Assembly: GCF_009834565.1 (NCBI RefSeq)
Contig: NZ_CP019428.1
Span: 2,480,001 to 2,544,000 of the forward strand
Direction: 5' to 3'
DNA from: Pseudomonas sp. R76
Lineage (GTDB): Bacteria > Pseudomonadota > Gammaproteobacteria > Pseudomonadales > Pseudomonadaceae
DNA length: 64,000 bases
Shown here: piece after piece, positions 1 to 64,000 of the stretch
Numbering within the stretch: position 1 is the first letter of the stretch
Layout of the letters: each line of letters begins with the position of its first letter
Made by a program: the position numbers and the translations under genes
The notes under the pieces: generated by a model
What the model saw: only the letters and a program-made list of their open reading frames with translations
What the model was told of the DNA's origin: nothing
Databases searched by the model: none

Positions 1-82
1 GCCTGCGATAGCCTCAACTCGGTCCTGATGAAAAACCGAGGTGTCTGCCTCACAGGCAAGCCAGCTCCCACATTGTTGCTCG
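1..82. repeat. REP palindrome pair (cut by window start)
   Basis: An arm ending in AGGCAAGCCAGCTCCCACA follows the trailing end of an opposite arm (GCCTGCGATAG) at the first base. This is the same REP family seen repeatedly later in the window; the left unit is incomplete because the window starts inside it. It sits just 3' of the yceH-like gene. Confidence 0.8.
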
Positions 83-84
83 AG

Positions 85-732
85 TTATGCCTGTTCCAGC
101 TGCGTCAGGCGCTCTTCCAGCGCCGCAATCCGCGCTTCCAGTTCTTCAATGCGCTCCGCAGAAACCCCCGTTCCTCGCTCCACCGGATTCCCCCGCGCCG
201 CCAGAATCACCTCGATATCCGCCGGATCCCCCAGCGCATGGGTATAACGGTCTTCCCGCTGCCCGGCCTGACGCGGCACCAGCAGCGCCAGCCCGCGCGC
301 AATCAAACGCTCCAGCTGGTGCACGACTTGCTCGCCATCTTCAAAATCATGCATGCGCCCGCTACGGGTCAGCAGTTCATTGACCGTCTGCGGCCCGCGC
401 AGAAACAGCAGGCCGATCAGGATCACCTGGGCCGGCACCAGCTCCAGCGCCTTGTCCACGCGATGCTCCCAGCGGTCGGCGCGGCTGCCCATCACCAGGC
501 GGGTAAAGCCTTGGCCTTCGAGGGCACGCAGGCTCTGGCCGACCTGGCCCTGGCTGAGGTTGGTCACCGGTTCGCGGCTGGTCTTCTGGTTGCAGGCCAG
601 CACCAGGGCGTTGAGGGTCAGGGGATACGTCTCCGGGTTGGTCGCCTGTTTTTCGATCAGGCAGCCCAGGATGCGGATTTCCGTGCTGTTCAGGCGCGGC
701 TCAGGGGTCTCGGTGTCGTGCTCGGCGGTCAT
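85..732 (-). CDS. YceH-family (DUF480/UPF0502) protein
   Basis: A 215-residue cytoplasmic protein of the DUF480 (YceH, UPF0502) family, which consists of two winged-helix domains. The sequence starts with the family hallmark [16 protein letters not shown] (about residues 15-32), continues with [16 protein letters not shown], and repeats a winged-helix pattern near residues 95-180. It ends in a short coiled coil ([16 protein letters not shown]). The ATG at 732 is chosen because it has an AGGGA ribosome-binding site; an in-frame ATG lies 9 codons upstream. The family's biochemical role is not established; a DNA-binding role is inferred from the fold only. It is a lone gene, divergent from the next one. 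Confidence 0.85.
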
Positions 733-848
733 CGCGCTTTCCCTATGCAGTGAATGCACTAGCCTAAGCCCGAAAAAATAAAAGACAAGCAGCGGGCATG
801 TCTATAATCGCCGCTGGTTCCAAACCCTGCCATTACCGCGAGACTGTC

Positions 849-1358
849 ATGACTATTTCCCTGTACGCCGCCTCCATCCCGGTTTTCAAGCAAATGCTCA
901 ACGCCCTGAGCGATGTGCTGAACAAAGCCGAAGCCCACGCCACCGCCAAGAACATCGAGCCGAACGCCTTGTTGCAAGCGCGTCTGTTCCCGGACATGTT
1001 CCAACTGGTGCGCCAGGTGCAGATCGCCGTCGACTTCGCCAAGGGCGTTTCCGCCCGCCTGGCCGAGATCGAAGTGCCTAAGTACGAAGACAGCGAAGTC
1101 ACCTTCGCCGACCTGCAAGCCCTGATCGCCAAAGTGTTGGCGTTTGTCGACACCATCAAGCCTGAGCAAATCGACGGCAAAGAAGGTATCGAGATCATCA
1201 CGCGCCCAGGCACGCCGAAAGAGAAGCGCTTCAGCGGCCAGTCCTACCTGCTGACCTACGGCCTGCCGCAGTTCTTCTTCCACGTCACCACCGCTTACGC
1301 CTTGCTGCGCCATAACGGCGTGGAAGTGGGCAAGCGCGATTACATGGGCGCTTTCTAA
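849..1358 (+). CDS. DUF1993 family protein
   Basis: A 169-residue all-helical cytoplasmic protein matching the DUF1993 family (typical opening SLYAASIPVFKQMLNAL, then ARLFPDMFQLVRQVQIAVDFAKG, and the closing FHVTTAYALLRHNGV). The fold resembles the DinB four-helix bundle, and a histidine late in the protein (FFHVTTAY) occupies the place of a DinB metal ligand. Function is unknown. The ATG at 849 fits the family start; an upstream in-frame start at 798 would add 17 non-conserved residues. A strong terminator follows directly, so it is probably monocistronic. Confidence 0.85.
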   Translation: MTISLYAASIPVFKQMLNALSDVLNKAEAHATAKNIEPNALLQARLFPDMFQLVRQVQIAVDFAKGVSARLAEIEVPKYEDSEVTFADLQALIAKVLAFVDTIKPEQIDGKEGIEIITRPGTPKEKRFSGQSYLLTYGLPQFFFHVTTAYALLRHNGVEVGKRDYMGAF

Positions 1359-1370
1359 GCATCCAGATAC

Positions 1371-1414
1371 AAAAAAGCCCGGGGCGTCCTTTGTTGAACG
1401 CCCCGGGCTTTTTT
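1371..1414 (+). terminator. Bidirectional intrinsic terminator
   Basis: Perfect 11-bp stem GCCCGGGGCGT/ACGCCCCGGGC (1377-1387 with 1398-1408), preceded by an A-run and followed by a T-run. It serves the DUF1993 gene on the plus strand and the convergent sstT gene on the minus strand. Confidence 0.92.
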
Positions 1415-1425
1415 ACGCCAGATGT

Positions 1426-2646
1426 TTAAGCTGGCTGCTGTTCCTTGCCTAAACACGCCGCTGCGGTAAACAGCACATCGGTGGACGAATTAAGCGCGGT
1501 TTCCGCCGAGTCCTGCAGCACGCCAATGATGAAGCCGACGGCCACCACTTGCATGGCGATCTCACTGGGAATGCCGAACAGGCTGCACGCCAGGGGAATC
1601 AACAGCAGAGAACCGCCGGCCACACCCGACGCCCCACACGCACACACCGCCGCGACCACGCTGAGCAGCACGGCGGTCGGCAGGTCCACGGCGATCCCGA
1701 GGGTGTGCACGGCGGCCAGGGTCAGCACGGTGATGGTGATCGCGGCACCGGCCATGTTGATCGTCGCCCCCAGTGGGATCGACACCGAGTAGGTGTCTTC
1801 ATGCAGGCCCAGGCGTTTGCTCAGCGCCAGGTTCACCGGGATATTCGCCGCCGAACTGCGCGTGAAGAACGCGGTAATACCGCTTTCACGCAGGCACATC
1901 AGCACCAGTGGATACGGGTTGCGGCGCAGTTTCCAGAACACGATGGCCGGGTTGACCACCAGCGCCACGAACAGCATGCAGCCGATCAATACAACCAACA
2001 GGTGGGCGTAGCCGAGCAGGGCGTTGAAACCGGAAGTGGCCAGGGTCGAGGCCACCAGGCCGAAGATGCCCAGCGGCGCAAAGCGAATCACCACGCGCAC
2101 AATCAGTGTCACGCCGTTGGACAGATCATCGAGCACGGTACGTGTGGTTTCACCGGCATGGCGAATCGCGACGCCCATGCCGATGGCCCAGGCCAGGATG
2201 CCGATAAAGTTGGCATTCATCAGCGCGCTGATCGGGTTGTCCACCACGCTGAGCAGCAGGCTTTGCAGCACCTCGCCGATGCCGCCGGGGGCACTCACCG
2301 TGACGTCATGCGTGGCCAGCACCAGGAGCGATGGAAACAGTGTACTGGCGACCACCGCCACGACGGCGGCGGCAAATGTCCCCAGCAGGTACAGGAACAA
2401 AATCGGCTTGATATGGGTTTCCTGGCCGTGTTTATGGTTGGCGATCGAGGCCATGACCAGCACAAACACCAGAATCGGGGCGACGGCTTTCAATGCGGTG
2501 ACAAATACCTTGCCGATAAAACCGGTGGCTTTGGCCGCTTCGGGCAACAGCAGGGCTAGCAGAATGCCGGCGATCAAGCCGATGAGGATTTGCGTGACCA
2601 GGCTGACGCGTGTCAGTCGCTGGAAGAGGGAAGGGGCGGCAGTCAT
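1426..2646 (-). CDS. sstT: Serine/threonine:Na+ symporter SstT
   Basis: A 406-residue inner-membrane protein of the dicarboxylate/amino-acid:cation symporter family that imports L-serine and L-threonine with Na+. Diagnostic stretches are the N-terminal [39 protein letters not shown], the re-entrant serine-rich [14 protein letters not shown] (about residue 260), [13 protein letters not shown], and [18 protein letters not shown]. Length equals the usual SstT length (about 400-414). It is single, convergent with the preceding gene through a shared terminator. Confidence 0.93.
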
Positions 2647-2886
2647 AAACAGTTGTCTCTAGTTCTTTTAGTGGGACGCAGCATTGCAGGCAGGAGGCCC
2701 TGGAGGAAGCAGGCGCAAAGTCTAACATGCTGTAGGAAATGTCCTTGTTGGTGCGGCATTCCGTCACCGCGCCCGTAGGCTTTGGCCAAATCCAGACATA
2801 CTCTGTTAACATTCTCGCCTCTCACCTTTCCTATCCGTCAGCGAGCCCTTCGGGCTGTCGTTGATGTCGTCGTTTCTGGAGTTTTC

Positions 2887-4041
2887 ATGCTGTTTCCCAT
2901 CCTGCTGCTGTCGGCCGCCGGCTTTACCGTGCTGACCACAGAATTCATTATCGTCGGGCTGTTGCCGTCTATTGCCCGGGACCTGAATGTCAGCGTGTCC
3001 CAGGCGGGGTTATTGGTGACGTTGTTCGCCTTTACCGTGGCCGCCTTTGGCCCGTTTCTCACGGCGTACTTCGCGCGCTTCCCACGCAAACGCCTGTTTA
3101 TCAGCATCCTGCTCATGTTCGGCGTGGCCAATACCGTGGCCGCGTTGGCGCCGAATATTTGGGTGATGGCGTTCGCACGCTTGATTCCGGCGTTGGGCTT
3201 GCCGGTGTTCTGGGCCTTGGCCAGCGAGACGGCGGTGGATATCGTCGGCCCTGAATACGCCGGTCGGGCCATCGAAAAGATTGGCTTTGGCATCGTCTGC
3301 GCCACGGTGTTCGGCATTCCCGTGGGCACCTTGATTTCCGACATGTTCGGCTGGCGCACTGCGTTCGCCATCCTCGCAGTGGTGGCGTTGGCCAAGGCCT
3401 TGCTGCTGTTTATCTACTTGCCGGTGACCAAACCGAAGAACGACCTGGTGACACTGCGCTCGCAGTTCAAGATCCTGCGCAACCCGCTGATGCAGGGGCA
3501 TATTTTGTTGTCGATCCTGGTGTTCAGCGGCATGTTTACCGCCTACACCTACCTGGCCGATATCCTTGAGCGCCTGGCCGGGTTCGACGGCACGCTGGTG
3601 GGCTGGTGCCTGATGGGGTTTGGCGCGGTCGGCCTGCTCGGCAACTCCCTGGGCGGGCGCGCGGTGGATCGCCACCCGTTGATCGCCTCCATGGTGTTCT
3701 GCGGGTTCATGATCGCGGGCATGGTGGCCTTGGTTCCGGCGATCCACTCAACGATCGGCCTGGCGGCGGCGATGGCGGTGTGGGGCGTGACGCAGGCGGC
3801 GATGTTCCTGGTCAGCCATGTGCGGTTGATGAAGGCCGCGCCTCACGCACCGGCGTTTGCCGCGTCGTTGAACATTGCCGGGGCCAACCTGGGCATTGGC
3901 CTGGGGGCGATGGTGGGCGGGCATGTGATCGACACCCTCGGTCTGGGCAGCCTGGGCTTTGCAGCGTCGGGTTTTATTCTGGTGTCGATCCTGCTGGCGC
4001 TTTGGCTGATGACTGCCAAACCGATTGCCGCCAGCGCCTGA
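2887..4041 (+). CDS. MFS efflux transporter (DHA1 type)
   Basis: A 384-residue major facilitator with twelve hydrophobic segments, resembling the AraJ/YdhP/NepI sugar and drug efflux group (DHA1). The start motif TEFIIVGLLPSIARDLNVS and the motif-C-like segment ALGLPVFWALASETAVDIVGPEYAGRA are typical of this group. The ATG at 2887 is used because CTGGAG lies just ahead and it begins the first membrane helix; an upstream in-frame ATG at 2782 would add a non-family, charged leader. The substrate cannot be deduced. The 3' end nearly touches convergent nhaR. Confidence 0.85.
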   Translation: MLFPILLLSAAGFTVLTTEFIIVGLLPSIARDLNVSVSQAGLLVTLFAFTVAAFGPFLTAYFARFPRKRLFISILLMFGVANTVAALAPNIWVMAFARLIPALGLPVFWALASETAVDIVGPEYAGRAIEKIGFGIVCATVFGIPVGTLISDMFGWRTAFAILAVVALAKALLLFIYLPVTKPKNDLVTLRSQFKILRNPLMQGHILLSILVFSGMFTAYTYLADILERLAGFDGTLVGWCLMGFGAVGLLGNSLGGRAVDRHPLIASMVFCGFMIAGMVALVPAIHSTIGLAAAMAVWGVTQAAMFLVSHVRLMKAAPHAPAFAASLNIAGANLGIGLGAMVGGHVIDTLGLGSLGFAASGFILVSILLALWLMTAKPIAASA

Positions 4042-4045
4042 ATCA

Positions 4046-4948
4046 TTAGGGCAGGGCGGTAAACAACTCGCGCCGAGCACCTTCGGTAATCGCCACGATG
4101 CCGGGGTGCTTGACCTTGCGCTCCACCGAAATCGCGTAGAACGACTCGGTGACCGCGTCAGTCTGGCCGATCAGCGCTACGCCATACTGGCGCACCACCT
4201 CATCGGCAATCACGCTGGGCGCAATAAAGATGCCGCTGCCGGATTGGCCAAACGCCTGCATCAACGCGCTGTCGTCGAATTCGCCGATGATCTTCGGTTG
4301 AATCTGTTGCTCGGCAAACCAGCGCTGCAAACGGCTGCGCACCACCGTTTCTGCACCTGGAATCAACAGCGGCGCGCCGTGCAGGCAGCGTGGGAAATCG
4401 CCGCCGTATTGGTCAGCCAATGCTTGGGTGGCGAAAAAGCTGATGCCGCATTCGCCCAACTTCTGGCTGTAGCCTTTGATGTCCAAGTGCGTCGGCATGG
4501 GGCTGTCGGAGATCACCAGGTCCAGGCGCTGGATCGCCAGGTCGGCCAATAAACGTTCGAGTTTATCCTCGCGACAGGTGATACGGATCGGTTCGCTCAG
4601 CTCCATGGTCGGCGCGATCAGCCGATAGACGATGGATTTAGGCACCACATCCGCCACCCCAACCCGGAACAGAATCTGCTGTTCATTGGGCTCTGCGCGC
4701 AACAACGCCTCCAGTTCATTGCCGGTTTGGAACATTTGCTCGGCATAGGGCAGGGCCCGTCGCCCGGCCTCAGTGAGTTCCAGCTGACGCCCCACGCGCT
4801 GAAACAGCGCGACGCCGAAGGTTTGCTCGAGCAGGCTGATCTGCCCGCTGATGGTCTGCGGCGTGAGGTTCAGTTGCTCGCAGGCGCGCACGATGCTGCC
4901 GGTCTTGGCCACCACCCAGAAATAATGCAGCTGTCGGTAATTGAGCAT
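4046..4948 (-). CDS. nhaR: LysR-type transcriptional activator NhaR
   Basis: A 300-residue LysR-family regulator with the winged helix at residues 1-60 (LNYRQLHYFWVVAKTGSIVRACEQLNLTPQTISGQI, which is characteristic of NhaR rather than of general LysR proteins) and a periplasmic-binding-protein-like effector domain. NhaR activates the Na+/H+ antiporter gene nhaA in enterobacteria. No nhaA lies beside it here, so the target is elsewhere or different. A divergent small lipoprotein gene starts 135 bp away. The call rests on the N-terminal similarity and full length. Confidence 0.85.
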   Translation of the reverse strand: MLNYRQLHYFWVVAKTGSIVRACEQLNLTPQTISGQISLLEQTFGVALFQRVGRQLELTEAGRRALPYAEQMFQTGNELEALLRAEPNEQQILFRVGVADVVPKSIVYRLIAPTMELSEPIRITCREDKLERLLADLAIQRLDLVISDSPMPTHLDIKGYSQKLGECGISFFATQALADQYGGDFPRCLHGAPLLIPGAETVVRSRLQRWFAEQQIQPKIIGEFDDSALMQAFGQSGSGIFIAPSVIADEVVRQYGVALIGQTDAVTESFYAISVERKVKHPGIVAITEGARRELFTALP

Positions 4949-5082
4949 GGCGACCTACACTTCGGAAAAAGCGAAGTATACGTGAGAAAAATACGAATTT
5001 TTCTGAACTGTTCATCTGCATAGAATGCCTCGCTATCGAGGGGCCACTACTTGGACCCAATGGTTCTAACGAGGAATACATC

Positions 5083-5334
5083 ATGAAACTCAATTCCCTG
5101 GGCGCCGCGTCGTTGCTTGCGCTTTCATTGGTAATGGTCAGCGGCTGTGATCAGGTGGAAAAGAGCGCGCAGCAAGTGCTGGGCAAAGCCACCGAATCCG
5201 CCAAGCAAGCCATCGATGACACCCATAAGGCTGCCGAGCAGGCATTGAGTGAAGCGACGCAGGGCTTGATCAGTCCGCAGAAAAAAGCTGATCAGCCAGA
5301 AAAAGAACCTGAATCGAACAGTAAAGAAGCCTAA
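5083..5334 (+). CDS. Small lipoprotein, helical, unknown function
   Basis: An 83-residue precursor with a lipoprotein signal: charged start, hydrophobic LLALSLVMV, lipobox VSGC with Cys22 as the lipidation site. The mature part is short, polar and strongly helical (KSAQQVLGKATESAKQAIDDTHKAAEQALSEA), ending in a Lys/Glu-rich tail. The residue after Cys is Asp, the inner-membrane retention signal in Enterobacteria; that rule is weaker in Pseudomonas. It has a good ribosome-binding site (ACGAGGA) and precedes terC by 28 bp, so co-transcription is likely. Function unknown. Confidence 0.85.
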   Translation: MKLNSLGAASLLALSLVMVSGCDQVEKSAQQVLGKATESAKQAIDDTHKAAEQALSEATQGLISPQKKADQPEKEPESNSKEA

Positions 5335-5362
5335 TTCCCCAGCACAACGTCAGGACTGACCT

Positions 5363-6112
5363 ATGGATTACCTTTTACAACTGGCTGCCAGCCCCACCGC
5401 CTGGGTCGCACTGGCCACCTTGATCGTCATGGAAATCGTGCTGGGCATCGATAACCTGATCTTTATCTCGATCCTCACCAACAAATTACCCGAGAAGCAT
5501 CGCGCCAAGGCACGACGCATCGGTATCAGCATGGCGTTGGTATTGCGCCTGGGCCTGTTGAGCACCATCGCGTTTATCGTGCAGTTGACCGCGCCGGTGT
5601 TTGAAATCTTCGGCCAGGCGTTTTCGTGGAAAGACATGATCCTGATCGCCGGTGGTCTGTTCCTGGTGTGGAAGGCGACCACCGAGATCCATCACAGCAT
5701 GGACCCGGAGCCCGAGGAAAAAGCCAGCACCGGCGCCGTGGTGTCCATCGGTTTCGCGGCGGCGATTGGCCAGATCCTGTTGCTCGACCTGGTGTTCTCC
5801 ATCGACAGCATCATTACGGCGGTGGGGATGACCGAGCACTTGCCGATCATGATCATTGCCGTGGTGACCTCGGTCATCGTGATGCTGGTGGCGGCTGAAC
5901 CGTTGGCCAAGTTCATCAACGACAACCCGACGGTGGTAATGCTGGCCCTGGGCTTCCTGATCATGATCGGCATGACGCTGATCGCTGAAGGCTTCGGTGC
6001 CCATGTGCCAAAAGGCTACGTGTATGCAGCCATGGCGTTTTCGGCGGTGATCGAGTGCCTGAACATCGCACGGCGCAATCGCCACAAGCGTCTGCTCGCC
6101 GCCAGGCAGTAA
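5363..6112 (+). CDS. TerC-family integral membrane protein
   Basis: A 249-residue membrane protein of the TerC family (YgaE/YoaE-like, no C-terminal CBS domains). The two family acidic motifs inside membrane helices are present: [16 protein letters not shown] near residue 25 and [17 protein letters not shown] near residue 145. These repeats belong to the LysE-like two-fold architecture, and TerC proteins are associated with metal export, notably Mn2+, and tellurite resistance. Seven or so hydrophobic helices. It is followed immediately by a strong terminator. No yybP-ykoY manganese riboswitch is visible upstream. Confidence 0.88.
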
Positions 6113-6123
6113 CAGCGCAAATG

Positions 6124-6163
6124 CAAAAGCCGGCTGAGCTCACAAGAGCCCAGCCGGCTTTTT
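6124..6163 (+). terminator. Intrinsic terminator of terC
   Basis: Stem AAGCCGGCTG/CAGCCGGCTT with a T-run after the right arm, 12 bp downstream of the terC stop. Confidence 0.9.
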
Positions 6164-6206
6164 GCTGTCTGATAGAATCCGCTCACTTGTTACCTTGAGG
6201 TCCACC

Positions 6207-7241
6207 ATGAACGAGCCGATTCGCCTCACCCAGTACAGCCACGGCGCGGGTTGCGGCTGCAAGATCTCACCCCAGGTGCTTGAAGTGATCCTCGCCGGCA
6301 GCGGCGCACAGAACCTTGACCCCAACCTGTGGGTCGGCAACGCCTCGCGCGACGACGCGGCCGTGTACGCCATCGACGACGAACGTGGGGTGGTTTCCAC
6401 TACCGATTTCTTCATGCCGATTGTCGATGACCCCTTCGACTTCGGCCGCATTGCCGCCACCAACGCGATCAGCGATATCTACGCCATGGGCGGCGACCCG
6501 TTGATGGCCATCGCCATTCTGGGCTGGCCCGTGAATGTGCTGGCGCCGGAAATTGCCCGTGAAGTGATCCGTGGTGGCCGCTCGGTGTGCGATGCCGCCG
6601 GTATCCCGCTGGCCGGCGGGCACTCCATCGACGCCCCGGAGCCGATCTTCGGCCTCGCCGTGACCGGCATCGTGCAAAAGCGCCATATGAAACGTAACGA
6701 TACCGCCACCGCCGGGTGCAAGCTGTACCTCACCAAACCGTTGGGTATCGGCATCCTCACCACCGCCGAAAAGAAGGGCAAATTGCGCGAGGCGGATATC
6801 GGCCTGGCGCGTGACTGGATGTGCACCCTGAACAAACCCGGTAGCCGTTTCGGCAAATTGGCCGGCGTGACCGCCATGACCGACGTTACCGGTTTCGGCC
6901 TGCTCGGCCATCTGGTGGAAATGGCTGACGGCAGCGCTCTGACGGCGCGCATCGAATATGAAAAAGTCCCACGCCTGCCAGGGGTCGAGGACTACCTGGA
7001 CCAGGGCTGCATGCCCGGTGGCACCTTGCGCAACTTCGACAGCTATTCGAGCAAACTTGGGCGCCTGCAAGAGCTGCACAAACGCGTGCTGTGCGACCCG
7101 CAAACCAGCGGTGGCTTGCTGATCGCCGTTACCGCCGAGGGCGACGCCGAATTCCACACGGTGGCCGCAGAGCTGGGCCTGAGCCTTGAGCCGATCGGCG
7201 AACTGGTTGAGCGACAGACCCACGCGGTAGAGGTGTTTTGA
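6207..7241 (+). CDS. selD: Selenide, water dikinase (selenophosphate synthetase)
   Basis: A 344-residue SelD that makes selenophosphate from selenide and ATP. The catalytic nucleophile motif [10 protein letters not shown] is near the N terminus with Cys16 and Lys19; it is the cysteine form, not selenocysteine. AIR-synthase-like motifs follow: [53 protein letters not shown] and the C-terminal [10 protein letters not shown]. The ATG at 6207 starts at the conserved N terminus. Its stop TGA shares one base with the mnmH ATG, so translation is coupled, and both serve tRNA selenation. Confidence 0.95.
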
Positions 7242-8335
7242 TGGCAACTGACATCACCGACTACCGCGACATCTTCCTCAACGACCGGCCGATGATGGAT
7301 ACCCGCGCACCGATCGAGTTCATCAAGGGGGCGTTCCCCGGGGTGATCAATTTGCCACTGATGACCGACGACGAGCGCCAGCGGGTCGGCACCTGCTACA
7401 AGCAGCAGGGCCAGCAGGCAGCAATCGTTTTGGGGCATGAATTGGTGTCCGGAGCGATCAAGGATGAGCGCATCGAACAATGGGCGCAGTTCGCCAAGGC
7501 CAACCCTGACGGTTACTTGTATTGTTTTCGCGGTGGGCTGCGTTCGCAGATCGTGCAGCAATGGTTGAAGACCGAAGCCGGCATCGAGTATCCGCGCGTC
7601 GGCGGTGGCTACAAGGCCATGCGCACCTTTCTGCTGGAGACGCTGGAGCACGCCACAGCTGAGTGTGATTTTGTGCTGTTGGGCGGCATGACCGGCACCG
7701 GCAAAACCGAAGTGCTCAGCCAGTTGCGCAACGCCTTGGACCTGGAACGGCACGCCAACCATCGCGGTTCCAGTTTCGGCAAACGCGCCACATCACAACC
7801 CTCAAACATCGACTTCGAAAACCGCTTGGCGGTGGACCTGCTGAAAAAGCGCGCAGGGGGAATCGAGCAATTTGTGGTTGAGGACGAGAGCCGCATGATC
7901 GGCAGTTGCGCGCTGCCGCTGCCGTTGCACAAGGGTATGCAGACGTTCCCGATGGTATGGCTGGAGGACAGCATCGAGGGCCGCGTCGAAAGAATTCTGT
8001 GCGATTACGTGGTGGATCTGTGCGCCGAGTTCATCCAGGTATTCGGCGAAAACGGCCAGGCACTGTTTGCCGAGCGTCTGACCCAGAGCCTTGCCAATAT
8101 CCACAAACGCCTGGGTGGTGAGCGCTTCCAGCGGCTGCAGGCGGTCCTGCAGGACGCCCTGGCAGAACAGGCCCGCAGTGGCGCGGTAGACTTGCACCGC
8201 GTGTGGATCGAAGGCTTGCTGCGTGAGTATTACGACCCGATGTACGCGTTCCAGCGTGAAAGCAAAGGCGCGCGGATCGAGTTTGCGGGGGAGCAGGGCG
8301 CGGTGGTGGAGTACTTGCGCGAAAGGCTGGGGTGA
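7241..8335 (+). CDS. mnmH: tRNA 2-selenouridine synthase
   Basis: A 364-residue MnmH (SelU, YbbB) that converts wobble 2-thiouridine to 2-selenouridine in tRNA using selenophosphate. An N-terminal rhodanese domain carries the active Cys95 in [14 protein letters not shown]-terminal P-loop domain has the Walker A motif [10 protein letters not shown] (about residues 143-152), followed by [21 protein letters not shown] typical of this enzyme. The ATG at 7241 overlaps the selD stop by one base, and selD supplies its substrate. No selA, selB or selC is in the window, so only the tRNA branch of selenium use is shown here. Confidence 0.95.
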
Positions 8336-8348
8336 CTTTATTGGCGCC

Positions 8349-8421
8349 ATCGCAGACAAGCCAGCTCCCACATTTGAGGGCATTCACCGATCAAATTGTG
8401 GGAGCTGGCTTGCCTGCGATA
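8349..8421. repeat. REP pair between mnmH and permease
   Basis: Two inverted REP arms (CATCGCAGACAAGCCAGCTCCCACA and the opposite GTGGGAGCTGGCTTGCCTGCGATA) separated by about 20 bp, between two convergent genes. Confidence 0.9.
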
Positions 8422-8444
8422 AGGCCCTCAGCCTCACCAGGAAC

Positions 8445-9500
8445 CTAAAGAATCACCGCCCCGATCAACCCACACACCACCCCCACCAACATCGTCAGCC
8501 CCGCCACCGTCACCAGCACCCGCGCATCGAAATCCTTGCGCAGCATCAACAGCGACGGCAGGCTCACGCTGGGCAGGGTCATCAGCAAGGCTACAGCCGG
8601 GCCGGTGCCCATGCCCAGGGTCATCATGGTTTGTACGATAGGGATCTCGGCGGCGGTAGGAATAACGAACAGCGTGCCGACGATCGCCAACGGCACCAGC
8701 CACATCAGGCTGTTGGCCATCGCCCCGTCGACGTGGGGGAACAGCCAGACCCGCGCGGCCCCCAAGACCAGCACGGCCAGGATATAAACGGGGATCGTGC
8801 TCCAGAACAACTGCCACAGGGTACGCAACCAACGGACCAGGAACGGCTGCGACTCGCTTTGACTGACGTCGGCCACCGCATCCAGCGCGGCTTCCGGCAC
8901 CTGATCGGGCCGGGCAATTCGCTGTGCCACCAAGGACACGCCCACCACCAACACAATCCCTGCCACCAGCCGCAATGCGGTAAAGCCCCAGCCCAGCACA
9001 AAACCCATGAACACCAGGGTTGCCGGGTTCAAGACCGGGTTGGCGATCCAGAACGCCAGCGCCGCGCCCACCGACACCTGCTGACGGCGCATGCCTGCCG
9101 CCACCGGTGCCGCGCAGCAACTGCACATCATCCCTGGCAGGGCGAACAGGCCACCGCGCAGGGTCGACCCCAGGCCGGCTCGACCAAAAAGGCGTAACAG
9201 CCAGTCACGGGGGATCAACACTTGCAGCAGTGAACCCAGAATCACCGCCAGCACGGCGGCTTTCCAGATTGCCAGGAAATACACTTGGGCATAGGCCAGC
9301 GCGGCCGCCAGGGGGGCGGTTTGCTGATCATTGAGAATCGAGGCGCCGATGCTGTGGTTATCCGCTGCCACGAACGCCTTGAGGTAGTAGGGCGACCACT
9401 TCACGTAGTAGAGGCCGATGCAGGCCACCAGCACGAACAGCGCTGGTTTCCACCAGAACGACCAGCCCCGGTTAGGCTGGGTGGAGATGAGGTTGGGCAT
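8445..9500 (-). CDS. DUF318-family permease (ArsP/YraQ-like)
   Basis: A 351-residue integral membrane protein with about eight to ten helices. The family motif GMMCSCCAAPVAAGMRRQQVS (about residues 120-140) is followed by ALAFWIANPVLNPATLVFMGF, and a second copy of the repeat ends in FVIPTAAEIPIVQTMMTLGMG. The vicinal cysteines recall the ArsP-type organoarsenical and heavy-metal permeases of this family, but no ars gene is next to it, so the substrate is open. The ATG at 9500 was preferred; an in-frame upstream start would add 28 residues without family support. Confidence 0.85.
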   Translation of the reverse strand: MPNLISTQPNRGWSFWWKPALFVLVACIGLYYVKWSPYYLKAFVAADNHSIGASILNDQQTAPLAAALAYAQVYFLAIWKAAVLAVILGSLLQVLIPRDWLLRLFGRAGLGSTLRGGLFALPGMMCSCCAAPVAAGMRRQQVSVGAALAFWIANPVLNPATLVFMGFVLGWGFTALRLVAGIVLVVGVSLVAQRIARPDQVPEAALDAVADVSQSESQPFLVRWLRTLWQLFWSTIPVYILAVLVLGAARVWLFPHVDGAMANSLMWLVPLAIVGTLFVIPTAAEIPIVQTMMTLGMGTGPAVALLMTLPSVSLPSLLMLRKDFDARVLVTVAGLTMLVGVVCGLIGAVIL

Positions 9501-9547
9501 GGTGCAGGTCCGCAGATGAGTCAATAGCGGGGCATCATACGCCTGTG

Positions 9548-10249
9548 TCAGATATCCGCAGCTGGCTGAGTTGCATCCGGGCACGTCTGCTGGCCGTTAT
9601 CCAGGCCTTGCTTGTAGTTGCGGCTCAGCAGCGATGCCTTGCCGTTGTGCCAGGTCAACGTCAGCACATACAGGGTGTCGTAGTCACTGCCCGACCAATC
9701 GTCGGTGATGGTGTGTTTTTCACCCGAGGCTTCACTGGCGACCTTGTTGATCAGCTCCGGCAGGTAGCCGTGGGACCACGCGGTGTAGATGATCGCGTTG
9801 TGGTACTTGTCTTCCACCAGTTCGTCCGCGAGGTCGCTGGTGTCGTTGGCGGAGAACTTGATGTTGACCGGCAGGCCGAGCTTGATGGCGCTGGGGCTGA
9901 TGGTCATCAATGGCCGAATGTAGCTGTAGGAGTTGTCCTTTTCACCTTCCTCGACATTACGCGTCGGGTCGGGGGCGAACACGTAGTTGGCCTTGCCGAA
10001 TTTCTGCGGCAGCACGGTGGCCAGGTTCATCGCGCGGTTCAGGCCCTGGCAGTTGAGCTGGCCGAGGCCGCCGGCAGGTTTTTCGCCGTGGCGCAGGAAT
10101 ACCAGGGTTTGCACGCCGTCCACGGGGCCGGCGCTGCTGATGCGTGATTCCAGGCTCAGGCCGATTGCGCCGCCCGCCACGAGCAGCGGCAACATGATGT
10201 ATGAATAACGTTTAAGACGTCGCGCAAGGCACAGAGGCTTGATTCTCAT
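9548..10249 (-). CDS. Histidine phosphatase superfamily protein, membrane-anchored or exported
   Basis: A 233-residue protein with an N-terminal hydrophobic segment (YSYIMLPLLVAGGAIGLSL, residues 16-34) acting as an uncleaved anchor or signal. The phosphohistidine motif LVFLRHGEKPAGGLGQLNCQGLNRA (about residues 48-72) is the branch-1 histidine phosphatase signature in its RHGEKP form, with a late SHGYLPELI segment providing the second active-site histidine. It is probably periplasmic. Substrate unknown; the RHGEKP variant is common in bacterial exported members. It stands alone, divergent from the GST gene. Confidence 0.82.
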   Translation of the reverse strand: MRIKPLCLARRLKRYSYIMLPLLVAGGAIGLSLESRISSAGPVDGVQTLVFLRHGEKPAGGLGQLNCQGLNRAMNLATVLPQKFGKANYVFAPDPTRNVEEGEKDNSYSYIRPLMTISPSAIKLGLPVNIKFSANDTSDLADELVEDKYHNAIIYTAWSHGYLPELINKVASEASGEKHTITDDWSGSDYDTLYVLTLTWHNGKASLLSRNYKQGLDNGQQTCPDATQPAADI

Positions 10250-10503
10250 TGTGGGTTCGAGTCTTCAGTGCATCGGATTAAGGCGGACAAGCCCGGCCCC
10301 AGCGACGCATCCGGCGTCCTGTGGTTTTTCCGTGTCGTTGTAACAGGGTGTCTCCTTTCACCGTCATGGCGCACTTAAGAGTGCACATCGGCGCTTTGGT
10401 TCGCCTGCGCGCAAGATTAGCGCGGCTATGTTGCGCAATGATGACCCATGCAGGACGGCGTGCACGTGGCTATTATGGGGGCTTTCCGCCTGGGGATTTC
10501 CCG

Positions 10504-11202
10504 ATGAACGCACTTGCCGCCTTTCCGATCAACAGCAAATGGCCCGCCCAGCACCCGGAGCGCTTGCAGCTGTATTCGTTGCCCACGCCCAACGGCGTCA
10601 AAGTGTCAATCATGCTTGAGGAACTGGGCCTGCCGTATGAAGCGCATAAGGTCAGTTTCGAGACCCAGGACCAGCTGTCGCCCGAGTTCCTGTCCCTGAA
10701 CCCCAACAACAAAATCCCCGCGATCATCGACCCCAATGGCCCGAGCGGCCAGCCGCTGGCGTTGTTCGAGTCCGGCGCGATCCTGATCTACCTGGCGGAA
10801 AAAACCAGCCAATTGCTTTCCGAAGACCCGGCCACCCGCTACGAAACCCTGCAATGGCTGATGTTCCAGATGGCCGGCATTGGCCCGATGTTCGGCCAAC
10901 TGGGCTTCTTCAACAAATTTGCCGGCAAGGCCTACGAAGACAAACGCCCACGTGACCGCTACGCCGCCGAATCCCGGCGTTTGCTCGACGTGCTGGAAAA
11001 GCGCCTGCTGGGCCGCACCTGGATCATGGGCGACGATTACAGCATTGCCGACATCGCCACCTTCCCATGGATTCGCAACCTGATCGGCTTCTACGAATCC
11101 GGAGACTTGGTCGGCATTGCCGACTTCCCCAACGTACTGCGCGCACTGGACGGTTTTGTCGCACGGCCAGCAGTGATTCGTGGCCTGAACATTCCGAGCT
11201 GA
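10504..11202 (+). CDS. Glutathione S-transferase, nu-class (YfcG/Ure2p-like)
   Basis: A 232-residue GST with a thioredoxin-like N-terminal domain (LQLYSLPTPNGVKVSIMLEEL, then NPNNKIPAIIDPNG with the cis-proline, then ESGAILIYLAEKT) and an all-alpha C-terminal domain (RRLLDVLEKRLLGRTWIMGDDYSIADIATFPW). The TPNG start and NNKIPAI segment match the E. coli YfcG/YghU group, which show disulfide-bond reductase activity and use asparagine rather than Ser/Cys near the active site. ATG at 10504 fits the family length. A phzF-like gene follows 3 bp later and is likely co-translated. Confidence 0.9.
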   Translation: MNALAAFPINSKWPAQHPERLQLYSLPTPNGVKVSIMLEELGLPYEAHKVSFETQDQLSPEFLSLNPNNKIPAIIDPNGPSGQPLALFESGAILIYLAEKTSQLLSEDPATRYETLQWLMFQMAGIGPMFGQLGFFNKFAGKAYEDKRPRDRYAAESRRLLDVLEKRLLGRTWIMGDDYSIADIATFPWIRNLIGFYESGDLVGIADFPNVLRALDGFVARPAVIRGLNIPS

Positions 11203-11205
11203 AGT

Positions 11206-12048
11206 ATGCCAACTTTCGATTTTAAACAACTGGATGTCTTCAGCAGCGTTGCCCTCAAGGGCAACCCGCTGGCGGTGGTGCACGGTGCTGACAGCCTTGC
11301 CGACCAGCAAATGGCCGATTTTGCCAACTGGACCAACCTCAGCGAAACCACGTTTTTGCTGACGCCGCGCGATGCACGAGCTGACTATCGGGTAAGAATT
11401 TTCACCACGCTCAAGGAGCTTCCGTTCGCCGGGCATCCCACGCTGGGCAGTTGCCATGCCTGGCTGCAGGCGGGCGGTATACCCAAAGGCGATGAGATCA
11501 TTCAGGAGTGCGAAATCGGCCTGGTGCGTGTCCGTCGTGAAGGTAACGAGTTGGCGTTTATTGCACCGCCGTTGTTGCGCACTGGCGCGGTTGAGGCAGT
11601 CTTGCTGGAGCGTGTTCGCCGTGGTTTGGGTTTGGCGCCCGACGCCATTGTGCGTAGCCAATGGGTCGACAATGGTGCGGACTGGCTGGCAGTGATGCTC
11701 GCTGATCGCGACCAAGTGCTGGGGCTACAGCCGGATTACGCGCAACTGCACGGTCTGGCCATTGGCGTTATCGCGCCCTGTGACCCGGCGCGTGACGCCA
11801 TAGACACGCACTTCGAAGTGCGCGCCTTTGTCGCTGGCGACGGTGTCCAGGAGGACCCGGCCACCGGCAGCCTCAACGCCGGCATCGCCCAGTGGCTGTT
11901 GCGCGAAGGCCTTGCGCCCGAGCGCTACGTGGTCAGCCAAGGCTCGGCCATTGGGCGCGCCGGGCGTATTCGCGTGGAGCGCCACGGCGATGAAATCTGG
12001 ATCGGCGGTGCGGTGGCGGTGTGCATCGAAGGGCGAGTACAGCTCTAG
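11206..12048 (+). CDS. PhzF-family isomerase/epimerase
   Basis: A 280-residue PhzF-family protein with the diaminopimelate-epimerase fold in two halves. The first half has the conserved LDVFSSVALKGNPLAVVHGAD and NLSETTFLL with the catalytic Glu, then ELPFAGHPTLGSCHAWL; the second half carries EDPATGSLNAGIAQWLL. It is not in a phenazine cluster (no phzA-E nearby), so it is one of the many stand-alone PhzF homologues of unknown substrate. It follows the GST gene by 3 bp, and they form a two-gene unit ending before a strong hairpin. Confidence 0.9.
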   Translation: MPTFDFKQLDVFSSVALKGNPLAVVHGADSLADQQMADFANWTNLSETTFLLTPRDARADYRVRIFTTLKELPFAGHPTLGSCHAWLQAGGIPKGDEIIQECEIGLVRVRREGNELAFIAPPLLRTGAVEAVLLERVRRGLGLAPDAIVRSQWVDNGADWLAVMLADRDQVLGLQPDYAQLHGLAIGVIAPCDPARDAIDTHFEVRAFVAGDGVQEDPATGSLNAGIAQWLLREGLAPERYVVSQGSAIGRAGRIRVERHGDEIWIGGAVAVCIEGRVQL

Positions 12049-12085
12049 ATCAATGAATTGTTACGGGCTGCGCAATACACTATTG

Positions 12086-12120
12086 GCCCCTTGGCGTTTG
12101 TACTGCCGGGGCCAAGGGGC
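12086..12120 (+). terminator. Strong hairpin between phzF-like gene and hemB
   Basis: Perfect 10-bp stem GCCCCTTGGC/GCCAAGGGGC with a 15-nt loop. There is no U-tract after it, so it may be a weak terminator of the GST-phzF unit or a structured element in the hemB leader. Confidence 0.45.
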
Positions 12121-12164
12121 ATAAGCTTTCGCCCCAACTATTTCTGCCGCCACCCAGGAAACCC

Positions 12165-13139
12165 ATGACCAGCCAGTTCCCCCAAGCCCGCCCACGTCGC
12201 CTGCGCCGCTCCCCGGAGCTGCGTGGCTTGTTCCAGGAAACCGAATTCACCCTCAACGACCTGGTACTGCCGATTTTCGTCGAAGAAGAAATCGACGACT
12301 TTGTGCCGATCACCAGCATGCCGGGCGTGGTGCGTATTCCAGAAAAAAAACTGGCCGGTGAGATCGAGCGCTATGCCCGCGCCGGGATCAAGTCGGTCAT
12401 GACCTTTGGCGTGTCCCACCACCTGGACGCCAACGGCAGCGACACCTGGAAGGAGCGCGGCCTGGTCTCGCGCATGTCCTCGATCATCAAGGACGCCGTG
12501 CCGGAAATGATCGTAATGTCCGACACCTGCTTCTGCGAATACACCGACCACGGCCACTGCGGCGTGATGCACGGCGCCCACGTCGACAACGACGCGACCC
12601 TGGTCAACCTCGGCAAACAAGCCGTGGCCGCCGCCCGCGCCGGTGCTGACGTCATCGCACCGTCTGCTGCTATGGACGGCCAGGTCCAGGCCATTCGCCG
12701 CGCCCTGGACGACGCCGGCTTCACGCATATTCCGATCATGGCTTACTCCACCAAATTCGCCTCGGCCCTCTACGGCCCGTTCCGCGAAGCTGGCGGCAGC
12801 GCACTTAAAGGCGACCGCAAAAGCTACCAGATGAACCCAATGAACCGCCGCGAAGCCGTGCGCGAATCGCTGCTCGATGAGCAGGAAGGCGCAGACGCGC
12901 TGATGGTCAAACCGGCCGGTGCCTACCTCGACATCATCCGCGACATCCGCGAAGCCTCGCGCTTGCCGGTGGCGGCGTATCAGGTCAGTGGTGAGTACGC
13001 GATGATCAAATTCGGTGCCCAGGCGGGCGCGATTGATGAAGCGCGGGTGGTGCGGGAAACGTTGGGGTCGATTAAGCGTGCGGGGGCGGATTTGATTTTT
13101 ACGTATTTTGCGATGGATTTGGCGTTGGCGGGGATCTAA
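12165..13139 (+). CDS. hemB: Porphobilinogen synthase (delta-aminolevulinate dehydratase), Zn-type
   Basis: A 324-residue HemB that condenses two 5-aminolevulinate molecules to porphobilinogen in haem synthesis. The sequence shows the zinc site [14 protein letters not shown] with Cys122, Cys124 and Cys132, the Schiff-base lysines in [15 protein letters not shown] (about 200) and [12 protein letters not shown] (about 250), and a normal length. P. aeruginosa HemB is the Mg-dependent form lacking these cysteines, so this looks like the Zn-using form (see findings). It is preceded by a hairpin and followed by a hairpin; no other haem gene is adjacent. Confidence 0.93.
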
Positions 13140-13153
13140 AAGCGCAATTTAAC

Positions 13154-13183
13154 CTTACAGCGAGCAAGTTTGCTCGCTGTAAG
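13154..13183. terminator. Long perfect hairpin between hemB and immunity-like gene
   Basis: The 14-bp inverted repeat CTTACAGCGAGCAA/TTGCTCGCTGTAAG lies 15 bp after the hemB stop and just before a convergent gene. It is followed by TTCTTC on the plus strand, a poor U-tract, so a terminator role is likely but not certain. Confidence 0.6.
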
Positions 13184-13198
13184 TTCTTCGTACTCCAC

Positions 13199-13579
13199 CT
13201 ATACCGATTCTGCCCAGCGCTGACAAAAGTCGTGTTGCGCCTGTATGTCGTTGGTGAGATCGCTTTCTTCATAAGAGAAGATATGCACAAGCTCGCCTTC
13301 AGGAACTCCCATTGTCATCTCGTAGGCCACAAGGCCGTTAGACATGTGCGAAGACATTCCTGATGTATGGACGTTGATTTTTGATCCTTTGCATAAAAAC
13401 TTTATATGTTTTAAGTCTGCCCTCATTAAACCAAAGCAATCATACAGATCCAGTGCTGTGTACGTTCGTCGTGTTTCATCGTTCATCAGTAAGTGAAGGG
13501 TAGGTTTGCTCCCTTCGTATTCGATTGTTGCGCTTTCACGTACGCCGTATCTGATGACGGTGATCTTACGTGATTTCAT
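13199..13579 (-). CDS. Hypothetical protein in Rhs immunity region
   Basis: A 126-residue soluble protein that I do not recognise. No signal peptide or membrane segment is visible. It has a beta-rich start (KITVIRYGVRESATIEYEGSKPTLHLL) and an acidic C-terminus. Its composition is less GC-rich than the housekeeping neighbours. It is the last of three small genes downstream of rhs on the same strand, the place where orphan immunity genes from earlier toxin tips accumulate. That role is inference from position only. Confidence 0.65.
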   Translation of the reverse strand: MKSRKITVIRYGVRESATIEYEGSKPTLHLLMNDETRRTYTALDLYDCFGLMRADLKHIKFLCKGSKINVHTSGMSSHMSNGLVAYEMTMGVPEGELVHIFSYEESDLTNDIQAQHDFCQRWAESV

Positions 13580-13624
13580 CGGTGATCCATAATTGATAGG
13601 TTCGTTGTAAATGTTTGTGGCTAT

Positions 13625-13996
13625 TTAAATAATGGGTGGGTTTGACTTTTGCCTGCTGTATTGTTTTAGACGATTTAGAAGGGTTTGCATAAAGCTTTGT
13701 TGATTTGTTATGGGGGCACTAAAATAGGTTGTCATTGTTTTAAAAATGGCGTCAAAATTATCGTTTTTTGATAGGTAGTGCTCGATTGAGGAAATGAACC
13801 ATTCTTGTTAAAATTTTGTATAAGCTAGAAATTCTGGTTTGGTCAGTGCGTCAAAAATTTCTGTAAGTTCTTTTTCTTTGTTTGCGTTTTTTGATGAGAT
13901 AAGTGCTTCTCTTTCAAGGTTGTCTGTGTTTTCAATGTTATAAGTAAACAATAGTCCATAGATTATTTCCATGCTTGGCTGTCTTTTTGTTTTCAT
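13625..13996 (-). pseudogene. Small gene interrupted by in-frame TAA (possible immunity remnant)
   Basis: The frame opens at ATG 13996 and reads 62 codons to a TAA at 13810-13808, then continues without another stop for 60 more codons to TAA at 13625. The two halves read as one AT-rich, helical protein: ...FDALTKPEFLAYTKF, stop, QEWFISSIEHYLSKNDNFD... A single substitution would restore a protein of about 123 residues. It lies directly 3' of the cdiI-like gene. Alternatively the 62-residue product is real and the downstream frame is chance; in such AT-rich DNA a 60-codon open run is unlikely but possible. No family recognised. Confidence 0.6.
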
Positions 13997-14028
13997 GGCT
14001 CAGTGTGAACGGTTGTGGTTTTTTTTGG

Positions 14029-14340
14029 TTAATTGTTTTTGCTCAAGTGGTTTTCGAACTTATTTATTATATGGCTAAGCCACAATATTCCTGTTGCCCA
14101 TTGATTAGGGTAATAGTAGTAGCAATACTGTTCGTACAGTAGGTTCTCTTGGAAATCTGACTCATTTGTGTAGGAGTTTATCAGCTCAAGGATTTCTTTT
14201 TTGACGGAAATGATTACGTCTCTAGACGAGTCTTGTAAAAATGAATCAATGACTTCATCTGCAGATGAGTATTCCTCAGCCCAGTCCTGATTGAAATAGG
14301 CGCCAAAAAACTGCTGGAGTTCTGTCAGTGGTGTGTTCAT
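14029..14340 (-). CDS. CdiI-type immunity protein for the Rhs RNase tip
   Basis: A 103-residue acidic protein. Its N-terminal half, LQQFFGAYFNQDWAEEYSSADEVIDSFL, matches the contact-dependent-inhibition immunity family typified by the YFHQDW motif (CdiI_2-like). Its ATG overlaps the rhs TGA stop as ATGA, so toxin and antidote are translationally coupled. Base composition is AT-rich like the toxin tip and unlike the Rhs core, consistent with toxin and immunity moving as one module. It should bind and neutralise the RNase A-like C-terminal domain in the cytoplasm. Confidence 0.85.
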   Translation of the reverse strand: MNTPLTELQQFFGAYFNQDWAEEYSSADEVIDSFLQDSSRDVIISVKKEILELINSYTNESDFQENLLYEQYCYYYYPNQWATGILWLSHIINKFENHLSKNN

Positions 14341-17300
14341 TTTTCTAATGGGTATCCTGTCAGTATTAGGTAGCCTTTCGGCATGTTCTGCTTTCGTTTT
14401 AAAACCAGCAAAAATTTGAATGCGGGCACTGATTTTTCAGTCCCTCTAATGACGCTAACTCCTATTGGCTGACTTGAGCTCTCTCTAATGAGAAGCTTAT
14501 CTTTTTTTCCTTTTAGGAAATCCAGTATTTCTTGGCTGTTTGCGGCTAAGCTTTTGGATACGAGTGTTTCTGCCTCCTCTAAAGTTCTGAATGTAGATGC
14601 TGCTGGAATAGTAGGCTCTGACTCAAGCCTTTCGATTAGCTGGGCGTCGGTTTGACCTACGTGCTTTCTAATTAGATGCCCTCCTGATTTTTCATGCGAA
14701 TCTAATACGGGGGCTTTGCTTGATTGAAGGGGGGCTATTCTTGATTCAGGGCACCCTTCAACTTTGCAACTTAATCCCAGCGGATCCACCCACCCCGTAG
14801 GATTAGGCACGTACTGGTACGCGTTGATCCCACCCGCCAGCTTCACGGGGTCGGGTGTTAGATAGCGACCAATATCTGGATTGTAGTAGCGATGGCGGTT
14901 GTAGTGCAGCCCGCTTTCCGCGTCGAAGTATTGGCCTTGGAAGCGCAGCGGGTTGTCGATTTTCTCTATGTCGAGGCGGCTGATCTGGCCGTAGGCGCGG
15001 TAATGCGCGGACCAGACGATTTCGCCGTCGGGCGCGGTGAGTTCCTGCGGTGTGCCGAGGTGGTCGAGTTGGTAGTGGAAGGGCTGGGTGTCTTTCGGCC
15101 CGAAACCTTCCAGCAATGCCAGCGGACGGAAACTGTCCGGTTCGTAGATGTAACTGCGATGGCGATCTGCATGATGCTCCGCAACCAGCTTGTCGCCTTG
15201 CCAGAAAAACTCAGTGGTTATCCCATCAACGGTTTTGCTGATCCGCCGACCAAACGGGTCATAGCGATAGCTGGCCGTTTGCCCGTTGGGTTGAGTAACG
15301 CCGATCAACCGATGCTGGCAGTCGTAGCGATACTCGGTGACGAGTTGATGGCCTTTACCGCGTCTTTGGCGGATCAGATTGCCGAAGGCGTCATAGTCGT
15401 AATGATGATCGCCTTGGATCACCAGCCGATTCCCCGCCACGATGTCCGGGCCGGGTCGATCCTGCATCAGCAGGTTACCCGCCGGGTCGTGGCCGAAACG
15501 CTCCTGCTGGTCTTGCGAGTGATCGGCGCGGGTCAGGCGGGCGAGGGGGTCGTAGTGGTAGTGGTGTTCGCCTTTGCGGGTGTCGAGCAGGCGGGTGAGG
15601 TTGCCGGTTTTGTCGTAGTCGTAGTGGCGGCGGTAGAGCTTGTGTTCTTCCTGGGTCACCGCGTGGGCGTGCAGGCGGTTTTGCTCGTCGTAGTGGTAGT
15701 GGCTGAGCAGTTGGCCTTGCTGGCGCTGGCGTTCGCGGCCGGTGTTGAACAGGTGAGACGTTAGGGTTTTGCCATTCAGTTCGACGGTGGCGAGGTGGCC
15801 GCCTTTGTCGTGGTTGAAGGTGAGGCGGTTGTTGTCCGGCAGGCGCAGGTTCTTCAGTTGGCCGCAGGCGTCGTAGCCGTAGCGCAGGGTGCCCCAGCCT
15901 TGGTGGTCGGCGGTGAGGCGGTTTTGGCTGTCGTATTCGTAGGCTAACGCCCAGTGGCCGTCGTCGACGCTGAGGAGGTTGCCTTGGCGATCGTAGGCGT
16001 AATCGACCACTCCACCGTCGGGAAGGGTTTTTCGTACGAGCCGCCCGGAAGGGTCTCGCTCGTAGCGGGTGACTAGCTGACTGCCGTCATCGCCGTGTTC
16101 GGTCTTTTCCAGCAGGTTGCCGTTGAGGTCGTAGACGTAGGCCGTACGCTGACCGTCAAAACCAATTTCCTGCTGGATCAGGCCGTTGGGGTGGTAATCA
16201 AGCCGGTAGGTTTCGCCGACTTCATTTTCGATCTCGGTCAGTAGTAACCGGGTGTTGTCGTAGCGGTAGTTGACCTGGGTGCCATCGGCGTTGAGGCGGC
16301 GGCTGATCAGGTGCAGGCCGTCAGCGTATTCGTAGCGGGTGACGTGGCCCAATTCGTCACGTTCGGAGGTGATTTTTCCGTACGGGTTGTAGCTGTATTC
16401 TCGCGTGGCACCGCCAGGAAGTACGACACGAACCAACCGACCCACACCGTCCCACTGATACTGGGTCAGCGCGCCATGCTCATCCTCACGCGCAACCTGT
16501 CGCCCAACATCGTCATAGCGATACCGCTTAACCCCACCATTCGGCAGCTGTTCCTCAATAAGCTGCCCACGCTCATTCCAGACCAGCCGATGACAACCGT
16601 TATCCGGATACCACACCCCAACCAGTTGCCCGTGTTTGTTGTAGGTGTAGTCCGTAACGTTGCCGTCAGGATCTGTCTGACGCGTAACGTCGCCCTGTTC
16701 ATTACGCTCATACTTCCAAACCGCCTCACCGCGCCGCACAACCCGTACGAACCCGTTGTCATGCTCGTAGGATGTCGGCTCATCCTCCCTCGGAAACAAC
16801 GCCACCAAGCGTCCAGCATCGTCATACTGATACGCCGTCACCGCCCCCAGCGGGTCCTGCTCAACCGTCAGTCGGCCCTTGTCGTCGTAGGATTTGAAGT
16901 GCTCAGCACCATCAGGATCAACCCGCTGCACCAGCCGCGCGCGCTGGTCATGGACATACACTTCCTGACTGCCATCAGCGTTGTGAACCGTAACCTTGCC
17001 GTTGTCATCCCAGGCATATCGCGTGTCCATCTGCGAAAAACTGGCCCAGTGCCGAACACACCGCGCCGCCTTACCCGCCCGTTCCCATTCCCAAAAAAAA
17101 CTCGCCCCACCGGCCAATTGCCGCTCAAGAATGACGTGCTGATCGTCGTACCGATAAACCTCGCTTTCGCCTACGGCATTGGTCGCTGAAACCAGTCGTC
17201 CAGCGTCGTCATAGGCGTAGGAAACGACGTTCTGCTCAGTCACCCACACATACGGCTCACGGCCTTTGGCGCGATGAACCTGATAGTCCACCGCCACAAT

Positions 17301-19061
17301 GCGGCCCAGTTCATAGCGCAAAAACAAAGACCGGCCTACACCGTTATCTAGCCGCTCAATCCGGCCCAAACGATTACGAATAACCCGCAGTCGGTTGTCA
17401 TACGCGTCGCTGATTGCTGTCAGCTGACCATCGCAAAAGTGATAAAAACGCGATGCCTGAGCCAGCACCAACTCATCGGGCAGGGCACCCAAGTAGATCG
17501 CGGCTTCGGCCAGGCTGTTGGTAATCGCTGGCCGAGCAGCAGTCGGCAAGGGCAGGGCAGTCGACCGATTCTCATGATCCGTCCAAACCACCGAATCACC
17601 CGAAACCACCAACCGCTGCGCCAGCGAATGACTCCAGCCAAACCCCAACCCGCAATCCATTTCCACCGCGCTGGTGCGGTACAACCGCGTCCACTCAAAC
17701 GGCAAAATCCCGTCCAGCGCGCCATCGGTGAGGGTGAGCAATTCCTCGCCGGTAACCATCGACACCGGGCAGCCATTGGTGGCGGTTTTATCCGCAGGCG
17801 CCGCCGCATCTCCCTGGGGATTTTTCGCCGCGACAGGCACATCATCGACATGTTCCTGGCGCACCAACGTCGTCTGCTGGGTCTTCTTACGAACCGCAGG
17901 CACCGCGTTCGCAACCAGATTTTCCCCAGCCTTCAACGGCGCACCCGCTACCGTGTTGATCGAAGTCGCCGGCCCGGCGAGCAATATCGGCTTAGCCGCC
18001 TCAACGTGCGTATCCAGGGGAGATTTGCCGAACTGGCTGGCCATGTGTTCCAGCCACTCGCGCGCACGACGCGACTTGATGCTGCCCAGCACCTTGCTGC
18101 TGAGGCGTATCACAACGCCCATCCCGGCCGTGGCAACACACAGCAACACGTTGATCAGCACCTCGACGCCGATCTCTCCCAGCACCTCGTTCATATACGG
18201 CGGCGGCATCAGCCGCAGCCAACTGACCATGGCCGCCATGTAGATAAACAGCAGCGGTTCATCGCTGAGTATCAGCAGGCCTTTGGCAAGGGTTTCGGTG
18301 CTGACCTTCAGCAGCTTTTCGAACTCGGCCTGGGACAGGTAGTGCAGCAGCTTTTCGGCATTCGCCAGTGGGTGTGCCAGCCATTCAACCAGCTGTTTGA
18401 GGCTGTCCCAGAGTGAGCTCAGTGCATCGCCAAAACCTTTGGCGTAAGCCTGATGCAGCGAGAGATAGCGCTTGAGGAAATTAGCCTCGGAGTAGTCCTT
18501 CCACAGCGGCGCAAATGTGCCGCTCCACTCGCTGCGCAGCCAGCCTTCCAGTGGCGCGATGACCGACTGATAAGAGGCATACAGCGCCTTGAAGTGTTCC
18601 TTGGAAACGTTGGGGTAAAAATTGACCCGGTACTTCTGGTTGCGATCACACTCGGTGATTTCCAGAATACCGCTGGGCCCGATGACTTTGCGGATGGGGT
18701 CGCCCAGCGGGCCGCCGTTTGGATCGATGCGTTGCAACACCACTGGCGTGTTGCCAATCGGCACGAATCGAGCACTCTGGAACATGTGCACGAGGGTCAG
18801 GGTGCCGTCTTGCTTGCACGCAGCAACGGTCGAGCTGGGAAAGAGGGAACGATCGATCGGCGCGACCAGCGCCACTTCATCCCCGACCCTGAAGACCTGC
18901 TCGACATCCAGTGCCGAAAAGCTGAAGAAGCTTTCCGCCCAGGCGTCGTAGGTGTTGAGGCATTGCCGGAAGTCGCTGAGAACGGATTCGACGTCGCGCG
19001 TCTTGGAATCCATGGCGGCCAGCACCAGAAGGCCAATGGTTTGGCTGGTGGCGGCGATCAA
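14337..19061 (-). CDS. Rhs polymorphic toxin with RNase A-like CdiA-CT tip
   Basis: A 1574-residue Rhs/YD-repeat effector. Residues 1-360 are a helical N-terminal region with hydrophobic segments (LFIYMAAMVSWL, VLINVLLCVATAGMGVVIRL). A DUF6531-type entry (NGCPVSMVTGEELLTLTDGA) begins near 430. YD repeats run from about 590 to 1290, then the conserved Rhs core end (YHYQLDHLGTPQELTAPDG, GLHYNRHRYYNPDIGRYLTPDP) and the autocleavage-type motif DPLGL at 1426-1430. The tip (about 1431-1574) shows GGHLIRKHVGQTDAQLIERL, PAASTFRTLEEAE and YLILTGYP, matching the bacterial CdiA-CT RNase A family. No PAAR domain, vgrG or T6SS gene is in the window. The start used is TTG at 19061; a better-placed ATG at 19102 is out of frame (see findings). 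Confidence 0.9.
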   Translation of the reverse strand: MIAATSQTIGLLVLAAMDSKTRDVESVLSDFRQCLNTYDAWAESFFSFSALDVEQVFRVGDEVALVAPIDRSLFPSSTVAACKQDGTLTLVHMFQSARFVPIGNTPVVLQRIDPNGGPLGDPIRKVIGPSGILEITECDRNQKYRVNFYPNVSKEHFKALYASYQSVIAPLEGWLRSEWSGTFAPLWKDYSEANFLKRYLSLHQAYAKGFGDALSSLWDSLKQLVEWLAHPLANAEKLLHYLSQAEFEKLLKVSTETLAKGLLILSDEPLLFIYMAAMVSWLRLMPPPYMNEVLGEIGVEVLINVLLCVATAGMGVVIRLSSKVLGSIKSRRAREWLEHMASQFGKSPLDTHVEAAKPILLAGPATSINTVAGAPLKAGENLVANAVPAVRKKTQQTTLVRQEHVDDVPVAAKNPQGDAAAPADKTATNGCPVSMVTGEELLTLTDGALDGILPFEWTRLYRTSAVEMDCGLGFGWSHSLAQRLVVSGDSVVWTDHENRSTALPLPTAARPAITNSLAEAAIYLGALPDELVLAQASRFYHFCDGQLTAISDAYDNRLRVIRNRLGRIERLDNGVGRSLFLRYELGRIVAVDYQVHRAKGREPYVWVTEQNVVSYAYDDAGRLVSATNAVGESEVYRYDDQHVILERQLAGGASFFWEWERAGKAARCVRHWASFSQMDTRYAWDDNGKVTVHNADGSQEVYVHDQRARLVQRVDPDGAEHFKSYDDKGRLTVEQDPLGAVTAYQYDDAGRLVALFPREDEPTSYEHDNGFVRVVRRGEAVWKYERNEQGDVTRQTDPDGNVTDYTYNKHGQLVGVWYPDNGCHRLVWNERGQLIEEQLPNGGVKRYRYDDVGRQVAREDEHGALTQYQWDGVGRLVRVVLPGGATREYSYNPYGKITSERDELGHVTRYEYADGLHLISRRLNADGTQVNYRYDNTRLLLTEIENEVGETYRLDYHPNGLIQQEIGFDGQRTAYVYDLNGNLLEKTEHGDDGSQLVTRYERDPSGRLVRKTLPDGGVVDYAYDRQGNLLSVDDGHWALAYEYDSQNRLTADHQGWGTLRYGYDACGQLKNLRLPDNNRLTFNHDKGGHLATVELNGKTLTSHLFNTGRERQRQQGQLLSHYHYDEQNRLHAHAVTQEEHKLYRRHYDYDKTGNLTRLLDTRKGEHHYHYDPLARLTRADHSQDQQERFGHDPAGNLLMQDRPGPDIVAGNRLVIQGDHHYDYDAFGNLIRQRRGKGHQLVTEYRYDCQHRLIGVTQPNGQTASYRYDPFGRRISKTVDGITTEFFWQGDKLVAEHHADRHRSYIYEPDSFRPLALLEGFGPKDTQPFHYQLDHLGTPQELTAPDGEIVWSAHYRAYGQISRLDIEKIDNPLRFQGQYFDAESGLHYNRHRYYNPDIGRYLTPDPVKLAGGINAYQYVPNPTGWVDPLGLSCKVEGCPESRIAPLQSSKAPVLDSHEKSGGHLIRKHVGQTDAQLIERLESEPTIPAASTFRTLEEAETLVSKSLAANSQEILDFLKGKKDKLLIRESSSQPIGVSVIRGTEKSVPAFKFLLVLKRKQNMPKGYLILTGYPLEK

Positions 19062-19099
19062 AAGGCAGCCCCAAAAAACGGAGCTTTACCGAAAAAAAC

Positions 19100-19116
19100 C
19101 ATCTGCAATCCCTCGC
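19100..19116 (-). promoter_or_regulatory. Strong ribosome-binding site and ATG upstream of, but out of frame with, rhs
   Basis: GCGAGGGATTGCAGATG places a GAGGGA Shine-Dalgarno 7 nt before ATG 19102-19100. The frame reads MVFFGKAPFFGAAF and stops at TGA 19060-19058, overlapping the TTG from which the long rhs frame is open. A one-base backward shift at the TTTTGA would fuse them. Confidence 0.6.
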
Positions 19117-19374
19117 ACTGTGTGATCAGGCGAAGGACTTTGCAGAGGTTTTCAGGCGATATCTGTAGAGCTTATCCGGGTGTGGCGTGGGATGTTTCAG
19201 TAGTCCTTGTCAGCGCTGCGCAAACGCCAAGTTTAAGCCCAGCCCGGCAAATGGTCGATGACAGATCCTGTCACGTAAGTGTGTGGCTGGCGAGTGCTGC
19301 AAGTCGCCGAACCCCGGTTAGACTTACCTGTCGATATGCGCAATGCCCGGCCCGTCGTTATCCAAGGAAGCCCC

Positions 19375-20460
19375 ATGTATTCAAGCCGCCTGATCCTGTG
19401 CCTCACCACGTTGCTGGTGCTGGCCGGTTGTTCCACCTCACGCAGCCCGCAACAGCCGGAGCGCAGCGAGGCGGAGGTGAAAGCGCAGATTGTGCGGCTG
19501 CTGCCGGCGACGGTGCCGGACCGTAAAGGCTGGGCTCAGGACATCTACACGGCCTTCGACACCCAGAAGATTTACCCCAGCACCGAAAATATCTGCGCGG
19601 TTCTTGCGGTGACCGAGCAAGAATCCACCTATCAAGTCGACCCACCGGTGCCAAACATGGGCAAGATTGCCCAGGATGAAATCCTGCGGCGCGCGGGCAA
19701 AGTCCATGTGCCAGCCTTTGTGGTGCGCAGCGCGCTGCAATTGCGCTCGCCCACCGGCAAGACTTACGCCGAGCGCTTGAGTGCTGCGCGCACGGAGAAG
19801 GACCTGAGTGGGATCTTTGACGATTTCATCAGTGTAGTGCCGTTGGGCAATACGTTGTTTGGCGGCTTCAACCCGGTGCATACCGCAGGCCCCATGCAAG
19901 TCAGCATCGACTTTGCGCAGAAACAGGCGCGGGGTTATCCCTACACGGTGGATGGCACGATTCGCCGGGAAGTCTTCACGCGGCGCGGCGGTATGTATTT
20001 CGGTATTGCCCACTTGCTGGGCTACCCGGTGAGTTATGACCAGCCGCTGTATCGCTTTGCCGACTTCAATGCGGGCTGGTACGCCAGCCGCAACGCTGCG
20101 TTCCAGGCGGCTGTCAGCCGTGTCACCGGCACCGAGCTGGCGTTGGACGGGGACTTGATCCGCTATGGTTCATTGCTGCCGGGCACCACTGAGTTGGCGG
20201 TGCGCTCCCTGGGCGCGAAGTTGGACATGCGCAACCCCAGCATCCGCAGCCAGTTGGAGAAGGGTGAGCAACTCGATTTTGAGCAAACCACCCTCTACAA
20301 CCGCGTGTTTGCCCTGGCTGATAAAGCGGCCGGCAAGCCGATGCCACGGGCGATTTTGCCGGGCATCGTACTCAAGAGCCCGAAGATCACCCGCAACCTG
20401 ACCACGGCGTGGTTTGCCAAGCGCGTGGATGATCGGTATCAGCGCTGCATGAAGCGCTGA
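19375..20460 (+). CDS. DUF1615 lipoprotein
   Basis: A 361-residue precursor with a lipoprotein signal (LILCLTTLLVLAGCSTS; Cys at residue 19) and a DUF1615 body. The body includes ENICAVLAVTEQESTYQVDPPVPNMGKIAQDEI, whose EQEST resembles the catalytic Glu region of lytic transglycosylases, and FNPVHTAGPMQVSIDFAQ, similar to the TAGPMQ/GxMQ motif of that fold. A peptidoglycan-related role is therefore plausible but the family is uncharacterised. ATG 19375 has AAGGAAG ahead; the frame is open further upstream but without family support. It is divergent from rhs with about 270 bp of intergenic DNA in which nothing else was recognised. Confidence 0.85.
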   Translation: MYSSRLILCLTTLLVLAGCSTSRSPQQPERSEAEVKAQIVRLLPATVPDRKGWAQDIYTAFDTQKIYPSTENICAVLAVTEQESTYQVDPPVPNMGKIAQDEILRRAGKVHVPAFVVRSALQLRSPTGKTYAERLSAARTEKDLSGIFDDFISVVPLGNTLFGGFNPVHTAGPMQVSIDFAQKQARGYPYTVDGTIRREVFTRRGGMYFGIAHLLGYPVSYDQPLYRFADFNAGWYASRNAAFQAAVSRVTGTELALDGDLIRYGSLLPGTTELAVRSLGAKLDMRNPSIRSQLEKGEQLDFEQTTLYNRVFALADKAAGKPMPRAILPGIVLKSPKITRNLTTAWFAKRVDDRYQRCMKR

Positions 20461-20488
20461 TCATTGTGGCGAGCGGGCAAGCCCATAT

Positions 20489-20734
20489 TTGATCTTCGCT
20501 GCTTTAAGCATCGCGATTCTGGCGGATTTACGCAAAGCATCCCATGGGATTTGCGCGGCTGATGATGATGGCTGCCACCCGTGGGCTGGCGTACACCTCA
20601 AGCCTCACGCCAAGGAAAAACTCGCCATGATCGCTCACGCCGTGCCCGAAGGGTTTGCTACGGTGAGCTTGCAGGTGGGCGAGAAGGTGGTGGCGCGGGC
20701 GAATGCGGTGTTTGCAGTGCCGCGCTCTGGCTGA
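20489..20734 (+). pseudogene. Possible gene remnant, unrecognised
   Basis: The 20461-20927 gap has no convincing gene. An 81-codon open stretch ends with KEKLAMIAHAVPEGFATVSLQVGEKVVARANAVFAVPRSG split by alternative frames earlier; only the last 40 residues look protein-like. No clear ribosome-binding site precedes it. It could be the tail of a decayed enzyme gene or chance. The remainder of the gap holds a REP pair and a terminator. Confidence 0.25.
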
Positions 20735-20748
20735 CAGTAGAGGCCATT

Positions 20749-20842
20749 GTGGGAGCTGGCTTGCCTGCGATGGCGGTGTGTCTGGCAGTACATTTGCCAA
20801 GGGGTGAACCGCTATCGCAGGCAAGCCAGCTCCCACAGTTGT
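20749..20842. repeat. REP pair 3' of DUF1615 region
   Basis: Inverted arms TTGTGGGAGCTGGCTTGCCT and AGGCAAGCCAGCTCCCACAG, about 50 bp apart, each with the GCGAT extension. Confidence 0.9.
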
Positions 20843-20874
20843 GTCGTGTTTTTTTCAGGAAGACAGCGTAAAAA

Positions 20875-20914
20875 GAAAAGGCCCGGTTTTTCGTGGAACC
20901 GGGCCTTTTCTCAT
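20875..20914. terminator. Intrinsic terminator of the dhcAB-atoB operon
   Basis: 13-bp stem AAAAGGCCCGGTT/AACCGGGCCTTTT with flanking A- and T-runs, 14 bp beyond the atoB stop on the minus strand. Functions for minus-strand transcription and could work both ways. Confidence 0.9.
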
Positions 20915-20927
20915 GTTGCTCTTTGAA

Positions 20928-22109
20928 TCAGCTGCGTTCGAGTGCGAGGGCAACGCCCTGGCCGCCACCGATGCACAGCGTCGCCAGGCCTTTCTTGGCA
21001 TCGCGCTTGATCATTTCATGCAGCAGGGTCACCAGTACGCGGCAGCCTGACGCGCCGATCGGATGGCCGATGGCAATGGCGCCGCCATTGACGTTGACTT
21101 TGTCGGCGTCCCATTCCAGCTCTTTGCCTACCGCCAACGATTGCGCGGCGAAGGCTTCGTTGGCTTCGATCAGGTCCAGGTCGCCCAGGCTCCAGCCGGC
21201 CTTGTCCAGGCAGCGGCGGGTGGCCGATACCGGGCCGATGCCCATGATGGCTGGATCGACGCCGGCATTCGCGTAGCTGGCGATACGCGCCAGAACCGGC
21301 AGGCCGAGGGCCTTGGCCTTGTCGGCGCTCATCAGCAGCACGGCAGCAGCGCCGTCGTTGAGGCTGGAGGCGTTGCCGGCGGTGACGCTGCCGTCTTTCT
21401 TGAACGCGGGCTTGAGCTTGGCCAGGGACTCGGCGGTGGTGCCGGCGCGCGGCTGTTCGTCCACGGCGAAGGCCACCGGCTCGCCTTTGCGCTGGGGAAT
21501 CAGGATTGGTGTGATTTCATCGACAAACCGACCCGCTTCAATCGCGGCAGCGGCTTTCTGCTGGGAAGCAGCGGCGAACGCGTCCTGGGCTTCACGGCTG
21601 ATGTCGTACTTGTCCACCAGGTTCTCGGCGGTGATGCCCATGTGATAGTCGTTGAACGCATCCCACAGGCCGTCGGTGATCATGCTGTCGATCATCTTGG
21701 CGTGGCCCATACGCAAACCGGTGCGCGCAGCAGGCAATACGTACGGCGCCAGGCTCATATTCTCCATGCCGCCAGCAATGATGACTTCGGCGTCGCCGCA
21801 ACGAATCGCCTGGGCGCCCAGGTGCAGGGCCTTGAGGCCCGACCCGCAGACCTTGTTCAGGGTCAGCGCTGGTACTGCGTGGGGCAGACCGGCGAGGATC
21901 GACGCCTGGCGCGCTGGGTTCTGACCGCTGCCGGCGGTGAGGACCTGGCCCAGGATCACTTCGTCCACTTGCGCCGGGTCCAGGCCGGTCTGCTCCAGCA
22001 GGCGACGGATCACGGCGGCGCCCAGTTCCGGTGCCGGGATACTGGCCAGCGAACCTTGAAAGCTGCCCACGGCGGTGCGGGTGGCAGCAACAATCACGAC
22101 GTCTTGCAT
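20928..22109 (-). CDS. atoB: Acetyl-CoA C-acetyltransferase (thiolase)
   Basis: A 393-residue thiolase that cleaves acetoacetyl-CoA to two acetyl-CoA (or the reverse). The acyl-accepting Cys88 lies in [11 protein letters not shown], with the C-terminal [17 protein letters not shown] (His) and [13 protein letters not shown] (second Cys). The N-terminal [18 protein letters not shown] is typical. ATG 22109 has GAGGAC ahead and starts 11 bp after dhcB, so the three genes form one operon: CoA transferase makes acetoacetyl-CoA or the dehydrocarnitine thioester, and thiolase finishes the pathway. Confidence 0.92.
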
Positions 22110-22120
22110 GGAATCTGTCC

Positions 22121-22780
22121 TCACTGGAAGTGCATTTCTGGAACGTGGTCCGGGACGATCAGTTTACCGGCGGTCTTGCTCACAATCTCTTCAACGCTGA
22201 CGCCAGGTGCGCGTTCCTTGAGGACAAAAGCGCCATTTTCGATTTCCAGGTAAGCCAGGTCTGTCAATACGCGCTTGATGCACTTGGCGCCGGTCAGCGG
22301 CAGGCTGCATTGGCTGAGCAACTTGGACTCACCGTCCTTGGACGCGTGGGTCATGATCACGATGATGTTTTCCGCACCGGCCACCAGGTCCATGGCGCCG
22401 CCCATGCCCTTGACCAATTTGCCGGGGATCATCCACGACGCGATGTTGCCGTGTACGTCCACTTCAAACGCGCCGAGCACGGTGAGGTCGACGTGGCCGC
22501 CGCGGATCATCGCGAAGGACTCGGCAGAGGAGAAGATCGAAGCGCCGATGCGAGCCGTCACCGTTTGCTTGCCGGCGTTGATCATGTCGGCATCGATGGT
22601 TTCTTCAGTAGGAAACGGACCCATGCCGAGCAGGCCGTTTTCCGATTGCAGCATTACTTCCATACCTTCGGGGATGTAGTTGGCCACCAGGGTTGGAATG
22701 CCGATGCCGAGGTTCACATAGAAACCGTCCTGCATTTCGCGGGCGACGCGTTGAGCCATTTGTTCGCGAGTAAGAGCCAT
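22121..22780 (-). CDS. dhcB: 3-oxoacid/dehydrocarnitine CoA-transferase subunit B
   Basis: A 219-residue beta subunit of a SCOT-type CoA transferase. The catalytic glutamate is Glu47 in [15 protein letters not shown], preceded by [20 protein letters not shown] and followed by [31 protein letters not shown] 22780 with GGAGACAAAAC ahead sets the start. Gene order (A subunit, B subunit, thiolase, divergent LysR) is that of P. aeruginosa dhcA-dhcB-atoB with dhcR, which converts 3-dehydrocarnitine during carnitine use; the gene name is assigned on that synteny and similarity. A generic acetoacetate:succinyl-CoA role is the alternative. Confidence 0.85.
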
Positions 22781-22811
22781 GTTTTGTCTCCTTATTATTT
22801 GGGCTGGCGGA

Positions 22812-23510
22812 TTATTTGCGGACAGTGCGCTGTTCGATGCGCTTCTCGAAGGTGCCGCAGATGATCCGGTCGACGTAGATGCCAGGAGTGTGGATCTGCG
22901 CCGGGTCCAGCTCGCCCGGTTCGACGATTTCCTCAACTTCGACCACGGTGATCTTGCCGGCGGTGGCGGCCAGCGGGTTGAAGTTCTGTGCGGTGTGGCG
23001 ATAGATGACGTTGCCGAAGTGGTCGGCTTTCCAACCTTTGACGATGGCGAAGTCGCCGGTGATGGACTCTTCCATCAGGTACGGGCGACCGTTGAACTCA
23101 CGGGTTTCCTTGCCTTCTGCGACGGGCGTGCCGACGCCGGTGGCGGTGAAGAAAGCCGGGATGCCGGCGCCGCCTGCACGCATTTTTTCTGCCAGGGTGC
23201 CTTGGGGAGTCAGCACCACTTCGATTTCGCCGCTGAGCAGTTGCTTCTCGAACAGGGCGTTTTCACCCACGTAGGACGCGATGACTTTGCTGATCTGTTT
23301 TTCTTCCAGCAACACGCCCAGGCCGAAACCGTCGACGCCGCAATTGTTGGAAACCACGGTCAGGTCGCGGGTGCCTTTGCGCTTGATCTCGGCGATGAGG
23401 TTTTCCGGAATGCCGCACAAGCCAAAGCCACCGGAGAGTACGGTCATGCCGTCTTCCAGGCCTGCCAGCGCTTCTTCATAGGACGCCACGCGTTTATCGA
23501 AACCTGCCAT
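22812..23510 (-). CDS. dhcA: 3-oxoacid/dehydrocarnitine CoA-transferase subunit A
   Basis: A 232-residue alpha subunit of the SCOT-type CoA transferase, first gene of the operon. The hallmark glycine-rich stretch [23 protein letters not shown] (about residues 20-42) and [19 protein letters not shown] bind CoA. The start chosen is ATG 23510 (MAGFDKRV), with AGAGG five bases ahead; a GTG two codons upstream is also in frame. It is separated by 31 bp from dhcB and divergent from the LysR gene, which is the expected regulator. Confidence 0.88.
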
Positions 23511-23640
23511 ATGCACCTCTTTTATTGTATGTGGGCCAGCAGACTGGAGTGTTGCGCCGATGGATTAATTTGTTAAGTTGTTTTTTAAGGTTGATTGATT
23601 TAGAAAACAGCATAGTCGTCCCGCCGCCCGGAGCAGCCTC
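23511..23640. promoter_or_regulatory. Divergent control region dhcA/LysR
   Basis: This 130-bp AT-rich spacer separates the operon from its LysR regulator. It contains TTAATTTGTTAAGTTG and GGTTGATTGATTTAG, an AT-rich run of the sort LysR proteins bind, but no single clear T-N11-A palindrome could be fixed by eye. Confidence 0.4.
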
Positions 23641-24543
23641 ATGACCGTTAAACAGATGCGTGCCTTTCTCGCCGTGGCCCAAAGCCTGAGTTTCGCCGCT
23701 GCTTGCGAGCGCCTGCACCTTTCCCAGTCGGCGTTGAGCCTGACCATTAAGGGCCTGGAGGAGGGCCTGGGCGGCCGCTTGTTCAGCCGCAACACGCGCA
23801 ATGTCGCGCTCACGCCTGAGGGTGAGTCGTTGTTGCCGCTGGCGCGTCGCTTGATTGCCGATTGGGACAACGCCGAGGATGAGCTGCGCCAGCGCTTCAC
23901 CTTGCAGCGGGGCCGGGTCACGGTGGCCGCGATGCCGTCGTTTGCAGGCAATCTGCTGCCGCCGATCCTGAAGATATTCCGCGCACGTTACCCGCAGGTG
24001 AATGTGACGGTGCACGACCTGATCAACGAGCAGGTGCTGGAGATGGTCCGCGACCGCCAGGTGGAGCTGGGCGTGGCATTCGAGCCGTCCGACGGTTCGT
24101 CGCTGGCGTTCACCCCGTTGTACCTTGACCGCTTTATTGCAGTGGTGCCGGGTGATTCACCGTTAGCTCAGTGCAGCGAAATCGACTGGCAAACCTTGCT
24201 GGAACAGCCATTCATTACCCTGCAGCGGCCTTCCACGGTGAGGGTGATGCTGGAGGAACACCTGGGCGCCTTGCAGATGAAGTTGCCGGTGGCGCTGGAA
24301 AGTCATCAATTGGCGACGGTGGGCAAGATGGTTGCCAATGGCCTGGGTGTCAGCGCTGTACCTGCGTTGTGCGCGCAGCAGATGGAAGAGGCGGGCGCCC
24401 ATTGCATCACCTTGAGCAATCCGGTGATCGAGCGGCCGATTGGCGTGCTGACCAAACCTGGGCACGAACTGTCGGCGGCAGCGCAGGTGTTGTTTGATAT
24501 TTTTCGCGATGAGGCCGCGAAAGGCCGCTTTCCAACTTTCTGA
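23641..24543 (+). CDS. dhcR: LysR-type regulator of the CoA-transferase operon
   Basis: A 300-residue LysR regulator: helix-turn-helix at residues 1-60 (KQMRAFLAVAQSLSFAAACERLHLSQSALSLTIKGLEEGLGGRLF), then the effector-binding domain. It is divergent from dhcA with a 130-bp shared control region, the classical arrangement for a LysR activator of the adjacent operon. The name follows P. aeruginosa synteny (dhcR activates dhcAB). The inducing molecule cannot be read from sequence. Confidence 0.8.
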   Translation: MTVKQMRAFLAVAQSLSFAAACERLHLSQSALSLTIKGLEEGLGGRLFSRNTRNVALTPEGESLLPLARRLIADWDNAEDELRQRFTLQRGRVTVAAMPSFAGNLLPPILKIFRARYPQVNVTVHDLINEQVLEMVRDRQVELGVAFEPSDGSSLAFTPLYLDRFIAVVPGDSPLAQCSEIDWQTLLEQPFITLQRPSTVRVMLEEHLGALQMKLPVALESHQLATVGKMVANGLGVSAVPALCAQQMEEAGAHCITLSNPVIERPIGVLTKPGHELSAAAQVLFDIFRDEAAKGRFPTF

Positions 24544-24557
24544 GCGTGCTCCAAATA

Positions 24558-24655
24558 AATGTGGGAGCTGGCTTGCCGGCGATAGCCAGTTAACATTCAA
24601 CAAAAGTGTTGGCAGTTAAACCGTTATCGCAGGCAAGCCAGCTCCCACAGAGGGC
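24558..24655. repeat. REP pair
   Basis: Opposed arms TGTGGGAGCTGGCTTGCCGG and GCAGGCAAGCCAGCTCCCACA around a 55-bp spacer, 3' of the LysR gene and 3' of the next convergent gene. Confidence 0.9.
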
Positions 24656-24664
24656 AAGTATTAC

Positions 24665-24994
24665 TTAGTAGTAGCGATCGACTACTTTAACTTGCGAGCT
24701 GTCTTTGAAAGACGCCCAGGCATTGTTAAGTGTGTTGAAAACTTGCTCGATAAAGTTCTCATCGGCGGCGGCCTTCTTGCCGACATAACCCTGGCCGCGG
24801 CGGTACATTTTCAGGCGCGCCGCCAGTTTGCGGTTGTTTTTATCGAACTCTTCTTCAAGGGTGTGGGGCGCCACGCAGTCGATATGAACTTGGCCCGATT
24901 TTTCGACCCACAGGATATGGTCGTCGAGTGTGTCTTTCTGCGCTGCAAACATCTCAGCCAATTCATCGATAGTGGGTTGGTTGTTCAGATTCAT
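24665..24994 (-). CDS. Hypothetical protein, 109 residues
   Basis: A soluble acidic protein with no signal peptide that I do not recognise. The sequence (IDELAEMFAAQKDTLDDHILWVEKSGQVHIDCVAPHTLEEEFDKNNRKLAARLKMYRRGQGYVGKKAAADENFIEQVFNTL) has mixed helix/strand character and normal host codon use, which supports it being real. It begins at ATG 24994 with AAGGGGC upstream. The 540 bp upstream is non-coding apart from an inverted repeat and a REP half. Confidence 0.7.
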   Translation of the reverse strand: MNLNNQPTIDELAEMFAAQKDTLDDHILWVEKSGQVHIDCVAPHTLEEEFDKNNRKLAARLKMYRRGQGYVGKKAAADENFIEQVFNTLNNAWASFKDSSQVKVVDRYY

Positions 24995-25359
24995 AATGTA
25001 AGCCCCTTGACCAGTTGGCGATCTATCAGTTGATTCCGTTAAAACTGCTTAGTTGTCTCCGGCTTCGAAAACCGGGCGTCAGTGACTGTCTGCCGAATAC
25101 GGGCAGGGTCTTGAGCCTGATGCATGTAGTCTTGCTGATGAACTGCTACGCAATGGTTTCATAACGAAGACAAGCAGCGATTGAGCTCCTTGTACCGATC
25201 CTTGCAGGCCGGTCAGCTTCATCAATCTGCCTTGTGGGCAGTGCACATCCGGAAAAAACAGCTCGGCGGTCAGACGAGCTTGTTCAAAACACGTGTTACC
25301 AACACTCCCGATCCGGGAGACGTCTCGATAATGCAAGGGTAAAAAGGTTACGTCAACGG

Positions 25360-25391
25360 TTATGTAGTGATTTTTTTTGATCACTACATAA
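25360..25391. promoter_or_regulatory. 12-bp inverted repeat in a 540-bp gap
   Basis: TTATGTAGTGAT (25360-25371) and ATCACTACATAA (25380-25391) form a perfect inverted repeat around a T-run. The gap 24995-25537 shows no convincing gene; a 101-codon frame (25079-25384, GTG start inside this repeat) has no protein-like character. The repeat may be an operator for a dimeric regulator or a hairpin. Confidence 0.45.
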
Positions 25392-25491
25392 ATCGTTGTG
25401 GGGACGGGGGAATGCGGGAAAACGTGACTTGGGCGTCATTTTTTGTGCGGTTGGTCTCGGTGGGCCGTTAGCCAATACAACGCGCGAACCC

Positions 25492-25519
25492 TGTGGGAGC
25501 AGGCAAGCCAGCTCCCACA
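25492..25519. repeat. Single REP hairpin
   Basis: TGTGGGAGC and GCTCCCACA arms around AGGCAAGCCA; a compact variant of the REP family, 18 bp after the sirtuin gene stop. Confidence 0.8.
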
Positions 25520-25537
25520 ATTGAATTTACAGTGTGC

Positions 25538-26386
25538 CTACTGTCCCAATCGCTCGACCAGCAAGGGCAACAACCGCTCGCAAGACGCCTCGATCTTCAC
25601 CTGCAACAGTTCATCCCCGCGTGTCTTGCCCAGGTTAATGGCAATCACCGGCTTGCCTTGCTCCACCATCGCCTTGCACAGGCGAAACGCCGAATAAGCC
25701 ATCAGCGATGAGCCCACCACCAGCAAACCCTCAGCCTGATGCACCGCAGCCATTGCCTTGGCAGCCGTTTCCGGGGCGACGTTCTCACCAAAAAACACCA
25801 CGTCGGGTTTCAGTCGCTGGCCGTTGCAGTGCGGGCAGTGGGGGACTTGGAAGCGTTCTTCAAAAGCCGGATCGAGCAGCGTATCGCCATCGGGTGCTTG
25901 CACGGCATCGACGCCGGCCAGGTAAGGGTTCCGATCTTCCATCACCCGCTGGATCACATCGCGCTCGCTGCGCTGCTGGCAATCCAGGCACAGCACGCGG
26001 TGCAGGCTGCCATGCAGTTCGATCACATCCTGGCTGCCGGCCTGGTCATGCAGCGTATCGACGTTTTGCGTGATCAGCCCGCTGATGCGTTCGCGTTGCT
26101 GCAGCGTCGCCAGCGCCAGGTGGGCCTTGTTCGGCTGGGCAATGCGCACCCGTGGCCAACCCAGCATCGCCCGTGCCCAGTAACGGCGCCGTGCTTGTGG
26201 GGTGGCCAGGAATTCCTGGTACATCATCGGCGCCATGCCCCGGCGCACGCCTTCGCTGTCGCGATAATCCGGGATGCCCGACGACGTACTGATGCCCGCA
26301 CCGGTCAGCACCACGAAGCGCCTTTCAGCCATCGCCCGGTACAGGGTGTCGAGGTGGTCCTCTTGATGTTCCAGCGTGCCCTGCAT
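25538..26386 (-). CDS. NAD-dependent protein deacylase, Sir2 family
   Basis: A 282-residue sirtuin that removes acyl groups from lysine using NAD+. The Rossmann NAD motif GAGISTSSGIPDYRDSEG (about residues 29-46), TQNVDTLHDQAG, and the catalytic His in VIELHGSLHRVLCLDC are present. Four zinc-binding cysteines occur as CLDC and CPHC, with KPDVVFFGENV and VVGSSLMAYSAFRL completing the site. It is of the larger bacterial class, longer than CobB. The preceding CBS-domain gene starts the unit 8 bp away on the same strand. Confidence 0.92.
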   Translation of the reverse strand: MQGTLEHQEDHLDTLYRAMAERRFVVLTGAGISTSSGIPDYRDSEGVRRGMAPMMYQEFLATPQARRRYWARAMLGWPRVRIAQPNKAHLALATLQQRERISGLITQNVDTLHDQAGSQDVIELHGSLHRVLCLDCQQRSERDVIQRVMEDRNPYLAGVDAVQAPDGDTLLDPAFEERFQVPHCPHCNGQRLKPDVVFFGENVAPETAAKAMAAVHQAEGLLVVGSSLMAYSAFRLCKAMVEQGKPVIAINLGKTRGDELLQVKIEASCERLLPLLVERLGQ

Positions 26387-26394
26387 GGGTTCCC

Positions 26395-26835
26395 CTATTC
26401 GCCGCGGATGTACTGCTCCAGCTGTTTGATCAGGTCAGCTTGCTCGGCAATGGCTTCTTTCACCAAGTCACCGATGGACAGCAGGCCCAGCAGTTTGCCG
26501 TCTTCGACCACGGGCAGGTGACGCAGGTGACTGTCGGTCATGATGTTCATGCATTCTTCGACAGTTTTGTGGGTATCCACGGTGATCACAGGCGAGCTCA
26601 TTACCTCATGGACTTTTGTGGTGACCGACGATAGGCCTTTGAGCATGATTTTGCGTGCGTAATCACGTTCGCTGATGATCCCGACTACCGTGCCTTCCTT
26701 GACCACCGGCAATGCCCCGACGTTTTTCTCTGACATCCGGACCAGCGCCTCAAATACCGTGTGGTCCCACTGAATGGTGTGGACGTCCTGGTTTTTCTGG
26801 TCCTTGGCTTTGAGCACTTGTGCGACGGTTTTCAT
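26395..26835 (-). CDS. CBS-domain pair protein
   Basis: A 146-residue cytoplasmic protein made of two CBS motifs (about residues 8-65 and 75-130). Visible landmarks are VFEALVRMSEKNVGALPVVKEGTVVGIISERDYARKI and VEECMNIMTDSHLRHLPVVEDGKLLGLLSIGDLVKEAI, the standard adenosyl-binding pair. It belongs to the small CBS proteins resembling YrpD/hypoxic-response types that sense AMP/ATP or NAD(H). The start at ATG 26835 follows GGAGTGG; an upstream in-frame GTG at 26844 is possible. Co-transcribed with the sirtuin, so a nucleotide-sensing role is reasonable but inferred. Confidence 0.88.
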   Translation of the reverse strand: MKTVAQVLKAKDQKNQDVHTIQWDHTVFEALVRMSEKNVGALPVVKEGTVVGIISERDYARKIMLKGLSSVTTKVHEVMSSPVITVDTHKTVEECMNIMTDSHLRHLPVVEDGKLLGLLSIGDLVKEAIAEQADLIKQLEQYIRGE

Positions 26836-26928
26836 GGCGGCCACTCCGGTGTTGTTGTTAGGAAGTCAGCGGGTCCCTACAGAATCCTAGACGGCCTACG
26901 CCGGAGCAAGGTCCAAAGCGGCGTTAAA

Positions 26929-26966
26929 CCCGTCGAAAAACGTCATTTGCCGGATTTTTTCGACGT
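26929..26966 (-). terminator. Hairpin 3' of topB
   Basis: Perfect 10-bp arms CGTCGAAAAA (26931-26940) and TTTTTCGACG (26956-26965), directly after the topB stop in the minus direction, followed by GGGTTT. Likely terminator though the U-run is internal to the stem. Confidence 0.6.
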
Positions 26967-28916
26967 TTACCCAGCGTTTGTCGGTTTTTTAACCCGCTTG
27001 GTGCTGGCGGTTGTCTTGCGTGGCGCCGTCTTGCGCTTCTTTTTCCACGGTGTGGCACCTCGGCCCGCCGGGCTGGCCGGACCGGTGATGGTCATGCGCA
27101 TGCCATTGCAGCGTGCCACTTGCTTGCTCATCCACGCCGCCTGCTTGGCGACGAATTCCTCAAGGCTCATTTCACCGCTTTGTACCATGTCCAGCGCCTG
27201 CTCCCAGATCGCCGTGGTGCCCGGGTCGGCAATCGCTCGCGGCACTGCGTCGATCAGGCTGAACGCGGCGGGAGTGGCCGAGAGGGCCTTGCCGTTCTTG
27301 ACCAGGTAACCACGGTCCAGCAGCCCCTGGATAATCCCGGCGCGGGTGGCTTCGGTGCCGATGCCGGTGGTGTCCTTGAGCTTTTGCTTGAGCAGCGGGT
27401 CTTCCACCAGTTTGGCGACGTTTTTCATCGCCTTGATCAGGTCGCCTTCGGTGAACGGCTTGGGCGGTTGGGTCCACAGGTCCTTGAGGTTGACCTTGGC
27501 CACCGCGTAATCCTGGCCCTGCACCAGCGTCGGCAAGGCTTGCGGCGCAGGTGTCTCTCGGCCTTTGGCAGGGGCCAGCGCTTCGGGCAAGGCGCGTTTC
27601 CAGCCGGGCTCGATCACAACCTTTCCCACGGCGCACAAGGCTTGGCCGGCACAGTCGAAATCCGCCTGGGTGCGATCGTATTCATGGTTGGGCAGGAACT
27701 GTGCCAGGTAACGCGCGCGAATCAGTGTATAGACCGCGCGATGTTTGCCGCTGAGTTGCCCCACATCCTTGCCCGCGCCAGTGGGGATGATGCCGTGGTG
27801 CGCGCTGACCTTGGCATCGTTCCACGCCCGCGAGCGTCGTTGGGGGTCGATATGCGCCATCAACTCATTGACTGCCGGATCCGCGCGGCCCAGCGCGGCG
27901 AGGATTTTCGGCGCGTCACCGTGCTGGCTTAAGGGCAAGTAGCCGCAATCGCTGCGCGGGTAGGTGATGACTTTGTGAGTTTCGTAGAGAGATTGGGCGA
28001 TATCCAGAGTTTCCTGGGCGCCGAGGCCGAGCTTTTTGGAGCAGATTTCCTGCAGGGTGCCGAGGTCGAAGGGCAGGGGCGCCACCTCGCGCATGCGTTC
28101 GGTGCGCAGCTTCACCAGCCGCGCGGTGGCGGCATTGCGCATCGCATCGGCAGCGTCGCGAGCCAGCTGCGGGTTAAGGCAGCGCCCCTGGTCGTCACAC
28201 GCATCCTCCATGGCGCGCCATTGAGCGGTGAAGGTCATGTGTTCGTGGCGCAGGTCCACGTCAATGGCCCAGTGAGCCACCGGCACAAAATCGGCGATGC
28301 TGCGGTCGCGGTCCACCACCAGGCGCAGGGTGGGCGTTTGCACCCGGCCCACCGGCAACACGCCTTGATAGCCGGATTGGCGCCCGAGCAAGGTAAACAA
28401 ACGGCTCATGTTCATGCCGATCAGCCAGTCGGCGCGCGAGCGACCCAGGGCCGAGTGATACAGGCTGAAGGTTTCGGCACCCGGTTTGAGCGCCGCCAGT
28501 GCCTTGCGAATCGAGGCGTCATCCAGCGCCGACAGCCACAAGCGTTGGATCGGCCCGCGATAGCGGCAATGCTCCACCAGTTCGCGGGCAATCATCTCGC
28601 CTTCACGGTCGGCGTCGGTGGCGATCACCAGATCCTGGGTTTCTCCCAGCAAACGCTTTACGGCTTTGTACTGGCTGGCGGTCTTGGGCTTGACCAGCAT
28701 CTTCCATTTTTCCGGAACGATCGGCAGGTCGGCCAGCTCCCAGCGCTTGTATTTGGCGTCGTAGGCATCGGGCGGGGCGGTTTCCAGCAGGTGGCCGATG
28801 CACCAGGTGACTGTGACTCCATTGCCCAGCCAGCAACCGTCACCGCGCCGGCTGGCGCCGAGCACAGCGGCGATATCTTTGGCCTGGGAGGGTTTTTCAC
28901 AGAGGTACAGCCGCAT
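26967..28916 (-). CDS. topB: DNA topoisomerase III
   Basis: A 649-residue type IA topoisomerase. The N-terminal Toprim domain has LYLCEKPSQAKDIAAVLG and the acidic triad region VIATDADREGEMIARELVEHC (about residues 100-120). The catalytic tyrosine lies in VITYPRSDCGYLP near residue 320. Further motifs are MNMSRLFTLLGRQSGYQGVLPVGRVQTPTLRLVVDR and TGIGTEATRAGIIQGL. The lysine/arginine-rich tail (KKKRKTAPRKTTASTKRVKKP) is typical of TopB and binds DNA. ATG 28916 is chosen over upstream in-frame alternatives. It decatenates DNA and resolves recombination intermediates. Confidence 0.95.
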   Translation of the reverse strand: MRLYLCEKPSQAKDIAAVLGASRRGDGCWLGNGVTVTWCIGHLLETAPPDAYDAKYKRWELADLPIVPEKWKMLVKPKTASQYKAVKRLLGETQDLVIATDADREGEMIARELVEHCRYRGPIQRLWLSALDDASIRKALAALKPGAETFSLYHSALGRSRADWLIGMNMSRLFTLLGRQSGYQGVLPVGRVQTPTLRLVVDRDRSIADFVPVAHWAIDVDLRHEHMTFTAQWRAMEDACDDQGRCLNPQLARDAADAMRNAATARLVKLRTERMREVAPLPFDLGTLQEICSKKLGLGAQETLDIAQSLYETHKVITYPRSDCGYLPLSQHGDAPKILAALGRADPAVNELMAHIDPQRRSRAWNDAKVSAHHGIIPTGAGKDVGQLSGKHRAVYTLIRARYLAQFLPNHEYDRTQADFDCAGQALCAVGKVVIEPGWKRALPEALAPAKGRETPAPQALPTLVQGQDYAVAKVNLKDLWTQPPKPFTEGDLIKAMKNVAKLVEDPLLKQKLKDTTGIGTEATRAGIIQGLLDRGYLVKNGKALSATPAAFSLIDAVPRAIADPGTTAIWEQALDMVQSGEMSLEEFVAKQAAWMSKQVARCNGMRMTITGPASPAGRGATPWKKKRKTAPRKTTASTKRVKKPTNAG

Positions 28917-29030
28917 GGTCATCACATCAGATCGGGTTGATGCCTTGCAGGATGCTTAGTCAGGAGGATTTGAGCAACCATTATCTGTATGGATGTACAG
29001 CAATTTGTGTGACTGAAACAAAACCAACTG

Positions 29031-29057
29031 TGGGAGGAGGCAAGCAACCCCCTCCCA
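29031..29057. repeat. REP-like hairpin
   Basis: TGGGAGG and CCTCCCA arms enclosing AGGCAAGCAACCCC, a divergent REP-type palindrome next to the end of the MHS transporter gene, where it may also help terminate transcription. Confidence 0.5.
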
Positions 29058-29065
29058 GCAGCAGA

Positions 29066-30688
29066 TCAGTTGTTATTGATATCCACATTCCGCGTTTCTT
29101 TGAGGCAGAACAACCCGACGATCAGGCTCACCCCAGTCACCACCACCGGATACCACAGGCCATAGAAGATATCGCCGGTGTACACCACCAAGGCAAACGA
29201 TACCGTCGGCAGGAACCCGCCAAACCAGCCGTTACCGATGTGGTAGGGCAGCGACATCGAGGTGTAGCGGATTCGCGTCGGGAACAGTTCCACCATCAAC
29301 GCCGCCAGCGGGCCGTAGCACATGGCGGCGATCAGGATCAGCACCACGATCAGCACCACCACCATGACCTTGTTGACCTGCGCCACGTCCGCCGAAGTCG
29401 GGTAGCCGGCCAATGTCACGGCGCCGCGCAGGGCCGCTTCGTCGAAACCGTCGATACGCACATCGCCCACGCTCACTTGCACCGGGCTGCCTGCTGGCGC
29501 GGCGCTGCTGCTGTAGGGCAGGCCTTGCTTGACCAGGAAGGTCTTGACCTTGTCGCACGGGCTGTCAAATTTTGCCTTGCCCACCGGGTCGAACTGGAAG
29601 GTGCAGGTGGCCGGGTCGGCCAACACCGTGATCGGCGCTTGTCGACTGGCCTGGTCCATCGCCGGGTTGGTGTAGTGCGCCAGGCCCTTGAAGATCGGGA
29701 AGTACAGCGCCGTGGCGAGCAGCAAGCCGAGCATCAGCACCGGTTTGCGGCCCACTTTGTCCGACAGCCAGCCAAACAGAATGAAGAACGGTGCGCCGAT
29801 GACCACGCTGATAATCAGCAGCATGTTGGCCAGGGCCGGGTCCATCTTCAGGAATTGCGTGAGGAAGAACAGCACATAAAACTGCGCCGCGTAGAAGGTC
29901 ACCGCTTGCCCGCCGTTAATGCTGAACAGCGCGATCAGCACTACTTTGAGGTTTTCCCACTTGCCGAAAGACTCACGGATCGGCGACTTGCTGGCCTTGC
30001 CTTCCTCTTTCATTTTCAGGAACGCGGGCGACTCATGCAGGCTCATGCGGATCCAGGTGGAAATACCCAGCAGCACGATGGAAAACAGGAACGGAATACG
30101 CCAGCCCCACACTTCGAACTGGTCGCCGGTGAAGTAACGGCAGGCCAGCACCACCAGCAATGACAACAGCAGGCCGAGGGTGGCGGTGGATTGAATCCAG
30201 CTGGTGTGCAAGCCGCGTTTGCCGGCCGGCGCGTGCTCGGCCACGTAGGTGGCTGCGCCGCCGTACTCGCCGCCCAACGCCAGGCCTTGCAGCATACGCA
30301 GCACGATCAGGATGACCGGCGCGGCAATGCCGATGCTGGCGTAGGTCGGCAATAGCCCGACACAGAAGGTTGCCACGCCCATCAGGATGATGGTGACGAG
30401 AAAGGTGTATTTGCGCCCGATCATGTCGCCCAGGCGGCCAAATACCAGCGCGCCGAATGGGCGTACGACAAAGCCGGCCGCAAAGGCCATCAAGGCAAAG
30501 ATGAACGCCGTGGTGTCGTTGACCCCGGCAAAGAATTGCTTGCTGATCACCGCCGCCAGGGCGCCGTAGAGGAAAAAGTCATACCACTCGAACACCGTCC
30601 CCAGGGACGAGGCGAAGATGACTTTTCTTGATTCGCTGCCGGTGCTCGCGCGGACGGCCGAGCCCAGGGGTTGAGCATGTTCTGACAT
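29066..30688 (-). CDS. MHS-family MFS transporter with long periplasmic loop
   Basis: A 540-residue metabolite:H+ symporter-type major facilitator (ShiA/ProP/KgtP group). Opening VIFASSLGTVFEWYDFFLYGALA, motif A GRLGDMIGRKYTFLVTI, and LQGLALGGEYGGAATYVAEHAP are diagnostic of the MHS family. About 100 polar residues with two cysteines (ATCTFQF...SPCDKVK) are inserted between helices late in the protein, an unusually long loop. ATG 30688 follows GAGGG. It is 65 bp downstream of the GMC oxidoreductase gene on the same strand, so transporter and dehydrogenase probably handle the same alcohol or betaine-like substrate. Confidence 0.88.
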   Translation of the reverse strand: MSEHAQPLGSAVRASTGSESRKVIFASSLGTVFEWYDFFLYGALAAVISKQFFAGVNDTTAFIFALMAFAAGFVVRPFGALVFGRLGDMIGRKYTFLVTIILMGVATFCVGLLPTYASIGIAAPVILIVLRMLQGLALGGEYGGAATYVAEHAPAGKRGLHTSWIQSTATLGLLLSLLVVLACRYFTGDQFEVWGWRIPFLFSIVLLGISTWIRMSLHESPAFLKMKEEGKASKSPIRESFGKWENLKVVLIALFSINGGQAVTFYAAQFYVLFFLTQFLKMDPALANMLLIISVVIGAPFFILFGWLSDKVGRKPVLMLGLLLATALYFPIFKGLAHYTNPAMDQASRQAPITVLADPATCTFQFDPVGKAKFDSPCDKVKTFLVKQGLPYSSSAAPAGSPVQVSVGDVRIDGFDEAALRGAVTLAGYPTSADVAQVNKVMVVVLIVVLILIAAMCYGPLAALMVELFPTRIRYTSMSLPYHIGNGWFGGFLPTVSFALVVYTGDIFYGLWYPVVVTGVSLIVGLFCLKETRNVDINNN

Positions 30689-30753
30689 CGGGTAACCCTC
30701 ACAGTGATTATTTATTGTTGTTCCACTGTCGGCGCCGGGTGCGGCGCCGCTAT

Positions 30754-32400
30754 TCAGATTGCATGAACCGTTTCTCTCTGCGGGGCGAGGCTCCTTGTGT
30801 TCGGCGAAAGGATCAACTGCGCAGCTTTCTCCGCAATCATCAGTGTAGGCGAGCATGTGTTGCCGGACGTGATGCGTGGCATCACCGAAGCATCGGCGAT
30901 GCGCAGGCCGGGCACGCCATGCACACGCAGTTGGGCGTCGACCACGGCATGCGTGTCATCACCCATGCGGCAAGTGCCCACCGGATGGAAGATGGTCGTG
31001 CCAATGCGCGCAGCGGCTTCATGCAGCTGTTCTTCGGTTTGCAGCGAATCGCCCGGCAGGTATTCCACCGGTTTGAATTGGCTCAAGGCGGGCGCCGCAA
31101 CGATGCGGCGCGTCAGGCGGATGGCGTCGGCCGCTACGCGCAGGTCTTCTGGATGGCTGAGGTAGTTGGGCCGAATCAGCGGTGCATCGGCCGGGTTGGC
31201 CGAGCGAATATCGATACGGCCACGGCTTTGCGGACGCAGGTCGCACACCGACGCAGTAAACGCCGGGAACGCATGCAACGGCTCGCCAAAACGCTCCAGG
31301 GACAGTGGCTGCACATGGTATTCAAGGTTGGCCGAGGTCTGTTCCGGGCCGGAGCGGGCGAAGGCGCCGAGCTGGCTTGGCGCCATCGACAACGGGCCGC
31401 TGCGGTCATACAGGTAGCGCAGGCCCATGCCCATCTTGCCCCACAGGGTGCCGGCGATCTGGTTCAGGGTGCGTGCGTTTTCCAGTTTGTAGATCAGTCG
31501 CAGTTGCAGGTGATCCTGCAGGTTGCCGCCCACGCCGGGCAGCTCATGCAGTACATCGATTCCCAACGGTTTGAGCACGTTGGCAGGGCCTATCCCTGAG
31601 CGTTGCAGGATACCTGGCGAGCCCACGGAGCCGGCGCACAGGACGATCTCCTTGCGTGCCTTCCAGCTCATCTGTTGGCCATGCTGGCGCCCGACCACTG
31701 CCGAGGCGCGGCCGTTTTCCAGTACGACGCGGTCCACTTCAACTTCAGTCAGCACGGTCAGATTGGGTCGCTGGCGAATCGGCTTGAGAAACGCCTTGGC
31801 CGCATTCCAGCGAACCCCGGCCTTCTGGTTGACCTGGAAGTAGCCGCAGCCTTCGTTGTCGCCGGTGTTGAAGTCGTTGATCGGTGCGATACCACTTTGC
31901 GCCGCCGCATCACGGAAGGCATCCAGGATCGGCCAGTGCAGGCGCTGTTGCTCCACGCGCCACTCGCCGCCGTCGCTGTGAAATTCCGAGCCGCCGGCGA
32001 AGTGGTTTTCGCTCTGCTTGAACAGTGGCAGCACGTCTTTCCAGGCCCAGCCCGGGTTGCCTTCGGCGGCCCAGCCATCGTAATCCTGGGCCTGGCCGCG
32101 CATGTAGATCATGCCGTTGATCGACGAGCAGCCGCCCAGCACTTTGCCACGCGGGTAACTCAGCGCACGGCCTTGCAGGCCTTCCTGGGCTTCGGTCTTG
32201 AAGCACCAGTCGGTGCGTGGGTTACCGATGCAGAACAGGTAGCCGACGGGGATGTGGATCCAGGGATAGTTGTCGCGACCACCGGCTTCGAGCAGCAGCA
32301 CGCGGTGGGCGGGGTTGGCGGACAGTCGATTGGCCAGCAGGCAGCCTGCGGGGCCGGCGCCTACTACCACGTAATCGTATTCAGCAGCTGCAATGGGCAT
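30754..32400 (-). CDS. GMC-family FAD alcohol dehydrogenase (BetA/AlkJ-like)
   Basis: A 548-residue glucose-methanol-choline oxidoreductase. The FAD motif DYVVVGAGPAGCLLANRLS begins at residue 9, followed by LLLEAGG, PRGKVLGGCSSINGMIYMRG (GMC signature 1), and GSVGSPGILQRSGIGP (signature 2). The C-terminal catalytic His-Asn/His region is FHPVGTCRMG and the last His-containing SGNTCSPTLMIAEKAA. Length fits choline dehydrogenase-like enzymes, but the absence of betB and betI nearby argues against choline itself. It heads a two-gene unit with the MHS transporter and is divergent from a LysR gene. Confidence 0.9.
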   Translation of the reverse strand: MPIAAAEYDYVVVGAGPAGCLLANRLSANPAHRVLLLEAGGRDNYPWIHIPVGYLFCIGNPRTDWCFKTEAQEGLQGRALSYPRGKVLGGCSSINGMIYMRGQAQDYDGWAAEGNPGWAWKDVLPLFKQSENHFAGGSEFHSDGGEWRVEQQRLHWPILDAFRDAAAQSGIAPINDFNTGDNEGCGYFQVNQKAGVRWNAAKAFLKPIRQRPNLTVLTEVEVDRVVLENGRASAVVGRQHGQQMSWKARKEIVLCAGSVGSPGILQRSGIGPANVLKPLGIDVLHELPGVGGNLQDHLQLRLIYKLENARTLNQIAGTLWGKMGMGLRYLYDRSGPLSMAPSQLGAFARSGPEQTSANLEYHVQPLSLERFGEPLHAFPAFTASVCDLRPQSRGRIDIRSANPADAPLIRPNYLSHPEDLRVAADAIRLTRRIVAAPALSQFKPVEYLPGDSLQTEEQLHEAAARIGTTIFHPVGTCRMGDDTHAVVDAQLRVHGVPGLRIADASVMPRITSGNTCSPTLMIAEKAAQLILSPNTRSLAPQRETVHAI

Positions 32401-32440
32401 CTGAGGTCTCGCTTGTTTTTCTTATTGGCTCCATCCTAGT

Positions 32441-32471
32441 TGTTAGTTTTCGTCTTAAAAATGTTAGTTTT
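32441..32471. promoter_or_regulatory. Direct repeat in divergent GMC/LysR promoter region
   Basis: TGTTAGTTTT occurs at 32441-32450 and again at 32462-32471, a 21-bp period (two helical turns), inside the 129-bp gap between the GMC gene and the divergent LysR gene. A candidate LysR operator. Confidence 0.4.
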
Positions 32472-32529
32472 TACCCAGCTGCTGTGCGTTTTTAAACAGC
32501 GCGGCACCGGCTCTCGCATTGGAGGCGAC

Positions 32530-33423
32530 ATGTTCGACTGGAATGACCTGCGGTTTTTTCTCGAGTTGCAACGCAGCGGCCGCCTGCTGACCGCCGCGCA
32601 GCGCCTGAAAACCACGCACGCCACCGTGGCCCGACATATCGAGGCCATTGAGAAAAGCCTCGGCACCGCGCTGTTTGTGCAGCACGCCCAGGGTTACGAA
32701 TTGACGCCCTCCGGCGAAGCCCTGCTCAAACATGCCGAAGCCATGGAAAACGTCGCGCTGCTGGCCGAGGACGAACTCACCCATTGCGCCGCGCCCCTGG
32801 GCAAGATTCGCCTCGGTGTGGCCGAAGGGTTGGGCGTGATGTTCCTCGCCAGCCGCATGGGCGGGCTGTTCGACCGTTACCCTGGGCTGGAAGTGGAGCT
32901 GGTGGCCGTGCCGCGTTTCGTCAGCATTCTCAACCGCGAAGCGGAAATCAGCATCCACCTCGAACGCCCCAGCGTCGATCAACTCGTCACGCGCAAACTC
33001 ACCGACTACCGCCTGGCGCTCTACGCCAGCCGCGCCTATCTGGACCGCAACCCGCCGATCGAAAAACGCGAAGACCTCGCCGTGCATGCCTGGATCGATT
33101 ATGTCGATGACCTGCTGTTCAGCCAGGAACTGAAGTTCCTCAGCAGCTTTTGCCGCAACCCCAAGGTGGTGTTCCACAGCACCAGCGTGATCGCCCAGCA
33201 CCAGGCGGCGCGCTCGGGGTTGGGGATTGCCGTGTTGCCGTGCTTTATGGCGGCGGGTGACCCGGACTTGGTGGCGCTGCTGCCGACGGAGGGGATTCAA
33301 CGCAGCTACTGGATCAGCTCGCGGCGGGAGCTGCACAAGTCGGTGCGGCTGCGGGTGTTGTGGGATTATGTGGTGGAGTTGTGTGCAAGGGAGCAGGGGT
33401 TGTTGCTCGGCGAATCCCACTGA
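32530..33423 (+). CDS. LysR-type regulator
   Basis: A 297-residue LysR regulator with the DNA-binding domain at residues 1-60 (MFDWNDLRFFLELQRSGRLLTAAQRLKTTHATVARHIEAIEKSLGTALF) and an effector domain (GKIRLGVAEGLGVMFLASRMGGLFDRYPGLEVELV). The WNDLRFFLEL opening is typical of the CrgA/DsdC-like subgroup. ATG 32530 is fixed by a strong GGAGGCGAC. It is divergent from the GMC oxidoreductase-MHS unit and presumably controls it. Confidence 0.87.
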   Translation: MFDWNDLRFFLELQRSGRLLTAAQRLKTTHATVARHIEAIEKSLGTALFVQHAQGYELTPSGEALLKHAEAMENVALLAEDELTHCAAPLGKIRLGVAEGLGVMFLASRMGGLFDRYPGLEVELVAVPRFVSILNREAEISIHLERPSVDQLVTRKLTDYRLALYASRAYLDRNPPIEKREDLAVHAWIDYVDDLLFSQELKFLSSFCRNPKVVFHSTSVIAQHQAARSGLGIAVLPCFMAAGDPDLVALLPTEGIQRSYWISSRRELHKSVRLRVLWDYVVELCAREQGLLLGESH

Positions 33424-33440
33424 GCAAACCGGATCAGAAA

Positions 33441-33600
33441 TGTGGGGGCCTGGCTTGCCTGCAACACAGTATCCCTCTGATGCAATGAGATACAAATGTG
33501 GGAGCTGGCTTGCCTGCGATGCAGACACCTCGGTGTATCAGGCAGAACCAGTTGATGCCATCGCAGGCAAGCCAGCTCCCACAGAAGCCAGCTCCCACAC
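33441..33600. repeat. REP cluster of about four arms
   Basis: Arms at 33441 (TGTGGGGGCCTGGCTTGCCT), 33497 (TGTGGGAGCTGGCTTGCCTG), 33561 (GCAGGCAAGCCAGCTCCCACA) and a truncated AGCCAGCTCCCACA copy at 33586. It fills the gap between the convergent LysR and DUF3857 genes; no gene lies here. Confidence 0.9.
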
Positions 33601-33638
33601 AAGCCGGTTCCAATATTGGATTTGCGTTTACAGTGCGG

Positions 33639-35507
33639 TTAGAGCTTCACCACCTGATGCACCTGCTCCGCACACGCCCGCGCCTCGTCAATCATCTTGC
33701 CAAACGCGTCACTGGCGACTTCAGCATGGGTCAGCCAGCGCGTCTTCTGGCTCAGGCGATAGTGATAGCGCAGCCCGTCATCGGTGCGTTTCCCTTCCAG
33801 ATCCAGGTCATACCACGGCGAGCGCACCTGGCAGCCGGGGATGGCTTTTTCCATCTGCCCACCTGTCAGCGTGAAGCTGTAATCGTGGGTCTGGGGGTTA
33901 CCCAGGTCAAGGTCGGCCTGCTGGTGGTGGCGGCGGTAGTTGATGAAGCCGTCCCAACGCCCTTTGAGCGATTCATCGGTGTAGACATAGTCACTCGCCA
34001 GTTTTTCCAGCGCACGCTGGTCGTTCATGGTCGCGCTGACGGTGTAGCCGTCGTGCACCACAAAGGCCGTGGGTTGGCGGGTGATCTGGCAGTCGCTGAT
34101 TTCGTTGCCGAAGTTGGCGCAGATGTTCTGGTCGGTGGCGGTGGTGCCTTGCTGGCGGTCGGCCACGCTCATTTGCATCAGCGGCAAGCGGCTGAAAGTG
34201 ATGGTGGCCTGGGTGGCGCCATTGCCCTGCTTGTCGAAATGCACCTGTTTGTCGAGGCGCAGGGTGGTTTCGGGGCGTTCCAGCGGGATCTGTTCTTCGC
34301 GCACTTGGCCCTGGGCATTGTTGACCAGCACCCAGCGGTCCTGGATGTCGGGCAGGGTTTGGCCGGGGGCGAAAACCGGGTTGGTCGGGTCGAGCCACCA
34401 GACCTGGCCGTCGACTTCGGCGCGCACAATCGCATGGTTCGGCGCGTTGGTGCCGGGGATCAGCAACGCATACGCCACATCGCCACGGCTGACCCAGGCG
34501 GTCTCGGCCTTGATGCCGCTGGCCTTGAGCATGGCGGTCAGCAAAATCGCCAGGTCTTTACAGTCGCCATAACCATGCTGCTCGATTTCCTCCAGGTTGA
34601 ACGGCACATAGCCGCGCTCCGTAGCGCGCCAGTCGCCGAGGTAGCGGTAGTGATCGTTGATGTGCTGCATCAGCGCGGCGACCTGTTCGGCCGGTGGCAA
34701 GCTGCGCGCGGCGACTACGGCGGCGGCGGCTTGCGCAGGCAGGTTGGCTCCGAGAATCTGGTTGTAACGCTGGGCAAAATCGCCGAAATACGCCTGGCGA
34801 TCCACGGCGCTGCCGACTTCCAGGCGCGGGACGCGCAGCAGCGTGGCACTGGAAGATTCATTGATGTAGTTGAGGTAGGTCGGTTTCTTTTGCACCACGT
34901 CCAAGGTCTTGCCATTGGCCGATGGCGTCACCGTGAACCCGTCGAACAGCTCGCTGCGCCACTGGATCGGCCGCTCGGCGGTAAAGCGCGCCTTGACGTG
35001 GTCGCGACGGAACGCGCTGGGGCCGAACATCAGGGCGTAGTGAAACTGCGTCACCAGCGGTTTGGCCGCGCGATGTTCGCGCACGGTGAAACGAATTTGT
35101 GTGCCCACGCGCAGGTTTGGAAACGCCAGGGAAGTCTGCTTGTCGCGGCTGAAACCCTGGTCCGGGTTGGGTGCGGTGCGCGTGTCGATTTGCGCCGCGT
35201 CCAGTGCGATCGGCTTGGCGCCAGGCTGGGTGGATTGCGCGCTGATCACTTCAAAGGTATCGCCTTCGGAATAGTCGAAGTCGATGCGCGAGAGCATTTC
35301 GCGGCCGTTGGGTTTGAGGATCGTATAGTGCTGGGTGGTGGTGCAGTCAGTGCTGGCGTCGCGGTTGAAGTGGCAATGCAGCTCGGTGTCGCTGGCCAGC
35401 GGGGCTTCGGCCATGGGTTGCAGGGCGGCGTTAACAGAATGGGTAAACAGCCCCAGGCTGATGACAATCAAAGAGCGGTGAAACGAAAAACGCTGCAAAC
35501 AGTACAT
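33639..35507 (-). CDS. DUF3857/transglutaminase-like periplasmic protein
   Basis: A 622-residue exported protein. Signal peptide: RFSFHRSLIVISLGLFTHSVNA, cleavage probably after Ala30. The N-terminal half is a DUF3857 beta domain (YTILKPNGREMLSRIDFDYSEGDTFEVISAQ). A papain-like transglutaminase core follows with the catalytic cysteine in HGYGDCKDLAILLTAMLKASGIKAETAWV (about residue 320), His in PNHAIVRAEVDGQVWWLDPT and Asp. A DUF3858-like C-terminal part follows. ATG 35507 has CGAGGCG ahead. Substrate unknown; members are thought to act on proteins or peptides in the periplasm. Monocistronic. Confidence 0.85.
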   Translation of the reverse strand: MYCLQRFSFHRSLIVISLGLFTHSVNAALQPMAEAPLASDTELHCHFNRDASTDCTTTQHYTILKPNGREMLSRIDFDYSEGDTFEVISAQSTQPGAKPIALDAAQIDTRTAPNPDQGFSRDKQTSLAFPNLRVGTQIRFTVREHRAAKPLVTQFHYALMFGPSAFRRDHVKARFTAERPIQWRSELFDGFTVTPSANGKTLDVVQKKPTYLNYINESSSATLLRVPRLEVGSAVDRQAYFGDFAQRYNQILGANLPAQAAAAVVAARSLPPAEQVAALMQHINDHYRYLGDWRATERGYVPFNLEEIEQHGYGDCKDLAILLTAMLKASGIKAETAWVSRGDVAYALLIPGTNAPNHAIVRAEVDGQVWWLDPTNPVFAPGQTLPDIQDRWVLVNNAQGQVREEQIPLERPETTLRLDKQVHFDKQGNGATQATITFSRLPLMQMSVADRQQGTTATDQNICANFGNEISDCQITRQPTAFVVHDGYTVSATMNDQRALEKLASDYVYTDESLKGRWDGFINYRRHHQQADLDLGNPQTHDYSFTLTGGQMEKAIPGCQVRSPWYDLDLEGKRTDDGLRYHYRLSQKTRWLTHAEVASDAFGKMIDEARACAEQVHQVVKL

Positions 35508-35610
35508 TGGCGCCTCGGGTGACACATTGAAACAACTGCCCAACGGGCAGTGAGAAGGCGCCGGATGATAATTGATCGCAACAACAAAATCCAGGATTGT
35601 TCGACAATTT

Positions 35611-36750
35611 TTAGGGCTGAAAGGCCCGAGCTAGAGCCTTTTCTTTGATTAAGGTCAGGGTTTTAGCAGGTCGAACTCGGCGCTGGCGAGCCGCTCGCCG
35701 TTGACCAGCACGTGCATGCCTGCCAGGGTAGTGCTTGCGGGTAGTCAGTTCACGGATGTGTTGTTCGCGGCGAATGCTGTGGTGCTCGCCTGCGCCCAAC
35801 GTGAATGTCTTGAGTTTGAACACCTTGGCCGCGCTGTGGCCGGCGCTTTTTACGTAGTCGATGGCGTAGTCCACCACCAGCTTTTGCGCGGTGGCGGCGG
35901 TGGATTGCAGCGTAAACGACAGGGTGATGCGCTCACCGAGGTTGATCGCCGCGGGTGTAACGTTCAACTCACCAATCACCACCTCGGCCTTGGCCCCGGC
36001 GCCCATGAGCGTCAGCGCGCGGGTATTGCCTTGTTTGATCAGGCTGCGCAGCGCGTGGCGGGCGATCCACGCGGTGTGCGGGTTCTCCAGGTTCCAGCCT
36101 TCGATCAGGCTGAGCACCCAGTCCGGGTCGTCCTTGGTGATGTCGTTGAGGTGGTTGGCCACTGACTTGCGCACGTACAGGCTGCTGTCAGCCTTGAGGT
36201 TGTCGAGGATCGAGGCGCACAACTCGGGGTTGGCCTGCACCTCGGCCAGGCGAAACGACCACGGCAGGCGAGGGCGCGAGCCTTCACTGGCCAAGCGCCG
36301 CACGTGTTCGTTGGCATCCAGTGACCATTCCTGCATCACGGCCAAGGTGCGTTGGAAGTCGTGCAACAGAAAGTGGCGGATGGCGAACTCGGCCGATCCA
36401 AAGGTGGTGAAGTATTTGAGCGCGGCCATGGAACGCTTGAAATCATCCTGGCCGTAACTCGCCACGTAATGCGGCAGGAACAGGCTGACAAACGCGCTGT
36501 TCAGGCGCGGTGCCAGGGCGTAGAGCAGCTTGAGGGTTTGCGCGTAATCCAGCGCGATCACCGCGTGCAGGCTTTCGCTGACCCGCGCCATGCGCTGCAT
36601 CACCGACAACTCGGCGAGCCCGGCCTTGGCGTGCTTGAGAAACCCCTTGGCGTCGAACGCCGGGTACACCGCCGACATCTGCGTGGCGATGTGTTGCAGG
36701 CGTTCGACGTTGAAGATTTCCTTTAGGGCGGGTGCGCTTTGCTCGGTCAT
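35611..36750 (-). pseudogene. DNA alkylation repair-like protein (HEAT repeats) with C-terminal frameshift
   Basis: Residues 1 to about 345 are a HEAT-repeat protein of the COG4335 DNA alkylation repair group (AlkC/AlkD-like glycosylases): FDAKGFLKHAKAGLAELSVMQRMARVSESLHAV, DPDWVLSLIEGWNLENPHTAWIARHALRSLIKQGNTRAL, then a beta domain (INLGERITLSFTL). After RKHYPGRHA the frame turns into Arg/Ala-rich sequence. In the next frame the expected ending VLVNGERLASAEFDLLKP reads to a TGA at 35655-35657. One extra base near 35712-35716 explains both. The tail lies beyond the HEAT fold, so activity may survive. It starts 15 bp after the glutamine synthetase-like gene. Confidence 0.8.
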
Positions 36751-36765
36751 CGGTGGTTCCAGGGG

Positions 36766-38112
36766 TTAGAGAAACCAGCGGTATTCCCGCGCGTTGATCT
36801 CTTGTTGAAAGGCCAGGTGGTCCTGGCGTTTGTTTTCGCAATACACGTCGACAAATTCTGCGCCCAGCTTATCGCGCACTACCGGTTGATGTTGCATGGC
36901 GCGTACCGCATCGAGCATTTCCACGGGGAAGTCAGTGCCGCTGAGGCGGTCTTCGTTCAAGGGCGCGATGGGTTCTTGCCTGGCTTCAAGGCCATGTTCA
37001 AGTCCAGCCAGGATCGCCGCCAGCACCAGGTACGGGTTGGCGTCAGCGCTGGCCAGGCGGTGTTCGATGCGCAGGTTGCGCGGGTCGGACTCGGGGATGC
37101 GCACGCACGCGTCGCGGTCTTCAAAACCCCAGCTGGCGCGGGTTGCCGCGTTGACCGTGCCACCCAGCCGGCGGAAGGCGTTGTGGTTGGGCGAGAAGAT
37201 TGGCATGCAATGCGGCAGCAGCTCCAGGCAACCGGCCACGGCATGGCGCAGGGGTTGCTGCTGGTGCGCCGCCAGCAAATTATTGCCCGCCGCGTCGTAG
37301 AGGCTGACATGCACGTGCATGCCGCTGCCGGGGAATTGCAGGTACGGCTTGGCCATGAAGCTGGCGCGGTAACCGTGCTTGAGCGCCACGCCACGTGTGC
37401 TGCGGCAGAACAGCGCGGCCCAGTCGGCGGCGCGCAGGCCGTCTTCCAGGTGGCCGAAATTGATTTCGAACTGGCCGGGGCCGAGCTCGGCGGTGATCAC
37501 CGTGATGTCGATGCCCTGGTCCTTGGCGGTTTGCGCCATGTCGTCGAGCACCTCGCTGAAGCGCGACAGCCGTTCGATATGCAGGGTGGGCTGGTCATCG
37601 GTGTCGTCGCTGAGCGGGTCGCGGGCGAATTGCGGCAAGCCGTTGTCGAGCTTCTTGTCGAACAGGTAGAACTCCAATTCGAACGCCACCACCGGGTGAA
37701 TACCCTTGCTGTGCAGGCGCTCCAGCACCTTGGCCAGCACTTCGCGGGGTTCGAACTCGATGGGGGCTTCGGTGCCGTCCGAGGTAATCAGCATCTGCCC
37801 CAGCGGCTGCGACTCCCAGCTCACCGGCTTGAGCGTGCCCGGTACCAGGCGGCGGTTGGCGTCCGGGTCGCCGTCGTGGAAGCAATAATCGCCAATCTTG
37901 AACAGCCCGCCCTGTGCGCCCAGCAATACGGCATTCTGCGGCAGTTTCAACGGGCTGCCGGCGGCGACCTTTTCCAGCATGTCCACCGGGTAGCGCTTGC
38001 CGTAGAAGTGCCCCGGAATGTCCAGGGCGATCAGGTCGACGTAACGCACCTCGGGGTGGTTCTGGCGAAAGGTCCGTACTTCGGCCAGCAACGTGGAAGA
38101 CTGGTTTTTCAC
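36766..38112 (-). CDS. Glutamine synthetase-like, gamma-glutamyl-polyamine/amine ligase
   Basis: A 448-residue type I glutamine synthetase homologue of the PuuA/PauA group that ligates glutamate to amines such as putrescine. N-terminal beta-grasp (VRYVDLIALDIPGHFYGKRYPVDMLEK) and catalytic domain motifs are visible: ELEFYLFDKK, ELGPGQFEINFGH, FPGSGMHVHVSLYD, HNAFRRLGGTVNAATRASWGFEDRDACVRIPES and the RIEHRLASADANPYLVLAAIL end. The start is GTG 38112, which has AGGAG eight bases ahead. It is 11 bp downstream of the broken HTH-cupin regulator gene, the normal partner of such genes in Pseudomonas polyamine catabolism. Confidence 0.88.
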   Translation of the reverse strand: MKNQSSTLLAEVRTFRQNHPEVRYVDLIALDIPGHFYGKRYPVDMLEKVAAGSPLKLPQNAVLLGAQGGLFKIGDYCFHDGDPDANRRLVPGTLKPVSWESQPLGQMLITSDGTEAPIEFEPREVLAKVLERLHSKGIHPVVAFELEFYLFDKKLDNGLPQFARDPLSDDTDDQPTLHIERLSRFSEVLDDMAQTAKDQGIDITVITAELGPGQFEINFGHLEDGLRAADWAALFCRSTRGVALKHGYRASFMAKPYLQFPGSGMHVHVSLYDAAGNNLLAAHQQQPLRHAVAGCLELLPHCMPIFSPNHNAFRRLGGTVNAATRASWGFEDRDACVRIPESDPRNLRIEHRLASADANPYLVLAAILAGLEHGLEARQEPIAPLNEDRLSGTDFPVEMLDAVRAMQHQPVVRDKLGAEFVDVYCENKRQDHLAFQQEINAREYRWFL

Positions 38113-38123
38113 GGGTGTTGCTC

Positions 38124-38681
38124 CTAGTTGTAAACCCACAGCACGCGGGCGGGCAGATCAGTCAGGTTGGCATAGCGGCAATGGGCAAAACTGGCCAGGT
38201 GGAAGCTGTCGCCAGGGCCGAGGGTGACCGCGTCGGCCTCACCTTCGACCCACAGCGTCAACTCGCCCTCCAGCACAAAACCGGCCTGTTCGGCGCGGTC
38301 GCTCATGGTTTGCTCGCCGCTGTTGGCGCCGGGCGCGAGCAGGCTGTCGAGCATCGAAAAGGCGCCGTTCATGCTCGGCGAGACCAGAATGTCGGTGATG
38401 CCATTGGCGTAATACACCGTGCGCCGCTCGTTGGGGCGGGTGACCCAGCCCACCGCTTTGGGTTTGGGCAGGCTGTAGAATTAGGTGGTGGGCACATCGA
38501 GGGCGTGGCTGATGGCGGTCAAGTCGGCGACGGTGGGGCGCGACAGGCCGCGCTCGACCTGTGACAGGAAACCCACCGAACGCTCGATTTTTTGCGCGAG
38601 TTGGGCGAGGGTGAGCTTCTTGTGTTTTCGCAGGTCGTGGATCAGGACGGCGAGGGCGTCGAGTTCTTGTTGTTGGTTCAT
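38124..38681 (-). pseudogene. XRE-cupin regulator gene cut by in-frame TAA
   Basis: The N-terminal part (from ATG 38681) is a helix-turn-helix of XRE type: LAVLIHDLRKHKKLTLAQLAQKIERSVGFLSQVERGLSRPTVADLTAISHALDVPTT. A TAA at 38483-38481 then interrupts the same frame, which continues as FYSLPKPKAVGWVTRPNERRTVYYANGITDIL and a cupin domain ending at 38124. Intact relatives read straight through (PuuR/PauR-like regulators of about 185-190 residues). A one-base change (TAC/TAT to TAA) would explain it. The HTH fragment could still be made. It precedes the glutamine synthetase-like gene. Confidence 0.8.
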
Positions 38682-38707
38682 GAAATTTATGTCGAGAAAT
38701 TTCATGA
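38678..38707. promoter_or_regulatory. Perfect 11-bp inverted repeat over regulator start
   Basis: TCATGAAATTT (38678-38688) and AAATTTCATGA (38697-38707) are a perfect inverted repeat with an 8-bp spacer, covering both candidate start codons of the HTH-cupin gene. It is well placed for autoregulation by that regulator or a paralogue. Confidence 0.6.
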
Positions 38708-38725
38708 AAAATTACAGTAATTATT

Positions 38726-40541
38726 TCACGCCGGCAATGGGGACGCTTCGGCGGTTTCAATCGAGGGGGTTTCCAGTCCCTCTGGCATCGGGCAGTCGAG
38801 GATGTCGGCAATCGCGCGCATCAGTTCGATTTCTTCGTGGGTGATATGACCGTCGTTTTCGATACAAACGGCGACCGCTTCCATCAGGATCTCTTTCTCA
38901 TCTGGCTTGAGCTGCTGCAGCCGCTTGAAGGGTTTATTAAACCTCTCCAGCCCCTCACCTTCGCGGAGCCAGTTCACTGGTGCGGTATAGAAGGGCAGTA
39001 CATCGCAAGCACGGTAGTAAGCCAATTCCATCTGTGCTTCGCTTCTGTGGCCCGTATTGGCCACTAACCAGAGCAGCAATGTAACGTCGCTCTCTCTTTG
39101 AGCCAGTGTGTATTTACTTTTGGCTTTCGGCCTCTGCAATATCTGCGTATTGAGGATATGCAGCAGGGCCCAGCCCATCAGATAAGTACGATCGTCGACG
39201 CCGGCCAATACCATCATATTGTTGGTGAAGATCTCGTATTCGTCGGCCGGCAACTGTTTGAGCGCTGGAATGCAAAGGTCGAACAGCGGCAAGCGCAGGT
39301 AGCGGTCCAAGTCACGCATTGGCGCTTCCAATACCTGCATGTAGTGGGCGATTACCGGGTTGGGGTCAGCGTTGATCAGCTTCAGTTGCTGATCGCGCAC
39401 GTCTGGCTGTACGCAGAGGAGCAGCCGGTAGATCAATACTTGTGCGCCGTCGGTATGGCGCGCAGCCGCCCTGATTCCATCGGGAATCTTGCTCAGTGAC
39501 AGCTGGGCCTGGTACAGGTATGCGGGCTCTTCGCCTGCGTCGTTGACCGCAAAATGAGGGGCCGTGACGGCGCCCAGTATGTCCCATCGACGACGATTTT
39601 CCTCGGCCAGCTCATCATCGCCGACCAGCGACTCCAGCGGTGGGACATCGGGGTACTCGCCATCCCAATCGGGATCGAGGCGCCGGATACGCTTTTTCAG
39701 CGGTGGGTGAGGAGACGCAAGGCGCTTACCGAGTTCGTCGTAGGGCATGGCGAAAAACATCTGAAGAAAATCTTCCTGCTCCCTGCAACTGATCACCGAG
39801 CCGTATTCGTACCCGCCAATCTTCTTCAGCGCGCTTGCCACACTCTGCGGGTTTCGGGTGAACTGGGCCGCTGAGGCGTCAGCCAGGTATTTTCGATGGC
39901 GAAGCACGCGGGACATGGCGAGGAAGGCCAGGTAAATCCAGCCCATACCGACAACGAACATGAACCCGCCTGCCAGCCCAATCAATAAAGCCAGACACGC
40001 GATGCCTAAATACACCCCCGTCATTCGTGTATCAACGCGCATGTCGTTGTTGTAAATCTGGCTGAATAAATGGGCGACGACGGCTTGTACTTCTTCATAG
40101 TTGAGTATGTAAAGCGCTCCAAGGGTCAGGCAAATGGCGGAATCCTGCGGCGTGCGCCCGGCGGCAAAGGCATTGACGCCACGGGTATCAAGCAAATAAA
40201 CCAGAGGCACCGGGTTGCCGGAGGCGATAGCCATTTGCTCAACAATATCCAACAACCAGCGGTCATCCTCATGGGGGTCCAGGCTGATCAAATACCCGCC
40301 GAATCGTTCGGCAATGGCACTGCCTCCGCCCTTCAGCTTGCGGTTTTTGGTACCAATAGCCCACCGCCATAAAGGGCAGCATCACCCCACAGATCACCAT
40401 AGGCACCCGCCAGTCGGCTTCATCGATCTGCGCCCAGACGCAGGTGCCGAATATCACCGGGCTCAGCACGATGGCTATGGTCAAGAGCATGCGATACACA
40501 GCACTGCGCCGGGCTCGATCCTGTTGGTCAAAAAAGTTCAT
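38726..40541 (-). pseudogene. M48-like membrane peptidase, frameshifted and zinc ligands lost
   Basis: The N-terminal frame (ATG 40541) encodes two membrane helices (VYRMLLTIAIVLSPVIFGTCVW, PMVICGVMLPFMAVGYWYQK). It leaves frame at the run of five A at 40344-40348. In the next frame the protein continues NRKLKGGGSAIAERFGGYLISLDPHEDDRWLLDIVEQM through the M48 domain to 38726 (521 codons from 40291). The catalytic HExxH is HLFSQ (40072-40058), and the third ligand Glu of the REYLAD motif is Lys in RHRKYLAD. Only the first zinc His remains. A TerB-like acidic helical end (AVCIENDGHITHEEIELMRAIADIL) follows. It is downstream of lemA, the usual partner of this M48 subgroup. Confidence 0.82.
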
Positions 40542-40561
40542 GCGGCCATCCGTGGCTGGAA

Positions 40562-41167
40562 TCAGGTAAAGGATGCGGTCGGCACGTTTTTAATCTGCTC
40601 GCTGTCGGCAAACTCCAGCAACGTGGCGTCTGACCCGTGGCCGAATGCCTCTGCCATCAACACCGTCGGAAATTTCTGCCGGAAAATGTTGTAGTCCATC
40701 ACCGCGTCGTTGAAAAACTGGCGTGCGTACGCGATGCGGTTTTCGGTGTTGGTCATTTCGTCGCTCAGTTGCATCATGTTTTCCGATGCATACAGCTGCG
40801 GATACTCCTCGAGCGAAACATTCAAATTATCCACGGCCGTATTGAGTCGACCCTCGGTTTTACCAAGCTGTGCGATGGACGTTGCACTGCCCGGTTGCGC
40901 CGCCGCAAGCTTGAGGCAGGCGGCGGCGACATTGCGGGCCTCGGTGACCTCTACCAGCGTGCCGCGCTCATGGGTCATATAAGCCTTGGCGGTTTCCACC
41001 AGATTCGGGATCAGGTCATGGCGTCGTTTGAGTTGGACTTCTATCTGGCTGAACGCATTTTTAAAGCGGTTACGCAGGCTCACCAACTGGTTGTAGAGAC
41101 CGATCACGTAGAGTGTTAGCACGCTCAGAACGCTGATGAAAATGATCCAGAAAAAAGTGCCAGACAT
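40562..41167 (-). CDS. lemA: LemA family protein
   Basis: A 201-residue LemA-family protein: one N-terminal membrane helix (FFWIIFISVLSVLTLYVIGLYNQL) and a cytoplasmic or periplasmic helical bundle with the family sequence LVSLRNRFKNAFSQIEVQLKRRHDLIPNLVETAKAYMTHE and NTENRIAYARQFFNDAVMDYN. The usual downstream partner is an M48 metalloprotease, here degenerate. The exact function of LemA in bacteria is unsettled; a role with the protease in envelope stress is inferred from gene pairing. Confidence 0.92.
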   Translation of the reverse strand: MSGTFFWIIFISVLSVLTLYVIGLYNQLVSLRNRFKNAFSQIEVQLKRRHDLIPNLVETAKAYMTHERGTLVEVTEARNVAAACLKLAAAQPGSATSIAQLGKTEGRLNTAVDNLNVSLEEYPQLYASENMMQLSDEMTNTENRIAYARQFFNDAVMDYNIFRQKFPTVLMAEAFGHGSDATLLEFADSEQIKNVPTASFT

Positions 41168-41308
41168 TGGATTTCCTTATCTCGGGTAAAAAAAAGGCGA
41201 TCTTATCTGATAAACCCGCTACCGAGCTTCTCTTTCGAGGGGGCTGTGAATGATTGCGTGCGCCCGCGGTCCGAAGCTGGGTACGCATCATTCATTGAAG
41301 GAGCACCC

Positions 41309-41617
41309 ATGAAGTCCAATACCCTAGCTGCTTGCCTGTTGCTGACCGCGGGCCTGTCCACCGCCAGCTTTGTCGTGCAAGCCGGTGATACCCCGCAGGA
41401 AACGGTGAAGCCTTCGAGCATCAACGCACGCGATTTGAAAGAAGGCGACCGCGCCCCGGATATGCTGATGCGCAAGGAATCCGCCGTAAGCGACTGGAAA
41501 AAGCGCGGTTTGAAGCAGCCTGAAGCCGACAGCCAATGGGCCCGCGTGGGTGACAAGTTCGTGCTGCTCAAAACCACCAACGGCACTATCCTCGAGATCA
41601 CCCCCGTCAAGAAATGA
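41309..41617 (+). CDS. RcnB-family periplasmic protein
   Basis: A 102-residue precursor with a Sec signal peptide (LAACLLLTAGLSTASFVVQA, cleavage near residue 25). The mature part ends in the RcnB motif DWKKRGLKQPEADSQWARVGDKFVLLKTTNGTILEI; RcnB contributes to Ni/Co homeostasis in E. coli, but many Pseudomonas members of this small family have no metal-efflux partner and this one has none either. ATG 41309 follows GAAGGAG. Monocistronic. Confidence 0.85.
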   Translation: MKSNTLAACLLLTAGLSTASFVVQAGDTPQETVKPSSINARDLKEGDRAPDMLMRKESAVSDWKKRGLKQPEADSQWARVGDKFVLLKTTNGTILEITPVKK

Positions 41618-41693
41618 CCGGTCTTTTTTCCTGGCTCTTGCGGTAAGGTAACCGGCCACACAGGTCGCGTTACCTTCAAAGAATGAGAGCAGG

Positions 41694-42887
41694 ATGCTTG
41701 CCACAATAAGACACTACCCGCGCAGCGTTAACCTGTTGCTATTGGCCACGTTGCTGTTGACGCTGGCCAAGGCGATCACCTTTCCGTACCTGGTCATTTA
41801 CCTCACTCATCACTTCGGCCTCGACATTACCCAGGTGGGCCTGGTGATCGGCAGTTCGTTGATTGTCGGCTCACTGCTGAGTGTGTACGGCGGTTTTCTG
41901 GTCGATCGCGTCAACAGTTACCGGCTGCTGCTCGGCTTGAGTGCGCTGTTTGTACTGGGGTTTATCGGCACGGTAGTGGCCCACGGTATCTGGCTGTTCT
42001 ATGGCTGCCTGATCCTGATCAACCTGGCTTACGCCGTGATCGACATTGCCGTCAAAGCCGGTTTCGCCAGCTTGCTGCCCGAAGACGCGCGCAGCGAAGT
42101 GTTTTCGATCAAGTACACCCTGACCAATATCGGCTATGCCGTCGGCCCGTTTTTTGGCGCGATGGTGGCCAAGCTCGACATCAGCCTGCCGTTCATCCTT
42201 TCGGCGCTGCTGGGCGTGGGGTTTTTCCTGCTGTATTGGCGCTGGGGCGACCGCACGCTGGCCACCGCTGATGCTACGCAGAAACCGGTGTCGTTTTTCG
42301 CCGTCGGCCGTGTGCTGCTGCGGGACCGGCGCCTGGTGTGCTTCACCTTCGGCGGCCTGCTCAGTGCCGTGGTGTTCGGGCAGTTCACGGCCTACCTGTC
42401 GCAGTACCTGGTGACGACCACCACCGCAGAATATACCTACACGGTAATCAGCGCCGTGCTCACCACCAATGCGGCGCTGGTGATTGCCTTGCAGTACGTG
42501 ATTGGCCGGCGCATCTCGCACCGCTATCTGAGCCAGTGGCTGATCGCTGGCCTGGGCATGTTCATGCTCGGGGTGATGGGCTTTGCACTGGCCACCAGCG
42601 TGCTGTGGTGGGTGCTGGCGATGGCGGTGTTTACCGTGGGGGAGATTATCGTATTTCCGGCCGAGTACATGTTTATCGACCGGATTGCCCCGGACCACCT
42701 GCGCGGCATGTATTACGGGGCGCAGAACCTGTCCAACCTGGGGGCTGCGCTGGGGCCGGTGTTGTGTGGGCTGGTGTTGGCCAGCCTGCCGGCCCCCTTC
42801 ATGTTTTACATGCTTGGGGCGTTTATCGTTGGAGGTGGGGTGTTCTATTTCATTGGTTCGTCGTTAAAGGCAAATCATCCAGCGTGA
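41694..42887 (+). CDS. MFS transporter (MdtH/YdeE-like)
   Basis: A 397-residue major facilitator with twelve hydrophobic helices. It starts SVNLLLLATLLLTLAKAITFPYLVIYLTHHFGLDITQVGLVIG, has the motif-A loop GGFLVDRVNSYR, and GPVLCGLVLASLPAPFMFYMLGAFIVGGGVFYFIGS at the end. Closest by pattern to the DHA1 drug-efflux members MdtH and YdeE. Substrate unknown. Its 3' end overlaps the convergent DUF1652 gene by 38 bp. Confidence 0.85.
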   Translation: MLATIRHYPRSVNLLLLATLLLTLAKAITFPYLVIYLTHHFGLDITQVGLVIGSSLIVGSLLSVYGGFLVDRVNSYRLLLGLSALFVLGFIGTVVAHGIWLFYGCLILINLAYAVIDIAVKAGFASLLPEDARSEVFSIKYTLTNIGYAVGPFFGAMVAKLDISLPFILSALLGVGFFLLYWRWGDRTLATADATQKPVSFFAVGRVLLRDRRLVCFTFGGLLSAVVFGQFTAYLSQYLVTTTTAEYTYTVISAVLTTNAALVIALQYVIGRRISHRYLSQWLIAGLGMFMLGVMGFALATSVLWWVLAMAVFTVGEIIVFPAEYMFIDRIAPDHLRGMYYGAQNLSNLGAALGPVLCGLVLASLPAPFMFYMLGAFIVGGGVFYFIGSSLKANHPA

Positions 42888-43134
42888 GCTTGGCGACATT
42901 CTTGCCGACAGTGTTGCTTTGCAGTTCGTAGCGCAATTCTTCGACCATTTTTTCCACTTCCTGCGGGGTCTGCAGCCGATTGGTGCTGATCCCGGTGACC
43001 ACCAGGTCGACCCGGCCGGTTTCGGCGTCGAAGACCTTGAGGGTCAAGGACGCATCCCGGCACAGGGTGAACTCGCAGGTCAGCGGCGACAGGCCTTCTT
43101 CGATGCAATTACGCAGCTGGGAGAGGGTAAACAT
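42850..43134 (-). CDS. DUF1652 protein
   Basis: A 94-residue protein of the Pseudomonas-specific DUF1652 family. MFTLSQLRNCIEEGLSPLTCEFTLCRDASLTLKVFDAETGRVDLVVTGISTNRLQTPQEVEKMVEELRYEL is the full hallmark. ATG 43134 is chosen by the family start. Function unknown. The gene sits just downstream of a CsbD-like gene on the same strand and overlaps the end of the MFS gene. Confidence 0.88.
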   Translation of the reverse strand: MFTLSQLRNCIEEGLSPLTCEFTLCRDASLTLKVFDAETGRVDLVVTGISTNRLQTPQEVEKMVEELRYELQSNTVGKNVAKLTLDDLPLTTNQ

Positions 43135-43148
43135 GCGACTTAGCCCCC

Positions 43149-43400
43149 TCAACGACGGCGCAGCAACAGGCCCACCAACAGGCCGACGCCGGCGACGACA
43201 GCCACGGTCGCCAGCGGCTTGTTGCGAGCAAAATCACTGACGGTATCCAGCGCGTCGCCATAGGTTTGCTGCAGTTGGCCAGCGGCCTGGCGGGCAACGC
43301 CTTCGGCTTGCAATTGCTCATCACCGGTCAAGTCGCCGAGAAAACCCTGAGCCTTGCCAGCCACCTTCTCGACGGCGCCTTTGACTTGTTCGCTTTTCAT
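43149..43400 (-). CDS. CsbD-family stress protein with C-terminal membrane helix
   Basis: An 83-residue protein. The N-terminal CsbD domain (KSEQVKGAVEKVAGKAQGFLGDLTGDEQLQAEGVARQAAGQLQQTYGDAL) is a general stress-response family. The C-terminal segment PLATVAVVAGVGLLVGLLLRR is a membrane helix with an arginine cap, as in the ElaB/YqjD group. The start MKSEQ at 43400 fits the family. It lies 14 bp upstream of the DUF1652 gene. Confidence 0.87.
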   Translation of the reverse strand: MKSEQVKGAVEKVAGKAQGFLGDLTGDEQLQAEGVARQAAGQLQQTYGDALDTVSDFARNKPLATVAVVAGVGLLVGLLLRRR

Positions 43401-43431
43401 CGTGCATTCCTTCAAGAGATCAACTCATTAC

Positions 43432-43456
43432 GGCACAGGGCCAAAGGCCCTGTGCC
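43432..43456. terminator. Strong hairpin 3' of PAS-LuxR gene
   Basis: GGCACAGGGCC/GGCCCTGTGCC perfect 11-bp stem with an AAA loop, 76 bp beyond the PAS-LuxR stop on the minus strand. It lacks a U-run, so termination is uncertain; it may be part of the csbD leader. Confidence 0.45.
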
Positions 43457-43502
43457 CACTCTTCAAGGTTAAGCACCGCTTCCCTCGGGAATAAGGCGAA
43501 TT

Positions 43503-43531
43503 TGCACTGGTCGCACTAGTGCATTTGCACT
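43503..43531. promoter_or_regulatory. TGCACT inverted repeat
   Basis: TGCACT (43503-43508) and AGTGCA (43518-43523) form an inverted repeat, followed by another TGCACT at 43526. The core AGTGCATTTG recurs upstream of the PAS-LuxR gene at 45113-45138 (TGGTGCATTTG). A candidate binding site. Confidence 0.45.
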
Positions 43532-45028
43532 CTATTTCTTGCTTTTGACGCGCAGTTCACCGGCGAACAGCCCGCGTTCACGGGCCCAAACGATGGCTGC
43601 ACTACGGCTGTGCACCCCCAGCTTGGAGTACACCGTGGCCACATGGTTACGCACGGTGTTGGGCGCAAGTTTCAGGCGCGAGGCGATTTCTTTGTCGGCC
43701 AGGCCTTCGCAGATCAAGCCCAGCACATCGCGCTCACGGGCCGTGAGGTCGGTGAACGCTACGTTGGGCAGGTTGGGGCTGTTGACGCTCTTGGCGTTGG
43801 CGAGTTTTTCAATCAGGGTCTGGCTGAACCAGGAAGCGTCCTGCATGACTTCCTCAATGGCCGCCACCAGTTCCAGTTCCGAGCGTTTGCGCTCGGTGAT
43901 GTTCATCATTACCAGCAGGTAGCAGGGCACGTCCTCGATGATCACGGTGTCGGCAGACACCACGCAGTCGATCACCTCGTTGCCTTTTTTGCGCAGCTTG
44001 AGGTCCTGGCCGTCGAGGTTGCCGACTTTTTCCAGGGTGGCGAACAACTGCGCACCGGCCTGGGGGCTGTCGATAAAATGAATATCTTCGATGGCCTTGC
44101 CGATCAGCTCTTCGCTGGTATAGCCGGTGATGTTCATGAACGCTTCGTTGACATCTACCACCTGGCGGTTGGCAGCGCTGCACATCAAGGTCGGCACCGG
44201 TGTCAGGCGGAAGGACTTGGCAAAGCGCTCCTCACTCTGGCGCAAGGCAGTTTCCGCCTTGCGGCGTGGCTCCAGGTCGGTGAAGGAAAACAGCATGCAG
44301 TCTTCTTCGTTCATGTCCAACGGCTGGCCGGCGACGATCACCAGTTTGCTGCCGCCTTCGGGCAGGCGCAGCTCGGCCTGCATCTGCGGGATGGTCGCGC
44401 CTTCGCCCAGGCGCTGGATGGCCAGGTCTTTGCGCTCGGCCTGTTCCAGCACGTCCAACTCATACACCGAGCGGCCGATGACCTGGTCGCGGTTGTAGCC
44501 GGTCATTTCCAGGAAGCCCTGATTGACCTTGATGTAGCGCAAGTCGCTCAGGCGGCAAATCACCGCCGGTGCCGGGTTGGCGTTGAAGGTTTTTTCGAAG
44601 CGCTGCTCGGCGCTGGCCCACTCGGTGGCATCGCTGAGGATCAGCACCAGCAGCTCCGGCTCACCGTGCGCGTCGGTCAACACCAGGCTGCGCAAGCGGT
44701 GGACCCAACTGCGTTGTTCATCGGCGGCGGGGGTGACTTCCACTACCACGTCGCTGAACTCTTCACCGGCCGCCACCCGGCTGAGCGGGTAGTTGTCGAG
44801 CACTAAAGGGTGATTATTGCGGTAGCGCAGGGCGAAGCGCTGGGCGTATTCCTCGGTATTGGCGCCGAGTTCCTCGACCTCGCTGACCCCGTGCATGGTC
44901 AGCGCGGCTTCGTTGGCCCAGAGAATGGTCTGGTCGACCTCGGCCAGGATCACACCGTCAGACAATCCGGAGATGATCTGCTGCAATTGGCGGCGGTTGG
45001 TTTCTTTGGCAAGAACGTCCTGGGTCAT
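43532..45028 (-). CDS. PAS-domain LuxR-type transcriptional regulator
   Basis: A 498-residue soluble regulator with three PAS domains (about residues 10-125, 140-260 and 265-390) and a C-terminal LuxR helix-turn-helix (FTDLTARERDVLGLICEGLADKEIASRLKLAPNTVRNHVATVYSKLGVHSR, about 430-485). PAS cores such as GVILAEVDQTILWANEAALTMHG and DVNEAFMNITGYTSEELIGK are clear. There is no kinase domain, so it looks like a one-component sensor-regulator. ATG 45028 follows GGAGAGACC. Divergent from a membrane-protein gene across 173 bp containing an inverted repeat. Confidence 0.87.
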   Translation of the reverse strand: MTQDVLAKETNRRQLQQIISGLSDGVILAEVDQTILWANEAALTMHGVSEVEELGANTEEYAQRFALRYRNNHPLVLDNYPLSRVAAGEEFSDVVVEVTPAADEQRSWVHRLRSLVLTDAHGEPELLVLILSDATEWASAEQRFEKTFNANPAPAVICRLSDLRYIKVNQGFLEMTGYNRDQVIGRSVYELDVLEQAERKDLAIQRLGEGATIPQMQAELRLPEGGSKLVIVAGQPLDMNEEDCMLFSFTDLEPRRKAETALRQSEERFAKSFRLTPVPTLMCSAANRQVVDVNEAFMNITGYTSEELIGKAIEDIHFIDSPQAGAQLFATLEKVGNLDGQDLKLRKKGNEVIDCVVSADTVIIEDVPCYLLVMMNITERKRSELELVAAIEEVMQDASWFSQTLIEKLANAKSVNSPNLPNVAFTDLTARERDVLGLICEGLADKEIASRLKLAPNTVRNHVATVYSKLGVHSRSAAIVWARERGLFAGELRVKSKK

Positions 45029-45112
45029 GGTCTCTCCGGGGGATGGGCGCATGGGAAGTACGACACTCGGGCTTCAGGATAGTGCAGAGAAGTTGCCCGG
45101 GGCGGGGTGCGA

Positions 45113-45135
45113 ATGCACCAGATGGACTGGTGCAT
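45113..45135. promoter_or_regulatory. Inverted repeat in PAS-LuxR/membrane gene control region
   Basis: ATGCACCA (45113-45120) and TGGTGCAT (45128-45135), 7-bp spacer, perfect. It sits between the divergent PAS-LuxR and membrane-protein genes and shares its TGCAYCA/TRGTGCA pattern with the site at 43503-43523. Confidence 0.5.
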
Positions 45136-45201
45136 TTGAATGAGGACGACCGCCACGACGCTCGCCAGACTGAGACGGTCAAATCACTCAAAGGATTAAT
45201 C

Positions 45202-46170
45202 ATGACCACTGTCTATGAAACCAACCGTTCACCGTTTCGCGTGTCTTGGAGCTCTGTGCTGGCGGGTAGTGCAATTGCCCTGGTGACCTACCTGGTGCTG
45301 AGTGTGTTGGGCACGGCCATCGGCGCGAGTGCCGTCAACCCGATGGAAGCCGGTAACCCGTTGCGCGGTTTCGGCACGGGTGCCGGCATCTGGCTGTTTG
45401 TGTCGACGCTGGTAGCGATTGGCGTCGGTGCTTTTGTGGCTGGGCGTACCGCGCCGGATCGCGGCGGCCTGCACGGCGTGCTGACCTGGACGCTGACCAC
45501 GCTGTTCACCACTTGGCTGCTGGCGGCGCTGGCATCGAGCGTAGTGGGCACGGCGGGCAATGTCGTCGGTAAAGGCCTGTCTGCTGCCGGTAGCGGTATC
45601 GCCGCCGCAGCACCGGGCATCAGCGACAGCGTCAAACAGCAGTTGGACGAGCAGGGCATTCACCTGGATTGGAACAGCCTGCAAGGCCAGCTCGACACCT
45701 TGCTCAAGCAAAGCGGCAAGCCTGAGCTGGACCCGGCCAACGTCGAGCAGAAAACCGACCAGGCCGCTGCCGATGGCAAGCAAACGGCGACGGATGCCGC
45801 CACCAACCCAGCCCAGGCGGGCGACCAACTCAAGCAGTGGTTTGAGCGCGTAAAAGCCTCGGGTGAGCCTGCGTTGAATGCGGCGGATAAAGACGCACTG
45901 GTCAACATCGTTGCGGCCCGTACTGGCAAGAGCAAGGCAGAAGCCGCGCAGATCGTCGACAACTATGCCCAGGCTTATCAGCAAGCCATGCAAAAGGTCG
46001 ATGAGCTGAAGCAACAGGCCGAGCAGAAAGCCCGTGAAGCCGGTGAGGTCGCGGCCAAACAGCTCTCCCGCGCGGCCTGGAGCACCTTGGCCATGCTGTT
46101 GTTGGGCGCCGCCTTGAGCTTCTTCGTCGGTCGCACTGCGCTGACCACGCGCCGCGCGCCTTTGGCTTAA
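45202..46170 (+). CDS. Membrane protein with helical repeats, unknown function
   Basis: A 322-residue membrane protein. Two or three N-terminal helices (SVLAGSAIALVTYLVLSVLGTAIGAS, GIWLFVSTLVAIGVGAFVAGR, LLAALASSVVG) precede a long polar alanine/glutamine-rich helical region (about residues 130-280), and a single C-terminal helix (STLAMLLLGAALSFFVGRTAL) ends the protein. Such proteins are found in Pseudomonas without an assigned role. The ATG at 45202 follows AAGGATTAATC; the frame is open further upstream but non-conserved. Likely controlled with or by the divergent PAS-LuxR gene, inferred from the shared inverted repeat. Confidence 0.8.
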   Translation: MTTVYETNRSPFRVSWSSVLAGSAIALVTYLVLSVLGTAIGASAVNPMEAGNPLRGFGTGAGIWLFVSTLVAIGVGAFVAGRTAPDRGGLHGVLTWTLTTLFTTWLLAALASSVVGTAGNVVGKGLSAAGSGIAAAAPGISDSVKQQLDEQGIHLDWNSLQGQLDTLLKQSGKPELDPANVEQKTDQAAADGKQTATDAATNPAQAGDQLKQWFERVKASGEPALNAADKDALVNIVAARTGKSKAEAAQIVDNYAQAYQQAMQKVDELKQQAEQKAREAGEVAAKQLSRAAWSTLAMLLLGAALSFFVGRTALTTRRAPLA

Positions 46171-46252
46171 CCGTTTGTGCGGCAAGGACGCCGCTTTTCA
46201 CTGGCACCCAACATGCTGGTGTCAGCATTCCATTCCCCTGCAGTGTCTGGCG

Positions 46253-46569
46253 ATGCGTGAAATCTACAGCGTCTTCAATTCCAACGGTGCCTACGAGACC
46301 GGGGCCCACGCCCATGACGAGTTCATGTTGATGGTGCCCGAGCACGGCTTGTTGCGCTTCAAGGATGAAGACAGCGGGCGCAGCACCTCGGTGGTCGACC
46401 GCCAGTTCGTGCTGGTGCCGCCGCAATGCAGCCATTCCTCCTCGTCACTCACCGCCTGTTCGGCGAACACGGCCGCCATGCACGCTCGGCCGTGGGCGTG
46501 GCCGGGTTGCCCAGCAGCGGGATGCTGGAGCTGGAAGTAACAGCAGTCATCACGCCGAATGCGATTTAA
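46253..46569 (+). pseudogene. Gene scar: AraC-family cupin N-terminus joined to a Rid-family tail
   Basis: From ATG 46253 about 60 codons read as an AraC-type N-terminal cupin (REIYSVFNSNGAYETGAHAHDEFMLMVPEHGLL, FVLVPPQCSHS). The C-terminal HTH half is absent. From about 46455 a different frame reads RLFGEHGRHARSAVGVAGLPSSGMLELEVTAVITPN to a TAA at 46567-46569, the ending of a YjgF/RidA-family protein. The two pieces are in different frames, so this is a deletion junction of two unrelated genes rather than a fusion. Confidence 0.7.
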
Positions 46570-46587
46570 CCAACATCCTCGTTCCAA

Positions 46588-46676
46588 TGTGGAAGCGGGC
46601 TTGCCCGCGAATACGGTAGATCAGTCAGCATCTGTTTATCTGACAGACCGCCTTCGCGGGCAAGCCCGCTCCCACA
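46588..46676. repeat. REP pair, GCGGGC-type variant
   Basis: TGTGGAAGCGGGCTTGCCCGCG and CGCGGGCAAGCCCGCTCCCACA arms about 45 bp apart; a second REP sequence class distinct from the AGCTGGC type. Confidence 0.9.
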
Positions 46677-46762
46677 GGGTTATATGGTGAACCCAATAAC
46701 CCATCCTCCTGAATGAATGCGTAAAATACCCGCCTTTTACGCATATCACGCACAGGTGCCCT

Positions 46763-47383
46763 TTGAGCGCAGGCAAAGCCGTCGGACTGTTATTACTCAC
46801 TTCACTGCTGGCGGCGTGCGGCACCTCACCGCCACGCACGCCCAACGACCTGTGCGGCATTTTTCGCGAAAAAGATGATTGGTACGACGCCGCCAAAGTC
46901 ACGCAAAAGCGCTGGGGCGTGCCGATCCAGGTGCCGTTCGCCATCATGTACCAGGAATCCGGTTTCCATCAGGACGCCCTGGCCCCGCGTAAATACCTGT
47001 TGTGGATCATCCCCTGGGGCCGGGTCTCCACGGCTGCCGGCTACGCCCAGGCCAAGGATGAAGTGTGGAACGACTACCGCAAAAGCACCGGCCGCAGCGG
47101 CGCCAACCGTAAGGATTTTGATGATGCCATCGACTTCGTCGGCTGGTACATGGACAAGACCTACACCATCAACGGCGTGTACAAGTACGACGCCTACGGC
47201 CAATACCTGAACTACCACGAAGGCTGGGGCGGCTACCGCCAGCGCACCTACGCCGCCAAAGCGTGGCTGCCGCCGGTGGCGAGCAAGGTACAGGCACGTT
47301 CGCAGATGTACGCGGCGCAATATGCAGGGTGCAAGGATGATTTGGGGCGTGGGTTCTGGAGCCGGTTCTGGCATTGGCTATAG
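46763..47383 (+). CDS. Lytic transglycosylase-like lipoprotein
   Basis: A 206-residue precursor with a lipobox (VGLLLLTSLLAACGTS; Cys20). The mature part is an SLT-type transglycosylase domain: VPFAIMYQESGFHQDALAP supplies the catalytic Glu in MYQESGF, and AAGYAQAKDEVW corresponds to the AxGxxQ region. It ends YAAQYAGCKDDLGRGFWSRFWHWL. The start is TTG 46763 with AGGTG ahead; no ATG gives the lipoprotein signal. It probably cleaves periplasmic peptidoglycan from an outer- or inner-membrane anchor. Standing alone, with a REP pair upstream. Confidence 0.83.
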   Translation: MSAGKAVGLLLLTSLLAACGTSPPRTPNDLCGIFREKDDWYDAAKVTQKRWGVPIQVPFAIMYQESGFHQDALAPRKYLLWIIPWGRVSTAAGYAQAKDEVWNDYRKSTGRSGANRKDFDDAIDFVGWYMDKTYTINGVYKYDAYGQYLNYHEGWGGYRQRTYAAKAWLPPVASKVQARSQMYAAQYAGCKDDLGRGFWSRFWHWL

Positions 47384-47442
47384 GGCCAACGCTGCCAAGG
47401 GTGTTGCGGAGGTAAATGCACTAGTTCTGGAGCGCGGGCCTG

Positions 47443-47484
47443 TTGTGGTGAGCGGGCTTGCCACAGTAAGCCCGCTTGCCACAA
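47443..47484. repeat. REP hairpin variant
   Basis: TTGTGGTGAGCGGGCTTGCC and AAGCCCGCTTGCCACAA arms; located between the convergent transglycosylase and DUF6124 genes and could help end both transcripts. Confidence 0.75.
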
Positions 47485-47494
47485 ATGGGTTGTT

Positions 47495-47737
47495 TTACGC
47501 TTGCATGCACTCCAATGATCGATCGACCATCACACTGGCCATGTCCACAAGGTGCAATACCGAAATCACCAATGTGCGTGAGTCACCTTCCAATTGATCA
47601 ATCGCCGCCTGCGCCGTAACGGCGGCACAACGCAGCACGCTGCTGGCGTGGGCCAGGGCGTCTTCGAAGCTGAGCTCTTGGGTGGTGGTGAAGAAGGGCG
47701 GTTCTGATGCGGGTGGTGCGGGGACAAGTTTGTCCAT
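47495..47737 (-). CDS. DUF6124 (formerly DUF3077) protein
   Basis: An 80-residue protein of the DUF6124/DUF3077 family, common in Pseudomonas. It has a proline-rich start and a helical body: FEDALAHASSVLRCAAVTAQAAIDQLEGDSRTLVISVLHLVDMASVMVDRSLECM. Its function is unknown. ATG 47737 is preceded by the Shine-Dalgarno GATTAGGAG. The roughly 230-nt leader is highly structured and contains a loop complementary to that site, so translation is likely controlled by RNA structure. Confidence 0.88.
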   Translation of the reverse strand: MDKLVPAPPASEPPFFTTTQELSFEDALAHASSVLRCAAVTAQAAIDQLEGDSRTLVISVLHLVDMASVMVDRSLECMQA

Positions 47738-47870
47738 GGTTCAACTCCTAATCAAGCGTTAGAGAGTCAACACCTTCGCTACTAAACGGGGTGGCGACCG
47801 TACGCAGGTTAGTAGACCGGCGATTAGGAAACCGGTGCACCCGAAGGTGCCCTACGCACGGCCACCATAA
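47738..47870 (-). promoter_or_regulatory. Structured leader RNA with anti-Shine-Dalgarno loop (candidate riboregulator)
   Basis: In the minus strand the stem GGTGGC + CGTGCGTAG (47866-47852) pairs with CTGCGTACG + GCCACC (47807-47790). It encloses GCACC-UUCG-GGUGC (47850-47837) and ACCGG-loop-CCGGU (47836-47816). The loop UUUCCUAAUCG carries CCUAAUC (47828-47822), an exact complement of GAUUAGG in the Shine-Dalgarno (47753-47747). CUACUAA (47815-47809) follows and is complementary to UUAGUAG at 47785-47779. Together they predict two mutually exclusive folds, one hiding the ribosome-binding site. Confidence 0.7.
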
Positions 47871-47880
47871 CGCAGGGCCG

Positions 47881-47968
47881 AAAAAAAGCGCCTTGCAGAA
47901 GGGGGCGCCTTGCGCCTAATCACATCGGTGGGCTACTAAACCCGGTCACTGAATTGGCAGTGACCGGC
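47881..47968 (-). ncRNA. Upstream hairpin and terminator-like stem; candidate terminated small RNA or attenuator
   Basis: Beginning near 47968 the minus strand reads CCGGTCACTG/CAGTGACCGG (perfect 10-bp hairpin, 47967-47942), then GGG-TTTAGTAG-CCC, GATTAGG (47921-47915), and the terminator-like stem AAG-CGCC/GGCGCTT with a 7-T run ending at 47881. A weak promoter TTGCGC-17 nt-TAGTCT lies just upstream (about 47998-47970). Transcription could end here as a short RNA of about 85-90 nt or be read through into the DUF6124 leader. Confidence 0.5.
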
Positions 47969-48128
47969 GAAGACTAGCCATGCGAATTGAGCGGCGCAAG
48001 CGGTTGGGATTCTCTCGGAAACGTCCTGCAAGTTAAAGGGAAATGTCGCTGATCAGACTGTTCCTACACTTGCCAAACCTGCCCGATTCTGGGAAAACCC
48101 CAGCCTTTAAGCATTCAACGAGACCCAC

Positions 48129-48473
48129 ATGAGCAACGACGAACTGCAGATCACCGACACTCGCCCGGGCACCGGCAAAGCCGTGGTCAAGGGCGCGTTG
48201 ATCACCACTCAATACACCGGCACCCTGGAAGACGGCACGGTGTTCGATTCGTCCTGGGAGCGCGGCAAGCCGTTCCAGTGTGTGATCGGCACCGGGCGGG
48301 TGATCAAGGGCTGGGACCAGGGGTTGATGGGCATGCAGGTCGGCGGCGTACGCACGCTGTTTGTACCGGCGCACCTGGCCTACGGCGAGCGCTCGATGGG
48401 CGCGCATATCAAGCCCAACAGCAACTTGCGTTTTGAGATCGAGTTGCTGGAAGTGCTGACGCGGGATGATTGA
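48129..48473 (+). CDS. FKBP-type peptidyl-prolyl isomerase
   Basis: A 114-residue stand-alone FKBP. The fold's landmarks are QYTGTLEDGTVFDSSWERGKPFQCVIGTGRVIKGWDQGLMGMQVGGVRTLFVPAHLAYGERSMG and the final FEIELLEV. The binding-pocket residues (Tyr, Phe, Asp, Trp) are in place. No signal peptide, so cytoplasmic. ATG at 48129 is the family start. The downstream GNAT gene begins 12 bp later, so they are probably co-transcribed. Confidence 0.93.
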   Translation: MSNDELQITDTRPGTGKAVVKGALITTQYTGTLEDGTVFDSSWERGKPFQCVIGTGRVIKGWDQGLMGMQVGGVRTLFVPAHLAYGERSMGAHIKPNSNLRFEIELLEVLTRDD

Positions 48474-48485
48474 AAGGCGTTGAAC

Positions 48486-49085
48486 ATGGATGTTGAGTCA
48501 CAGCGGTTGCCTGGCTGCTCCACCGAGGCTATTCGGGTGGTTGAACTGCATGACAGTGATGAAGCCGAGCTGCAGCGTTTTTTCGAGCAAGCGCCTGACT
48601 ACTTCATCGCGGTCAACGGCGAACCCGCCACGCCAACCGAAGCGCGTGAAGAGTTGCGCGGCGATCTGCCTGCGGGCTGGAGCTGCAGCCGCATGTATTG
48701 GCTGGGTTACCGCGATGCGGATGATCAGCTGGTTGCCGTGGTGAACATCGCCGCAGATCTGCTCGCCACCGGTGTGTGGCACATCGGGCTGTTACTGGTG
48801 CATACGCGCTGGCATGGCACTGGGCTGGCGCGGCGGCTGCATGCGGAGCTTGAGACGTGGGCCGTGAGCAAAGGCGCCCAGTGGTTGCGATTGACGGTGG
48901 TTGTCGGCAATGCCAAGGCCGAGCGCTTCTGGCCCAAACTTGGGTATGTGCAGGTGCGCACGCGGGACGGTATTACGATGGGGCGGCAGGTGAATAGGGT
49001 GTCGATTCAGGTCAAGGCGTTGGCGGGTGGGCGGGTGAATGAATACCTGGCGTCTGTTGAGCGGGATCGGCCCGGTGCTGCGTAA
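48486..49085 (+). CDS. GNAT-family N-acetyltransferase
   Basis: A 199-residue GNAT acyltransferase. Acetyl-CoA binding motif A is seen in VWHIGLLLVHTRWHGTGLARRLHAELETWAVSKGAQWLRLTVVVGNAKAERFWPKLGYVQVRTR. In motif A the usual Q/RxxGxG/A appears as RWHGTGLA. ATG 48486 is used; a TTG two codons upstream is in frame. Substrate unknown. Follows the FKBP gene by 12 bp. Confidence 0.87.
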   Translation: MDVESQRLPGCSTEAIRVVELHDSDEAELQRFFEQAPDYFIAVNGEPATPTEAREELRGDLPAGWSCSRMYWLGYRDADDQLVAVVNIAADLLATGVWHIGLLLVHTRWHGTGLARRLHAELETWAVSKGAQWLRLTVVVGNAKAERFWPKLGYVQVRTRDGITMGRQVNRVSIQVKALAGGRVNEYLASVERDRPGAA

Positions 49086-49106
49086 TCGTGAATGTTCACC
49101 GTCTCT

Positions 49107-49134
49107 TGTGGGAGCTGGCAAGCCAGCTCCCACA
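49107..49134. repeat. Compact REP hairpin
   Basis: Perfect TGTGGGAGCTGGC/GCCAGCTCCCACA with a two-base centre, 22 bp after the GNAT stop; doubles as a plausible transcription end. Confidence 0.85.
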
Positions 49135-49257
49135 TTTGAATGTTGGTAAGTCCTGGAACTCGGTTCCTGAACTCATCCTGAAGCATCGGCTTGTTCCCCA
49201 TCGGTAAGTTTTCCTACGGTTTACTCCCCTGACATCGGGGCGTAAACTCCGCGCGTT

Positions 49258-49430
49258 TTAATCAATAGCGGAGACCCTCAGTGGGTACTTGTTCAAGTGA
49301 CAGTTGTCGGCCGGTTTCAGTAATCGGCACCTACTTGGCAAGGTAACGCGCATTTTTCCGATGCCGTTATCTCGCCTGAAAAAAGCGAGCAGCGGCATCC
49401 CGGCAGCGCCTGTCCTGGCACCTGCCTGAA
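49258..49430 (+). promoter_or_regulatory. Structured leader with short reading frames upstream of mgtC
   Basis: A 450-bp gap precedes mgtC. It holds a 21-codon frame (GTG 49281 to TAA 49346) with GGAG seven bases ahead, and a 22-codon frame (ATG 49361 to TGA 49429) whose end is proline-rich (GIPAAPVLAPA). The start of the second frame is buried in a two-part hairpin GATGCCG/CGGCATC and CTCGC/GCGAG (49360-49399). Translation of such peptides can gate mgtC expression in Salmonella; here that is inference. Confidence 0.5.
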
Positions 49431-49481
49431 TCCCTCTCATCGACGCTGACCAGCACCGCTTTAATCGACATCACGATTAAA

Positions 49482-49510
49482 TGTGGGGGCCGGGCTTGCC
49501 CGCACCCACA
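49482..49510. repeat. REP-like hairpin inside the mgtC leader
   Basis: TGTGGGGGCCGGGCTTGCCCGCACCCACA, 30 bp upstream of the mgtC ATG; imperfect palindrome of the GCGGGC REP type. Confidence 0.7.
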
Positions 49511-49539
49511 GGGTTCGTGCGCATACGGGGAGATTTCCT

Positions 49540-50256
49540 ATGCAAGCAATCAACAACATCAACCTCAATTCCTTGGTCGATACCGTCGTCAGCCTCACTG
49601 CGGCGTTTATCCTCGGCGGCTTGATCGGTTTCGAGCGCCAGTACCGTCAACGGACGGCGGGCTTGCGCACCAATGTGCTGGTGGCAGTGGGCGCGGCGAT
49701 TTTTGTCGACATGGCCAACCGCCTCGGCGGCGCTGAAGGCGCTGTGCGCGTGGTCGCGTATGTGGTATCGGGTATCGGCTTTCTGGGGGCCGGCGTGATC
49801 ATGCGCGAAGAAGGCAACGTGCGCGGGCTCAACACCGCCGCCACGCTGTGGGCATCGGCGGCAGTCGGTGCGTGTGCGGGGGCCGACCTGATCCTGGAAG
49901 CGCTGCTGGGCACGCTCTTTGTGCTGGCGGCCAACACCTTGCTGCGCCCGATCGTTAACAACATCAACCGCCAGCCGTTGGACGTGGTGTCGGCGGAGGT
50001 CACCAACATCCTCTATGTCATCGCGCGGCGCAGCCAGCAACAGGCGGTGATGGTCTTGCTGGAAGCCGAATTGGCGCGCTGCAACTACCCGGCCAGCGAT
50101 GTCGATGTTCGGCCATTTGGCAGTGAAGAAGTGGAGATCGAGGCCACCCTGGTCGCGACCTCGGTTGACGGCGACGAGCTGGACGCGCTGGTTGCGCGTA
50201 TTTCCACCTCGACCTTGGTGGTGCAGGCGTTCTGGAGCCCGAGCACCACGGATTAG
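49540..50256 (+). CDS. mgtC: MgtC/SapB-family membrane protein
   Basis: A 238-residue inner-membrane protein of the MgtC family, linked to growth in low Mg2+ and to survival in host cells through inhibition of the F1Fo ATPase in Salmonella. The membrane part has [82 protein letters not shown] and LRPIVNNI; a C-terminal cytoplasmic ACT-like region follows (residues about 155-238). ATG 49540 has GGGGAG six bases ahead. Confidence 0.9.
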
Positions 50257-50468
50257 TCGGCTGCTCGAAAGCGTCGCCACGTGCAGGATGGGGGGCGCCT
50301 TGCTCGGATAAATCCTACATTTTGATGGGATTATCCCTTCGGATGAAGCGTCATTTCGTTGTTAAGGTTGCGCACTTGCAGCTAGCCGGCGGTGTTGGTT
50401 TAGCTGTAAGTGTTCAACTTTTTTCAATCGAAGGGACCAGGCACAGCCTGGCTATCGTCCTGAGTAGA

Positions 50469-50513
50469 GACAGTACCGTTGGTCGGCACTGTCATTTCTC
50501 ACAGGTACCTGTG
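50469..50513. promoter_or_regulatory. Hairpin and perfect 14-bp palindrome upstream of response regulator
   Basis: GACAGT...ACTGTC (50469-50493, with inner ACCG/CGGC) and the perfect palindrome CACAGGTACCTGTG (50500-50513) lie 44-88 bp upstream of the response-regulator ATG. The 300-bp gap 50257-50556 otherwise shows no gene. The palindrome is a plausible operator, perhaps for autoregulation. Confidence 0.45.
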
Positions 50514-50556
50514 TCCCACTTGATGTGGAAGGCTACTTACCTGCCATGGGATTTTT

Positions 50557-51183
50557 ATGATCAAAGCATTGATAGTCGACGATCATCCGTTTATTCGCCA
50601 AACCGTTCGGTTCCTGCTCAAGCAAGAAGGGTTTACCGATATTGATGAGGCGGGTAACGGCGCGGATGCTGTGCAGAAGGCCAGGGAAGGGCGCCCAGAC
50701 CTGATTATTCTTGACTTGGCCATCCCGAAGCTGGGCGGGCTGGAGGTGATCAGCCGGGTCAAGGCGCTGGGCCTGCCATGCAAGATGCTGGTACTGACAT
50801 CGTCCCTGCCGGAGTTTTTCTCTGCTCGCTGCATGCGCGCCGGGGCCATGGGGTTTGTCGCCAAGACCGGGGAGTTGGACGAGCTGCAAAAGGCGATCAA
50901 GGCCGTGATGTCCAACTACAGCTGCTTCCCCAGCTTACCGACCAGCTCGGTGCGCCGCGATGATTTGCAGGCCTCGGAGTTGCAGTTGGTGGAATGCCTG
51001 TCGGACCGCGAGGTGGAGGTGTTACGTATGTTGGCGCTGGGCCTGGGCAATAACCAGATTGCCGAACAAATGCTGCTGAGCCACAAGACCATCAGTACTT
51101 ATAAGACGCGGCTCAAGGACAAGTTGTGCATGTCGTCGGTGGTGCACATGGCCAAGTTCGCCCAGCGTAATCATCTGATCTGA
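50557..51183 (+). CDS. NarL/BvgA-type response regulator
   Basis: A 208-residue response regulator. Receiver domain: acidic pair in LIVDDHPFIRQ, phosphoacceptor Asp53 in DLIILDLAIPK, LTSS and AKTG at the switch and Lys positions. The C-terminal LuxR helix-turn-helix is in LSDREVEVLRMLALGLGNNQIAEQMLLSHKTISTYKTRLKDKL (about residues 145-190). It resembles BvgA/EvgA. Its gene is followed 6 bp later by the unorthodox kinase gene and is surely its partner. Confidence 0.92.
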   Translation: MIKALIVDDHPFIRQTVRFLLKQEGFTDIDEAGNGADAVQKAREGRPDLIILDLAIPKLGGLEVISRVKALGLPCKMLVLTSSLPEFFSARCMRAGAMGFVAKTGELDELQKAIKAVMSNYSCFPSLPTSSVRRDDLQASELQLVECLSDREVEVLRMLALGLGNNQIAEQMLLSHKTISTYKTRLKDKLCMSSVVHMAKFAQRNHLI

Positions 51184-51189
51184 TTCGAT

Positions 51190-54100
51190 ATGACCCCAAC
51201 CCGCATTCGACAGTTGATGATTGCCCTATTGATGGGCCTGCTGCCGATGGCGGCGCTGGCCCTGGATGAGCCTCACCCGCTGCGCTTGTTGGGGCACGCC
51301 ACGCTGGATGGCAATGGTTTGTCCGTGGTGCTGAGCGAGGCGGACTGGCACTGGTTGCGCGAGCGTCGTACCTTGTTCATGGGGGTTTCCGCGCCGGACT
51401 ATGCGCCTTTCGAGCTGACAAATAATAACGACGAACTTGAGGGGATCACTGCCGATTACGCGCGGTTGCTCTCCCAGGCGCTGAACGTCAACGTGGAAGT
51501 TCGTCGCTACGACACCCGTGACGAAGTGATCGAGGCGCTCAAGCAAGGCACCATTGACTTCCTCGGAACCGCCAACGGATTTGAGGCGGGTGACCCGCAG
51601 TTGGTCCTGTCTCGTTCCTACGGCAATGATCAGCCCGTGCTGGTAACCCCTACCGCAGACACCCAGGCCTTGACGGTCGATCTGGCCGGCAAGCGCGTGG
51701 CCATGCTCTATCACTACATGCCGCCCGATGTCGTACAGGCCTTCTATCCCCGGGCGCGGTTGGAATTATTCCCGTCTGTCTTCGAGGCCATCGGCGCCGT
51801 GGCGTTCGGTCGCGCCGATGTCTACCTGGGCGACGCCATCAGCACCAATTACCAGATCAGCCGCAACCATCTGAACAATGTGCAAATGGCGGATTTTTCC
51901 ACACTGGAATCCAACTCTTTCGCCTTCGCTGTTGCGCGCGACAACACCCGGTTGCTGCGCATCATCAATACAGCGCTGAGGGCGATTCCGGCTAACGAGC
52001 AGATGGAAATATTGCGTCGTTGGAGTGGCGGCAATCTAGGCCTGCTCGGTGCTGAACGGCTGCACTTGAGCACCAACGAGCAGCGTTGGCTGGACAAGCA
52101 TCCGCGCGTCAGGGTGGTAGCGTCCGACCAGATGCTGCCTTTGGCATCCTTTAGCGCACAATGGCAATTAGACGGCTTGAGTGCTGACGTTTTATCGCGG
52201 ATCAGCCTGCGCACCGGGTTGAAGTTCGATGTTGTCCCGGGCGGATCAATGCCCCAGCAGATTGACGCGGTCAGCACCGGCAGGGCGGACATGATGGCGG
52301 TGATCACACCGAGCGTCGAAGGCTCTGACCAGGTGCGCTTTACCCGGCCCTACCTGACCAATCCGCTGGTGCTGGTCACGCGCAATGACGACCCCGCGAC
52401 GATGACCCTGGACGACATGCCAGGCAAGCGCCTTGCGATAACCGCCGGCAGTGCGCTGCGTGAGTTGATCAATCGCGACTATCCCGGTATCAACTTCGTG
52501 ACGGCCAAAAACCCTACACAAGCCATGGCGATGGTGGCCTCCGGCGCCGCCGAGGCGGCCGTCAATTCATTGATCAATGCGCGCTACCTTATCGCCCTGC
52601 AATACCGTGACTCCTTGCGCGTGACCAGCACCGTCGGCTCTGAACCTGCACGCATGACATTTGGGGTCAACCGTGGTCAGCTGGAGTTGTACTCGATACT
52701 GGACAAGGCGTTGCTGAGCATCCCACCCCAGGAAATGGACGAGTTGGTCAACCAGTGGCGCACTGACGTGATCGTCGAAGACCATTGGTTGCGCCATCGC
52801 AGTGCGATCATTCAAGGGTTCGGCCTGGCGGCGCTGTTGCTGGTGGTCACTCTGGGCTGGGCTTTTTACCTGCGCAGCCTGATACGCAAACGTGCCCAGG
52901 CCGAACGTGCCTTGAGCGACCAGATGCGTTTCATGGGCGTACTGATCGACGGTACGCCGCATCCGATTTACGTGCGTGACCGCCAGGGCAGGTTGATGGC
53001 CTGCAACAGTGCTTACCTGGAGGTATTTGGTTTTACCCTCGAAGCAGTGATCGGCAAGACGGTCATACAAACCGATTCCGGCAACCCTCCACAGGCCCGG
53101 TCTTTCCATGAGGACTACCTGCAGCTGATGGCGCGTGGCGAGCCGCAGATTCATGATCGGGTACTCAAGTTGCCCAATGGCAAGGTGCTGACCATCTACC
53201 ATTGGATGTTGCCCTACCGTGACGGCGACGAGAACGTGGTGGGCATGATTGCCGGTTGGGTGGACGTGAGTGAGCGCCAGCGCCTGTTGGGTCAACTGCA
53301 GGAAGCCAAGGAAGATGCCGACGCCGCCAACCGCGCCAAGACCACCTTCCTGGCGACCATGAGTCATGAAATCCGCACGCCCATGAATGCCGTGATCGGC
53401 ATGATCGAGCTGGCCCTTGCGAACGCCGAGCAGGGCCGCGCCGACCGCGATGCTCTGGAGGTGGCTTCGGTTGCGTCCCACGGGATGCTCGAGTTGATTG
53501 GCGATATTCTTGATATCGCCCGGATCGAGTCCGGCCATTTGTCCCTGGCGCTGGAGTCGGCCAACCTGCATGAACTGCTGATGTCGGTGGTTCGGGTGTT
53601 CGAGGGGCTGGCGCGTGCCAAAGGCCTGGTGTTTCAGGTAGAACTTGATCCGCTGATTGATTGCCAGGTTCTGGCCGACCCGTTGCGCTTCAAACAGGTG
53701 GTGTCCAACCTGCTGAGCAATGCCATCAAGTTTACCTCCCAGGGCCAGGTGCGCCTGGGCGCGCGCAGTTTGCCGGCCCCCGACACCGGCCAGCTGAGTC
53801 TCAGGTTATGGGTGGAAGACACCGGTATTGGCATCAGCGCTGAAGACCAGCAACGCCTGTTCAACCCGTTTATTCAGGGGAGCAACACTGAGCAGTCGGC
53901 GCGCAGCGGGTCGGGGCTGGGGCTGGTAATCAGCCGAAACCTGTGTGAAATGATGGGCGGTAATCTGCAGTTGAACAGCGTGCTCGGCCAGGGTTCACGG
54001 GTAGACGTGATGTTGATAGTGACCCGCACGGCTGCGTTGCCGGTCGCGGTTCCAACACCTGGCCCTGTCGTGCAGCCGGCGCGCGCATTGGACATTCTGG

Positions 54101-54816
54101 TGGTGGATGACTACCCGGCCAACCGCTTGCTGCTGGCGCGGCAATTGAGCCACCTGGGGCATCGCATCATTACGGCCGAAGACGGCATCGAGGGCCTGGA
54201 GCTGTGGAAGACCAGGCATCCTGATGCCGTGATCACCGATTGCAACATGCCCCTCAAGGACGGCTACACCTTGGCGCGTGATATCCGCGCGCAAGAACGG
54301 GAGCAAGGTCTGGCGCCGTGCCTGTTGCTGGGGTTCACCGCCAATGCGCAACCGGAAGAGACCGAGCGTTGTCGTCAAGCGGGCATGGACGACTGCCTGT
54401 TCAAACCTGCCGGGCTTGATGACTTGCGCTCGGCCCTGGCCTCGCTCACGGCCAGCCCCGGTGCAGTTGAAGCTGAAATGGCCTTTGATTTGAGCACGTT
54501 GATTTCGCTGACGGGCGATGATCATGCAGCGCTGACGGAACTCTTGGTGCCGCTGGTCGACAGCCTGGAAGATGACCGCGCGCTTTTACCGAGGCTGCAA
54601 CGCCAGTTCAATTTTCACGCGCTGCATGATCTCGCCCACCGTGCCAAGGGCGGGGCGCGGATGGTGAAGGCGCAGGTGTTGATCGCTTGTTGTGAAACGC
54701 TGGAGGGGGTTTGCCAACGGCAAGATCGCGACGCACTGGTTGGGGCGGCGGAAGCGGTGGGCGAGGCGATTGGCAATCTGCGTGACTGCCTGAATGCTTA
54801 TTGCAATCGGCCGTGA
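51190..54816 (+). CDS. Unorthodox hybrid sensor kinase, BvgS/EvgS type
   Basis: A 1208-residue phosphorelay kinase. Order: signal peptide (1-24), two periplasmic Venus-flytrap SBP_bac_3 domains (about 55-285 and 300-525), one membrane helix (VVTLGWAFYLRSL region near 545), PAS (about 585-700), HisKA with H-box His726 in MSHEIRTPMN, HATPase (VVSNLLSNAIKFTS, DTGIGIS, GLGLVISR), receiver with Asp1017 in VITDCNMPLKDGY, and Hpt with His1150 in HRAKGG. This is the BvgS/EvgS layout. Two amino-acid-type binding domains suggest a small amine or organic acid signal. Operon with the preceding regulator (6 bp gap). Confidence 0.93.
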   Translation: MTPTRIRQLMIALLMGLLPMAALALDEPHPLRLLGHATLDGNGLSVVLSEADWHWLRERRTLFMGVSAPDYAPFELTNNNDELEGITADYARLLSQALNVNVEVRRYDTRDEVIEALKQGTIDFLGTANGFEAGDPQLVLSRSYGNDQPVLVTPTADTQALTVDLAGKRVAMLYHYMPPDVVQAFYPRARLELFPSVFEAIGAVAFGRADVYLGDAISTNYQISRNHLNNVQMADFSTLESNSFAFAVARDNTRLLRIINTALRAIPANEQMEILRRWSGGNLGLLGAERLHLSTNEQRWLDKHPRVRVVASDQMLPLASFSAQWQLDGLSADVLSRISLRTGLKFDVVPGGSMPQQIDAVSTGRADMMAVITPSVEGSDQVRFTRPYLTNPLVLVTRNDDPATMTLDDMPGKRLAITAGSALRELINRDYPGINFVTAKNPTQAMAMVASGAAEAAVNSLINARYLIALQYRDSLRVTSTVGSEPARMTFGVNRGQLELYSILDKALLSIPPQEMDELVNQWRTDVIVEDHWLRHRSAIIQGFGLAALLLVVTLGWAFYLRSLIRKRAQAERALSDQMRFMGVLIDGTPHPIYVRDRQGRLMACNSAYLEVFGFTLEAVIGKTVIQTDSGNPPQARSFHEDYLQLMARGEPQIHDRVLKLPNGKVLTIYHWMLPYRDGDENVVGMIAGWVDVSERQRLLGQLQEAKEDADAANRAKTTFLATMSHEIRTPMNAVIGMIELALANAEQGRADRDALEVASVASHGMLELIGDILDIARIESGHLSLALESANLHELLMSVVRVFEGLARAKGLVFQVELDPLIDCQVLADPLRFKQVVSNLLSNAIKFTSQGQVRLGARSLPAPDTGQLSLRLWVEDTGIGISAEDQQRLFNPFIQGSNTEQSARSGSGLGLVISRNLCEMMGGNLQLNSVLGQGSRVDVMLIVTRTAALPVAVPTPGPVVQPARALDILVVDDYPANRLLLARQLSHLGHRIITAEDGIEGLELWKTRHPDAVITDCNMPLKDGYTLARDIRAQEREQGLAPCLLLGFTANAQPEETERCRQAGMDDCLFKPAGLDDLRSALASLTASPGAVEAEMAFDLSTLISLTGDDHAALTELLVPLVDSLEDDRALLPRLQRQFNFHALHDLAHRAKGGARMVKAQVLIACCETLEGVCQRQDRDALVGAAEAVGEAIGNLRDCLNAYCNRP

Positions 54817-54949
54817 CTGCGGTTGATCGCCATTGGGCGGTTTTGGGAGAACTCCTACGTGAAGGGGGAACAAGCCTGATTTTGTCTACGGGATATGTCT
54901 GGACAATGGGCGCTGCTCACTGACGAGCACAGCCTGCCCGGGGTTTGCC

Positions 54950-55372
54950 ATGCCGAACAAAGCACTGACCATCCTTATTGCCGATGAACAGCACCTGCAA
55001 CGCCTTTACATCGAAAAAATGCTCAACCAGTTGGGGTACTACCGGATTGTTCCGGTGCAAACCTTCGACGAAGTCCAGATCCTCACCGCCATCCCCGCTG
55101 AGCCCTTTGATGTGCTGATCATCAATGGCGGGCTGGCGGCCCATGCAAGTGGGCCACAGCCTCAGGTGCGGCATGTGCTGGTCTACGACCATCAGGACCT
55201 GGGTGCCCCCGCCGGCGCGACGCCGACGGTACGGGTGCGGTTGCCTGGCGCGCCGGACACCGTCAATCTCGAACACTTCATGGACATCATCGACCCACCG
55301 CAAGCCTCGCGCGGCCTGCGGGTGTTGCCGTGGCTGCGGGAGTTATCCGGCCGGCCTGCCACCGGGGTTTAG
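54950..55372 (+). CDS. Degenerate receiver-domain protein
   Basis: A 140-residue protein with a receiver-like fold but no output domain. The acidic pair is kept in [20 protein letters not shown], while the phosphoacceptor position reads LIINGG (Asn59 in place of Asp), and no clear Thr/Lys switch residues follow ([11 protein letters not shown]). It therefore cannot be phosphorylated in the normal way. It lies 133 bp after the hybrid kinase on the same strand and may modulate that system as a pseudo-receiver; alternatively a vestige. Its 3' end overlaps the convergent dkgB stop by 4 bp. Confidence 0.7.
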
Positions 55373-56187
55373 TCCCACTTCGGTGCGATGCCCTTGGGGC
55401 TGGTCAGGCGATGGCCACGTTCCAGGCCGGCAATCTGCGCCATGTCGGCAGAGCTCAAGGTCAGTTGCAGGGCCTTCAGATTGCTCTCCAGGTTGGCGCG
55501 TTTGGTCGACGATGGGATCACCGAGTAGCCCAGTTGCATCGCCCACGCCAGAGTCACCTGTGCCGGGGTGGCTTGGTGGCGTTCGGCGATTTGCTGAATC
55601 ACCGGGTCTTTGAGCACTTCGCCGTACGCCAGGGTCATGTAGGAGGTGATCTGGATACCCTTGGCGGTAGCGAAATCCACCACTTTCTGGTTTTGCAGGT
55701 ACGGGTGCAGTTCGACCTGGTTGGTGGCGATGTTCTCGGCGCCAACCGCCGCAATCGCCTGCTTCATCAGCTCAACGGTGAAGTTGGAAATACCGATCTG
55801 GCGGGTCAGGCCCAGGCGTTTGGCTTCCAGTAATTGGCCCATGAATTCGGCCACGGGCACCTGGTCGTCCGGCGATGGCCAGTGGATCAGGGTCAGGTCC
55901 AGGTAGTCGGTCTTGAGCTTGCGCAGGCTCTCTTTAAGGCTGGGGATCAACTGGCCTTCGGCGAAGTTGGCGATCCAGATCTTGCTGGTAATAAACAGTT
56001 CGTCACGCGGCACACCGCTGTTGGCAATGGCTTGGCCGACATCGGCTTCGTTCTCATAGATCTGCGCGGTGTCGATGACGCGGTAACCCAGTTCCAGGCC
56101 GGTGCTCACGGAGTCGATCACCACCTGGCCTTGCAGGCGGAAAGTGCCAAGGCCGAAGGCGGGGACGTTTGGGGTAGGGATAGACAT
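55369..56187 (-). CDS. dkgB: Aldo/keto reductase DkgB-like
   Basis: A 272-residue aldo-keto reductase of the 2,5-diketo-D-gluconate reductase group. NADPH-dependent active-site residues are seen: GLGTFRLQ, Tyr in [17 protein letters not shown], Lys in [12 protein letters not shown], and His in [12 protein letters not shown]. The family ending [13 protein letters not shown] is typical of DkgB. ATG 56187 with GGAGTTACTG ahead. It probably reduces methylglyoxal or diketo sugars in the cytoplasm. Convergent with the degenerate receiver gene. Confidence 0.88.
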
Positions 56188-56354
56188 CAGTAACTCCTGA
56201 GAGGGGATAAACAATGGAGTCGAGTATCTGCCCGTCGTTCCTTCGGAAAAACCGTCGAATCCGAAAAGGACTCTTTACCAGAAGTCACGAGTGTCGCCCG
56301 CTGCAAATAAAACGCGTGCCGGTGGACGAGGTCTTCAAGTGGCCGTGAAGGCGT

Positions 56355-56646
56355 TCAGCGGTCGAACCAGGCGAGCAGCACCGTCACGTTGTCGCGCCCG
56401 GCGTATTGTCGCCGACGTGAAACACCAGCAGCGGCCCCATCGAGCTGTGGGCGCCAGAGGCCGGTGAGCGTCGTGCCCATGCCGCTGCCTTCGCTCATAT
56501 GGAGGGCCACATTCTGCTGATAGACCCACTGGTTCACTTGATCGATGGCGTTGTGCAGCCTGCTGGCGGCTTGCATGTCCGGGTCCGACCACGTGGCATC
56601 CGGGTCGGCGCCGTCGTTGATCACGTCGACACTGTGGGTACAGGTA
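56355..56646 (-). pseudogene. PP2C-type phosphatase remnant
   Basis: A 5'-truncated and internally deleted gene. Visible pieces are SRLHNAIDQVNQWVYQQNV and GSGMGTTLTGLW, then in another frame PLLVFHVGDN (the PP2C beta-strand motif), and finally YAGRDNVTVLLAWFDR with its own stop at 56355. About a hundred codons between the last two pieces are missing. Such phosphatases act with T6SS kinases or in signalling, but nothing here is functional. Confidence 0.75.
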
Positions 56647-56828
56647 TCGAGCAGTCAATCACCAAAAACCTGTCGTTCAAGACCGAGTACCTGTACTACG
56701 ACCTGCGCCATGACAAGCTGAACGTGGCGGTAATTCCGGGCAGCGGCGGGGCGGGTACTGGCTATGACTCCAAGTTCAAGAACGATGGGCAGATGTTGCG
56801 TGTTGGGTTGAACTGGAAGTTTGACTGA
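56625..56828 (+). pseudogene. 3' fragment of an outer-membrane beta-barrel gene
   Basis: The last 68 codons of an opacity-type (Omp25/OmpA-like) barrel: TVGTGIEQSITKNLSFKTEYLYYDLRHDKLNV, YDSKFKNDGQMLRVGLNWKFD, ending with the beta-barrel terminal aromatic strand. No upstream barrel or start exists; the fragment abuts the PP2C remnant tail-to-tail at about 56625-56635, a deletion joint. Confidence 0.75.
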
Positions 56829-56843
56829 CGGTGTTACGCCACC

Positions 56844-57671
56844 TCATGCGCAGGCGCGTGAGGCTGTTACGGGGCGCGCAGGGCGGTGGTGGTAAAACTG
56901 GCCCTGTCGCGTCTTGCGGTTTTTGCGCGATTGGAAAGTGTTCCAGCTCGTGAAGTCGAAGCGAGTGGCAGAGACGACGTTTTCCTGGACCAGCATGATG
57001 GGCAGGGGCTGGTTCGTGTTTGTGTAGTGGGTATTGAACGTGACCTCCAGTGTGTCCTTGTCCCGATAGCCGCTGAGAATAGGAAGCAGGGTGAAGGCGT
57101 GATCCATGCCCTCGGACTCAGTGGGTTCGCCGACGAACACCACAATGCCTACGTACACTTTGCGATCGCTCAAGCTGAACATGCAAGGTGCCCGCTGCTC
57201 AATGGACTCTCTCAGTAAGCGCCTGAAAGCGTTGCCATCCAGAACACCCAGCGACAGCAAGTAATGGAGTTGTTCGTCCGTTTCCAGTTTCAGCACTTTC
57301 TTTCGCAGGCGCACGTAGAGTTTTGCCCAGCCCAAAGGAATTGCCATGGCGGTAAGCCCTATCTGAAGTAGAAATACCCACAGTGCGCCGTTTTTCTCAT
57401 TGGCAATGTCGAGCTGTACCAACAAGGCACCTAGATAGCTGCTGTAGTCTGTTGCAATCGCATACCCTGCGACTTCGACCTTCTGCTTCGACAACGCAAG
57501 AATAATGGCACTCAGGATCGTAGCGATGATCAGGCAAACCAAGCCCAGCCTTGCAACTTGCAGGTAGAGCAGTTGCCCTTGAAAACGGTGCAGACGATGG
57601 TAGAAAAAAGGGTGTCTGATGCAGACCATGTAGCCACTGACAAGCAACGGTACAATTATCAGCAGGCCCAT
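56844..57671 (-). CDS. Hypothetical inner-membrane protein
   Basis: A 275-residue protein with four probable membrane helices: LLIIVPLLVSGYMVCI, VARLGLVCLIIATILSAIILALS and GALWVFLLQIGLTAMAIPLGWAKL; the C-terminal half (about residues 130-275) is soluble and includes FRRLLRESIEQRAPCMFSLSDRKVYVGIVVFVG. No family recognised. ATG 57671 lies inside the end of the preceding 66-residue gene (13-bp overlap), so translation is coupled. Confidence 0.7.
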   Translation of the reverse strand: MGLLIIVPLLVSGYMVCIRHPFFYHRLHRFQGQLLYLQVARLGLVCLIIATILSAIILALSKQKVEVAGYAIATDYSSYLGALLVQLDIANEKNGALWVFLLQIGLTAMAIPLGWAKLYVRLRKKVLKLETDEQLHYLLSLGVLDGNAFRRLLRESIEQRAPCMFSLSDRKVYVGIVVFVGEPTESEGMDHAFTLLPILSGYRDKDTLEVTFNTHYTNTNQPLPIMLVQENVVSATRFDFTSWNTFQSRKNRKTRQGQFYHHRPARPVTASRACA

Positions 57672-57859
57672 ATGTCGTCGACCTCCATTTGCCGGACCTG
57701 ACGTATCGCGTCCTTGTAATTCTGCGATTGCGCAACCTCGGCAGCGTCGACGCCAATGCCACAATCATGGATCTTCCAGCTTTTATAGGATTTGACGGCT
57801 TTGACTCGATCCCAATCATCCGGAGTCGGTTTTCCAAACAGCAAATGCAATAAGTTCAT
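57659..57859 (-). CDS. Small hypothetical protein
   Basis: A 66-residue soluble protein (LHLLFGKPTPDDWDRVKAVKSYKSWKIHDCGIGVDAAEVAQSQNYKDAIRQVRQMEVDDIWAC) that I do not recognise. It overlaps the downstream membrane-protein gene by 13 bp, and the pair looks like a small functional unit. Confidence 0.65.
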   Translation of the reverse strand: MNLLHLLFGKPTPDDWDRVKAVKSYKSWKIHDCGIGVDAAEVAQSQNYKDAIRQVRQMEVDDIWAC

Positions 57860-57982
57860 GGCGACAACCTCGCAAAGAAGTAGCCAGTTTTATAGCAAGC
57901 GATCTGGCCTCAGGACCATTGATGGCATGCCGTGCCACCGTCGTCGGTTCCTGTAGGAAGCGTCTCCATTTGCTCAGACGGC

Positions 57983-58561
57983 CTAAAACGTCGGCGGCGT
58001 AATCACCCAGATCACCACCGTCTGTACCTTGCCTGGGTTGCCATACCGATGCGGCTCGCTGCTGGCGAAGCTGAAGCTGTCGCCCGTATCCAGCAGAAAA
58101 TGCCGATCGCCCACCCACAACTCAAACTGCCCGCTCAACACGTAGCCCGCTTCCTCACCTTCATGGCTGTAGCTTTGCTGGCTGTAGGTGCCGGGCGGAA
58201 AGCTCGACTGCAGCATTTCCAGTTGATGGTTGGGCAACGGCGTGAGCAATTGGTCGACGATGCCATCTTCATAGCGGATGCTTTGCCGGTTGCCCTGGCG
58301 CACCACATAACCTTCATCCGCTTCGGCGGGAATGGTTTCACTGGCGAAAAACCACTGGATGGTCACCCCCAGGCTGCGGGCAATATTGAACAGCGCCGGA
58401 ATCGACGGATACGCCAGGTTGCGTTCCAACTGGCTGAGGTAGCCGGCGGTCAACTCACTTGCCTGCGCCAGCTCGGTAAGTGTCAGCCCGAGCGCCTTGC
58501 GCAGGCCGCGAATGCGCGTGCCGAGAAACAGTTGCTGCGGTGCGTCGGTCACAGGTTCCAT
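57983..58561 (-). CDS. XRE-cupin regulator
   Basis: A 192-residue two-domain regulator: HTH at about residues 15-70 (IRGLRKALGLTLTELAQASELTAGYLSQLERNLAYPSIPALFNIARSLGVTIQWFF) and a C-terminal cupin (VLSGQFELWVGDRHFLLDTGDSFSFASSEPHRYGNPG). This is the PuuR-type arrangement typical of regulators of amine and betaine catabolism. Its ATG overlaps the oxidoreductase gene stop by 13 bp, so the two are co-translated and it likely controls that gene. Confidence 0.9.
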   Translation of the reverse strand: MEPVTDAPQQLFLGTRIRGLRKALGLTLTELAQASELTAGYLSQLERNLAYPSIPALFNIARSLGVTIQWFFASETIPAEADEGYVVRQGNRQSIRYEDGIVDQLLTPLPNHQLEMLQSSFPPGTYSQQSYSHEGEEAGYVLSGQFELWVGDRHFLLDTGDSFSFASSEPHRYGNPGKVQTVVIWVITPPTF

Positions 58562-60504
58562 GCCACTTTGAGTCCTTCGTAAATCGCCTCTTCGGCGGTG
58601 CGCGGCGCCAGGCAGTCGCCGATGCGATCAAACGGCACCAACCCCGCCAGCTCCGCGCCCAGAATGTCCACCGGCTGGTGGCCCTGGCACAACACCAGGC
58701 TGTCGATATTCTCCAGCAGCATCGGCTCGCCACTGGCGGTATGTTGCAGGTAGACGGTGCTGTCGTCGCAGCCGTAAAGGCGGGCGTAAGGGATGATCGC
58801 AATCGCCAGGCGGTGCAGCTCTCCAGCCAGTTGGTCGCGTACGTACAACGGCAGGTTCTCCCCGCAATGTGTGCCATTCACCGCCAGTTGCACCTGATGG
58901 CCGGCGCGCATCAGGCGCTCGGCGATGCCCGGGCCGATCCAGTCGCAACGCCAGTCGGCTACCACCACCGAGCGACCCAGCGTGACCTCACCGCGCAACA
59001 CTTGCCAGGCGTCCACCACTTGCAACTCACCGGCTTGCTCGAAGGCTGGCCAATAGGGCTCGGCGCCGGTGGCGATGATCACGTGATCGGGTTGCTGCTG
59101 CTCCACCAGCGCCCGGTCGACGCGAGTGTTGCGCACCACACGCACACCCGCCAGCGCCATCTCGCGCTGCAGGTTGGTGCTGGCGCCGCCGAACTCGCTG
59201 CGCCGTGGCAGCAATTGCGCCAACAGCACCTGCCCACCCAATTGCGCGCTGGCCTCGTACAGCGTCACGTCGTGCCCACGTTGCGCGGCCACGGCCGCCG
59301 CCTTCATGCCGGCAGGCCCGCCGCCCACCACCATGATGCGCCGGCGCGTTAACGCCGGTTGCAGATTGGCGAATACCAACTCGCGCCCGGTCTCGGGATG
59401 CTGGATACACGAAATCGGCAAGCCCTTGTGAAAGTGGCCGATACACGCCTGATTGCAGGCGATGCACGCGCGCACGTCGTCGGCGCGGCCAGCCAGGGTT
59501 TTGGCCGGCATCAACGGGTCGCAAATCAGTGCACGAGTCATGCCGCACACATCGGCCTGGCCTCGGGCCAGGATCAGCTCGGCCTCCTGCGGCTGGTTTA
59601 TTCGCCCGGTGACAAATAGCGGAACCGCCAGGCTGGCCTTGAACGTCGCCGCCTCATCCGCAAGGTACGCCGCCGCGATGGCCATGGGCGGCACGATATG
59701 GATCGCGCCACCCAGAGAGGCCGAGGTGCCGGCGACGATGTGTACAAAATCCAGCTGCGTTTGCAGGCTTTGCACCGCCGCCAGGGATTCGCTCTCGGTG
59801 AGCCCTTCACTGTCACGCTCATCGGCAGAAATGCGCAGGCCGATGATGAAATGCTCGTCGGTCGCCGCCCGCACCGCCGCAATAATTTCGCGCAAAAACC
59901 TCAGCCGTTGCTCAAGCGAACCGTTGTACCCATCGGTGCGCCGATTAACCCGTGGGTTGAGAAACTGCGCCGGCAAATACCCATGGCTGGCGACCACTTC
60001 CACCCCGTCAATTCCCGCTTGATACAAGCGCCTGGCCGCCGCGGCATAACCGGCGACGATCTCATCGATCATCGCCTGTTCCAGCGCCCGTGGCATCACC
60101 CGAAAGCGCTCGTTGGGCACCCCCGACGCCGAGTACGCGACCGCCAGCAAGCCGTCTGCCGACTCCATGATTTCCCGCCCCGGATGAAAGATCTGCGACA
60201 GCACCACGGTGCCATGGGCATGGCAGACCTCGGCCAATTCGCGATAGCCATCGATGCAGGCATCGTCGGTGGCCATCAGCACGTGCGAGGTGTAGCGCGC
60301 ACTGTCATGCACCCCGGCCACCTGCAACACAATCAGCCCCACACCGCCTTCGGCCCGCGCACGGTGGTAGGCGATCAACTGCGCATTAACGTGATTGTCG
60401 GTGGGCATCGAGGTGTCATGCCCGCTGGACATGATGCGGTTTTTCAGGCGTTTGCCGCGCAGTTGCAACGGCTCGAACAGGTGGGGAAAGGCTGCGTGCG
60501 ACAT
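58549..60504 (-). CDS. OYE-type flavin/Fe-S oxidoreductase (trimethylamine dehydrogenase/FadH family)
   Basis: A 651-residue three-domain flavoprotein. Residues 1-370: TIM-barrel old yellow enzyme domain (FEPLQLRGKRLKNRIMSSGHDT, GVEVVASHGYLPAQFLNPRVNRRTDGYNGSLEQRLRFLREI, FVTGRINQP). A 4Fe-4S site follows in CIACNQACIGHFHKGLPISC. The C-terminal part binds FAD and NADH (IMVVGGGPAGMKAAAVAAQRGHDVTLYE, VVVADW). The family includes 2,4-dienoyl-CoA reductase, trimethylamine dehydrogenase and N-methyl demethylating enzymes. The XRE-cupin partner favours the amine-type group. Divergent from the aldolase gene. Confidence 0.87.
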   Translation of the reverse strand: MSHAAFPHLFEPLQLRGKRLKNRIMSSGHDTSMPTDNHVNAQLIAYHRARAEGGVGLIVLQVAGVHDSARYTSHVLMATDDACIDGYRELAEVCHAHGTVVLSQIFHPGREIMESADGLLAVAYSASGVPNERFRVMPRALEQAMIDEIVAGYAAAARRLYQAGIDGVEVVASHGYLPAQFLNPRVNRRTDGYNGSLEQRLRFLREIIAAVRAATDEHFIIGLRISADERDSEGLTESESLAAVQSLQTQLDFVHIVAGTSASLGGAIHIVPPMAIAAAYLADEAATFKASLAVPLFVTGRINQPQEAELILARGQADVCGMTRALICDPLMPAKTLAGRADDVRACIACNQACIGHFHKGLPISCIQHPETGRELVFANLQPALTRRRIMVVGGGPAGMKAAAVAAQRGHDVTLYEASAQLGGQVLLAQLLPRRSEFGGASTNLQREMALAGVRVVRNTRVDRALVEQQQPDHVIIATGAEPYWPAFEQAGELQVVDAWQVLRGEVTLGRSVVVADWRCDWIGPGIAERLMRAGHQVQLAVNGTHCGENLPLYVRDQLAGELHRLAIAIIPYARLYGCDDSTVYLQHTASGEPMLLENIDSLVLCQGHQPVDILGAELAGLVPFDRIGDCLAPRTAEEAIYEGLKVAWNL

Positions 60505-60635
60505 GGTGCGGATACTCCAGGCGCCGTTATTGTTATTTTTCTATAGGAGGTGAGCGCCAGTAAAAAATCAACTTGTTTTTTTACTGGTGACTGGATTAGC
60601 GTCGCCCTCAACCACCCCGCGCCTGGAGAATAAAA

Positions 60636-61406
60636 ATGACTTACTGCGCCGAACCCGCCCAGGAAAAACACCTGCGCGAAGAGCTTGCCGCGTGCTACCG
60701 CCTGATCGCGCACTACCGCATGAGCGACCTGATCTTCACGCATATTTCGGTGCGTATTCCCGGGCCTGAGCACCACTTCCTGATCAACCCCTACGGGTTG
60801 ATGTTCGATGAAATCACCGCCTCCAGCCTGGTCAAGATCGGCCTGGATGGCCGCGCGGTGGAGCCTTCCCCTTACGCCGTCAACCCGGCCGGGTTTGTCA
60901 TCCACAGCGCGATCCATGCTGCGCGCGAAGATGCCCAGTGCGTGCTGCATACCCACACCCGCGCGGGCTGCGCGGTGGCGGCGCTGGAGTGCGGGTTGTT
61001 GCCGGTCAACCAGATCTCGATGGAGTTCTACGGCAAGGTCGCGTACCACGATTACGAAGGCGTCGCTCTGAATATGGCCGAGCAGCGCCGCCTGGTGCAT
61101 GACCTGGGCGACAAGCCGGTGCTGATGCTGCGCAACCACGGTCTGCTGACGCTGGGCGAGACGGTCAGCCAGGCGTTCCTGCGCATGTACTACCTGGAGA
61201 AAGCCTGCGATATCCAGATCGCGGCCCAAGCCTGCGGCCCATTGATCTTGCCGCCGGCCGAGGTCTGCGCCTACACCGAACAGCAATTCAACAACCCAGG
61301 CCGAACGCTGGAGCCGGGCGAACTGGCCGACCCGGACGCCATGCAGTTGGCGTGGGCGGCGTTGCTGCGGATGCTGGATCGGGTGTCGCCCGGTTACCGC
61401 GACTGA
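60636..61406 (+). CDS. Class II aldolase/adducin family protein
   Basis: A 256-residue class II aldolase-like enzyme. Opening LREELAACYRLIAHYRMSDLIFTHISVRIPGPEHHFLINPYGLMFDEITASSLVKI, the metal His pair in VLHTHTRAGCAVAAL, and LRNHGLLTLGETVSQAFLRMYYLEKACDIQ. Family members include fuculose aldolase and demethylating or decarboxylating enzymes, so the activity cannot be fixed. GGAGAATAAAA precedes the ATG. It begins a rightward gene series with the TetR, ECH and ACAD genes. Confidence 0.88.
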   Translation: MTYCAEPAQEKHLREELAACYRLIAHYRMSDLIFTHISVRIPGPEHHFLINPYGLMFDEITASSLVKIGLDGRAVEPSPYAVNPAGFVIHSAIHAAREDAQCVLHTHTRAGCAVAALECGLLPVNQISMEFYGKVAYHDYEGVALNMAEQRRLVHDLGDKPVLMLRNHGLLTLGETVSQAFLRMYYLEKACDIQIAAQACGPLILPPAEVCAYTEQQFNNPGRTLEPGELADPDAMQLAWAALLRMLDRVSPGYRD

Positions 61407-61445
61407 TGTAGAGTCGTGCGGCCGACTCAACGAGGACATCGCCCC

Positions 61446-62084
61446 ATGACCCAGGAATCCCGCTTCTCCCGCATGGAGCCGCAATTGCGCAAGGCCAACC
61501 TGGTGCAGGCCACGCTCACGTGCCTCAAGCGCGATGGTTTCCAGGGCGCTTCGATTCGCAAGATCAGCGCCGAGGCCGGGGTGTCGGTCGGGCTGATCAG
61601 CCACCACTATTCGGGCAAGGATGAACTGGTGGCCGAGGCTTATCGCACGATCACCGCCCAAGTCATGAGCCTGCTGCGCGAGACCATGGCCGAGGCGCCA
61701 CCAGAGCCTCGGGAGCGGCTGTCGGCGTTGTTCCGGGGTTCGTTTTCCGCTGAGTTGCTCGACCCGCAACTGCTCGATGCGTGGCTGGTGTTCTGGGGCG
61801 CGGTGAAAACCGCGCCTGCGATCAACCAGGCCCACGAACATTCCTACGGTGAGTACCGCACCATCATGCGTTCCGCCCTGAGCGATATGGCCAGGGAAGA
61901 GGGCTGGGAGCGGTTCGACGCCGACCTCGCCGCCATCGGCTTGAGCGCCTTGCTTGACGGGCTGTGGCTGGAGTCGGGGCTTAACCCTGGCACCTTCACG
62001 CCGGAGCAGGGCATTCAGATCTGCGAAGCCTGGGTCGACGGCCTGCAGAGCGGCGGTCGCCAGCGTTATCTGCTCAAACCCTGA
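61446..62084 (+). CDS. BetI-like TetR repressor
   Basis: A 212-residue TetR-type repressor. HTH in QATLTCLKRDGFQGASIRKISAEAGVSVGLISHHYSGKDELVAEAYRTIT and a long helical ligand domain (WLVFWGAVKTAPAINQAHEHSYGEYRTIMRSALSDM) that matches the BetI group. Choline-pathway betAB genes are not nearby, so this is a BetI-type repressor for another quaternary amine or acyl compound. 39 bp after the aldolase gene, 148 bp before the ECH gene, both on the same strand. Confidence 0.88.
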   Translation: MTQESRFSRMEPQLRKANLVQATLTCLKRDGFQGASIRKISAEAGVSVGLISHHYSGKDELVAEAYRTITAQVMSLLRETMAEAPPEPRERLSALFRGSFSAELLDPQLLDAWLVFWGAVKTAPAINQAHEHSYGEYRTIMRSALSDMAREEGWERFDADLAAIGLSALLDGLWLESGLNPGTFTPEQGIQICEAWVDGLQSGGRQRYLLKP

Positions 62085-62232
62085 GCCTTTCTTGCCGCCT
62101 GAACGCAAGGTTCAGGCCGCTATTTCCCTTCTGAAAATATTTGCAGTTTGCCGATTGCCTCCTTGCTGAACACTCGTTTAGTATCTCGCCATGTCGCACC
62201 CCTCAAGCCAATTAAAATAATTCGAGGAAGCC

Positions 62233-63024
62233 ATGACTACCGATTCGCCCGTGCTCACCGATGTGCAAGCAGGCGTTGCCTGGATCACCCTCAACCGTGG
62301 TCCCCAGCGCAATGCACTGGACATTCCGACCCTCAAGCACCTGCATGCCTTGCTCGACGCTTTCAACCGCGACCCCGCCGTGCGCGCCGTGGTGTTGACC
62401 GGCAGCGGCCGCAGCTTCTGCGCCGGCGCCGACTTGGCTGAGTGGGCTGAAGCCGAATCGCGCGGCGCCCTCGAAACCTACGGCTGGACCGAAACCGCCC
62501 ACGCCCTGATGACCCGCCTGCACACCCTCGACAAACCCACGATTGCCGCGATCAACGGCACTGCCGTCGGCGCCGGCATGGACCTGACGCTGTGCTGCGA
62601 CCTGCGCATTGCCGCCCAGTCGGCACGCTTCAAGGCCGGCTACACCAGCATGGCCTACTCGCCGGACGCCGGCGCCAGCTGGCACTTGCCGCGCCTGATC
62701 GGCAGCGAACAGGCCAAGCGCCTGTTGTTTCTTGATGAGCTGTGGAGTGCCGACCGCGCACTGGCCGCCGGCCTGGTGGGCGAAGTGATCGCCGATGAGC
62801 AACTGCACGCCCACACCACGGCACTGGCCACGCGCCTGGCCAACGGGCCGACCTTCGCCTTTGCCCAGACCAAAACCCTGATCCGCGAAGGCGCCGCCCG
62901 CAGCCTGCCCGAGCAACTGCAGGCCGAACTGGCGGCTGGCCTGCTGTGTGGGCGCAGCGTCGACGGCGCCGAAGCCTTGCGTGCGTCCATGCAAAAGCGC
63001 TCACCGAATTTCTGCGGCCAATAA
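62233..63024 (+). CDS. Enoyl-CoA hydratase/isomerase
   Basis: A 263-residue crotonase-fold enzyme. N-terminal TVQAGVAWITLNRGPQRNALDIPTL-like start, oxyanion-hole stretch VVLTGSGRSFCAGADLAEW, and catalytic INGTAVGAGMDLTLCCDLRIAA. SPDAGASWHLPRLIGSEQAK is typical of the ECH family. It starts with AGGAAG and is followed 27 bp later by an acyl-CoA dehydrogenase gene, so together they act in a CoA-thioester pathway. Confidence 0.9.
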   Translation: MTTDSPVLTDVQAGVAWITLNRGPQRNALDIPTLKHLHALLDAFNRDPAVRAVVLTGSGRSFCAGADLAEWAEAESRGALETYGWTETAHALMTRLHTLDKPTIAAINGTAVGAGMDLTLCCDLRIAAQSARFKAGYTSMAYSPDAGASWHLPRLIGSEQAKRLLFLDELWSADRALAAGLVGEVIADEQLHAHTTALATRLANGPTFAFAQTKTLIREGAARSLPEQLQAELAAGLLCGRSVDGAEALRASMQKRSPNFCGQ

Positions 63025-63051
63025 CAACAACACCCCCGAGCAGGTAGCGCC

Positions 63052-64000
63052 ATGAATTTCCAACTCAGCCAAGAACAAGACATGTTGGTGGACGCGGTAC
63101 GCAGTTTTGTCGCCAAGGAATTGCTGCCCCACGAAGAGGCGGTAGACCGTGCCGACGAGGTCTCGCCCGAGCTTGCCGCGCAGATCCGTGACAAGGCGAT
63201 CACTGCCGGTTTCTATGCCTTCAACATGCCGGAAGAGGTGGGCGGTGGCGGCCTGGATTACCTGTCCCAGGCGCTGATCGAGCGGGAGCTGTCGAAGGTC
63301 TCGTGGGCGCTGCATGTGTTCGTTGCACGGCCGTCGAAAATCCTCATGGCCTGCACTGGCGCGCAAATCGAGGACTATTTGTTGCCGTGCGTGCAGGGTC
63401 AGAAAATCGACTGCTTCGCCCTGACCGAACCCGGCGCCGGCTCCGACGCCAATGCGATCAAGACCCGCGCCGTGCGCGACGGCGACGACTTTGTGATCAA
63501 CGGCAGCAAGCACTTTATCAGCCATGCGGGGCACGCCGATTTCGCCATCGTGTTTGCCGTCACCGACACCTACGAACACAACGGGCGCCAGCGCAACGCG
63601 GTGACCTCATTCCTGGTCGATCGCGGCACGCCTGGCATGACCATCCGCCGTGGCCCCAAATGCGTGAGCAACCGCGGCTATCACACTTATGAAATGTTCT
63701 TCGACGACTGCCGCGTGCCCGCGTCCAAGGTGCTCGGCGAAGTGGGCAAAGGCTGGGACGTCGCCAATGCCTGGCTCACCGCCGGGCGCGTGATGGTCGC
63801 CGCCAACTGCGTCGGCCAGGCCCAGCGCGCGCTGGATGTGTCGCTGCAATGGGCGGCCGACCGCAAGCAGTTCGGCCAGCCTATCGGCACCTACCAAGGC
63901 GTGAGTTTCAAGCTGGCCGACATGGCCACGCAGATTCGCGCCGCCGAGCTGCTGACCCTGCACACTGCCTGGAAGATGGACCAGGGCAGCATGACCGACG
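63052..64000 (+). CDS. Acyl-CoA dehydrogenase (partial, runs off the window)
   Basis: The first 316 codons of an acyl-CoA dehydrogenase; the 3' end is outside the window. FAD and acyl-CoA motifs seen are FALTEPGAGSDANAIKTRA, FVINGSKHFISHAGHADFAIVFAVTD and AADRKQFGQPIGTYQGVSFKLADMATQI. The N-terminal helical part is SQEQDMLVDAVRSFVAKEL. Co-transcribed with the upstream ECH gene. Confidence 0.9.
   Translation, partial: MNFQLSQEQDMLVDAVRSFVAKELLPHEEAVDRADEVSPELAAQIRDKAITAGFYAFNMPEEVGGGGLDYLSQALIERELSKVSWALHVFVARPSKILMACTGAQIEDYLLPCVQGQKIDCFALTEPGAGSDANAIKTRAVRDGDDFVINGSKHFISHAGHADFAIVFAVTDTYEHNGRQRNAVTSFLVDRGTPGMTIRRGPKCVSNRGYHTYEMFFDDCRVPASKVLGEVGKGWDVANAWLTAGRVMVAANCVGQAQRALDVSLQWAADRKQFGQPIGTYQGVSFKLADMATQIRAAELLTLHTAWKMDQGSMTD

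Follow-up and report, generated by a model that had tools for sequence, protein, structure and literature searches.

What kind of RNA precedes the DUF6124 gene on the minus strand of this DNA, and what does it do to the gene that follows? The window, by which we mean the whole 64-kb stretch of Pseudomonas sp. R76 DNA that was analysed, had been given a first-pass annotation in which the leader was described as a three-way junction with a loop complementary to its own Shine-Dalgarno sequence, matching no recognised riboswitch class. The Rfam search proposed there gave two families above their cut-offs, RF01695 (C4 antisense RNA) and, 5' of it, RF03163 (c4-a1b1), which are the sole Rfam matches at gathering score in the window. 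No riboswitch family is matched there, as had been stated, but the element does belong to a class known to Rfam, and a reading as a ligand riboswitch was dropped, no family other than C4 and c4-a1b1 having reached its cut-off there. Judged by its sequence, the three-way junction is a C4 antisense RNA and not a new class of leader. Our main reading, to which we assign a probability of roughly 0.88, is that a chromosomal C4 antisense RNA switch controls the DUF6124 gene of the window.

The C4 element of the DUF6124 leader

The existence of a structured regulatory RNA on the minus strand was borne out by the predicted fold as well as by the Rfam matches (Table 1). The minimum-energy fold of the C4 match consists of a 17-bp closing stem, a UUCG-capped hairpin of 5 bp and a second hairpin of 6 bp with a 9-nt loop. 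All three elements had been recognised before, the capped hairpin correctly; the closing stem had been read as 15 bp with an internal loop and the second loop as 11 nt, and both sizes are revised here. The fold has a free energy of -47.3 kcal/mol (z = -5.65) and none of 200 shuffled sequences was equally stable; the whole 243-nt leader is unusually stable too (z = -4.41).

Two short strands of the C4 RNA are exactly complementary to sites further down the leader, as had been noted for both: CCUAAUC in the loop of the second hairpin, equal to the b' element of C4, matches GAUUAGG in the ribosome-binding site (b2), and CUACUAA, equal to a', matches UUAGUAG (a2). A second set of the same target letters, a1 and b1, lies 5' of C4 and had been overlooked. 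The complements had been taken to mean mutually exclusive folds; they are real, but together with the upstream copy they read as antisense-target pairs. This leader structure is not a product of chance, because two Rfam models score above curated cut-offs and because the complementarity recurs, in different letters, at most other C4 copies of the genome. Hexamers similar to the putative promoter elements TTGCGC and TAGTCT were likewise seen at many other copies (by eye, uncounted) and at the orthologues. The neighbouring genes, both on the opposite strand, encode an isomerase of the FKBP type (113.9 bits) and a transglycosylase (256.3 bits), and therefore nothing directly beside the window C4 points to a prophage. 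Among named proteins the closest comes from Pseudomonas, at 90% to one of P. antarctica.

Table 1. Features of the DUF6124 leader, listed in the direction of transcription (window positions)
Feature	Position	Strand	Remarks
-35-like hexamer TTGCGC of the inferred leader promoter	47994..47999	-	17-nt spacing to TAGTCT
-10-like hexamer TAGTCT (inferred)	47971..47976	-	at start of RF03163 match
c4-a1b1 (RF03163): 5' hairpin and a1-presenting hairpin	47925..47977	-	52.3 bits, cut-off 46.7
5' hairpin CCGGTCACTG...CAGTGACCGG	47942..47967	-	
a1 UUAGUAG, complement of a', within small hairpin	47933..47939	-	
b1 GAUUAGG, complement of b'	47915..47921	-	
Potential short hairpin GGCGC-AAG-GCGCC	47904..47916	-	GG overlaps b1; 3' arm common to the terminator-like hairpin
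Intrinsic-terminator-like hairpin followed by T7, in the b1-C4 interval	47881..47911	-	
C4 antisense RNA (RF01695), full match	47787..47872	-	79.5 bits, cut-off 45; fold given in the text
Predicted mature 77-nt C4, GGUGG...GCCACC	47790..47866	-	modelled on the P1 C4 annotation
C4 hairpin P2, UUCG cap	47837..47850	-	
b' recognition loop CCUAAUC, hairpin P3	47822..47828	-	
a' recognition strand CUACUAA, in the junction	47809..47815	-	
a2 target site UUAGUAG	47779..47785	-	exact 7-nt match to a', -6.5 kcal/mol
b2 target site GAUUAGG, overlaps Shine-Dalgarno	47747..47753	-	exact 8-nt match GAUUAGGA; b' duplex -11.6 kcal/mol
Target gene, 80-aa DUF6124 protein (PF19619)	47495..47737	-	52.7 bits, cut-off 27

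Compensated changes and self-specificity

We fetched 30 DUF6124 loci from the genus, seven of which (L044-L050, the window's own included) share the FKBP gene within a 3.2-kb locus and carry C4 without exception. Three versions of a' occur among them, CUACUAA (L044, L047), CUACCAA (L045, L046, L048, L050) and CUGCUAA (L049), and a1 and a2 change accordingly. In L049 the core of b' also differs, reading CCUAGUC instead of CCUAAUC, with GACUAG at b2 and GACUAGG at b1. Loss of the complementarity between loop and Shine-Dalgarno sequence in homologues had been named as an outcome that would speak against a regulatory leader; all six positional orthologues retain the pairing through compensated changes, with two minor defects, one G-U pair at b2 of L045 and one edge mismatch at a1 of L047. 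We regard this three-way compensation as our best evidence; it indicates from sequence comparison that the pairing of a' and b' with their target sites is under selection.

The window genome as a whole contains 37 RF01695 matches (36 above cut-off), 33 c4-a1b1 matches (12 above cut-off) and 24 DUF6124 matches (23 above cut-off). All 37 b' loops are distinct, and the a' heptamers fall into 20 types. We measured specificity by summing the a' and b' duplex energies of each C4 RNA against every target leader. With start codons set by hand for seven copies, that of C13 one base early and those of C33, C35 and C37 arbitrary, the RNA's own target ranked first for 31 of the 37 RNAs, a count that includes C37 with its arbitrarily set target stretch, and for 30 of 34 when C33, C35 and C37 were excluded for want of a proper target. 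The six RNAs for which another target came first were C03, C08, C10, C31, C33 and C35. Seen from the other side, 28 of the 37 targets ranked their own RNA first. The mean pairing energy was -21.4 kcal/mol for own pairs against -12.8 kcal/mol for other pairs, and none of 10000 permutations reached the observed mean.

The two recognition elements contribute unequally to this preference. The b' element alone placed the own target first in 22 of 37 cases and a' alone in just 9, the latter because a' types are common to several copies. Since groups of copies share their a' types, a' resembles an address for a group and b' one for an individual copy, as far as the letters tell. Exact matches of at least 7 nt to a2 were found for 34/37 own and 70/1332 other combinations, and to b2 for 22/37 and 34/1332, respectively. 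At the upstream sites, exact matches were found for 35/37 own and 79/1332 other combinations (a1) and for 24/37 and 26/1332 (b1); in the energy ranking self-preference was weaker there, the own leader coming first in 21 of 37 cases. At the level of sequence, then, most of the approximately 37 C4s match their own downstream gene.

Several copies depart from the simple arrangement or share further features. Three tandem C4 matches precede a single DUF6124 gene at 2201331-2201786 of the genome, and the outer two (C33 and C37) have no cognate site and are relic-like. At L035 (genome positions 5556800-5561000) the arrangement is broken, about 1.4 kb separating the C4 (C35) from its DUF6124 gene, and the DUF6124 genes of L037 and L038 have a c4-a1b1 match below cut-off and no C4 at an E value of 0.1. 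C11 and C36 (at 114031 and 114924) are neighbouring C4s whose downstream proteins, that of C11 being of the antirepressor type, are near-identical and whose recognition loops differ. Around ten copies (C02, C03, C04, C05, C09, C10, C12, C14, C20 and C29) have, by eye, a common stretch like GCAGGACGTTTCCTAGACAATCC before the promoter, which could be where a regulator acts or could belong to a duplicated unit.

Distribution, phage relatives and target proteins

C4 is widespread in the genus, being present in 32 of 36 genomes with 0 to 42 copies each, and at least 20 copies in 15 of them. Elsewhere in the order, 4 of 21 genomes have it, and a class-wide sample of 274 genomes, searched with stricter filters, gave 18 with C4, one of them the window's own. 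DUF6124 occurs in 28 of the 57 relatives and DUF3077 in 26, all of them within this genus, and the copy numbers of C4 and DUF6124 are correlated across the 36 genus genomes (Spearman 0.83, relatedness ignored). In four genomes, 124 of 157 C4s, with tandem copies counted singly, have a DUF6124 or DUF3077 gene within 900 nt downstream. Conversely, a C4 lies within 900 nt upstream of 19 of the 24 DUF6124 matches in the window genome and of 110 of 128 in the four genomes. Random placement in the window genome gave a mean of 0.07. The leader had been proposed as a regulatory RNA common to the family, should DUF6124 genes share it; the association is wide but does not extend to every gene, and C4 is absent from a branch adjacent to PrrF, an iron-regulated sRNA. 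Among the 30 genus loci, at gathering scores, 14 have C4, 15 lie beside PrrF, one has neither and none has both. The PrrF-adjacent branch without C4 comprises L052, L053, L056-L060, L062-L064, L066 and L068-L071; a PrrF-adjacent DUF6124 gene without C4 also occurs in the window's own genome (4252556-4252738; L039:1013-1162).

Beyond the genus we fetched 26 C4 loci, of which 4 were too short; of the remaining 22, 19 have an a2 match of at least 6 nt and 16 a b2 match of at least 7 nt, in a count for which fixed-position loop windows misread some loops. The genes downstream of these C4s are varied, some of them antirepressor-like by eye. The leader DNA of the window also matches seven Pseudomonas phage records, four of which were inspected. 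In PAJU2 the C4 precedes a gene encoding a Bro-N domain, in PAShipCat1 and vB_Pae_CF74b a gene annotated as antirepressor, and in the DVM-2008 phage record a divergent DUF6124 gene that lies near the record end, so that it may belong to a host flank. At the protein level, the window DUF6124 protein gave no tblastn match among phage or plasmid records at 1e-5, a threshold that misses divergent members such as the DUF6124 gene of DVM-2008, which was recovered through the leader DNA. A DUF3077 protein gave no phage match at 1e-3, and it does match PHROG families. The window's a2-b2 pattern had no exact match in a viral contig collection, a weak test with a single exact pattern. The tie between C4 and phage antirepressor modules suggests that C4 in these chromosomes is a domesticated phage control device.

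The AlphaFold model of the window DUF6124 protein shows a loose N-terminus followed by a two-helix hairpin (mean pLDDT 84.4, pTM 0.62). Neither the model (Foldseek, best E = 0.78) nor the sequence (best E = 0.11) had a significant match in the PDB, and neither of the two proteins tried was recognised by PADLOC. By hhalign, DUF3077 and DUF6124 are related (probability 99.6%). Pfam was run on ten downstream proteins that lacked a DUF6124 match (for C16, on the first 95 of 172 residues) and identified DUF3077 after C05, C06 and C24 and Bro-N after C11 and C16; nothing scored above cut-off for the proteins of C01, C07 (second ORF), C15 and C32. The protein after C03 barely reaches the DUF6124 cut-off (27.2 bits against 27). 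We also considered the proteins after C01, C18, C19, C15, C17 and C32 as distant DUF6124 members, which was not supported (hhalign probability 3.7%). A relationship of DUF6124 to the Icd protein of phage P1 was rejected, as there is no profile similarity between the two; P1 Icd itself has a sub-threshold Pfam match only and fits the phage family PHROG 1426, which the window DUF6124 protein does not match. A short ORF follows b2 at C06, C07, C13 and C21 and shares 4 nt with the ORF after it (for C13 by frame reading), an arrangement that resembles icd/ant1 of P1.

The searched literature yielded no treatment of C4 in Pseudomonas chromosomes, although PMC2864571, the available part of which lists C4 in Proteobacteria and phages, may hold an earlier listing in its supplement. 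We found no mention of DUF6124 in the literature searched; DUF3077 is mentioned in the accessible portion of PMC9630843. Within the same searched literature, parts of papers included, we found no description of the target type, copy number or self-specificity of these C4s. Through the linkage to C4, DUF6124 and DUF3077, both uncharacterised families, gain a regulatory context that the searched papers did not supply. With tens of loop variants of a single antisense fold per genome, one cell would suffice to study how loops and targets match, how far copies cross-talk and how new specificities arise.

Mechanism, rival explanations and known systems

If P1 is taken as a guide, the three-way junction is most likely excised from the transcript as an RNA of its own that acts on target sites, rather than being a ligand-type switching leader. 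A single putative promoter would give a transcript in the order a1/b1, C4, a2/b2 and DUF6124, from which C4 would be released, presumably by RNase P as in P1. The a' strand of the free RNA would then pair with a2 as an anchor and the b' loop with b2. Covering of b2 by b' would block translation of DUF6124, because b2 overlaps the Shine-Dalgarno sequence. Self-cognate translational silencing of small proteins is accordingly the most likely function of the C4 copies as we read their sequences.

The upstream sites could serve in one of two ways. They may be a second C4 site at which pairing promotes termination at the leader terminator, or they may act as a decoy: a terminated short RNA would then soak up C4 and so allow translation of the gene, much as short IsrK activates its mRNA. 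By a lenient criterion applied to the 115 nt before C4, a terminator-like hairpin is present in 17 of the 37 copies, compared with 2.55 on average and never more than 5 when sequences were dinucleotide-shuffled in 20 rounds. As 20 of the 37 copies are without one, attenuation cannot be general. A second short hairpin motif of the GGCGC-AAG-GCGCC type occurs in 12 of the 37 copies (regular expression). In the window the terminator is predicted whether the fold is left unconstrained or b1, alone or together with a1, is blocked; since it is present before any site is blocked, the calculation does not point to C4 binding as its cause. C4-dependent attenuation in the window leader is possible.

Extended to the genus, it is tempting to speculate that a phage immunity device has been domesticated into tens of largely insulated switches per genome, each silencing its own DUF6124, DUF3077 or other small protein, with group-wise a' and copy-specific b' elements limiting cross-talk and a1/b1 decoy RNA flipping single copies on. 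We offer this wider picture tentatively and would sooner bet against it than for it. If it is true, each cell would carry a collection of genes that can be locked one by one, perhaps as weapons against phages or as a source of cell-to-cell variation.

Other explanations can be set against C4 as a released antisense RNA. The C4 fold might stay in the mRNA as a cis-acting switch whose loops pair with the Shine-Dalgarno sequence of the same molecule. Such intramolecular pairing is physically possible, C4 and the gene share one predicted transcript and a' and a2 are separated by just 23 nt in the window leader, but the upstream a1/b1 copy, the P1-like 77-nt body starting with GGU and the membership in an antisense family fit a released RNA, as does the read coverage of C4-like RNAs in Acinetobacter, which appear to be processed to the body (PMC5320573, in its available text); we consider a cis-acting switch highly improbable. 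Chromosomal C4s might alternatively be mainly anti-phage, silencing the antirepressor genes of infecting phages, with the linked small genes secondary. In P1, C4 prevents superinfection (the same portion of PMC5320573), and the phage records described above place C4 before Bro-N or annotated antirepressor genes in three phages and before DUF6124 in DVM-2008. Against this, the own downstream gene is the best fit for most C4 RNAs, and neither the exact a2-b2 pattern, weak as that test is, nor the window DUF6124 protein at 1e-5 had a phage counterpart, the divergent DUF6124 of DVM-2008 notwithstanding. A mainly anti-phage role seems very doubtful to us.

A module resembling type I toxin-antitoxin systems, with DUF6124 or DUF3077 as toxin and C4 as RNA antitoxin, strikes us as unlikely. 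Type I modules are found in a multicopy arrangement that the C4 copies resemble, and a typical type I toxin is a small membrane peptide. The predicted two-helix hairpin of DUF6124 would be unlike such toxins, there is no detectable similarity to P1 Icd and the two proteins tried gave no PADLOC match; yet P1 C4 does silence icd, a gene whose product is annotated as inhibiting cell division (accessible part of PMC8198154). Release of C4 and its action on the two target sites of its own gene remains our preferred reading.

The closest known system is the c4-icd-ant operon of phage P1, for which we used record NC_005856 (C4 at 48343-48419, 77 nt, with a1, b1, a2, b2 and the icd start annotated); of P1 and P7, P1 alone was compared. 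Under the same Rfam models, P1 scores 68.8 bits for C4 and 51.0 bits for c4-a1b1. Window and P1 share the fold, the a' and b' elements and the order a1-b1-C4-a2-b2-start. With the b sites of P1 annotated one base longer than ours, the respective distances in the window and in P1 are 77 and 77 nt for the C4 body (starting GGU), 4 and 3 nt from C4 to a2, 25 and 22 nt from a2 to b2 and 9 and 10 nt from b2 to the start; the upstream spacing is less alike, with 11 and 7 nt from a1 to b1 and 48 and 66 nt from b1 to C4. The C4 RNA is released by RNase P and its b' partly blocks the ribosome-binding site, as described in the consulted portion of PMC5320573. The genes that follow differ, being icd and the antirepressor in P1 and in the window DUF6124, which has no similarity to Icd. 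Unlike C4 of P1 and P7, the window locus is chromosomal, between FKBP and transglycosylase genes, and tens of copies occur in many genomes of the genus.

Two further phage systems share parts of this logic. IsrK/anrP of prophage Gifsy-1 also has a leader RNA with a terminator, a read-through mRNA and an antirepressor downstream (PMC4825925, as far as its available text goes). There, the short form of IsrK acts on its own long read-through mRNA and activates translation, whereas the equivalent a1/b1 RNA is putative here. Three leaders of this type in Pseudomonas phages and the DUF6124 leader of L051 are hit by the Rfam isrK model (RF01394), which has no match at gathering score in the window. 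The CI immunity RNA of phage P4, which the same part of PMC4825925 describes as processed, as flanked by complementary sites, seqA upstream and seqC downstream, and as acting on termination, is likened to the window C4 in mechanism and not by sequence. Among chromosomal RNAs, the Group 1 sRNAs of Acinetobacter baumannii are likewise multicopy and C4-like, with 21 related sequences in one genome, an a' loop that varies and indications of processing (PMC5320573, in the part available). No cognate downstream gene is assigned to them in that part, whereas most of the C4 copies described here have one that fits their loops.
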